This document shows positions 1-40,211 of a stretch of DNA of 40,211 nucleotides, one piece after another. Within the stretch, counting starts at the first letter, position 1. The number at the start of each line of letters is the position of its first letter. The notes under the pieces are model-generated. The model did no database searches and had not been told where the DNA came from. It saw only the letters and a program-made list of their open reading frames with translations. The stretch comes from an uncultured Granulicella sp. (GTDB taxonomy: Bacteria; Acidobacteriota; Terriglobia; Terriglobales; Acidobacteriaceae), in assembly GCA_937873145.1 (NCBI GenBank), contig CALMVK010000339.1, positions 8,640 through 48,850 on the forward strand. Reading direction: 5' to 3'. A program made the translations under genes and the position numbers.

Positions 1-24
1 GTGGCGCACCTCAAGGTATTTGGG

Positions 25-1425
25 CTAGCTCTCGAGCGCGGGATGGGATCTGCGCAGCCGCCGCCAGATGGCCTGCGGATGCAGCGCGGGTGGCACATCC
101 AGCAGACTGCGCGCAAAGCCGGAGAACGTGTCGTGCGCAATCCGCAACGTCGCCGGCAGCACATAGAGATTCATCAGCAGCTCCGAGATGAGCAGCGAAG
201 CCGCCGCACCGTAGAGGCCGAAGCGCCGCGCCACAAAGAACGTTACCGCCACCGTGATCGCGGTGGCCCCCAGGTACACCGCTGCCAGCCGCTTATGCTG
301 GTTGGTCGCCGTCATAATCGTTGAGCTGGTCGACCACAGCGCATACAGGATCACTACCGTCAGCAGGATCGACAGCAGTTCGCGGTTCGGCGGCACCTTG
401 CCTTGCGTCCAGTGGCTGAGAAAGAACGGGCCGCCCAGGATCATTGCCGTGACGATGAGAATCGCGAGGATGAGCGCCATCTGGCACGCCCGCCGGTGCA
501 GCGTGCGCAGAAGCGAAATCTCGCGTTGTGCAAACGATTTCGACACCTCAGGCTCAAACGTTGAGTTGACCATTTGCACCATTTGCAGGGCCACCCGAGA
601 GACTGTTCGGGCGGTCCCAAAGACCGCAACCGCGACCGGCCCCAACGCATAGCCCACCGCTTGCAGCGTGCCCTGCAGGTTGATGGCGTTTCCCATCGGA
701 AAACCCATGAAGGCAAACGCAGCCGGAGTAAGGCGGCGTATTTCCGCGAACCGGGCATGGGTCCAGCCGAAGCGAAGCCATGGAAGATCGTGCTTCACCA
801 GCCCGATCAGCAGCACCGTGCCCGCAATGTTGGCCATAGCAAAGACCATCGCCGCCGTGCGCGGGCCGTACCCCATCCCTACCGGAACCAGCATGGCCAC
901 AAACGCCCCCAACGTCATGCAGCTTTTGACGAACGACCCGTACGGAAACCGGCCCACGCAGCGGTAGGCCGATTGCAGCAACTGCTCCAACTGCCCGACC
1001 AGCACTGCTACCCCAAGCCAGGCAACGATCCACTTGCAGTCATGCTCGCCGATCGCGTGCACGTTCAGGAGCGTGCCCACCGGCACAAATGAGATCAGGA
1101 TAAGCGCCGCGAGCCCCGTTATGGAAAGCACAAGAACGATTAGCCACCAGCAGCTCTGAAAGACTCGCAGCGTGCTCTCGCGGTCTTCGCGGGCCTCCGC
1201 CATGGTCATCTCGTTGCCGGCTACCGACCCGAAGCCAATGTTTGAAAAGCTGAGGTATGCGGGAATCGCATTCAGCAGAAGCCAGTTGCCGTACACCGCC
1301 TCCGACCAGAAGTGAAAGAACACGGGCACCTGGGCCAGTTGAATAACCGTGTTCGCCAGCTTGGAGATCCACTGCGAGATGAGCCCCAGGATCAGGCGGC
1401 GCCTGGTCCCGGCGTCGATGCTCAT
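25..1425 (-). CDS. Polysaccharide/lipopolysaccharide flippase-like multi-TM membrane protein (Wzx/MATE-like)
   Basis: 466-aa ORF with about 12 hydrophobic segments; N-term 'LILGLISQWISKLANTVIQLAQVPVFFHFWSEAVYGNWLLL' is typical of O-antigen flippases; stop TAG at 25-27. Confidence 0.8.
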   Translation of the reverse strand: MSIDAGTRRRLILGLISQWISKLANTVIQLAQVPVFFHFWSEAVYGNWLLLNAIPAYLSFSNIGFGSVAGNEMTMAEAREDRESTLRVFQSCWWLIVLVLSITGLAALILISFVPVGTLLNVHAIGEHDCKWIVAWLGVAVLVGQLEQLLQSAYRCVGRFPYGSFVKSCMTLGAFVAMLVPVGMGYGPRTAAMVFAMANIAGTVLLIGLVKHDLPWLRFGWTHARFAEIRRLTPAAFAFMGFPMGNAINLQGTLQAVGYALGPVAVAVFGTARTVSRVALQMVQMVNSTFEPEVSKSFAQREISLLRTLHRRACQMALILAILIVTAMILGGPFFLSHWTQGKVPPNRELLSILLTVVILYALWSTSSTIMTATNQHKRLAAVYLGATAITVAVTFFVARRFGLYGAAASLLISELLMNLYVLPATLRIAHDTFSGFARSLLDVPPALHPQAIWRRLRRSHPALES

Positions 1426-1495
1426 GATGCGGCGTCCGCAAACGGAAGGTCCGTGGGAGCCCCGGCTTTAGCAATTCCGCATCTCGCGTTTTGTC

Positions 1496-3313
1496 TCAAT
1501 GTTCCCTCAGCCTGCGGTCTACCTTCATCTTTTCAAGCGTGAGCGTGTCTACCATCGCTTGATCGCCGCGTCGCTCGGCCTCGGTGATCGAAACCCGCAA
1601 CTCCCGCTGACGCCGCTCCAGAAATCGTCGCGTCATGGTCGCCAGCGCGCCCTCCACCTGCTCCAGCATGGTTTGCGTTCCGGACGTTCTCGAGCGGGTG
1701 TTCGCCTCCGGAGCCTCCACTTGGGAGGCCAGCACCTCCGCCAGCATCGTTCGCATTTCGTCCTCCGCAGCCGCGTCCAACGGATTCTCTGGCGCCGGGC
1801 CATGCGCCAGCGACTCCAGCAGCGGCGCCGCGTTCATCCCGTCGTACCACTCCGGATGCGCGCAGAGTTCCTCTGCCGCTCGCCGACGCGCCGGATCCGT
1901 CTCCGGAAGCACCAGCGCGCGCAGCAGCACACGCTCCAGCTCCGTCGCCGGCTCCATTCGCCGCGCGCGCACGCTGCCCAGGCGCTGCGCCGCCGCCTCC
2001 TTCAACTCCTGCCGCATGACTGCGGAATCGATGCCCAGCTTTTGCGCCGCATCCGCCGCAAACTCATCCCGATGAATCCGGTTCGGCATCCGGCGCATAT
2101 GCGGGAGAAGAAAGTTGAGCGCCTTCACTTTGCCATCGGGAGTCCGTACTGGAAACGTCTCGCGCGCCCGATCGATCAGGTAGTCCGAGTGCCGCTTTGC
2201 CGTCCGCAGCGCTGCCATGTACGCCTGGATGCCTCGCTCACGCACAAACCGGTCCGGGTCCAGACCATCCTCAAGCGCAATGACCTTTACCTCAAATCCC
2301 TCCTCGGTGAGCAAGGCAATGGACTTCTCCGCCGCCGTCGAACCCGCCTGGTCCGGGTCGAAATTGACTACAACCCGCTTTGTAAAGCGGCTCAGCAGCC
2401 GTACCTGCATCTCCGTGAAAGCCGTTCCCGAGGTGGCGAGCACATTCTTGATTCCGGCCGTGTACACCGAGATGCAGTCCATCTGGCCTTCGACCAGCAG
2501 CGCAAACTCGAGCGTCCGCATCTCCGCCTTTGCCTTATCCAGATTGAAGAGCACCTGGCCCTTGGTGTAGAGCGTCGTCTCGGGAGAGTTCAGATACTTC
2601 GCCACGGGCCGGCCCTTGTCATCCACCGCATCGAGCGCCCGCGCCGTGAATGCGATCGTCTTGCCTTGTTCGCTGGCGATGGGAAAGGTGATGCGTTTGC
2701 GAAACCGCGCGTAAAGCGGGCCTGTTGGCTGATTTTCTTCGTCTTTTTCGCTTGAGGTAAACAGCCCGCTGGCCCGCATGGCCTCTTCGCTGAAGTGGCT
2801 CTTCAGCCGCTCCCGCATATCGTTGAAATCGTCCGGGGCATACCCGATGCGGAAAGTTGCTACTGTCTGCGGCGAAACGCCACGTCCCGTAAGGTACTCC
2901 CGCGCCCGCGCCGCTACCGGGGCTTTCAGGTTAGCCTCAAAGTATTGCGTTGCCGCTTCGTGCAGATCGATCAACTGCCTTCGCAGCCCTGCCTCCAGCG
3001 CCTCTTCCGCGGAGGAAAACTCCCTTTTGGGCAACGGAATGCCGGCTTTTACAGCGACGGCGCGCACCGCCTCCGGAAAGGTCAGCAGATCCATTTTCAT
3101 CACAAAGGTGAAGACATCGCCGGTCTGATGACAGCCGAAACAGTAAAAGTAGCCGCGGGTCGCATTCACAGAAAACGATCCCGTCTTCTCTTTATGGAAA
3201 GGACACAGCCCGGTGTAGTTCTGCGCACCGGTCTTGCGCAGTTTCACATACTCGCCGATCACTTTAACGATGTCGACCTGCGATTTTACGATCTGTGCAA
3301 AGTTATCCGCCAT
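1496..3313 (-). CDS. dnaG: DNA primase
   Basis: CHC2 zinc finger 'GLCPFHKEKTGSFSVNATRGYFYCFGCHQTGDVFTFV'; TOPRIM 'LLVEGQMDCISVYTAGIKNVLATSGTAF...VVVNFDPDQAG'. ORF opens at 3325; ATG at 3313 (MADNFAQIVKSQVDIVKVIGEYV) matches the usual start. Confidence 0.96.
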   Translation of the reverse strand: MADNFAQIVKSQVDIVKVIGEYVKLRKTGAQNYTGLCPFHKEKTGSFSVNATRGYFYCFGCHQTGDVFTFVMKMDLLTFPEAVRAVAVKAGIPLPKREFSSAEEALEAGLRRQLIDLHEAATQYFEANLKAPVAARAREYLTGRGVSPQTVATFRIGYAPDDFNDMRERLKSHFSEEAMRASGLFTSSEKDEENQPTGPLYARFRKRITFPIASEQGKTIAFTARALDAVDDKGRPVAKYLNSPETTLYTKGQVLFNLDKAKAEMRTLEFALLVEGQMDCISVYTAGIKNVLATSGTAFTEMQVRLLSRFTKRVVVNFDPDQAGSTAAEKSIALLTEEGFEVKVIALEDGLDPDRFVRERGIQAYMAALRTAKRHSDYLIDRARETFPVRTPDGKVKALNFLLPHMRRMPNRIHRDEFAADAAQKLGIDSAVMRQELKEAAAQRLGSVRARRMEPATELERVLLRALVLPETDPARRRAAEELCAHPEWYDGMNAAPLLESLAHGPAPENPLDAAAEDEMRTMLAEVLASQVEAPEANTRSRTSGTQTMLEQVEGALATMTRRFLERRQRELRVSITEAERRGDQAMVDTLTLEKMKVDRRLREH

Positions 3314-3410
3314 ACCTTCCACCAAGTCTAGAAGAAGTCTGCTTCCAGGGTCATGGGAGACAACCGTTTCCTGTCCGTGAGCAGGACCCGAGTAGGCCCG
3401 GTATCTTTTG

Positions 3411-3839
3411 TTAGACCTCCTGCAGCACCAGCGATTTCAACAGATCCAGCACCTCCTGGCCCGCGTCCGAACTCTTGTGGATTGCATCTTGCAGCTTCGC
3501 GTCCAGTTCGGGTGTCAACGCGCACTCTTCTGGGGAGACATACGCCATCGACCACTCGGCGAAGTCTCGCTGTTCGCTGGTCAGGCTTTCCAGAACCGTT
3601 ACATCTCCGTGTCGCGTGTCGTTCTGGATGCGCTCGAAGACTGCCTCAAGCGCCTCTTGCGGCCCCTCAAGGACCTGTGCAAAGTGATCCGCGCTGAACA
3701 AAAGAGCACCCGTCACGTTCGCTTTGCTGTTATTTCTCCGCGATGTTTCAAGAATTTGACTGATCTCTGCGTTGCGCGTGGCGGCATCTCCCTCAATGAG
3801 ATTGCGGCTGCAGTAAACGACTTTCTGAATGCTGGTCAC
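3411..3839 (-). CDS. Stand-alone BLUF-domain blue-light photoreceptor (~142 aa)
   Basis: 'VVYCSRNLIEGDAATRNAEISQILETSRRNNSKANVTGALLFSADHFAQVLEGPQEALEAVFERIQNDTRHGDVTVLESLTSEQRDFAEWSMAYV' matches the BLUF pattern, with the conserved Tyr, Asn, Gln and WxM positions. GTG start at 3839 preceded by GAGGG with 5-nt spacing. Confidence 0.9.
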   Translation of the reverse strand: MTSIQKVVYCSRNLIEGDAATRNAEISQILETSRRNNSKANVTGALLFSADHFAQVLEGPQEALEAVFERIQNDTRHGDVTVLESLTSEQRDFAEWSMAYVSPEECALTPELDAKLQDAIHKSSDAGQEVLDLLKSLVLQEV

Positions 3840-3904
3840 AGGTGCCCTCGGTGGTTGTTCTTCGTTGAAAGTGTACGAATGCGGACGTAGCAGCTTGATG
3901 CTCT

Positions 3905-5245
3905 CTACTCGCCAGGCTTTAGAAAGAGCTCTGGAAGATCGGAGACTGTAAACGTTTTGCCACAATAGAAACCTTGCAACGTCTGACATCCATCGGCGCG
4001 CACCGCGGCTAGATGCTTAGAGGTGGCAACGCCTTCGACCGAAGTCGTGATTCCCAGCGTTTTCCCCAGAGCCGAGATCGCCTGAACGATGGCCCGGCTC
4101 TTCGCATCCTCCCGCTGCAGCCCGCTCAAAGAGGAATCGATCTTGATCGTGTCGAACGGAAAATTTACCAGTTGGCTCAACGATGCAAAACCCGTGCCAA
4201 AGCTGTCCATGGCCACGCGCACACCAAGCTGTCGCAGTTGCTGCAAGGTTTTGGTAACCTGCAGCCCATTGCGCATCAGGATGTCTTCCGTGACTTCAAT
4301 TTCTAGCCGATGTCCAGGCAGTCCTGCGGCCTTAAGAGCTGCCTCTACTGTGCCCGCAAATTTGGCTGCTTCAAAGTCGATTGCCGAGATATTGAGCGCG
4401 ACCTTAACCTCGCCCGGCCAACGTGCCGCCTCCTTGCAGGCGGCCTTCAACATCCATTCGCCGATGGCGAGTGAAAATCCAATCTCCTCGGCAATGGGCA
4501 GAAAATCCTTTGCGGCAATCAGTCCGCGCTCGGGTGCGCGCCAGTACAGCAATCCCTCCATGACCAAAATGCTGCCGCTCTCTGCATCAATCTGCGGCTG
4601 ATAGTGAATTTCAAACTGCCGCAAGACCAGGGCGCGGCGTAACCCTAGTTCCATCTGTCGCCGCTCCTGCGCGCGCTCCGCCAGATCCGGCGTAAAGAAA
4701 TGGAAGACACACCTTCCCGAGGCTTTTGAATGATAGAGTGCCAGGTCGGCGTACTTCAGCAACTGCGGTCGTCCGGAGGCATCGTCCGGTGCGCTTGCAA
4801 TGCCGATGCTGACGCCGATATGAACGACGTGGCCTTCAATGAGATATGTACGCTGAACCAGATCAATCATCTTCGCAGCCAATGCAGCGGTCTGATCCCG
4901 TTCGAGATCCGTCAGCACGACCGCAAATTCATCGCCTCCCAGCCGCGCCAGAGCGCCCTCTTCCGGCACCAGGCTTTGCAGACGTTCAGTCACCTTGCAC
5001 AGCAACGCATCGCCTACCGGATGGCCTAGCGTATCGTTTACCGCCTTAAAACGGTCGAGATCCAAGAACAGCACCGTAACCCGTTGCACCTGCCCAGAGG
5101 CGAGTTCCAGAAGCCGCTCGCCCAGATGCTGATCGAAGTACAACCTGTTGGCGATCCCGGTGAGAACGTCTCGGCTGGCAAGAGACCACTCCGGCAAAAG
5201 ATCCTTGGCGAGACGATGTATGTCCGGTTCGGTGTACGTGGTCAA
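3905..5245 (-). CDS. GGDEF-EAL domain protein (diguanylate cyclase with degenerate EAL)
   Basis: 'DVLTGIANRLYFDQHL...LARLGGDEFAVVL' GGDEF; EAL-like 'HYQPQIDAESGSILVMEGLLYW ... VALNISAIDF ... LEIEVTEDILMRNG ... AMDSFGTGFASLSQL ... IKIDSSL ... SVEGVAT ... LQGFYCGK'. TTG start at 5245 with AGGAG upstream. Confidence 0.93.
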   Translation of the reverse strand: MTTYTEPDIHRLAKDLLPEWSLASRDVLTGIANRLYFDQHLGERLLELASGQVQRVTVLFLDLDRFKAVNDTLGHPVGDALLCKVTERLQSLVPEEGALARLGGDEFAVVLTDLERDQTAALAAKMIDLVQRTYLIEGHVVHIGVSIGIASAPDDASGRPQLLKYADLALYHSKASGRCVFHFFTPDLAERAQERRQMELGLRRALVLRQFEIHYQPQIDAESGSILVMEGLLYWRAPERGLIAAKDFLPIAEEIGFSLAIGEWMLKAACKEAARWPGEVKVALNISAIDFEAAKFAGTVEAALKAAGLPGHRLEIEVTEDILMRNGLQVTKTLQQLRQLGVRVAMDSFGTGFASLSQLVNFPFDTIKIDSSLSGLQREDAKSRAIVQAISALGKTLGITTSVEGVATSKHLAAVRADGCQTLQGFYCGKTFTVSDLPELFLKPGE

Positions 5246-5564
5246 TCAAAGCTCCTGTTTTTCTCTGTGCGCTCTCCAGCGGTGGCGACGCATCTAGAGT
5301 CAATTTACGTGCAACCGCCGGGGATAGCACTTCCACTTACGTGGCATGATGGAATCCTTAAACCCGCCGATAAGGGAAATAAGTACCGCCGATGGTATCC
5401 AAATCTGCAACCTGGATGCTTGCACAGTTGCCTTTCAGCTCTGCCCTGTCCCACCTTTGTCGTATCGCTTTTCTAGAAACTTCGTTTGATCCTTAGGGTT
5501 CGTACGGACGCGGGTGGAAATTCACGCCTGACCGGCAAAGATGCCGAAGAGAAAGAGGATTTCT

Positions 5565-6641
5565 ATGATCGATTCGAGTCTGTTGCGCAAGTTTGTCGTT
5601 GGTGCCGCTTCGGTCTTTGCAGTTGCCGCGCCTGTTGCCTCCCATGCCGCCGTTTTTATCTCCGTAGGCATCGCTCCTCCGGCGCTTCCTGTCTATGCGC
5701 AGCCCGTCTGCCCCGGGGATGGCTATCTCTGGAACCCTGGCTACTGGGGCTATGGCAATGGAGGCTACTACTGGGTTCCCGGCGTCTGGGTGCAGCCACC
5801 TTCGGTTGGCCTACTCTGGACCCCGCCCTACTGGGGATTTGCCGGCGGTGTATACGGCTTCCACACCGGGTACTGGGGCCCGCACGTCGGCTTCTATGGC
5901 GGAGTGAACTATGGTTTTGGCTTCGGTGGGGTAGGGTTTGTAGGCGGACGTTGGGATGGTGGACACTTTGCCTACAACAGCGCAGTGAACAATGTGAATA
6001 CGACTGTCATCCACAACACCTACGTGGATAAGACCGTGGTCAACAACTACAACAACAATAGCCACACCAGCTTCAATGGCGGTCCGGGAGGCATCCAGGC
6101 ACGGCCGACTCCGCAGCAGGCAGCCTTCGAACATGAGAACCATGTTCCGCCAACCGCCGCGCAGCAGAGCCACTTCCAGAATGCCTCGATGAACCGGGCG
6201 AACTTTGCCTCGGCGAACGGCGGTCATCCTACGATGGCCGCCCAGCAACGTCCCGGCATGAACGCCCAGGGAACAAATGCCGGACGCGATGGCTTTGGTC
6301 GCGGCAACGAAGTTAACACTCGCCAAGGCAATCAGCAGCAACGCATCAATCAGGGCGTTCGCTCCGGGCAGATGACCCCTGGTGAAACTCGCAACGTAGA
6401 GAATCGCGACTCGAGCATCCAGCGTCAAGCGCAGGCCGACCGCCAGGCGAATGGCGGACGTCTCACTGGGCAGGAGCAGCAGCAGATCAACCAGCGGCAA
6501 AACAACGTCAGCCAGTCCATCAACAACGACAGACATAACGCCAACAACGACGCAGCCGCCGCGGCTCGGAACAATCGTGCTCCCCAAGGAGAACAGCGTC
6601 AGGCTGAACGCACCGAACATAACGATCATCCCAAACGCTGA
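5565..6641 (+). CDS. Secreted YXWV/WxPGYW-repeat protein with Gln/Asn-rich C-terminal half
   Basis: Signal peptide 'MIDSSLLRKFVVGAASVFAVAAPVASHA'; aromatic repeats 'GYLWNPGYWGYGNGGYYWVPGVWVQPPSVGLLWTPPYWGF'; SD AAAGAGG before ATG 5565 (ORF track opens at 5541). Confidence 0.82.
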   Translation: MIDSSLLRKFVVGAASVFAVAAPVASHAAVFISVGIAPPALPVYAQPVCPGDGYLWNPGYWGYGNGGYYWVPGVWVQPPSVGLLWTPPYWGFAGGVYGFHTGYWGPHVGFYGGVNYGFGFGGVGFVGGRWDGGHFAYNSAVNNVNTTVIHNTYVDKTVVNNYNNNSHTSFNGGPGGIQARPTPQQAAFEHENHVPPTAAQQSHFQNASMNRANFASANGGHPTMAAQQRPGMNAQGTNAGRDGFGRGNEVNTRQGNQQQRINQGVRSGQMTPGETRNVENRDSSIQRQAQADRQANGGRLTGQEQQQINQRQNNVSQSINNDRHNANNDAAAAARNNRAPQGEQRQAERTEHNDHPKR

Positions 6642-6657
6642 TCGCATCCTGCAATGC

Positions 6658-6683
6658 GCGGCCGAGAACACTTTCTCGGCCGC
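6658..6683. other. 10-bp perfect inverted repeat (hairpin) between YXWV gene and RNA methyltransferase gene; no U-tract
   Basis: gcggccgaga-acactt-tctcggccgc. Confidence 0.7.
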
Positions 6684-6707
6684 CCTGTCACCCGCTAGAC
6701 TGTTTGT

Positions 6708-7550
6708 ATGGTCATACTAGAAGACGACGCCATTCGTTCCCGCCTTGTCGTCGTCCTCGTTCGCGCGCGCAACCCGGCCAACATAGGCGCTGTTGCCCGA
6801 GCGATGCACGACCTTGGCTATGTTCATCTCCGCATCGTCAATGAGTTTCCTGTGCCTTTCGTCGCAGCTAAATCAGCCGTGGATGCCTCCTCGGTCCTAC
6901 TGAGCGCCACTGAACCCGCTACCGTTGCCGCTGCGATTGAGGACTGTACTCTCGTTCTCGGCACCACCGCAGTTGGAGAACGTGTGCTTGAGCATCCACT
7001 TCATCCTTTGCCGGAGGCCTCCGGCCTGGTTCGCTCCGCGCTCCGGACCGATCCCGCAGCGAAGGTCGCTCTCCTGTTTGGCTCGGAAAAGACCGGGCTC
7101 TCGAACGAGGAGCTCAGCTACTGTCACGCGCTGCTCACCATTCCCATGCACTCTCCGAGCAGCGGTGGTGGACGCCATCTCTCGATGAATCTAGGCCAGG
7201 CCGCCGCCGTGTGTCTCTACGCGCTCAATGCCGCTGACGCTGTACCCGCCTCGGCACAATCCGAACCTACTCCCGCTTTGGCCGCTGACCTCGACCGCCT
7301 TACCTGCCTGGTCCATGATGTGCTCGACACCAGCGGGTATGCCCGCCGCAATCCAGCCGGTGCACGCGAACTTTCGATCCGCCGGCTCGTTCGCCGGCTG
7401 CGTCTCAGCGCCATCGACGCACCTGTTTGGACGGGCATCTTCCGGCAGATTCTTTTCCGCCTGACGCCTTCAGAACCCGCCTCCTACCCGCATGATTTGT
7501 CGAGCTACGAAGTCCCGGCCGGCCATGAACCCCGCGAACCGCTAAGCTAA
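6708..7550 (+). CDS. SpoU/TrmH-family RNA methyltransferase (TrmJ-like)
   Basis: 'LVVVLVRARNPANIGAVARAMHDLGYVHLRIVNEF' and 'KVALLFGSEKTGLSNEELSYCHALLTIPMHSPS..SMNLGQAAAVCLYAL' (SPOUT motifs). Confidence 0.93.
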   Translation: MVILEDDAIRSRLVVVLVRARNPANIGAVARAMHDLGYVHLRIVNEFPVPFVAAKSAVDASSVLLSATEPATVAAAIEDCTLVLGTTAVGERVLEHPLHPLPEASGLVRSALRTDPAAKVALLFGSEKTGLSNEELSYCHALLTIPMHSPSSGGGRHLSMNLGQAAAVCLYALNAADAVPASAQSEPTPALAADLDRLTCLVHDVLDTSGYARRNPAGARELSIRRLVRRLRLSAIDAPVWTGIFRQILFRLTPSEPASYPHDLSSYEVPAGHEPREPLS

Positions 7551-7617
7551 GGAAGACCTGTACGCCTGGAACGATTTACTTTCTCCGCATCTTCGTCAAA
7601 CGCCAAACGCCCTCGGG

Positions 7618-10044
7618 TTGGAGAATCTTCTGCACATGACCTTTTTAAGATCGCTTTTTTTGCTGTCAATCACTCTGCCCGCCCTCGCGCAAGCTCCCCG
7701 CGTCTACACTGCCCAGGATTATGCCCAGGCCGAGAAGTTCATGTCTTACAACGTCAACGGCCTTGTGCTCCACGCTGTTGAAGAGCCTACCTGGCTCGGC
7801 GATGGACGTTTTTGGTATCGCGACCACGGCGCTCGCGGCACGACCTTTACTCTCGTTGACCCTGCCAAACGAACCAAGGCGCCCGCCTTCGATCAGGTCA
7901 AGCTTGCCGCGGCGCTCCAGCCGCTCACTGGAAACGTCTCCCTCGACCCCAACCTGCTCCCGATTACCGGCTTCCAGCTCTCCAACAATGACAAGACGGT
8001 CGAGCTTGCCGGTTTTAGCGAAAGAATTGTCTGCGATCTCTCCGGTCCTGGCGTTTGTCGCATCGTCGGGCCGGCGCAGCCCACCGTTCGCGGCCGGCGG
8101 CGGCGCTCCATCGGCGGTTCCGCCGGAGCTCCCAATGTGGATGTCTCCCCTGACGGCCAGAAAGCTGCCTTTATCCGCGACTGGAATCTCTGGGTTCGCG
8201 ACCTTCCCACCGGCAAGGAGACACAGCTGACCAAAGACGGCGTCAAGGATTACGGCTACGCCACCGACAACGCCGGCTGGACCCACTCCGACAACCCTAT
8301 CCTCGTCTGGTCGCCCGACTCCAAACGCATTGCGACCTTCCAACAAGACCAGCGCAAGACCGGCGAGATGTATCTGACCAACATCACCGTCGGCCATCCT
8401 ACCCTTACCACGCTCAAGTATCCCCTACCCGGCGATAAAGACGTCACCATGATCGAGCGCGTCATCGTGGATCTGAGCCCGGTCAAAGTCATCCGGCTGA
8501 AGATGCCTCCCGACCAGCATCGCTCGACGCTTTGCGACGACGTGAGTTGCAAAGGCGGCAGCGGCTGGGACGACGTCGAGTGGTCCGCCGACTCCAAACA
8601 GCTTGCCTTCGTTTCCACCTCCCGCGACCACAAGCAGGAGTGGATGCGCATCGCCAATGCAAAGAACGGCGACGTCCGCGACGTGATGAACGAGCATGTC
8701 GCCACCTTCTTCGAGAGCGGCAACGACAAGGTCAACTGGCACTACCTCTCCGCTTCGAACGAGCTTCTCTGGTTCTCCGAACGCGACGGCTGGGGACACC
8801 TCTACCTCTACGACGCTGCCACCGGCCAGCTTAAAAACCAGATTACTCACGGCGATTGGAACGTCACCCAAGTGCTTGGCATCGACCAGAAAGCCCGCGT
8901 GCTCTATTTTCGCGGAGTTGGACGCGAGCCCGGCAACGATCCGTACTACTCGATGTACTACCGGGTCGGCTTCGACGGGAGCAACCTGCAACTGCTTACC
9001 CCGGAGCGCGCCGAACACGTCATCACGCCTTCCGCCGACAATCGCTTCTTTGTCGACACGTACTCGACGCCCGTTGAGCCGCAGGTTACCGTTCTGCGCG
9101 ATGCTACCGGCCAGACCGTGGTCGACGTGGCCCGCGAAGACATTACGCGCCTGAAGGCCATCGGCTGGATCCCTCCTGTCCAGATTCAGGTTAAGGCTCG
9201 CGACGGTGTCACAGATCTTTACGGCTTCCTCTTTCGGCCGACCAACTTTTCTACGGATGCCAAATACCCCATCATCGACCACGTTTATCCCGGCCCGCAG
9301 AGCAGCTGGGGAGGCCTCTCCTGTGGCAGCCGCGAATTTACCCCTGCGCACGGCGACCTTCAGTCTCTTGCCGAGCTTGGCTTCATCGTCGTCTGCATCG
9401 ACGGCGAAGGCACCGCTTTCCGCTCAAAGGCTTTCCACGAAACCTACTTTGCCAATCTTGGCGACGACACCATCCCCGACCAGGTTACCGGTCTCAAGCA
9501 ACTCGGCGAGCGCTATCCGTGGATCGACCTTCAGCATACCGGCATCTTCGGCCACTCCGGAGGAGGCAACGCCACGGTCGCCGCCATGTTCCATTTTCCC
9601 GACTTCTTTAAGGTCGGCATCGCCGAAAGCGGCAACCACGACAACCGCGTCTACGAGGACGACTGGGCTGAGAAGTGGGCCGGCCTCCTGGTGCAGAAAC
9701 CCGACGGGACCAGCAACTACACCAGCCAGGCCAATGAGGAGACTGCCAAGAATCTCAAAGGCCACTTGCTGCTCGCCCATGGAACGATGGATGACAATGT
9801 GCCAATGGCCAACACGTTGCTGGTCGTCGATTCTCTGATCCGGGCCAACAAGGACTTCGACCTGCTGCTGATTCCCAACGCCCAGCATGGATACGGCGAG
9901 GCTTCGCAGTACATGACGCGGCGACGCTGGGATTACTTTGTCCGCTATCTCGCCGGAGACACGCCTCCGTTTGAGTACAAGATGAAGGACTATGCTGAAA
10001 CTCAGCACGCTCTGCAGCAGGCTGGTCCTTCAGATTCCAAATGA
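7618..10044 (+). CDS. S9-family peptidase (dipeptidyl peptidase IV-like)
   Basis: Signal peptide; DPPIV beta-propeller N-domain ('VSPDGQKAAFIRDWNLWVRDLPTGKETQLTKDG'); alpha/beta-hydrolase 'GIFGHSGGGNATVAAM', Asp in 'AHGTMDDNVPMANT' and His in 'PNAQHGYGE'. Confidence 0.94.
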   Translation: MENLLHMTFLRSLFLLSITLPALAQAPRVYTAQDYAQAEKFMSYNVNGLVLHAVEEPTWLGDGRFWYRDHGARGTTFTLVDPAKRTKAPAFDQVKLAAALQPLTGNVSLDPNLLPITGFQLSNNDKTVELAGFSERIVCDLSGPGVCRIVGPAQPTVRGRRRRSIGGSAGAPNVDVSPDGQKAAFIRDWNLWVRDLPTGKETQLTKDGVKDYGYATDNAGWTHSDNPILVWSPDSKRIATFQQDQRKTGEMYLTNITVGHPTLTTLKYPLPGDKDVTMIERVIVDLSPVKVIRLKMPPDQHRSTLCDDVSCKGGSGWDDVEWSADSKQLAFVSTSRDHKQEWMRIANAKNGDVRDVMNEHVATFFESGNDKVNWHYLSASNELLWFSERDGWGHLYLYDAATGQLKNQITHGDWNVTQVLGIDQKARVLYFRGVGREPGNDPYYSMYYRVGFDGSNLQLLTPERAEHVITPSADNRFFVDTYSTPVEPQVTVLRDATGQTVVDVAREDITRLKAIGWIPPVQIQVKARDGVTDLYGFLFRPTNFSTDAKYPIIDHVYPGPQSSWGGLSCGSREFTPAHGDLQSLAELGFIVVCIDGEGTAFRSKAFHETYFANLGDDTIPDQVTGLKQLGERYPWIDLQHTGIFGHSGGGNATVAAMFHFPDFFKVGIAESGNHDNRVYEDDWAEKWAGLLVQKPDGTSNYTSQANEETAKNLKGHLLLAHGTMDDNVPMANTLLVVDSLIRANKDFDLLLIPNAQHGYGEASQYMTRRRWDYFVRYLAGDTPPFEYKMKDYAETQHALQQAGPSDSK

Positions 10045-10111
10045 AAGGTTAGCCTTCGCAGCTTCCATTTCGTGACCATACTTCTCGCGCCAGAGTACCC
10101 GTTTGGGCGCT

Positions 10112-10519
10112 CTACGGTCGCACGCCAGTACCGGCGATCTCTGGAGCCGCTACAAACAACTGGCGAAAACTAAATCGATAGACCCAAATTAGAAATAGCT
10201 CGATCACCGCCGCCACCAGCCCGGGCGTCGCTCCAAAGTGCGCAATCATCAGGTGAAAGATCAGGATGTTCACGATCAGCGGCCCCAGCATGACCAACGC
10301 CAGCGGCACATACCGTCCGACGAGTAGCAGCACTCCAGCGATGACCATCAGCACGCCTACGAAGTTCAAGATTCCATGCGTTGCCAGGATGCCCAGGTAG
10401 ATTCCTGCATCGCCGGTCGGCATCTCCATCTTCATGAAGTGAAGGATGTTGTTCATTCCAAAGACGAAAAACAATAGCCCCAGCAAAATCCGCGCGGTCA
10501 AAACGGCAATTTTCATCAA
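10112..10519 (-). CDS. DoxX-like small membrane protein
   Basis: 135 aa, four TM-like segments, 'ARILLGLLFFVFGMNNILHFM'. Confidence 0.7.
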   Translation of the reverse strand: MMKIAVLTARILLGLLFFVFGMNNILHFMKMEMPTGDAGIYLGILATHGILNFVGVLMVIAGVLLLVGRYVPLALVMLGPLIVNILIFHLMIAHFGATPGLVAAVIELFLIWVYRFSFRQLFVAAPEIAGTGVRP

Positions 10520-10610
10520 GCTCCCCCTCTATCCTGGCAAGTGCCAAAGCATTCGTAGTGTACCTTCGTTTCGATGCAGTTCCTCCTGAGCGACTGAGTC
10601 CTCTAAAACA

Positions 10611-10640
10611 AAAGAGGCCGCCCGGTTCAGGGCGGCCTTT
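10611..10640 (-). terminator. Rho-independent terminator of rpsA
   Basis: ggccgccc(ggttca)gggcggcc at 10616-10637, followed on the minus strand by tcttttgtttta; lies 24 nt past the rpsA stop. Confidence 0.88.
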
Positions 10641-10660
10641 TGGATGAAGTTGGTACGGAG

Positions 10661-12754
10661 TTAGTCGTTTGAGTCGTCCGATTCGCGTTCGGCGCGCTTC
10701 CAGTTGAGGAGGTCGCCAAGGGTAGTGGAGGAACTGGAGCCGCCAGAGGACTGGCCTGGTTTGCCCTGGTTCGACTTGCTCTTTCCTCCTCCGCCGCTGT
10801 CGCGAGAGCCGGAGTTTGAACCGGCACCGGTTCCGGAGTAGTCGCGGGTGTACTCGCGATTGCCGGTGGCCTCCTTGTAGGACTCGACCTCAGCCCGGCT
10901 GGCTTCTTCGCCGACGGCCCGGATAGAGAGACCAACCTTCTTCTCTTCCTGATTCATTTTGACGATCTTGAACTCGTGCTCGTCGTTGACGTTGAGATCA
11001 ACCGGCTTGCCGCGATCGTCGACTGCCTCAGAGACGTGGCAGAGACCCTCGACTCCTTCCGCAATCTCGACGAAGGCTCCGAACTGCGCGGTGCGGAGAA
11101 CCTTGCCTTTGATGACATCGCCGATGCGGTGCTGAGCGAAGAAGGTATCCCATACATCAGGCTGCAACTGCTTGACGCCAAGGGAGAGACGACGGTTTTC
11201 AGGCTCAACTCCGAGGACGATGGCGCGAACTTTTTCGCCCTTCTTGAGGACTTCAGAGGGATGTTTGATGCGCTTGGTCCAGCTCAGGTTCGAGACGTGG
11301 ACGAGACCATCGATGCCGTCTTCGATCTCGATGAAGGCGCCGAAGTCGGTCAGGTTGCGGACGCGGCCCTCAATGATGGCTCCAGTGGGATATTTGTCCT
11401 CAAGCTGCTCCCAGGGATTGTCCTGGAGTTGCTTCATACCGAGCGAGATGCGGCGGTCATTGGGGTTGACGGAGAGGATGAGCGTGTCGACCTCGTCGCC
11501 GGGCTTGACGAGCTTTGAGGGATGCTTCATGCGCTTGGACCAGGTCATCTCAGAGACGTGAACGAGGCCTTCGATGCCCTGCTCGAGTTCGACGAAGGCT
11601 CCATAGTCGGTGACGGAGAGGATGCGACCGCGCACCTGAGCACCAATGGGATAACGCTCGGTGGCGTCGAGCCAGGGGTCAGGCGTGAGCTGCTTGAAGC
11701 CGAGCGAGACGCGTTGCTTGTCTTTGTCGAACTTCAGAACCTTGACCTGGATTTCATCCCCGACGTTGACGAGGTCGCGGGGATGGGTGAGACGGCCCCA
11801 GCTCATGTCTGTGATGTGGAGCAGGCCGTCGAGCCCGCCGAGATCGACGAAGGCGCCGTAGTCGGTGAGGTTCTTTACGGTTCCGGTGAGGATCGTTCCC
11901 TCTTCAAGGGTGGAGAGAGTAACGGATTTCTTGGCGTTTTGCTCCTCTTCGAGCAGTTCCTTGCGGGAGATGACGACGTTGCCGCGTTTTTTGTTGAGCT
12001 TGATGACGCGGACTTCGATCTCTGTGCCGACGTATCCGTCCAGATTGCGGACAGGGCGGACCTCAATCTGCGAGCCGGGGAGAAAAGCCTTGATGCCGAT
12101 GTCGACGGTGAGGCCGCCTTTGACGCGGGAGACGACCATTCCCTTGACGGGCGTTTTGGTGTTGGCGGCCTGCTCGAGCTTGTCCCATACCTTATGGCGC
12201 AGGGCCTTCTCGTGAGAGACGGCGTAGCCTCCGCCGTGCTGCTCCTCGCGCTCGACGACGACTTCAATCGAATCGCCGGGGGCAAACTTCGGAGTGCCAT
12301 CGGGGTTCATCACCTGGTCGAGCGGGAGAAGGCCTTCGCTCTTGAGACCGATGTCGATCACGGCGTGCTTGTCGGTGATCTTGACGATGGTGCCGGTGAC
12401 CACAACCTCTTCCTGGGTGAGATTTTGGGCGATCGAGGACTCGACGGCCTGCTCACGGTCGAAGTTGGCGAGGGCTGCGGCGAAGTCGGAGTCGTCGTAG
12501 TCCTGTTCGGGCTCTTCGGTGTTTGCGGAGAGCGAAGGGGCGATGCTGCCGGAGGCCGGATTCTCGGAGGGCGTGGTCTGGCTGGTTGGAGCCGGAACAG
12601 CTGGAGAGGAGGCGGGCGCGGAAGCGTCCAGATGAATGGGGGTTGATTCGGTTGACAGGTCGGCGGTGCCGTCTGCCGCTTCGGGCGCCAGGGTTTCGGT
12701 TTCGGTGTTCAGGGGTTTGCTCTCGATGTACTCAGGATTATGGTCGTCTACCAT
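10661..12754 (-). CDS. rpsA: 30S ribosomal protein S1 (six S1 domains)
   Basis: Six S1 repeats, e.g. 'GTILTGTVKNLTDYGAFVDLGGLDGLLHITDMSWGRLTHPRDLVNVGDEIQVKVLKFD'; acidic/Pro-Ala-rich N-term and Gly-Ser-rich C-term extensions. Confidence 0.95.
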   Translation of the reverse strand: MVDDHNPEYIESKPLNTETETLAPEAADGTADLSTESTPIHLDASAPASSPAVPAPTSQTTPSENPASGSIAPSLSANTEEPEQDYDDSDFAAALANFDREQAVESSIAQNLTQEEVVVTGTIVKITDKHAVIDIGLKSEGLLPLDQVMNPDGTPKFAPGDSIEVVVEREEQHGGGYAVSHEKALRHKVWDKLEQAANTKTPVKGMVVSRVKGGLTVDIGIKAFLPGSQIEVRPVRNLDGYVGTEIEVRVIKLNKKRGNVVISRKELLEEEQNAKKSVTLSTLEEGTILTGTVKNLTDYGAFVDLGGLDGLLHITDMSWGRLTHPRDLVNVGDEIQVKVLKFDKDKQRVSLGFKQLTPDPWLDATERYPIGAQVRGRILSVTDYGAFVELEQGIEGLVHVSEMTWSKRMKHPSKLVKPGDEVDTLILSVNPNDRRISLGMKQLQDNPWEQLEDKYPTGAIIEGRVRNLTDFGAFIEIEDGIDGLVHVSNLSWTKRIKHPSEVLKKGEKVRAIVLGVEPENRRLSLGVKQLQPDVWDTFFAQHRIGDVIKGKVLRTAQFGAFVEIAEGVEGLCHVSEAVDDRGKPVDLNVNDEHEFKIVKMNQEEKKVGLSIRAVGEEASRAEVESYKEATGNREYTRDYSGTGAGSNSGSRDSGGGGKSKSNQGKPGQSSGGSSSSTTLGDLLNWKRAERESDDSND

Positions 12755-13112
12755 GATGGGTGCGGGCTCCGGGATCCAACAAGCCTTGTGCTACCTTCTG
12801 CTTCGATCAAGCCGAGGACGGCACCGTTTAGAGAAGAGGCAAAACGCAACGGAGGGAGGTGGACCGGAACGTTGGCGAGCCTTCTTGGACGGATTCGCAT
12901 GCAGGGAAGATCGGAGTTGATGACAGAACGGGAGCGGCTACACTTGGATCCCACACGCAGTAGCTCACTCGAAAGCATATCAGTCTCATGAGGGTTGGTC
13001 AAGCTTTGGTCGATCATCCACCTAGGTCCACTATTTTCCTTTCGATGCGCACAGGCTGAATCTGGATGTGGAAGTTTGCAAAGACAAAGAAGGTGCTGAG
13101 TATACTGCCGGG

Positions 13113-13709
13113 ATGGATCGGCTTTGGACACCATGGCGCTACGACTACATCACCGGCAAAGATGCGGCGCAAGGGGAGCAGGACGAGCGGAAGGGTGTTC
13201 CGGCAGCCTTGCGGGCGTGGCCCGGCGCAGACCGCACGTGTGTGTTCTGCAACCTGATTGGGGCGGTGGACTGGGCGCGAGCAGAAAGCAGATCGGAAGA
13301 GGCGGCGGAGCAGGCGGGGCTGGTGGTGGCGCGGGGCAGGACGCTGTACGTCTGCCTCAACGCATTTCCGTATGCGAGCGGGCATGTGCTGCTGGTGCCG
13401 TACCGGCATGTGGACTCGCTGGCCAAGCTGCCGGTCGAGGAAGCCGAAGAGATGATGCGGATGGCGCAGAAGGTCGAAAGGGCGTTGCGAGCGGTCTATC
13501 GTCCGGACGGGATCAATCTTGGGATGAACCTGGGTCAGGCTGCCGGGGCAGGAGTGGCCGGACATCTGCATCTCCATGCGCTGCCGCGATGGTTTGGCGA
13601 TGTGAACTTCATGACGGCGACGGCGGAGACACGGATTCTTCCGGAGTCTCTTGAAATAACCTGGGATAGGTTACGGAAGGCACTTGCGGAGAACGGCGAA
13701 CAACAGTGA
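13113..13709 (+). CDS. HIT-family protein (nucleotide hydrolase/AP4A phosphorylase-like)
   Basis: 'MDRLWTPWRYDYI ... CVFCNLI ... LNAFPYASGHVLLVPYRHV ... GINLGMNLGQAAGAGVAGHLHLHALPRWFGD' (HxHxH HIT motif). Confidence 0.93.
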   Translation: MDRLWTPWRYDYITGKDAAQGEQDERKGVPAALRAWPGADRTCVFCNLIGAVDWARAESRSEEAAEQAGLVVARGRTLYVCLNAFPYASGHVLLVPYRHVDSLAKLPVEEAEEMMRMAQKVERALRAVYRPDGINLGMNLGQAAGAGVAGHLHLHALPRWFGDVNFMTATAETRILPESLEITWDRLRKALAENGEQQ

Positions 13710-13785
13710 ATCCGTGCCGGGCATCGAAGGATCAGAGTAGAACGAGCTGTCCTGGATGAGCAGGACGTCTCTGATGGAGGATCTT

Positions 13786-14016
13786 ATGCACAGTTCGATC
13801 AATACCACTCCGGCTTCGACGCGTAGGCAGGTCAATCAATCGAGGTTTGTAGAGGCGCTGCATACACGGGCGTCCCGGACCGTTACCGGGCTGATTCCAG
13901 AGGGGCAAGTCACTCTGCTGAGCACGTTTGAGCGCCTTCCACATGAGCCTGAGGATGCGCGCATGACTGGGGTGACACGGTCTTTGGAACGGCGTTTGTT
14001 GGCTTTGAATTTGTAG
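13786..14016 (+). CDS. Small hypothetical protein (76 aa)
   Basis: ATG 13786 with GGAGG at 13776-13780; ORF track opens in frame at 13756. No recognised domain. Confidence 0.5.
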   Translation: MHSSINTTPASTRRQVNQSRFVEALHTRASRTVTGLIPEGQVTLLSTFERLPHEPEDARMTGVTRSLERRLLALNL

Positions 14017-14132
14017 GTTTGTGCGACGCGGGTTGGGTGCTGGACGGCTGAGTAAGCAGCGGATGTTTGTGCGAGCAGGAAGAAATACGGGGATTCTGGC
14101 TTCACCAGAAGGACGGCGGTTCGATGAGCTAC

Positions 14133-14717
14133 TCAGGCGATCACGCGATTGGCCAGCATACGCCGGGCGGTGAGAGCCAGGGCCAGCCGGGAGATGCCGG
14201 TAAACAGGATGGCGAAGCCGACGATGGTACCGATGAACCACTCCGCCGAGTAAGGCAGCCGGCGCCAGATCATGACGGCGAGGATGAGAGAGATGACTCC
14301 GTTGAAGAGCAGCCAGCCTCGTCCGCCGATGCCACGCAAGGCAAAGGCTGTGATGAGTTCGAAGATGCCGCGCATGAGAAGGTAGGCTCCGATGAAAGCA
14401 GTGATGCCGATCAATCCTGCGACCGGATGCGTGAGCAGGAAGATACCCGCCAGCAGATAGGCGACGCCGACGATGGCTTCCCAAATATGCGCTCCGGCGG
14501 CGCGAACGTGCCAGGCGAGCCAGAGGTGTCCGGCGCCGACGAGCAGAAGCAGCCAGCCGAGGATTCCGGTGAGCGCGACTCCGGCGAGGAGAGGCGCGAG
14601 GATAGCTATGAGTCCGGTAACGATGAGAACAATACTGAGTGCGATAGACCAGCCGATCGATTCGCGTGCAATGCCGCGAGTTCCAGCCGGATAGATGGTT
14701 GCGGACGTGGTCTGCAT
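14133..14717 (-). CDS. HdeD-like (DUF308) membrane protein
   Basis: Six TM-like segments; 'GILGWLLLLVGAGHLWLAWHVR...IWEAIVGVAYLLAGIFLLTHPVAGLIGITAFIGAYLLMRGIFELITAF'; start at MQTTSATIY. Confidence 0.82.
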   Translation of the reverse strand: MQTTSATIYPAGTRGIARESIGWSIALSIVLIVTGLIAILAPLLAGVALTGILGWLLLLVGAGHLWLAWHVRAAGAHIWEAIVGVAYLLAGIFLLTHPVAGLIGITAFIGAYLLMRGIFELITAFALRGIGGRGWLLFNGVISLILAVMIWRRLPYSAEWFIGTIVGFAILFTGISRLALALTARRMLANRVIA

Positions 14718-14873
14718 CGGCTTACTCCCCTGGTCGGCAGATTGCCTGACTGCGTTTGGTGAGATGCAAGGGAACGGCCAAGTGTGATTGAGCGGTAGAG
14801 GGCTTGGCGTTCCGATTGGACGAGCAAGGCAGGTTGACACGACGGAGACGAGGTCAGGCTGGAGGTCTGGAAG

Positions 14874-15476
14874 CTAAAAGAACATGCGGATGCCGGCGAT
14901 GCCGGTCGCTCCCGCGGCGACGCAGTGCGAGGCGTTGGCTGCGGTCACGCCTCCGAGGGCGTAGACGGGCATGGGTTGGGCGGCCTGGCAGGCGGCGTGG
15001 AGAGCGCCGAGGCCGGCGGCGGGAGTGACTTCAGTTCCTTGGACAGACTTTCCGAAGACAGGGGCGAAGAGGGCGAGGGTGGCTTGCTGATCGCGCGCGC
15101 GGCGAACTTCGTCGAGGGTGTGACAACTGACGCTGACGACGGCTCCAGGCAGGAGGACGCGGACCTGGGCAGGGGTGAGTTCGCCGGCGGCAGAGGAGAG
15201 GTGCACGCCATGGGCGCCGGCGGCGAGCGCGACGTCGGCACGGCTGGGGACGAGGACGCGGGTAGCGACGCTGGGCGCGGCGGAGCCAATGGCTTGCACG
15301 ATGCTGCGGGTAAGGGCAACCAGAGCGGCGGCAGAGAGGTGCTTTTCCCGCAGCAGAAGAAAAGCCAAGCCTTCGCGTGCCAGCCGGGTGCAATGGGGTA
15401 TTAAGGCTGCGGCTTTTGGGTCATCTTTGCCGGGTGGAAGCTGTAGGGTGCCGTCGGTGATGGCGTACTGAAGCAC
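14874..15476 (-). CDS. Thiamine-phosphate synthase family protein (ThiE/TenI-like)
   Basis: 'EGLAFLLLREKHLSAAALVALTRSIV...RVLVPSRADVALAAGAHGVHLSS...YALGGVTAANASHCVAAGATGIAGIRMFF'; probable GTG start at 15476. Confidence 0.8.
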   Translation of the reverse strand: MLQYAITDGTLQLPPGKDDPKAAALIPHCTRLAREGLAFLLLREKHLSAAALVALTRSIVQAIGSAAPSVATRVLVPSRADVALAAGAHGVHLSSAAGELTPAQVRVLLPGAVVSVSCHTLDEVRRARDQQATLALFAPVFGKSVQGTEVTPAAGLGALHAACQAAQPMPVYALGGVTAANASHCVAAGATGIAGIRMFF

Positions 15477-15599
15477 TACCAAAGTGTAATAGAGACGGGA
15501 GGGCGATCTGCCGATATGTGTTACGTTGGGGAGATCGCCCAAAACGTCCAGGCACCTCCCTGCGAAGGAACATTCAACGAAAGAGTTTGCACAACGCGT

Positions 15600-17009
15600 A
15601 TGAGCACTGTCTACGATCTGATCGTCATCGGGTCCGGCCCGGCCGGGCAACGTGCCGCAATTTACGCGTCCAAGCTGGGCAAGAAGGTTGCACTGGTCGA
15701 GATGCGCGAGGTGGTGGGCGGAGCCTGCATCAACACGGGAACCATTCCGTCGAAGACCATGCGGGAGGCGGTGCTGCACCTCTCAGGGTACAACTACAAG
15801 TCGATTTACGGGATGAATTACCGGGTGAAGGAACGCATTACGATGGCGGACCTGGCGTTCCGGGTGCAGCACGTAATCAAAACCGAGATCGACGTGACGG
15901 AAGCGCAGTTGCAGCGCAACAACATCGAGATGCTGACCGGGGTGGCCAGCTTTGAGGCTGCGAGCGCGGAGTGCGTCCAGATAAAGGTGACCAACTCGCG
16001 CGGGACGACGATGTACAACGCGAAGAATGCGTTGATTGCGACGGGAACGAAGCCTGCGACGTCGGCGAAGGTGCCGATCAATGGCACGTCGATCGTGAAC
16101 TCGGACCTGGTCCTGGATCTGAAGACGTTGCCAAAGACGATGATTATCGTCGGTGGCGGCGTGATTGGGGTGGAGTACGCGTGCATGTTTTCGGCGCTGG
16201 GGGTGCGGGTGACCCTGGTCGAGCGGCGGCCGCGGCTGCTCGAGTTTGCCGACCAGGAGATTGTGGAGGCACTGAGTTACCATCTGCGCGATGCGCGGGT
16301 GACAATGCGGCTGAATGAAGAGGTCGATACGGTCGAGGAGATGCCGGACGGCACGGTGGTGGCCAATCTCGAGTCGAAGAAGAAGCTGCAGGGAGACACG
16401 CTGCTGTACGCTGTGGGTCGTCAAGGGAATGTGGATGAGCTGAACCTGGCGGCAGTGGGGGTAGATGCGGACGGGCGTGGACGCATTCCGGTGGACAAGG
16501 ACTTTCGGACGAAACAGCCGAACATCTTTGCCGTGGGCGACGTGATCGGGTTTCCTTCGCTGGCGTCGGTTTCGATGGAGCAGGGGCGGATCGCGGGTGC
16601 GCGGGCGTTCGGGGATGAGACGATTCTGTCGAACCCAAGCTTTTATCCGTACGGCATCTGGACGATCCCGGAGATCAGCTTTTTGGGCAAGACGGAAGAA
16701 CAACTAACGGAAGAAGATGTGCCTTACGAGGTAGGGGTGGCGTATTACCGCGAGATTGCGCGCGGACAGATTCGCGGGGACACGACCGGCCGGCTGAAGC
16801 TGATCTTCCATCGTGTGACGCATGCGCTGCTCGGAATTCACATCATTGGCGAGGGCGCAAGCGAGCTCGTGCACATTGGACAAGCGGTCATGGCACTGGG
16901 CGGAAAGCTCGATTATTTCGTGGATACGGTATTCAACTATCCAACGCTTGCAGAATGTTATAAGGTTGCTGCGTTCAATGGATTGAACCGCGTGAGTAAG
17001 TTCGAGTAG
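15600..17009 (+). CDS. sthA: Si-specific NAD(P)+ transhydrogenase-like flavoprotein (pyridine nucleotide-disulfide oxidoreductase family)
   Basis: 'YDLIVIGSGPAGQRAAIYASKLGKKVALVE...GGACINTGTIPSKTMREAVLHLSGYN'; single Cys with the second redox Cys replaced by Thr, as in SthA; ATG at 15600. Confidence 0.85.
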   Translation: MSTVYDLIVIGSGPAGQRAAIYASKLGKKVALVEMREVVGGACINTGTIPSKTMREAVLHLSGYNYKSIYGMNYRVKERITMADLAFRVQHVIKTEIDVTEAQLQRNNIEMLTGVASFEAASAECVQIKVTNSRGTTMYNAKNALIATGTKPATSAKVPINGTSIVNSDLVLDLKTLPKTMIIVGGGVIGVEYACMFSALGVRVTLVERRPRLLEFADQEIVEALSYHLRDARVTMRLNEEVDTVEEMPDGTVVANLESKKKLQGDTLLYAVGRQGNVDELNLAAVGVDADGRGRIPVDKDFRTKQPNIFAVGDVIGFPSLASVSMEQGRIAGARAFGDETILSNPSFYPYGIWTIPEISFLGKTEEQLTEEDVPYEVGVAYYREIARGQIRGDTTGRLKLIFHRVTHALLGIHIIGEGASELVHIGQAVMALGGKLDYFVDTVFNYPTLAECYKVAAFNGLNRVSKFE

Positions 17010-17136
17010 AAGTCTGCTAGCGGAAGAGGCCATTGAGCTAAGCACCGATGTTGTTTCTTTGCAGAAGCTGCGGAGTTTTACGATTGTGCGCACCGGAGTG
17101 GTTAGAACCGGGCGAGCTTGCCAAAAGGCGGAAGAG

Positions 17137-18066
17137 ATGGCCAAGACCATAGGGGTAGTGCTTTCTGAACGAATTGCTGCGGGGCTGATCGTCGATCACC
17201 GGATTGTGGGCGCGCTGCGCCTCTATCCCCACGAGAGCGATAACGAGTCCGGGCTGGTGGAGATGCACACAGAGGGGCTGATCGAGGCGATCTGTGAGCA
17301 GGTGATCTTGACCGCGGGTGCGAAGGATGCGGGCTGCTCTGAGCTGACCGCGGTAGGCGTGGCGCTCCCGGGATTGATCCGAAACGGCGTGGTGGAAGAG
17401 GCACCAAACTTCCCGCAACTCAAGGGCGCGCGTATCGCTGAGTTGCTCTCGACGCAACTGCATGCGCATGGCCTGAGGGTGCCGGTGAGTGTGGCCAACG
17501 ACGCGGATAGCGTGGCTGCTGGTTTGGCGGCGGCGCAAGGCAAACTGGACTCGCTGATCCGCGTGTGGACCTTAGGCGTGGGAATCGGCTATGGCCGGTA
17601 TCCTTTCGCTCCGGGAGTGTGGGAGGGCGGCCACACTGTGGTGACGCTCGACGACAAGGAACAGTTTTGTGGGTGCGGCGGACGCGGACACATTGAGGGC
17701 ATCATGGGTCATCGCGCGATGCGCCTACGCTTCCTGGATATGGAGCCGGAAGAGGTGTTTGAAGAAGCCCGGAACCGCGACTCGCAAGGTAAAAACAAGG
17801 AGCGCTGCCTGGCGTTTGTGAAGCTTTGGCACAAGGCGCTGGCGGCGGGCACGGCCACGTCCATCCACATGGACGGGCCGGGCAAGTTTCTGCTGACGGG
17901 CTTCAACACGCGCTTTATCGACTTGGCGATGCTAAAGGACTACGTCAACCAGATGGTGAAGATGAGCCCATTACAGGGCTATACGCTTGAGATCGTTGAG
18001 GACATTCCGGAGACGCGGGTGATTGGCACGGCAGTGATGGCAGAGCAGGCCGTGCATGCAGGCTGA
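17137..18066 (+). CDS. ROK-family protein (atypical, lacks DxGGT motif)
   Basis: 'VGVALPGLIRNGVVEEAPNFPQLKG ... VSVANDADSVAAGLAAAQG ... VWEGGHTVV ... QFCGCGGRGHIEGIMG' match the ROK fold; probable start MAKTIGVVL at 17137. Confidence 0.75.
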   Translation: MAKTIGVVLSERIAAGLIVDHRIVGALRLYPHESDNESGLVEMHTEGLIEAICEQVILTAGAKDAGCSELTAVGVALPGLIRNGVVEEAPNFPQLKGARIAELLSTQLHAHGLRVPVSVANDADSVAAGLAAAQGKLDSLIRVWTLGVGIGYGRYPFAPGVWEGGHTVVTLDDKEQFCGCGGRGHIEGIMGHRAMRLRFLDMEPEEVFEEARNRDSQGKNKERCLAFVKLWHKALAAGTATSIHMDGPGKFLLTGFNTRFIDLAMLKDYVNQMVKMSPLQGYTLEIVEDIPETRVIGTAVMAEQAVHAG

Positions 18067-18158
18067 GGCACTTTCTTGTGAGTCGGAGGTAGTCCGAGTC
18101 TGCCCTCTTAGGCGAAGAAAACTGGATGCGGTGGGCAAGTATTGCTGCCGAAGAAAGA

Positions 18159-18190
18159 ACCTCGCCGGAGGAGTGTGTCTCCGGCGAGGT
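18159..18190 (-). terminator. Strong hairpin terminator for the ferritin-like gene, between convergent genes
   Basis: acctcgccggag(gagtgtgt)ctccggcgaggt, 12-bp perfect stem, followed on the minus strand by tctttctt. Confidence 0.8.
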
Positions 18191-18217
18191 CATTTGCAAT
18201 AAGGTTGAAGCCGACGA

Positions 18218-19123
18218 TCAAGCGAAGCCGACAGGCTGCGTGCCGAGGTTGGCAGAGGTGGCGGGAGGAGCGCTCGGCGTTCCGGAGAAGGCTCCGTTGA
18301 CGCCCAGCGGGAAGAAGCCTCCCTGGGTGAGGCCCGCGCCGCCGTAGCCCAAAGTGAGCACCTGGGGGACGGTGCGGATGGCAGGAAGCCCGTTCGAGAT
18401 GTTGATGGGCAGGTACTGATTTTGCGCTCCCACAGGAGGAGGAACCAAGTCGGCACCATCCAGCACGGGGGTCGTAACGTTGAGGCGGGCAATCTGGGTA
18501 TGCAGGCTTCCAACGTGCAGGGCTTCCGTGGCGAGAATGCGGGCCGCGGTCTGGATGACGATGGGCGTGCTGAGCAGGTAAGCCGCGCCTCCGTATGCCG
18601 AAACGCCGATGTCCTCGAAGATGCGCGCGAGGCTGAGGTACTCGCTCTCACTGCCAAAGCCGAAGCCGAGCGCGGTGAGATTGATGTTGGGCTTGGCGAT
18701 GGCGAGCGAGCCGAGGAAGGAGCGCAGCAGGACGACGTGGGCGCGCTCGTCAGAACCGATTTCAGCGGTGATGGCTGGCGTGAAGACGAGCGAGTTGGAG
18801 AGGGTGACCTTGCTGCCGTTCGTAGTGACCCCGCCGCTTGGGTTGTTCCCGCCGTTCGCGACGCCCGAGACTCCGATGCCAAACTGCTCGATACCAAAGC
18901 CATACTGGCCGTAGGTGTAGAACTCGGCTTCGAGGTATTCGAGGTTGAGGGCGAAGTTGAGGACGTTGACTTCGGTGGTGGTGGGTCCGGAGGACTGGGC
19001 TTCGGCTTCTGACGCGGTGACTCCCATCGCGGTGACGGCTGCGGTGGCGACTCCGAGAGTTTTGAGGAATTTGCGGCGATTGGATGAGGCCGCGACGACT
19101 TCTTCGATGATGCGCTTCGACAT
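18218..19123 (-). CDS. Tat-exported ferritin-like domain protein
   Basis: Tat motif 'SNRRKFLKTLGVATAAVTAMGVTASEAEA'; ferritin-like ligand pattern 'LEYLEAEFY ... DERAH ... IFEDIG ... TEALHVGSLH'; AAGGAG SD. Confidence 0.85.
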   Translation of the reverse strand: MSKRIIEEVVAASSNRRKFLKTLGVATAAVTAMGVTASEAEAQSSGPTTTEVNVLNFALNLEYLEAEFYTYGQYGFGIEQFGIGVSGVANGGNNPSGGVTTNGSKVTLSNSLVFTPAITAEIGSDERAHVVLLRSFLGSLAIAKPNINLTALGFGFGSESEYLSLARIFEDIGVSAYGGAAYLLSTPIVIQTAARILATEALHVGSLHTQIARLNVTTPVLDGADLVPPPVGAQNQYLPINISNGLPAIRTVPQVLTLGYGGAGLTQGGFFPLGVNGAFSGTPSAPPATSANLGTQPVGFA

Positions 19124-19173
19124 AAAACTCCTTGACGAGGGGTTAGTTCGCCGATAAGACAGGTGAATGTTCG

Positions 19174-19758
19174 TTATGCGGTGCGGCGCCGGCGTCCCAG
19201 CAAAGCAAGCGCGGGCGGAAGAACGAGCAGCAGGGTAGACGGCTCCGGGGTGACAGCAGCGGCGTTGGTTGCGGCGTTGGTTACAGTTACGCTGTAGTTG
19301 GCAGTCGTTTGGGCGCAGGTGATGTCGTTGTAGAACATTCCTCCGGGTACACCGCAGTCCGAGCCGGTGATGGAGGGATTGGAGGCGAACAGAAATCCTG
19401 CGGCCAGATTGCCGATAGCCACGTTCGGGAACTCGGTCAGGTCGAGCACGTAATTCCCGGCACTGAGCGTGTCGGTGAGTGCGACATCGCTGAAACCGGT
19501 GTTGGAACCGCTGAAATCGACGACATTCCCGGTTACGGTATTGAACAGCGTAAGTACCGGCACGATGCCACCGCTGGCGAAGGAGGTAGTGGTGAAGGTG
19601 TAGTTTTGCGCAGAGGTCAGGGTGAGCGGGTCACTGATGACGGTGTTGTCGGCGGTGAAGGTTCCGGAGAGGGTGGTGGTACTGGCATGAGCCTGCGTAA
19701 GGGTAGTGACACCCAGCACAGCAAGCGCAAGGCGAGACGCAAAGCGGCAAAGGTTCAT
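19174..19758 (-). CDS. PEP-CTERM sorting-domain protein
   Basis: N-terminal signal peptide; C-terminus 'TPEPSTLLLVLPPALALLGRRRRTA' (PEP motif + TM + Arg-rich tail). Confidence 0.88.
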   Translation of the reverse strand: MNLCRFASRLALAVLGVTTLTQAHASTTTLSGTFTADNTVISDPLTLTSAQNYTFTTTSFASGGIVPVLTLFNTVTGNVVDFSGSNTGFSDVALTDTLSAGNYVLDLTEFPNVAIGNLAAGFLFASNPSITGSDCGVPGGMFYNDITCAQTTANYSVTVTNAATNAAAVTPEPSTLLLVLPPALALLGRRRRTA

Positions 19759-19826
19759 AGGAAATCTCCGGACGGCAAACGAGGGTGAGAGTGGGCTGAG
19801 ATGGGGCGTAAATCAGAATTCAGGTA

Positions 19827-19889
19827 AAACGAAAAGCGCCGAGATAAGTCATTCTGTTTGGCTGCGCCTGCCGTCTGCTTATCTGGCGC
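19827..19889 (-). promoter_or_regulatory. Structured U-tract hairpin in the region upstream of the PEP-CTERM gene (attenuator/terminator candidate)
   Basis: Minus strand: gcgcc-agataag (29-nt loop) cttatct-c-ggcgc then ttttcgtttt; ends about 70 nt before the start codon. Confidence 0.5.
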
Positions 19890-20163
19890 AGTACGGGAAG
19901 CGCTCCTGGAGATCAAGCTGAGGCCTGCAGATTTCCCCGAACGAAAGCTGCCGCAACGCTCTCTTTTTACTACGTCTGAAACAGGAAGGGAGCCGGTTGA
20001 GGCCTATAGGAGGAGGAATGTCGTCCTCAAACGACCTCTAGAATCCAAAGCAGCGGCTTGCACGTAGAGCAGACTCCAGTTGATCTTTGGGGCGAGCGAT
20101 TGACCTGAGGATGAGAGATGTCGACAATGCTTGGCTCGTCTAGAAAGCAAGAGCGTGCCTGGA

Positions 20164-20193
20164 GGGAAGGCTACGAGTGCGTAGCCCATTCCC
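20164..20193. other. Hairpin: 11 paired positions with a 2-nt bulge
   Basis: gggaaggctac(gagtgc)gtagcc-ca-ttccc. Confidence 0.55.
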
Positions 20194-20210
20194 TGGGTGG
20201 AGTAAGCTGA

Positions 20211-20253
20211 AATTAGGATTAGATCCTAATTATAAATATCTTTATAAATATCT
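20211..20253. repeat. AT-rich element: 9-bp palindrome (aattaggat-tag-atcctaatt) followed by tandem tataaatatct repeats
   Basis: aattaggat 20211-20219 / atcctaatt 20223-20231; tataaatatct at 20231-20241 and 20243-20253. Confidence 0.75.
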
Positions 20254-21282
20254 AAGAGGAGCGTGAGCAAGCAGTAAGTCTTTTAACATACTGCCCAAGC
20301 CGCTGTAGTTTGAGTATTGCGCATATAGCTTGCGTTTACGAAAGATCGACACCGCTCGCTGAGTTCGCTTCGCTGGCAGGTTTGAACGGAAGGCAAGATA
20401 ATTTGCAAATTGCCGGTAGGCACTTAGGCGATCACTTCCTTGAGATTCTAGCTGAGCTTCAGCAAAGCGAGTGCATACTACCTGAATCAGGGTAGCTGCC
20501 TTATGGATCTCATTCCAGTGTTTCTCGTGAGCGCACCCTGCGTCAAGAAACATATGCAGAGAAAGCTTAAGTCTTCCTATTGCGGAGATCTGCTGCGTGC
20601 TTCCAACCTGCTGCGATGCATGCAGGCGATAGCAGATGAGATTTTGCTTAAGTGGATACAGCTCGGAGAACAAGGGCACGGACGCGGCGAGCCATTCATC
20701 ATGAATCCAGCCCTCTCCCACGGGAAAGCAAAGATCTCGCAGGAAAGTACGAAACATGACGGTCGCTCCTGTAACAAATCGAAGCTGAACGCAGACGAGA
20801 TAGTCCTTTGCAGCAAGTCTTTGCTGAATGATGTCTGAGAAACCAAAGCTCGTCCAGAGATTACCCGGGAGAGGCTTACTCTGATCATCGATTAGAGTTC
20901 CATCAGAGAAGGTCATCCCTACTTCGGGATGCTCTAGCAAAAGTTTTTCAGAGTGTTGCAGGCGAGAGGCATGCCAAAGATCGTCTTGATCCGCAAGCGC
21001 GATCAGTGTCCCGCTGCACAGATGGATTGCCTGTAGAAAGTTCTGAGTGGAGCCAAGCTTACTCTTGTTTTCCATCACCGTAACCGGAAACGGCGCCTGC
21101 TCGGCGAACGCCCGTAGCAGAATGAGTGTATTGTCGGACGAGTTGTCGTCGCACACAATGAGTTCATCCGGAAGGCGAGTCTGGTTGAGGATACTGTCAA
21201 GCTGTTCCGGTAAGAAGCGCTCTCCATTGTAGGTGCAGAGGGCAACCGATATGCGCGCGTGTGGAGGAGTTTCAGTACGCAT
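20242..21282 (-). CDS. GT2-family glycosyltransferase
   Basis: 'ISVALCTYNGERFLPEQLDSILNQTRLPDELIVCDDNSSDNT...ALADQDDLW...GWIHDEWLAASV' (GT-A fold, DQDD). Confidence 0.93.
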   Translation of the reverse strand: MRTETPPHARISVALCTYNGERFLPEQLDSILNQTRLPDELIVCDDNSSDNTLILLRAFAEQAPFPVTVMENKSKLGSTQNFLQAIHLCSGTLIALADQDDLWHASRLQHSEKLLLEHPEVGMTFSDGTLIDDQSKPLPGNLWTSFGFSDIIQQRLAAKDYLVCVQLRFVTGATVMFRTFLRDLCFPVGEGWIHDEWLAASVPLFSELYPLKQNLICYRLHASQQVGSTQQISAIGRLKLSLHMFLDAGCAHEKHWNEIHKAATLIQVVCTRFAEAQLESQGSDRLSAYRQFANYLAFRSNLPAKRTQRAVSIFRKRKLYAQYSNYSGLGSMLKDLLLAHAPLRYL

Positions 21283-21357
21283 TATCCTGCCGCTCGAGCT
21301 ATTCCGGTTTGATGGCGTGGAATCACACGTGTTTGCGCTATCGTGTACACAGCGTCT

Positions 21358-22893
21358 ATGTTATCGACCCGAAAACTTTTACAAGGTTCTGCATCCAATC
21401 TGCTCCGGCTTTTTCTTTCCATTTTGGTGGCGGCGGTTCTTCCTCCACTGTTGATCCACCATCTTTCTCAGGCTGAGTATGGTGCATGGGTCCTTATTCT
21501 TCAGTTAGGTTCTTACATCAATTTACTTGATTTCGGACTTCAGACCGTTATCAGTAAGTTGATTGCCGAGAACGATGCGCTTGGCGATGGAGAAGCAAAC
21601 CATCACTTATTGAGCACCTCCTTCAATGTGCTGGCTGGAGTAGCCTGCCTGGGCACATGTCTCGTCCTGATCATGGTCTGGCGTGTCCCGCAGCTTTTTC
21701 ACCAGATGCCTTATGAGCTTCTGCCAAAAGTGCGACTTGGATTGCTGGTAATCGGCACATCCGCCGCCTTCGCACTTCCCTTCAATCCCTTTCTTTCCGT
21801 TTTTACCGGTTTGCAGGAGTATGGTTTTCCTACCGTTCTTGCTCTGTCGAGTCGTCTCATCTCGGCAGCAACTCTTATTGTGCTCGTCTTATTGCACGGT
21901 GGATTGCTTCCACTTACATTCGCTTTGGCCCTTGTTAACGTAGTTACAGCAATAGCACAGTTTTATGGCTGGAAGCACTATGTGAGTCAACGCATTTCTT
22001 TCTCTTTCAAGCGCTTCCATCCCAGTGCGGCGCGCCTGCTGCTTAAATCCGGTGGGGTCCTTGCTATCTGGACCATCGGCGGTCTCTTCGTCAATGGCTT
22101 CGACCTGCTGATTGTTGGTCATTTCGACTATGCAAACACAGGATTTTACGCGATCGCGGCAAGTGCTACCAACTTTTTGCTGATGATTCTCTCGAGTCTT
22201 TTCTCTCCTTTGCTGCCTGCCGTGTCTTCCATGCAGGCTGCAAGTACGCCCGTGGAGATTGGCAATCTCACTCTTCGTTATTCACGCTACTGCACGATCT
22301 GCCTTCTTGCGATTAGCCTTCCTCTTCTAGTTGGAGCTTTTCCACTCCTGTCCCTTTGGGTAGGCAGAACTTATGCTTTGAAGACGGTTCCCTTTCTTGA
22401 GTGGCTGGTGTTAGGCAACTGCGTCCGCCAACTTGCCTACCCCTATTCTCTTGTGATTATTGCGACAGGCAAACAGCACCTTGCCACACTGGCGACCGTG
22501 GCTGAAGCCGTTATCAACTTAGCTGTCAGCGTATGGCTTGCACACAAAATCGGTGCTATCGGTGTCGCGTACGGTACTTTGGCTGGAGCTTTTGTAAGTC
22601 TTGGGCTTCATCTTTTGGTGAGCATGCGTCGTACCCATTCTGTCATTGACTTCCCTGTTTCCAGGTTTCTGACGCATAGCTTGTTGCGTCCACTTACCTG
22701 CGTTTTACCTTTGCTTTTCCTAGTTCACTCCTGGAACAGGCTCGCGCTTTTACCAGCTAAGTCTAGTCTGCTTGCAGCTTGGATCGTTGCTACTACAGCA
22801 CTGCTTTACTTTATCGCTCTTACTCCATTGGACCGGAAAGAGATACTTAGACACTTTCAAAAAATAAATCCAAGCGCAAGAGAAGCGGACTGA
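21358..22893 (+). CDS. Polysaccharide flippase-like membrane protein (second in window)
   Basis: About 12-14 hydrophobic segments; 'ASNLLRLFLSILVAAVLPPLLIHHLSQAEYGAWVLILQLGSYINLLDFGLQTVISKLIAEND'. Confidence 0.88.
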   Translation: MLSTRKLLQGSASNLLRLFLSILVAAVLPPLLIHHLSQAEYGAWVLILQLGSYINLLDFGLQTVISKLIAENDALGDGEANHHLLSTSFNVLAGVACLGTCLVLIMVWRVPQLFHQMPYELLPKVRLGLLVIGTSAAFALPFNPFLSVFTGLQEYGFPTVLALSSRLISAATLIVLVLLHGGLLPLTFALALVNVVTAIAQFYGWKHYVSQRISFSFKRFHPSAARLLLKSGGVLAIWTIGGLFVNGFDLLIVGHFDYANTGFYAIAASATNFLLMILSSLFSPLLPAVSSMQAASTPVEIGNLTLRYSRYCTICLLAISLPLLVGAFPLLSLWVGRTYALKTVPFLEWLVLGNCVRQLAYPYSLVIIATGKQHLATLATVAEAVINLAVSVWLAHKIGAIGVAYGTLAGAFVSLGLHLLVSMRRTHSVIDFPVSRFLTHSLLRPLTCVLPLLFLVHSWNRLALLPAKSSLLAAWIVATTALLYFIALTPLDRKEILRHFQKINPSAREAD

Positions 22894-24747
22894 CTACCTG
22901 CTTTGGCGCGAACGAAGTTGAACTGGTGAATAGAAGCGAAGCTCAACGCTACCGGTGAAATTTGAGCGGGAAGTTTGCTCCAGCAGAGGAAAGTTCCATC
23001 GTTCGTATTGCCCCAATGCATTCACCTCAATTTCAGGACGTATCCTCCACGAGGCGTTCGCTCCATAATCGTTGTTGTTGCCGCCCCCATAGAGAGAGGG
23101 GTCGAGTACCATTTTTCGATAGAAAATGCCTATTCTTTTTTCTGGGGAGGCCCAATACGTGGTCGATGCTTGCCCGCCAATGCCTTGGCGGCCGATCCAA
23201 CTGCCGAGAATCTGTCCATAGTTGGTGTAACCCTCGGGATAGTGAGTGTTGGCATAGTAGAAGCCCTGGTATGGGGCTTTTGGTAAATCTGTATAGGCTG
23301 CCTCAAACCGGGCATCCAGCTTATGGAGCTTTGGCAACTCTGAAAGGTAAATTCCAGGATCCCAGGCAAATCGAGCTACAAATTTGCCTTCGATTGGATC
23401 GTCCCACGCCATTCCTTCACTGTAAACCTGGATAGCTCGTCGGAATCCAGGGAGGTGGTAGCTGAGGTTTACCTCAGTGACTCGTTTTCCCGGATCTACC
23501 GCTTGACCGTTGCCGAAGATGGAGAAGCTATGCGCGAAGGTTCCGAAAGTAAGTGGCCGACCGTAGCCGGCGAAGATTGTGGTATGCGCCAGACCTAACT
23601 CAAAGTTCTCGGTAGGCTTGACGGTCAGGTGTACTCCCCATAGGTAAGGTGGAGGGGTAAGCGCGACATTCTGACTTCCGTAAGGAATAAAGTTTGGGCC
23701 AAGGGCGACAAAATGAATGCCACCCTGTCTAGCCATGAAGAAGTCGAAGTGGACCGGGCCTAAGACGTGTAGCGCACCGGGCAAGTGGCCAGGTTTGACG
23801 CGATCGACGCGAAGCATGGGAAGAGGGGCTGCGTTGGTGGACAGGATCAGGGAAGTGCTGCGATCCGGCCCCCACCACAGGCTCTGCTGCCCGAACGTGA
23901 ACTGCCAGTTATGGACGTTGAGGGCGACATAGGCGTCCAGCGGGCGTAAGCGGTTTGTGTTGCCAAAGCGTAGATTCCAGCCAAATGGAATGACATCGCC
24001 GCCGGCGATGAAGCTTTGCACTGACGGAGTGTACATCTGAAGAGGAAGCGCTGAGGCGTACTGATACTCGCCGCGGAAGTAAGCGGCAAACGGACCGGCG
24101 GTGCCCCGGAGAGCAAACCCACTGATCTCGTTGCCACCTTTTCCGTACGGACGGCCGAAATCATCGACCAGCGTTTGCGAGAAGTGGTATCCGTCACGCA
24201 GCGGAGTTCCGCCAATTGCAGTGACTCGCGTGTAGGCATTGTCTAACTGGACTTCCTGATTTTCTTCTCCGGAAATGATGCGACCTTCGTCGGCGAACTC
24301 GTTATCGAGCGAGGCAAGTAGTGACTCGCCTATGTCATCCATCTCAAAATATTGCTCGTGAGCTTCGGCGACGAGTCGCGCTCCTTCCAGGCGAGTCCAC
24401 GGCCTAACCATTGCAGTGCTATCCGGGAGATAGCCCAAGGCTGCAAGACGGTCGAATGCAGAGTAGGTCCAGTTATCGAGAGGGATGTAGGTTGAGCCTT
24501 TGTATTGTGTGCTGGAGTCTGTTTGCGCATCTACATTGCGTGCCGCAGGAAGAGCTTGAGCTGCGAGTGTAGGCACAGTGCCAATGCTAGTTAAGGCCTG
24601 TGAAGTGGAAGCTGCAGCGAATTTTTTTTCGACAATAGAAGAGGTTGTAAAAAGAAGCTGAGGTGATTTGTAATAGAAATCCTGTCCCAGGCTGTACGAG
24701 GAGCCTGCGATCATCCATAAGAATAAAATCCAGAAACGCACCTTCAC
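22894..24747 (-). CDS. Capsule-assembly Wzi-like outer membrane protein with N-terminal SLH-like segment
   Basis: Signal peptide; 'YIPLDNWTYSAFDRLAALGYLPDSTAMVRPWTRLEGARLVAEA' then beta-rich barrel 'NWQFTFGQQSLWWGPDRSTSLILSTNAAPLPMLRVDRVKPGHLPGALHVLGPVHFDFFMAR'. Confidence 0.85.
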   Translation of the reverse strand: MKVRFWILFLWMIAGSSYSLGQDFYYKSPQLLFTTSSIVEKKFAAASTSQALTSIGTVPTLAAQALPAARNVDAQTDSSTQYKGSTYIPLDNWTYSAFDRLAALGYLPDSTAMVRPWTRLEGARLVAEAHEQYFEMDDIGESLLASLDNEFADEGRIISGEENQEVQLDNAYTRVTAIGGTPLRDGYHFSQTLVDDFGRPYGKGGNEISGFALRGTAGPFAAYFRGEYQYASALPLQMYTPSVQSFIAGGDVIPFGWNLRFGNTNRLRPLDAYVALNVHNWQFTFGQQSLWWGPDRSTSLILSTNAAPLPMLRVDRVKPGHLPGALHVLGPVHFDFFMARQGGIHFVALGPNFIPYGSQNVALTPPPYLWGVHLTVKPTENFELGLAHTTIFAGYGRPLTFGTFAHSFSIFGNGQAVDPGKRVTEVNLSYHLPGFRRAIQVYSEGMAWDDPIEGKFVARFAWDPGIYLSELPKLHKLDARFEAAYTDLPKAPYQGFYYANTHYPEGYTNYGQILGSWIGRQGIGGQASTTYWASPEKRIGIFYRKMVLDPSLYGGGNNNDYGANASWRIRPEIEVNALGQYERWNFPLLEQTSRSNFTGSVELRFYSPVQLRSRQSR

Positions 24748-24872
24748 CTACCCTGAACACGCTTAGAAAATCGGGGAACTATTCATTCTCGCTTCTATTA
24801 CAAAGGAGAGTAACACAAGACTCTTTAGGTTTATGGGCCAGGCAGTCTATGTAGGCTTGCAACTTTCTGCGT

Positions 24873-26144
24873 TCACTCTACCCTGCAGATCAGACATTTT
24901 AGATAGCTTGTCTCCGGTAAGCCAAGCATGGCCGGATGATCCGGTGCAGCTCCTCGAGCTTCGATGACCTGCACTCTTCGCTGCGCGTCTACCGCGGCAG
25001 CCGCTACCACGGCAAGGAAGTCCTGTTGACTCACATGTTGCGAGCAAGAACAGGTTGTGAGGATTCCTCCAGGCTCAAGCATCTTCATGGCGCGCAGGTT
25101 CATTTCCTTGTAACCACGCAGCGCGCCTTCCATGGCCCGCTTCGATTTTGCAAACGCGGGTGGATCGAGCACGATCGTTCCGTATTTTTGTCCGCCGGCC
25201 TCAAACTCGCGCAAGAGGTCGAATGCATCCGCCTCGATCCAGTCCACCTTGGCGCGCAGATGAGGGTTGCGCTCAAGATTGCCGTCTGCCACTTCAAGTG
25301 CCGCCCGGCTCGCGTCTACTCCAGTTACGCGTTCGCAGACGCTGGCCAGGTGCAACGCAAAGCCTCCCTGATAGGTGCATACGTCGAGTGCCGAGCCGTG
25401 TGCGTAGTGAGCCGCGGCGGCGTAGTTCAGCCGCTGATCGAGAAACGCGCCGGTTTTCTGCCCGGACAGGGCGTTGTAGGCAAAGTGCATGCCGTTGATG
25501 GTGAATACAGTCGCCAGTTTAGGCTCTGCCTGGTCCGCGAAGAGCGACTCGCCTTCGATCGGCGGCAGGGCTTCCGCAACGCGAACCCGGGGATCGGGCC
25601 GTTCGACGATCGTCGCCGGGGAAAGACGCCGGCGCAGCATATCTGTCGCGGCGGAACGCACATCGTCCTGTGCGGTAGCCTGGGTTAGGAGTTGGAGGAC
25701 GACCAGATCGTTATACCGGTCGATGATGATGCCTGGTAGACGGTCTGCCTCGGAGAAGACCAGCCGGCTGGCGTTGTCGCGGTCCGATTGTGGGATGAGT
25801 GACTCACGCAAGTCGATGGCGGCATGGATGCGTGCTTGGATCTCCGTGAGATATTCAGCACGGCTGAGCGCAGGGCGGTTGGATACCATGCGCAAGGTAA
25901 TCTGCGAGGCGGAACTGAAGGTAGCGCTGCCGAGCGCGATGCCGCGCGCATCGATCACGGACAGGATGCATCCTGGAGTGATCTCCATGCTGCCGACCGG
26001 TGGCAGAAGCTGGTCTACGTCGGATCGATAGACCCATGCGGCACCGGAACGAAGTTTCTCAACGGCTCGCCGTGTAATGACCGCCGCAGGCCCATGCGCA
26101 TGCGGAGATCCGATCCGAAGAGGCGGGAGATCCATTTGCGCCAT
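24873..26144 (-). CDS. Class I SAM-dependent rRNA methyltransferase, RlmI-like
   Basis: PUA-like N-term 'ITRRAVEKLRSGAAWVYRSDV'; 'ALDVCTYQGGFALHLA..VTGVDASRAALEVADGN'; 'IVLDPPAFAKSKRAMEGALRGYKEMNLRAMKMLEPGGILTTCSCSQHV'. Confidence 0.93.
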   Translation of the reverse strand: MAQMDLPPLRIGSPHAHGPAAVITRRAVEKLRSGAAWVYRSDVDQLLPPVGSMEITPGCILSVIDARGIALGSATFSSASQITLRMVSNRPALSRAEYLTEIQARIHAAIDLRESLIPQSDRDNASRLVFSEADRLPGIIIDRYNDLVVLQLLTQATAQDDVRSAATDMLRRRLSPATIVERPDPRVRVAEALPPIEGESLFADQAEPKLATVFTINGMHFAYNALSGQKTGAFLDQRLNYAAAAHYAHGSALDVCTYQGGFALHLASVCERVTGVDASRAALEVADGNLERNPHLRAKVDWIEADAFDLLREFEAGGQKYGTIVLDPPAFAKSKRAMEGALRGYKEMNLRAMKMLEPGGILTTCSCSQHVSQQDFLAVVAAAAVDAQRRVQVIEARGAAPDHPAMLGLPETSYLKCLICRVE

Positions 26145-26552
26145 ACTCTATGGTCGCATGAAGCCGTCGTGCTGAGATCTCTGTGCGATCGAGTGGCTAG
26201 TTTTCCAACGGTCACCCAGGGGATTTCGTAGATCCTGTTGGCTCTCCCGTTTGCGACCGGAATTGTTCCATTTGCCATCAACTTAGAGAGGTCATCCACA
26301 TTCAGTCCGAAGCCGAAGCGCTGTTGTTGCGTGCGGTCCGGATTACGCGCCATGTTCATCCGGGCGGAGATGATGTCTTGCGGCGGGCTCCGGCAGGAGC
26401 AGTTGCCGGTGCAACAGAGATTAGCCCAGGGCACGCTGACCTCTGCGCTGACTCTAACTGCTTCTAAACAAAGCTAGAATTAGATGACCTACGGCTTCGT
26501 TCTTACGCTAATGAAGCTGCTGTTTCCTTTTCCATCCCACAAAAGGATCATT

Positions 26553-27767
26553 ATGCGCCGTATCGATGTCCTCATTCTTGGAGCCGGCGCTGCCGGATTG
26601 ATGTGCGCCATGGAGGCTGGCCGGCGTGGCCGTAAGGTGCTGGTCGTGGATCATGCTGACCGCGTGGGAAAGAAAATCCTGATTTCTGGCGGCGGCCGTT
26701 GCAATTTCACCAACCTGCACTGTACGGCAGAGAATTTTCTCTCTGAAAATCCACACTTCTCCCGTTCCGCGTTGGCGAGGTTTACCTCGGCTGACATGAT
26801 CGCATTAGTTGAGCGCCATGGGATTGCGTATCATGAAAAGACGCTTGGGCAGCTTTTCTGCGATAGAACCGCGCGCGACATGACGGACCTGCTTGAACGC
26901 GAGTGCGCTGAGGCTGGAGTTCAGATCGAAGTGGGAGTCTCCATAGGCTCCGTCCGCCATGGTGAGCAAGGCTTCACGGTGGAAACATCCGGCGGCTTAC
27001 TTGCTGCGAGTTCTCTCGTCGTCGCCACAGGTGGGCTTTCCATTCCGAAGATTGGTGCCACTGGCCTGGGTTACGATCTTGCACGGCAGTTTGGGTTACG
27101 CATCGTCGAGTGCCGGCCAGGCCTGGTGCCGATTGCCTTCGATAACGCGGATCAAGAACAATGGTGTGATCTTTCCGGCACTTCAACAGAAGTGGTTGCG
27201 CGCCTTGGAACCGACAAGTGGAAGCCGAACTCCCATACCCGTCGCTCTCCGAACTTCCGGGAGAAACTGCTCATCACGCATCGCGGTCTTAGCGGTCCGG
27301 CAGCATTGCAGATCTCTTCCTTCCTAACGCTCGGAACCACCTTGGAGATCGATCTCGCTCCCGGCCGACAGATTCTTCATCCAAACTTGCTCCAGAACAC
27401 CTCACGCGAGGCCTCAGCTTTGCTGATTGCACTCCGGGCTGTGTTGCCTGCGCGCTGGGCAGAACGCTGGCTTCGTCTTAGTCTTTCGGAACCGGTTCCG
27501 CGGCAGCTCTCAAATGCTGCAATTGCCGCGCTTGAGGCCCGCTTGCATGCTTGGCAAGTCATTCCGGCCGGCAACGAAGGTTATATAAAAGCCGAAGTTA
27601 CGGTCGGCGGTGTTGCAACTGATGAACTCGACCCACGAACTTTGGGAAGTCGTAAAATTCCTAAGCTTTTCTTTATTGGTGAAGTGGTTGATGTAACCGG
27701 ATGGCTTGGCGGCTACAACTTTCAGTGGGCGTGGGCTTCCGGCTTTTGCGCCGGGCAAATTTGCTGA
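26553..27767 (+). CDS. HI0933/BaiN-family FAD-dependent oxidoreductase
   Basis: 'DVLILGAGAAGLMCAMEAGRRGRKVLVVDHADRVGKKILISGGGRCNFTN'; C-term 'FFIGEVVDVTGWLGGYNFQWAWASGFCAG'; SD AAGGA before ATG 26553. Confidence 0.95.
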   Translation: MRRIDVLILGAGAAGLMCAMEAGRRGRKVLVVDHADRVGKKILISGGGRCNFTNLHCTAENFLSENPHFSRSALARFTSADMIALVERHGIAYHEKTLGQLFCDRTARDMTDLLERECAEAGVQIEVGVSIGSVRHGEQGFTVETSGGLLAASSLVVATGGLSIPKIGATGLGYDLARQFGLRIVECRPGLVPIAFDNADQEQWCDLSGTSTEVVARLGTDKWKPNSHTRRSPNFREKLLITHRGLSGPAALQISSFLTLGTTLEIDLAPGRQILHPNLLQNTSREASALLIALRAVLPARWAERWLRLSLSEPVPRQLSNAAIAALEARLHAWQVIPAGNEGYIKAEVTVGGVATDELDPRTLGSRKIPKLFFIGEVVDVTGWLGGYNFQWAWASGFCAGQIC

Positions 27768-27775
27768 AAGCAGCC

Positions 27776-30700
27776 TCATTGAATGATTAGGGTCAGCGGC
27801 AGGGTACGTGTCAGCCCTGCCGCTGAACCAGTGACCACGAGAGAGTATGAACCGCTTGGAGTTATGACCGTCGAGGAGCCTGCGGTGCCCGTGCCTGGTT
27901 CCGTCCTCCCCGTGGAGCAGCCGCTGCCACCGATCAAGGCCAAGGTAATAGAGAAAATCAGCAGTTTTTGCTGCCAGCGTTTGCGTCTGCAGAAAAGGCA
28001 GAGTGGAAGCAAAGCCGCAAGCCATGTCTGCGGTCTAGTCCATGGCATAACGGGAGCATCCAGCCGCACTGTTGTTAGACCCGTGGCTACTGTTACTGTC
28101 ATCGGCGTCGAGCCGCCGAGAGCAACACTCGCAGGATTGACCGTGCAGGTACTATGGGCCGGCGCTCCAGTACATGTAAATGTGACAGTTCCGGTTACAT
28201 TTGCCGCAGAGCTCAAGAGAAGGGCATACGTGGCTGCTTGACCGCTGGCTACGGTAAGTGACGACGCACCATTCACAGCTATGGAAAAGTCGGAGCCATT
28301 GCCGGTGAGTTGGATTATTTGAGGGGAGGAGACGGCGCTGTCAACCAAGGTGAGAGTTCCGGAACGTGCGCCGCCTGTGGTGGGTGCAAAGACGATGCCA
28401 AGCGTACAAACTCCCGCCGGGGCCAAGGATTGCCCGCAGGTATTCGAGCCTGCGGGGATCGAGTAGTCTCCAGTGATAGAAACATTCGAAATGGTCAGAA
28501 CTGTTCCACCATTGTTCGTCAGGGTCACGGTCTGTGGCGCTGAGGTCAGCCCAATCCCGATAGTTCCAAAGGCTAACCCATTGATTGGTGAAACCGACAC
28601 TCCCGGAGGAGCAATCCCGTATCCACTCAACGGCACGGTCTGGCTGCGGAACTGATCAGAGATCGTCAGGACACCGCTTTGCTGTCCTAGGCTTTTGGGC
28701 ACGAAACTTACCAAAAAGGTGCAGGTCGAGTGCGCGTTAAGGGAGTTCCCACAGCCATTTACGACGGTGAAGTCACCCTTTGTAATTTGCGCGGAGATGA
28801 GCGTCAAGGCGACATCTCCTGCATTGATAAGCGTCACAGCCTGGGTTGCACTTGCACTACTCAACTGTTGAGAAGAGAAGCTTAGTGCAGCTACAGACAA
28901 ATTGTCGGTTGCAGGATTGGTAGCGTTTCCACTGAGACTGGCCGTCTGGGTTCCCGCGTCATCTACGACAGTTAGGGTTCCGGAACGTGCGCCGGTCGCG
29001 CTCGGTGCAAAGACGATCGAGACGGTACATCCTGTTTGCGAACTCAATGTCAAGCCGCAGGTGTTTGCAGACATCTTGAAGTCGCCGGAGACAGTCGGTG
29101 TCTGAAGTCCGGCGGTAGCTGTGCCTGTGTTGGAGATGGTGATGTTTTGCACAGCACTTGTTGCTCCCACGCTCGTTACAGGAAAGATTGCCGCAGTGGG
29201 TGTAAGAACGATGGCTGCAGCCGGAGTACCTGTCCCCGAGAGTGCGGCGGTCGCCTGGCCGCCAGCAACGTTGCCATAGACGGTGAGAACGCCGGTGCGC
29301 GAACCCGTAGAAGCCGGAGCGAACCGCACCTGTACAGAGCATGTCGCTCCTTGCGGAACTGGGTTGCCGACGCAGGTGTCGATCTCGTTGAAGTCGCCAG
29401 TGGTCACTATGCTTGAGATCGTGAGATTTGCATTGCCGCTATTAGTGACCGTAATGGTGGTGTACGCGCTGACGGTGCCTACCGCTTGCGCTGAAAAGGT
29501 TGCGGCTGTCGGGCCCAATGCGATGACAGGAAGGGTGGAGGTGGTGGCAGTCAGTAGAGGAATCTGCCAGATGCCGCGGCCGTAGGTTGCCGCACGAAGT
29601 TCCCCCGCACGTCCATCGCCTGTCGGCATTTGCGCGGCCGCTTGCAAGCTCACCACCGGAGCATTCGGCAGCGAGCTCCCGAGGACGCTCCAGCAGTTAC
29701 CGCTGGTGCAGGTGGAGATGTTGGTCGTTACATAGACTCCTGTGTCCAACGCGACGTAGACGGTATTCGCATCGTTCGGGTCCACTGCAACGCTGTTTGC
29801 CGGTGCGTTTGGGAGGTTGGAGGTGACGTTGGTCCAATGCAAACCACCATCCACGGAGCGGTACACGTGAGGTGAACTTGCGCCGACCTGGCTGAACCCG
29901 GCAAGCGTGGCATAGACGGTATTTCCGGTGGCGTCATGCGCATCTGCAGCGATTGCAGAGACGTCGAAACCTTGCGGGTTGAAGACGCCCGCGTCGGCGG
30001 CATCATTGGTTACGGCACCCAGCGCCGCGTCGCGCCAAGCGGTGGTGTTGCTTGCGGTATTTCCCGCGGCGGTCACAAAGAGATGGCCACCAAGATTTTG
30101 GCCGCCGTCCAGCACTCCGGCAAGGCCAGCGTAGAGTATCTCTGATCCTGCGTTTTGGTTTGCAGTCGAAAGATTAGCGGGTCCTCCGGCTGCAAGGGAT
30201 CGCACGAGAGGCGCTCCAGTCCCACAGGCATTTGCGGCAGGCGTAGCAAAGGGAGCGCTGATGGCGTTTGCGCCGGACCAGACCGCTCCACCAGTTGCCG
30301 CACCACGCCACACTCGGCAGGTTCCCGCAATGAGGCTGGACGTGAGCGTTGGATCAAGCAGCCAAGGTGCATCCGTCTCGGCCAAGTCTCCACCGACCTG
30401 GGCCGAGCCGATGACAGTTGCGGCAAAGTCACTGGAGCTACAGGCTGAGCCTGAAGTGCAGCGTGCGATGTTGACTCCGGCGCCAGTGGAGAGATACCAC
30501 AGTTGCGGATTGGCTGGATCGATGGCGACCGTTCCTCCTTCGCCCGTCGCAAGCTGGGTCCAGGCGCTTGCCGCAGATGCTGTGCCGGCGGTTCCCAAGG
30601 CTCCCAGGCCGGCCAAGAGCGTGCCGCCGGCTGCAGGCGGCTGCGCGAAAGATACGACCTCCGCGAGCGATCCGATTCCTGCGTTGAGGTTCTGAAAGTG

Positions 30701-32326
30701 ATTTGCATCGTCAAGCGAACACGCAGCCGCCTGCTCGTTGACGCCGTCTGTTGAGCGATAGAGACCGCCATCGTTTCCAACGTAGAGCAGAGGCGCGCCG
30801 GAGCCCTTGAGCGACGCGATGGCATGCTGTGCGGGTGCGACTCCCGCTGGGTTAACACAGCCATTCTGCGCGTTGGTTGTGTTCCGCAAGGTGCATCCTG
30901 CGGCAAGGCTGCAGCGATAGAGGTCGATTGTGCCTGCGTACAGCAGAGTGTCATTTCCGGACGGAATGGCGTTCAAAGCAAGATCGTAATCGGCCTGCAA
31001 GATGACCTTGCTGCCGCTGCCAACTTCGAGTGGCGCTGCGTTCAACGCTGTGCCGAAGAGCACGGTGGAGTTGCCGCAAGCCGTGCCAGAGAGTGCGCAC
31101 ACATCCTGATAGAGCCCCTGATCGCGGTTTGCCAGGTCTACAGTAAGGGCGAAGGTGTCACCGGTTGTGGGCTGAACGGCAAGCACGCCGCGGAAGATTG
31201 GGCAGACTGAGCTGCCAGAGGAGCCCAAGGGCGGACACGCCGTTGTGGTCAATCCGGTTCCTGGCTGGTGAAGCAGACGCGTCCAGGTTTGACCGTCGAC
31301 CGACTCATAGTAGCCGTGCGCGCGTACCGCTGCGTAGAACCGCTGCCGGATGGGGTTCCAAACCACTGAGGTTGCGGCCTTGCCGCCGCCGTTGCCGCCG
31401 AGAGGCAAAGGTGTCTGGACGATCTGACTGCCATCCTGGATGGTTGCCATCTGCCATGTCACACCACCATCGCTCGACCAGTAGAGACCCATGACGCTGT
31501 TGAGAGTGTTGGCTGCATGCACCACGTCGCCTTCTGCGGATTCTGAGAAGGCCGCGACGACAAGGGATGGGGTGGATGACGAAAAAGCGATGCCCGCCAC
31601 GGCGAGACCCAGAAAGGAGTGATTGCCTGAGACACCGTCCAAGGCTTGTTGCGCCAAGGTCCAGGTAACGCCGCCGTCTACGGAGCGCAGGATGCCCTCG
31701 CCGTAGTAGGAGTCCGTTGCATCGTTTGGATCGCCCGTTCCAGCCAGCAAAACGCCGTTGCTCATGGCCATTGCACCAATGCTAAGCGACGGCAGCACAG
31801 CGCCGCCTGGACTGAAGACAGGCAGCGTGTCGGTCAAAGGAGTGAAAGTTACCGCGCCTGCCGAACCCGCAGCGTTGGTCGACTTCCAGATGCCGCCACC
31901 GGTGGTGCCCATGTACAGGGTGTTGCCGGTCACATCGGCCGGATCGATCGCCAGCGCCGTGACACGGCCAGTGATGTTGCCGTATAACGGGCTGACTACC
32001 TGTCCGGGGCCCACCGGAGTCCAAGCCGCACTCAAGGTCGTGGTATGCGGCTGAGCCAAGACTGCCTGGGCCATGGCCTGATGCTGCTGCCGCGCGCTTA
32101 CGAGCGCTTGCGCTGCGGGAACCGAAGTCGAGGTCCTTCCCCGGAGGAATCGCTGTGTCCCGGTCTTGCGGGAGGAAGCCCGGCCTAGAGCGATGGGCTC
32201 CGAGGAGGATGTCTGTCCGATGAGATAGACCGGCGTCAGCGCCATGCAGAAAACAAGGAGCGCCCAGAACCAAGCATGGCTACGGGAGAGCGGGAGCAGA
32301 GAAGATCTGGAGTCTGCGGATCGCAT
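27776..32326 (-). CDS. Large exported BNR/sialidase-like repeat protein with four choice-of-anchor-D-type domains and C-terminal Ig-like domain
   Basis: 1516 aa; 'YRSVDGGLHWTNVTSNLPNAPANSVAVDPNDANTVYVALDTGVY' BNR-type repeats; four repeated 'SGDFxxxxNTCGxxLxxxxxCTVxIVFAPxxxGxRSGTLTVxD' modules; SD AGAAGG. Confidence 0.9.
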   Translation of the reverse strand: MRSADSRSSLLPLSRSHAWFWALLVFCMALTPVYLIGQTSSSEPIALGRASSRKTGTQRFLRGRTSTSVPAAQALVSARQQHQAMAQAVLAQPHTTTLSAAWTPVGPGQVVSPLYGNITGRVTALAIDPADVTGNTLYMGTTGGGIWKSTNAAGSAGAVTFTPLTDTLPVFSPGGAVLPSLSIGAMAMSNGVLLAGTGDPNDATDSYYGEGILRSVDGGVTWTLAQQALDGVSGNHSFLGLAVAGIAFSSSTPSLVVAAFSESAEGDVVHAANTLNSVMGLYWSSDGGVTWQMATIQDGSQIVQTPLPLGGNGGGKAATSVVWNPIRQRFYAAVRAHGYYESVDGQTWTRLLHQPGTGLTTTACPPLGSSGSSVCPIFRGVLAVQPTTGDTFALTVDLANRDQGLYQDVCALSGTACGNSTVLFGTALNAAPLEVGSGSKVILQADYDLALNAIPSGNDTLLYAGTIDLYRCSLAAGCTLRNTTNAQNGCVNPAGVAPAQHAIASLKGSGAPLLYVGNDGGLYRSTDGVNEQAAACSLDDANHFQNLNAGIGSLAEVVSFAQPPAAGGTLLAGLGALGTAGTASAASAWTQLATGEGGTVAIDPANPQLWYLSTGAGVNIARCTSGSACSSSDFAATVIGSAQVGGDLAETDAPWLLDPTLTSSLIAGTCRVWRGAATGGAVWSGANAISAPFATPAANACGTGAPLVRSLAAGGPANLSTANQNAGSEILYAGLAGVLDGGQNLGGHLFVTAAGNTASNTTAWRDAALGAVTNDAADAGVFNPQGFDVSAIAADAHDATGNTVYATLAGFSQVGASSPHVYRSVDGGLHWTNVTSNLPNAPANSVAVDPNDANTVYVALDTGVYVTTNISTCTSGNCWSVLGSSLPNAPVVSLQAAAQMPTGDGRAGELRAATYGRGIWQIPLLTATTSTLPVIALGPTAATFSAQAVGTVSAYTTITVTNSGNANLTISSIVTTGDFNEIDTCVGNPVPQGATCSVQVRFAPASTGSRTGVLTVYGNVAGGQATAALSGTGTPAAAIVLTPTAAIFPVTSVGATSAVQNITISNTGTATAGLQTPTVSGDFKMSANTCGLTLSSQTGCTVSIVFAPSATGARSGTLTVVDDAGTQTASLSGNATNPATDNLSVAALSFSSQQLSSASATQAVTLINAGDVALTLISAQITKGDFTVVNGCGNSLNAHSTCTFLVSFVPKSLGQQSGVLTISDQFRSQTVPLSGYGIAPPGVSVSPINGLAFGTIGIGLTSAPQTVTLTNNGGTVLTISNVSITGDYSIPAGSNTCGQSLAPAGVCTLGIVFAPTTGGARSGTLTLVDSAVSSPQIIQLTGNGSDFSIAVNGASSLTVASGQAATYALLLSSAANVTGTVTFTCTGAPAHSTCTVNPASVALGGSTPMTVTVATGLTTVRLDAPVMPWTRPQTWLAALLPLCLFCRRKRWQQKLLIFSITLALIGGSGCSTGRTEPGTGTAGSSTVITPSGSYSLVVTGSAAGLTRTLPLTLIIQ

Positions 32327-32424
32327 GTTGCCTTCTTACTACCAAACAAAGTTAGGCATACATCGCCTGAGGACTCTATCGGCAGATCCGCAAATTTCTT
32401 CAGTCCAATCTGCACTGATTTTCT

Positions 32425-33783
32425 TCAGCAATGTACAACTTTTGGGGATTGGATGGATCGAGTGGCGTTTCTGGAGTCGATGACCAACTGCGCCTCAGCA
32501 ACAATCCTTCGAAAGTCGTAGGCACTGTGGTCGGTCAGGATGAGAACACAATCGAAGTGCCTCACTTGCTCAAGCGGCGTCGACTCCATCTGTATGGAGT
32601 AGTGGCGACCCGTGCCCACGCGCGGGAAGTAAGGGTCGTTGTAGGCGACCTGCGCACCCGCCGCAAGCAGCAGTTGCATGACGGTCAGCGCCGGCGACTC
32701 ACGCAGATCATCCACATCCCGCTTGTAGGCCACGCCGAGCACCAGTACCCGGGCGTCCTTGAGCAGCTTGCCTTCCCGCTCGAGAGCTCGTCTCGTCGTC
32801 TGCACCACATACGCCGGCATGGACTCATTGACCTCACCCGCTAGCTCGATGAACTTCGTCTCAAACCCAAACTGTTTGGCCTTCCACGTCAGATAGAACG
32901 GGTCTACAGGGATGCAGTGACCTCCCACGCCCGGGCCTGGATAGAAGGGTTGAAACCCGAACGGCTTGGTTGCGGCAGCCGCGATGACCTCCCAGAGATC
33001 GATTCCCATGTGCAGGCAAAGCTGCTTCATCTCGTTGATGAGGGCAATGTTTACCGCGCGATAGATGTTCTCAAGCAGCTTCGTCATCTCGGCCGCAGCC
33101 GTGGACGACATGGCCACCGTTCTCGCAAACACCACGCCATAGAGTGCGCACGCGGCCTCGGTGGCCCGCGCGTCCACACCCCCTACTACCTTCGGTACGC
33201 TGCGTCGCGGCACGGTAAGGTTGCCGGGGTCCTCTCGCTCCGGTGAGAACGCCACGAGCACGCCCTCGACCGACTGCGGGTCCCCGCCTGCGCGCTGTAC
33301 CTGGAGTCCGTGGCGCTCAATGGTGGTTACCACGATCTCTTCCGTGGTGCCGGGGTAGGTTGTACTCTCAAGCACCACGAGTTGTCCCAGCCGCAGATGC
33401 GGTGCGATCGACTCCATGGTCGCTACCACAGCGCGCATGTCGGGCGTGTGATCCGGGTAGAGGGGCGTGGGTACGCAGATCAGGATCGCGTCCACGGAGG
33501 CTATCTCCGCATACTCCCTTGTGGCTCGGAATCCACGGGCCTGGGCGGCTGCGATGTGCTCCGGCGTGATCCGGTGGATGTAGCTTTGTCCCGCGTTCAG
33601 CGCGCGTACTTTTGCCTCGTCGATATCAAAGCCGGTGACCGCAAAGCCGTCTTGGCTTAAGAGCAGCGTCAGAGGCAGCCCGACGTAGCCGAGCCCTACC
33701 ACGCCTACACGCAGAGTCCTGCTCTCAACCCGTGCACTCCACTCCGCCATGCTGCGTACCGGCATGAAGATGGTGCCGGTCAA
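32425..33783 (-). CDS. UDP-N-acetyl-hexosamine 6-dehydrogenase (WbpA/WbpO/TviB-like nucleotide-sugar dehydrogenase)
   Basis: 'LRVGVVGLGYVGLPLTLLLSQDGFAVTGFDID...GPGVGGHCIPVDPFYLTWKAK'; candidate TTG start 33783 with GGAGG SD; alternative ATGs at 33765 and 33750. Confidence 0.92.
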   Translation of the reverse strand: MTGTIFMPVRSMAEWSARVESRTLRVGVVGLGYVGLPLTLLLSQDGFAVTGFDIDEAKVRALNAGQSYIHRITPEHIAAAQARGFRATREYAEIASVDAILICVPTPLYPDHTPDMRAVVATMESIAPHLRLGQLVVLESTTYPGTTEEIVVTTIERHGLQVQRAGGDPQSVEGVLVAFSPEREDPGNLTVPRRSVPKVVGGVDARATEAACALYGVVFARTVAMSSTAAAEMTKLLENIYRAVNIALINEMKQLCLHMGIDLWEVIAAAATKPFGFQPFYPGPGVGGHCIPVDPFYLTWKAKQFGFETKFIELAGEVNESMPAYVVQTTRRALEREGKLLKDARVLVLGVAYKRDVDDLRESPALTVMQLLLAAGAQVAYNDPYFPRVGTGRHYSIQMESTPLEQVRHFDCVLILTDHSAYDFRRIVAEAQLVIDSRNATRSIQSPKVVHC

Positions 33784-34736
33784 CGTCTCGCCTCCGCTGC
33801 CAGCTCCGCGCGGACCCACTCCACCGTGCGCCGCAGGCCCTCTGCAAAGCTCACGCGCGGCCGATAGCCGAAGGCTTCCGCCGCGGCCGAGATATCCGCG
33901 TGCGAGTCACGTACGTCTCCGGGACGAGCCGGCTGGTAGAGCGCTGGCTGGTCGAAGCCGACGATCTCCGCCAGCAACGTGTACGTGTCGTTGAGGGTAT
34001 GCCGCTCTCCACGCGCCACGTTGAATACCTGGCCAGCTACGCGTCGAGGCTCAGCCGATAGAGCCAGCAGGTTGGCTTCAACTACATCGTCCACATAGGT
34101 GAAGTCGCGTCCTTGCTCTCCATCTCCAAAGATCACCGGCCGCTCACCCTGCAACATCTGCCGAGCCCACTTCGCGATTACGCCGGCGTAGGCCGACGCT
34201 GGATCCTGTCGTGGGCCAAAGACATTGAAGTAGCGCAGGCAGACCGTCTCAAGCCCGTACACCTGCCAGTAGGATTGCATGTAAAGCTCCCCTGCTACCT
34301 TCTGCACCGGGTAGGGCGCGATGGGCTTGGGCGTCATCGTCTCCTGCCTGGGAAAGCCGGGTTGGTTGCCATAGGCAGAGGACGACGCCGCGAAGATCAC
34401 GCGCCGGACCCCTGCGGAACGCGCAGCTTCAAGCACGTTGAAGGTGCCGTCAAGGTTGTTCTCATGGCTGGTGCGTGGATCTTGGACCGATCGTGGCACA
34501 CTCGGCAGGGCTGCTTCATGCAGCACGAAGTCCACGTCCTTGCATGCGGCTTGCACTGCCGCTGCATCGCGCAGGTCGGCTTCAATGAACTCTATGCCAG
34601 CGGCCGCATCAAGATTTTTTGGGCGGCCCGTGGAGAAGTTGTCCAACCCACGCACATAGGCCCCGCGCGCAAGCAAAGCTTGCGCCAGGTGCGAACCGAT
34701 GAATCCAGCCACTCCGGTGATGAGGTAAGTAGACAA
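33780..34736 (-). CDS. NAD-dependent epimerase (UDP-GlcNAc 4-epimerase WbpP/TviC-like)
   Basis: 'YLITGVAGFIGSHLAQALLARGAYVRGLDNFSTGRPKNL...SHENNLDGTFNVLEAAR...YPVQKVAGELY' (GxxGxxG, YxxxK); apparent TTG start. Confidence 0.92.
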   Translation of the reverse strand: MSTYLITGVAGFIGSHLAQALLARGAYVRGLDNFSTGRPKNLDAAAGIEFIEADLRDAAAVQAACKDVDFVLHEAALPSVPRSVQDPRTSHENNLDGTFNVLEAARSAGVRRVIFAASSSAYGNQPGFPRQETMTPKPIAPYPVQKVAGELYMQSYWQVYGLETVCLRYFNVFGPRQDPASAYAGVIAKWARQMLQGERPVIFGDGEQGRDFTYVDDVVEANLLALSAEPRRVAGQVFNVARGERHTLNDTYTLLAEIVGFDQPALYQPARPGDVRDSHADISAAAEAFGYRPRVSFAEGLRRTVEWVRAELAAEARR

Positions 34737-34789
34737 CGCGTGCGCCAGCTTTCAGCTTATCAACTTACGCACGCGCTGCCGTTTACGGT

Positions 34790-35782
34790 TTAGCTGAAGC
34801 CAAGCACACGATGCGGCTCATAGGGCTGTTCCAGTTGCTTTACCTCGTCGTCGGTCAGCTTGATCTCCAGGGCTGCGATGGCGTCCTCCAACTGGTAGGC
34901 CTTGCTTGCGCCGATGATCGGGGCCGAGACTGCGGGTTTGGTCAGCATCCAAGCCAGCGCCACCTGTGCGTTCTTGACCCCGCGCGCCTCGGCCACCTGG
35001 GTGACGCGGTCCAGTACCTTGAAGTCCGACTCGGCATAGTACATCTTGTGCGCAAAGGCATCGGTCCTCGCCCGCGCGGTTTCGGATTTTTGCTTGTCTT
35101 CATTTTGCTTGCGATTCCCTGCCAGAAATCCACGCGCCAGCGGACTCCACGGAATCAGGCCCACCTTCTGATCGAGGCATAGCGGAATCATCTCGCGCTC
35201 TTCCTCGCGGTAGACCAGGTTGTAGTGGTTTTGCATGGTCACAAATCGCGCCAGCCCATGTTTTTGCTGGTATTCCAGCATCTTTAGGAACTCCCAGGCA
35301 TACATGGTTGACGCACCGAGATAGAGCACCTTGCCCGCGCGAACGACATCGTTCAACGCCTCAAGCGTCTCTTCGATGGGGGTCAGCGGATCGGCTCGGT
35401 GGATCTGGTAGAGGTCCACGTAGTCGGTTCCAAGACGCTTCAAGCTGGCATCGATCGAAGCCAGGATGTGCTTGCGCGAGAGCCCGCGATCGTTGCGCCC
35501 ATCGCTCATCGGTTGGAAGACCTTGGTCGCGAGGACGATTTCTTCGCGGCGCATCTTGAGCTCGCGCATGGCACGCCCAGTGATCTCCTCGCTGGCACCG
35601 AGCGAGTAGACATCCGCCGTATCGAAGAAGTTGATGCCTGCCTCATACGCCTTGCGGATAAGCGGCTCGGACTCATCCCACTCAAGCACCCACTCCCGCC
35701 ACTGCTTGGACCCGTAGGTCATCATGCCCAGCGCCAGCCGTGAGACATTGGTGCCTGTGCTGCCAAGATTTACGTACTCCAT
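34790..35782 (-). CDS. Aldo/keto reductase
   Basis: 'YVNLGSTGTNVSRLALGMMTYG...GINFFDTADVYSLGASEEITGRAM...LATKVF...DYVDLYQIHRAD'; start MEYVNLGS with AGAGGGAG SD (ORF opens at 35896). Confidence 0.95.
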   Translation of the reverse strand: MEYVNLGSTGTNVSRLALGMMTYGSKQWREWVLEWDESEPLIRKAYEAGINFFDTADVYSLGASEEITGRAMRELKMRREEIVLATKVFQPMSDGRNDRGLSRKHILASIDASLKRLGTDYVDLYQIHRADPLTPIEETLEALNDVVRAGKVLYLGASTMYAWEFLKMLEYQQKHGLARFVTMQNHYNLVYREEEREMIPLCLDQKVGLIPWSPLARGFLAGNRKQNEDKQKSETARARTDAFAHKMYYAESDFKVLDRVTQVAEARGVKNAQVALAWMLTKPAVSAPIIGASKAYQLEDAIAALEIKLTDDEVKQLEQPYEPHRVLGFS

Positions 35783-35916
35783 GTGCTCGTTCTCCCTCTT
35801 CTTGCATAAGAGTCGGTTGAGCCGCGAAGCGTTACTTTTGTGCGCGCGAGTTCCTGCGCAGCGGCACAGTGCTGCATACACAAAGTGCATGTTCAAGATG
35901 AGATCGATCTAAGGAT

Positions 35917-38028
35917 TTAAGGAACGAGCGTGATCGGGGCTTGCCAGAAAGAGCTTTTCTGCGCGGTCGGATCGATGACGGTGATCTGGCAGTCGTAATC
36001 GCCCGGCGCGAGGCCGTTGAGCCCGATGCTGAAGCGCACGGGCATGGTCTTGAGCGAGTTGGTCATGCCGCTTGCGACTTCCATGGGTTGGGTTTCGAAG
36101 ACCTTGGTTTGCCCCTGGTAGAAGCTGACGAAGGCAATCAAGGGCTCGACGGCGGGCAGTCCCTGCTCATAGGCCTGCAGGTAGACGAACAGGTCGCGGC
36201 TCTTCGAGAAGACGCGGGTGACGCTTGGGATCAGCTTCTGCCCGTTCTGCACGAGGGGGTTGGCGGCTTCCTCCTTGAGGCGCTCTTTTTCCTTGGAGGC
36301 GTTGTAGATCGCGTCTTTCAGGTCGACGCGCTGGCCGCTCAGCACGACCGAGCTCAGAGGTACGCGGGTCAGCTCCTTGTTCAGATTTGGAATCGTGAAC
36401 GTGGTTTGAAAGGTCCCGATGCGTCCCGTCTCGTCGTCGCGCGCGAGGAACTTGATGCTGTACTTGCCGGGCAGCAACGTGAAGCCGGTGTCATATTCGA
36501 CGGGCCGTTTGGCAAGCTCGACAGCGGTTGCGTCGGTGAGCTTCAGGTTGACGTTGTCGCGCATGTTCTGCACGGTCTGGCCGTTGCCGAGATCGTCCTT
36601 GACCTCGAGGATGAAATCGATCAATGTGTGCTGCGCGCCGCCTTTTTTCGCGAGCGCCAACTCGCTGCCCGGAATCTTTACGACCAGCGGCACGAAGTAT
36701 TCGGCGCGGTTGAGCTGGAAGTAGTTCAGTTCGAGGGCGATGGTCAGCTCGGTGACGGGATCGCCCAGCATAAGCGCGTCTTCGAGCTGCCGTTCCTTAT
36801 CGGCGACAGTGAACTTGCCGAAGACCTTGCCGGCGTAGTAGCCCTGGCGAAAGTCCAGCTTGGCGTCGAGCTGCGAATTGACTGTGATTTTAATTCGGCG
36901 AAAGCGTCCGTCGAGCGCCGCGTTACTGGTGTAGTAGCCGAGGATGTAGTAGCTTTGCACGCTCTGCTGGGCTTGCGTGATGCCGCGCGTGAGGTCGTTG
37001 TAGTCAAGCAGCGCCTTGCCTCCAGTGTCGCCGGCAAGGGTGAAGAGCGTGTCCTGCGATTGCTGCAGGCGCGTGGTGACGGCGAGCGCGGCTGTACCGT
37101 TGTACATCGCGGCGCTGCCCGGCGAGCCTTGCGTGGCATCGCCGAGAGGCGCCTGCGCAACCAGCCCGCGCGCATCGATCGGCCAGAAGGAGACACCGGA
37201 ACGAATGGCGTCGTCGACGGTGGCGTGGAGCTGTGCCTGGTTGTCGACGCCGTGCAGCTGCAGGCCGCTGGCGAAGTAGATCAGCACCTTCTTCTCGCTG
37301 AGGCGTCCGAGCATCTTGGCCGCGGTCTGCAAGGCGGCGAGTTGGCGGTCGGTGTTGAAGAGGTTGAACTCGCCGTTGTCCTGGCCGAAGGCTGCGCCGG
37401 TGTCGCTTGAAGACGCGTCGCTGGAGGTGTCGTCGATCTGCTGGTTCTCGCCGACGATGAGCGTTTGCATGATGCTGAGCAGGCGGTCGTGATCGGCGGT
37501 GAAGTCCTGAAGCACATCGACCGACGCGCCGCCGTAGCGCATGATCGAGACGAGATCGACCGAGGTCATCTGGGTGCGCACGAACTTTTGCGCGGCCTCA
37601 AGCGCGCGCAGCTTGTCGCCCGGCGGCATGGAGGTGAGGTCGAAGTAGATGGAGATGAGGCGCTTGTCTTTGTACTTGACGTTGCCCGCGGTTTCGGGCG
37701 CGATCTGCGTGATGGCGAGCCGATTATAGAGGGTGATGTTCTCGCGCGCGGGCTTGGTGGCTGGCGCATCGGGTGCGACCGGCAGCTCCTGGTACTCGCA
37801 GATCTTGACTGTTTGCGCGACGCCGTCTTCGGTGACGGTGAAGTCCTTGGCGGTGAGTCCGGTGATCGATTTGCCCTGCTTGTCCTTGATGTTGACGGCT
37901 TCGATGACGAGCTTGGACGTGACGGAGACGGTGTACGCGCCACCGCCGCCGGGCTGCTGATTCTGGCCAACGACCTGGGCTGTAACCGGTGTGACTGCAA
38001 GGAGGAGGACGGCAAAGAGAGATCGCAT
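35917..38028 (-). CDS. VWFA-related domain protein (Acidobacteria-type)
   Basis: Signal peptide; 'AVNIKDKQGKSITGLTAKDFTVTEDGVAQTVKICEYQ...RLISIYFDLTSMPPGDKLRALEAAQKFVRTQM...SYYILGYYTSNAALDGRFRRIKI'. Confidence 0.92.
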   Translation of the reverse strand: MRSLFAVLLLAVTPVTAQVVGQNQQPGGGGAYTVSVTSKLVIEAVNIKDKQGKSITGLTAKDFTVTEDGVAQTVKICEYQELPVAPDAPATKPARENITLYNRLAITQIAPETAGNVKYKDKRLISIYFDLTSMPPGDKLRALEAAQKFVRTQMTSVDLVSIMRYGGASVDVLQDFTADHDRLLSIMQTLIVGENQQIDDTSSDASSSDTGAAFGQDNGEFNLFNTDRQLAALQTAAKMLGRLSEKKVLIYFASGLQLHGVDNQAQLHATVDDAIRSGVSFWPIDARGLVAQAPLGDATQGSPGSAAMYNGTAALAVTTRLQQSQDTLFTLAGDTGGKALLDYNDLTRGITQAQQSVQSYYILGYYTSNAALDGRFRRIKITVNSQLDAKLDFRQGYYAGKVFGKFTVADKERQLEDALMLGDPVTELTIALELNYFQLNRAEYFVPLVVKIPGSELALAKKGGAQHTLIDFILEVKDDLGNGQTVQNMRDNVNLKLTDATAVELAKRPVEYDTGFTLLPGKYSIKFLARDDETGRIGTFQTTFTIPNLNKELTRVPLSSVVLSGQRVDLKDAIYNASKEKERLKEEAANPLVQNGQKLIPSVTRVFSKSRDLFVYLQAYEQGLPAVEPLIAFVSFYQGQTKVFETQPMEVASGMTNSLKTMPVRFSIGLNGLAPGDYDCQITVIDPTAQKSSFWQAPITLVP

Positions 38029-40211
38029 CAGAACCTCAGGCGCAGAGTCGTCTGCAGGGTGCGCATCGCGTTGACGGTAGAGGGCAGGCCAAACTGCGTG
38101 CTGTTGATGTCGTTATAGTAGCTCGCGTAAGAGACGTGATTGAGCGCGTTGTTGGCGGCAAATTGCAGATCGAGACTGAGCTTGTCGGGCAGGCGAAAGG
38201 TGCGGAGGAATGCAGCGTTCAGCGTGAACTCACTGGGCCCGGTGATGGAGTTGCGGCGCGCGTTGCCGAAGAGAGTTGCGGGCGTGGTGAAGGCCAGCGG
38301 GTTGACGAATCCGGCTGCGTTGTAGAGCGGCGCTCCGGTGAGGTCGGGGCGGATAAATGAGTTATAGCCGGAGATGACACGGGCGGAGACGAGGGGCGTT
38401 TCGGGCAGGCCGGAGCCCGCGTTGATCTGGGTCTGCACGGTCCACTCCTTGTAGAGACGGCCGCGCCAACCGCTGAGCAAGGAGCCTCCGCCGAGGCCCA
38501 TGCCGGTGGTGTATTGAGCGGTGAGATTGAGCAGATGGCGCTGGTCAAAGGTGGAGAGCCCGCGCTCTGCGTTCAGGTGGCGCCAGTCCTGCGCGATGGT
38601 GGCGGAGCTGAGCGTGGCCGCGCCTTGGCCGCCCAGTGCGGAGTCGTCGTCGATGGACTTTGAATAGGTGTAGAGGACGGAGGCGGTGAAGCCGCTCTTG
38701 AGGCGGCGGCGCAATTGAACCTGAGCGGACTCGCGCGTGGAGTCTCCGCCGGAGGTGAGGTACTCATAGCCGCTTGGCGCGGTTTCGCCGGCGGTGTTGG
38801 GCAGGAAGAGCTGCGCGCCGCGTGTGCCTTTGTTGCCGAGAGAGATGGCCACCAACTGAAGTGAGGCGGGAAGATCGCGCTGCAGCTTGAGCTGCCACGT
38901 CTGCACGTAGCCGACACGGAAGTTGGGATCGATGCCGAAGGTCTGGGCCGTGGTCGTGTTGCAGGGTGTGAACGCGCGGGCCAAAGACAGCGGACAGGCG
39001 GCGCTGTTCTCGACGGTCTGGCTGAGGGAGAGTGGGGCTTGCTGGGCCATGTTGAGCGCGATGCCCTGGTAGACGGAGGTATCGTACGTGACGCCGTAGC
39101 CCGCGCCGACGATCAGCGAGGAACCGGGGAGCGGCCGCCACGAGAGCCCGATGCGCGGCTCGACCGCGGTGCGATCCGGGCGGGTGAGCGACGTGGGATA
39201 GCTGGTGCCCGTGAGGGACCCTTTGGGCGCGCTGGCGAGCACCGGTGCAACCGCTGTGAAGCCTGGCGCGACGTCGAGATTGACGAGACGATTCTTGAGC
39301 TCGGTGACGGGTGAGCCGTACTCCCAACGCACGCCGGCGTTGATGGTGAGTTGGGGGTTCGCGCGCCAGTCGTCGGTGCCGTAGAGGTCGTAGACGGACT
39401 CGCGCAGATACTTGTCTGCATTGCCGTAGGCGATGGAGCTGGCGGCGGGAAGGCCGAGCAGGAAGTCTGCGACGTCCGAGCCGGTGCCGCCGGCGTTGGC
39501 CGACGAGAAGGTGAAGGTGCCGCGAGGATTGGCCTGGGTGAGGTAGTTGAACTGCTGCCCGCGGAAGTCGCCGCCGACGGTGACGTTGTGGGGCGAGCGG
39601 TTCCAGCGCAATATGTAGGAGACGCCGTTGGTGGCATCGCGAAGGAAGGAGTTGTTGGCGTCGGTGAGGGGAGCAAGCGCGCTTGAGAAGTTGAGTGTCG
39701 GCGGTCCCCAGTAGGCCGGGTCCTGATCGTTGCCGATGATGCCTGCGATGCCGGAGACGTTGGTGCGGTTCGCCCAGTAGGGAGTGGTGCGGTTGGATTG
39801 GCGGCTGAAGGTATAGCCCACGTTGGTGCGCAGGCGAGCGTTGTAGGTGTGCGCCCAGTTGATGTTGGTGTTCAAGCCAAGTGCGCCGGTTGCGTCGGTA
39901 AAGCCGAGGAGACTGGTGGAGCTGGTGCGTATGCTTTGTGAGGCGAAGGTGCCGTTGATCTGATTCTTGCGGCCGATGGTCTTGCTTGCGTTCGTGTTGA
40001 AGAAGTCTTGATGCGTGTCGGTGACGAGCGGCACCTGATAGTTATAGATCGAGTTGTCGAGAAGGTTCGGCAGTGGATAGAGATGGATCAGCGCCTGGGC
40101 TTGCGGGGTGATGGGTACGACGGAGCCGGCCGCGTAGTTCGTGTTGTTGGCTGAATCGTAGAGGGCGAAGGGAAGGATGCCTGCGCGCTCGGCGAGCGTA
40201 GGCACGAGGCC
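38028..40211 (-). CDS. TonB-dependent receptor, OAR-like (5'-partial, runs off the window)
   Basis: Beta-barrel signature 'LRESVYDLYGTDDWRANPQLTINAGVRWEYGSPV' and C-term 'MRTLQTTLRLRF' ending in aromatic F. Confidence 0.93.
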   Translation of the reverse strand, partial: GLVPTLAERAGILPFALYDSANNTNYAAGSVVPITPQAQALIHLYPLPNLLDNSIYNYQVPLVTDTHQDFFNTNASKTIGRKNQINGTFASQSIRTSSTSLLGFTDATGALGLNTNINWAHTYNARLRTNVGYTFSRQSNRTTPYWANRTNVSGIAGIIGNDQDPAYWGPPTLNFSSALAPLTDANNSFLRDATNGVSYILRWNRSPHNVTVGGDFRGQQFNYLTQANPRGTFTFSSANAGGTGSDVADFLLGLPAASSIAYGNADKYLRESVYDLYGTDDWRANPQLTINAGVRWEYGSPVTELKNRLVNLDVAPGFTAVAPVLASAPKGSLTGTSYPTSLTRPDRTAVEPRIGLSWRPLPGSSLIVGAGYGVTYDTSVYQGIALNMAQQAPLSLSQTVENSAACPLSLARAFTPCNTTTAQTFGIDPNFRVGYVQTWQLKLQRDLPASLQLVAISLGNKGTRGAQLFLPNTAGETAPSGYEYLTSGGDSTRESAQVQLRRRLKSGFTASVLYTYSKSIDDDSALGGQGAATLSSATIAQDWRHLNAERGLSTFDQRHLLNLTAQYTTGMGLGGGSLLSGWRGRLYKEWTVQTQINAGSGLPETPLVSARVISGYNSFIRPDLTGAPLYNAAGFVNPLAFTTPATLFGNARRNSITGPSEFTLNAAFLRTFRLPDKLSLDLQFAANNALNHVSYASYYNDINSTQFGLPSTVNAMRTLQTTLRLRF

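Follow-up and report, generated by a model that had tools for sequence, protein, structure and literature searches.

Does the short BLUF photoreceptor gene that adjoins a GGDEF-EAL gene in this DNA form a blue-light switch with it, and which c-di-GMP activity would such a switch control? In the stretch analysed (40,211 nucleotides, hereafter the window), the minus strand reads in the order GGDEF-EAL, BLUF and dnaG (Table 1).

Layout of the locus

The BLUF gene had been placed 65 nt downstream of the GGDEF-EAL gene on the same strand by a sequence-only reading. This distance holds with the GTG start at 3839-3837, which is favoured over an ATG at 3989 because a GAGG site lies upstream and no relative carries the extension. 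Starting at ATG 3989, the BLUF gene would share 85 nt with the EAL gene and gain 49 residues absent from all relatives; this start was rejected because a 4-nt overlap or a nearly abutting start is the rule in the other pairs. Both ribosome-binding sites show normal spacing, with GAGG 6 nt before GTG 3839 and AGGAG 6 nt before TTG 5245. A scan for promoters and terminators gave nothing exceeding shuffles.

Table 1. Coordinates of the two-gene module, its surroundings and the polysaccharide genes of the window.
Feature	Position	Strand	Basis or remark
Flippase-like gene	25-1425		sequence reading, no Pfam hit
dnaG (primase), downstream neighbour	1496..3325	-	Pfam
dnaG to divergent WXXGXW gene interval, contains the inserted two-gene module	3314..5540	.	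tblastn of same-genus dnaG loci
Short BLUF photoreceptor gene	3411..3839	-	143 aa, GTG start; Pfam BLUF and aligned key residues
GAGG ribosome-binding site of BLUF gene	3846..3849	-	sequence read
GGDEF-EAL gene	3905..5245	-	446 aa, TTG start; Pfam and residue table
AGGAG ribosome-binding site of GGDEF-EAL gene	5252..5256	-	sequence read
Glycosyltransferase gene	20242-21282
Wzi gene	22894-24747
UDP-sugar dehydrogenase gene	32425-33819

The GGDEF-EAL/BLUF pairing is conserved and co-inherited

BLUF genes were surveyed at several taxonomic levels: in the family (150 and 398 genomes), the genus (62), the class (399), the phylum (396) and a second family (237). Their distribution is patchy, and any BLUF was present in five of the 62 genus genomes. 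The window genome has one BLUF match and one GGDEF-EAL tandem, which adjoin each other. When neighbourhoods were read, a GGDEF-EAL gene directly followed by a BLUF gene was found in ten acidobacterial genomes from two families (the window, G043, G291, G183, G469, G624, G668, G633, G1144 and G1071). The three closest BLUF relatives in one survey (51, 48 and 44% identity) are all among these paired loci. The two genes overlap by 4 nt in five of the acidobacterial pairs, and in G291 the BLUF gene starts 2 nt past the enzyme stop codon. In G624 (L117:6923-7392), a frameshift breaks the BLUF frame in that assembly, through assembly error or decay.

Five more pairs were found on alphaproteobacterial plasmids, which are the only source of the cross-phylum pairs (Sinorhizobium sp. 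B11, Neorhizobium sp. SOG26, Skermanella mucosa, Aureimonas sp. AU20 and Rhizobium sp. SSA_523). A plasmid of Rhizobium sp. CC-CFT758 carries a pair with a broken enzyme frame. Across two phyla, the fifteen pairs keep gene order and tight spacing, with enzymes 31-56% identical to that of the window. The survey of relatives that had been proposed for the adjacency was therefore positive, and the pairing of GGDEF-EAL and BLUF genes is not due to chance.

Of 82 BLUFs placed on a tree, fifteen make up one clade with 99/99 support: the nine analysable ones from the acidobacterial pairs and six solo ones. All 67 others lack a GGDEF-EAL neighbour; eleven of them have a solo EAL gene downstream (ten directly after the BLUF gene), and three are fused to EAL. 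A scan of genome contigs added one BLUF, outside the clade, without a GGDEF/EAL neighbour. The GGDEF-EAL proteins of the same genomes were also placed on a tree, where eight of the ten acidobacterial partners group in a clade with 100/99 support; monophyly of all ten was not rejected (p-AU 0.42). Other GGDEF-EAL proteins in 14 genomes are at most 40% identical to the window enzyme, versus 43-56% for the eight clade partners; the G668 and G633 partners are less similar (36 and 31%). An unlinked member of the partner clade was sought in the same 14 genomes, six of which hold solo clade BLUFs, and none was seen. Pairwise BLUF and enzyme distances were correlated (r 0.70, permutation p 0.0002), to which shared descent contributes. 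These results strongly support that the two genes were inherited as a pair, and the two-protein unit first suspected from the window stands as a conserved, co-inherited gene pair.

Six members of the BLUF clade (L043, L044, L045, L046, L047 and L048) are solo: they lack any GGDEF/EAL gene in their neighbourhood, and a close homologue of the partner enzyme was not found elsewhere in their genomes. This BLUF type can thus occur without the neighbouring enzyme gene. They may have lost or exchanged their partner.

The pair is an insertion beside dnaG

The common order in the genus is a flippase gene, dnaG, a divergent WXXGXW-protein gene and a TrmH-like gene. Of 29 other same-genus loci read, 12 have about 0.15-0.8 kb between dnaG and the WXXGXW gene and lack the module there, versus 2.2 kb in the window, so that the module is an insertion of roughly 1.5-2 kb between them. 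In G183, the pair is on another contig and the dnaG site is empty. Because the site lacks the module in relatives and the G183 pair lies elsewhere, both genes move together, and they probably arrived jointly in a small cassette. The dnaG neighbourhood, which the sequence-only reading had named, did not prove significant: dnaG adjoins the module only in the window and in no relative read, and many same-genus genomes have a dnaG site without it. A special link to dnaG was thus ruled out.

The insertion and the patchy occurrence, together with a G+C content of the module slightly below that of its neighbours, are what a neutral accident or hitchhiking on mobile DNA without functional link would produce. 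However, such a process would hardly keep order and tight spacing in fifteen pairs of such divergent enzymes from two phyla, nor leave every BLUF outside the clade without a GGDEF-EAL neighbour. The conserved linkage largely refutes this explanation, and we consider it very improbable.

The BLUF protein carries the flavin-site residues

The window protein matches the Pfam BLUF family (PF04940) with 97.6 bits (E 4.5e-28; curated cut-off 25). Numbered on the 143-residue translation of window:3411-3842, the flavin-site residues Y10, N38, Q56, W97 and M99 are present and invariant in 14 pairs. The Tyr, Gln and Trp/Met residues named earlier from the window alone are among them, but the Asn assigned at that time, in ANVTG, varies in relatives; the FAD-binding Asn is instead N38 in RRNNSK, which aligns with AppA N45.

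A Phe-Ala-Gln motif at the flavin Gln (residues 54-56) marks the clade and occurs in all fifteen acidobacterial members. All other acidobacterial BLUFs with the motif read have a bulky residue before the Gln, and Leu, Phe, Met, Ile or Val stands in other BLUFs where the clade has Ala. Two plasmid members of the clade have Gly. The Phe-Ala-Gln variant may tune the photocycle.

The GGDEF domain is intact and the EAL domain is degenerate

The window enzyme matches GGDEF (PF00990, 142.5 bits) and EAL (PF00563, 205 bits), clearly over the Pfam thresholds. It starts 25 residues before the DxLT motif and therefore lacks its own sensor domain; several longer partner enzymes have a weak PAS-like region at the N terminus, which is missing here. 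This bears on the possibility that the genes are co-transcribed and co-inherited while the BLUF protein acts elsewhere, for example on a transcription factor like BlsA or BluF, and does not bind the GGDEF-EAL protein. The six solo BLUFs of the same clade, with neither a GGDEF/EAL gene nearby nor a close partner homologue in the genome, are consistent with another target. Yet an enzyme without another sensor domain, partner enzymes that cluster on the tree, and a gene order and linkage that persist between phyla and at different genomic sites all argue against this, and action only on another target seems unlikely to us.

Residues were compared in PleD and RocR numbering, with roles as described in PMC7911125 and PMC5301497. 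The GGDEF domain keeps the equivalents of D327, N335, D344, the GGDEF motif and the Lys. The inhibitory I-site RxxD is gone, with P in place of R and G in place of D; this site is not obligatory for cyclases. In the EAL domain, Ser replaces D296 (DD to DS), Ala replaces E355 (EGVE to EGVA), and EAL reads EGL. In DDFGTG, the second Asp binds metal (PMC5301497; PMC7911125), and the window EAL thus lacks the complete metal ligands and loop-6 Glu (DDFGTG, EGVE) of active EAL domains. The equivalents of E175, N233, E265, D295, K316, E352 and Q372 are retained. From these residues, the window EAL is probably inactive, although it may keep residual phosphodiesterase activity or c-di-GMP binding because most EAL ligands persist.

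The other pairs differ in the half that has decayed. At the D296 position, Arg is found in G043, Ser in G183 and Cys in G1071, with several EAL losses in the last two; the listed GGDEF residues are intact in these three and in the window. In contrast, EAL ligands are kept in G668, whose GGDEF is degenerate (SGDEF, Lys to Glu), and in G633, whose GGDEF is degenerate as well (WADEF and more) and whose enzyme is cut short. G1144 has Asn for D327. Both domains appear intact in G291, G469, G624 and the plasmid pairs, except that two of them read ESL for EAL. Loss of both halves is seen in no member, among few independent losses.

About 340 nt from the degenerate pair of G183 lies a divergent second gene for a solo EAL with intact motifs (L042:9923-10696, + strand). 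It perhaps restores phosphodiesterase activity to that module.

The BLUF protein could also control the enzyme with phosphodiesterase as the main output, if the DS variant were active and the GGDEF domain served as a GTP-binding allosteric input. The seven retained EAL residues listed above fit such an output, as do the intact EAL domains of other pairs (e.g. G291, G469, G668 and Aureimonas). It would also resemble the physiology of PapB-PapA and BlrP1, and phosphodiesterases are what BLUF controls in the characterised c-di-GMP systems tabulated in PMC8846402. But the metal-ligand Asp of DDFGTG is replaced in four pairs including the window, two of these have further EAL losses, and all four keep the listed GGDEF residues, which makes a phosphodiesterase output improbable. 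Output of the window module is probably c-di-GMP synthesis, as judged from the residues, and light could steer it in either direction.

Comparison with known systems

PapB-PapA of Rhodopseudomonas palustris combines a short BLUF with a solo EAL phosphodiesterase in a heterotetramer, in which PapB docks on PapA and the signal passes through the C-terminal helices of PapB (PMC8846402). It shares with the window module a separate short BLUF gene adjoining a c-di-GMP enzyme gene, and because it is already characterised, the separateness of the BLUF is not new in itself. PapA is a solo active EAL, whereas the window partner is a GGDEF-EAL tandem encoded upstream, with a degenerate EAL and an intact GGDEF. 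Several acidobacteria carry PapB-PapA-like pairs of a BLUF gene followed by a solo EAL gene, some overlapping by 4 nt (L049, L050, L053, L054, L056, L059, L062, L063, L065 and L089). On the tree, which does not include PapB itself, the 99/99 clade of the window BLUF contains none of the eleven BLUF-then-EAL rows, ten of which group in a clade of their own (98/94). The window BLUF is thus in another clade than these pairs of the same phylum, which amount to another, distinct split BLUF system alongside it in the same families.

In BlrP1, a BLUF-EAL phosphodiesterase of Klebsiella pneumoniae, the BLUF domain touches the EAL dimerisation and compound helices (PMC3989770). A similar action on the EAL dimer interface is proposed here, but BlrP1 is a single chain with an active EAL and no GGDEF. 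E. coli BluF/YcgF couples BLUF to a degenerate EAL (PMC4844311), as in the window module; it differs in being fused, in lacking GGDEF and in acting as an anti-repressor by protein contact rather than through c-di-GMP turnover. Fused BLUF+EAL+GGDEF proteins also exist, such as AFL74487.1 of Thiocystis violascens (table in PMC8508746), which has the three domains of the window module but in one chain; no characterisation of it was found in the literature.

Short BLUFs of the PixD and BlsA types stand alone, like the window BLUF, and act through partner proteins, as the window BLUF probably would. To our knowledge, none of the described PixD partners is a c-di-GMP enzyme. The same is true of the described BlsA partners (PMC8508746).

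A search of the open literature, outside which most subscription journals lie, turned up no publication in which a GGDEF-EAL protein is paired with a separate BLUF. Short BLUFs acting on c-di-GMP enzymes and fused BLUF+EAL+GGDEF proteins were already known; the split BLUF with GGDEF-EAL is, on our best reading, new.

How the module may work

With moderate confidence, and partly by analogy, we favour a mobile, co-inherited blue-light module in which the short BLUF docks on, and allosterically controls, the GGDEF-EAL protein encoded just upstream. Blue light would shift the flavin-Gln-Tyr hydrogen bonds in the BLUF protein. BLUF would bind the EAL part of its partner, and its C-terminal helices would relay the change to the EAL dimer interface; this contact and relay are suggested because of the analogy with BlrP1 and PapB-PapA. 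The changed EAL dimer would then alter how the two GGDEF domains meet. The window EAL may serve as an adaptor or c-di-GMP-binding module because its metal-binding and loop residues are lost. Because this EAL is probably inactive, the BLUF protein in the window copy would control c-di-GMP production by the intact GGDEF domain, which would run free of I-site feedback. Single-sequence AlphaFold models of both proteins were poor (pLDDT 40 and 49). The window genome has six GGDEF and three EAL matches, and since this tandem is the only one of the genome, it may weigh heavily in the c-di-GMP balance of the cell.

More tentatively, one short BLUF type may be wired in trans to bifunctional GGDEF-EAL enzymes whose lineages lost opposite halves: the EAL in the window, G043, G183 and G1071, and the GGDEF in G668, G633 and perhaps G1144. 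Because opposite halves are lost, the same sensor would control c-di-GMP synthesis in some bacteria and its breakdown in others. If true, this is a widespread, undescribed light switch, and in the window it would take the form of a diguanylate cyclase naturally controlled by BLUF, with a dead EAL as docking relay. The pairs with decay of either half would form a natural series for studying signal relay through a dead EAL and the means by which a single sensor drives opposite outputs. The module would also be useful for raising c-di-GMP, as a two-part blue-light tool that is based on flavin.

The polysaccharide genes mentioned in the sequence-only reading as plausible outputs are present elsewhere in the window (Table 1), and nothing was found that connects them with the BLUF module. 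On plasmid pSM-1 of Skermanella mucosa (L201:2326-6759), the pair lies directly upstream of the bacteriochlorophyll genes bchE and bchJ.
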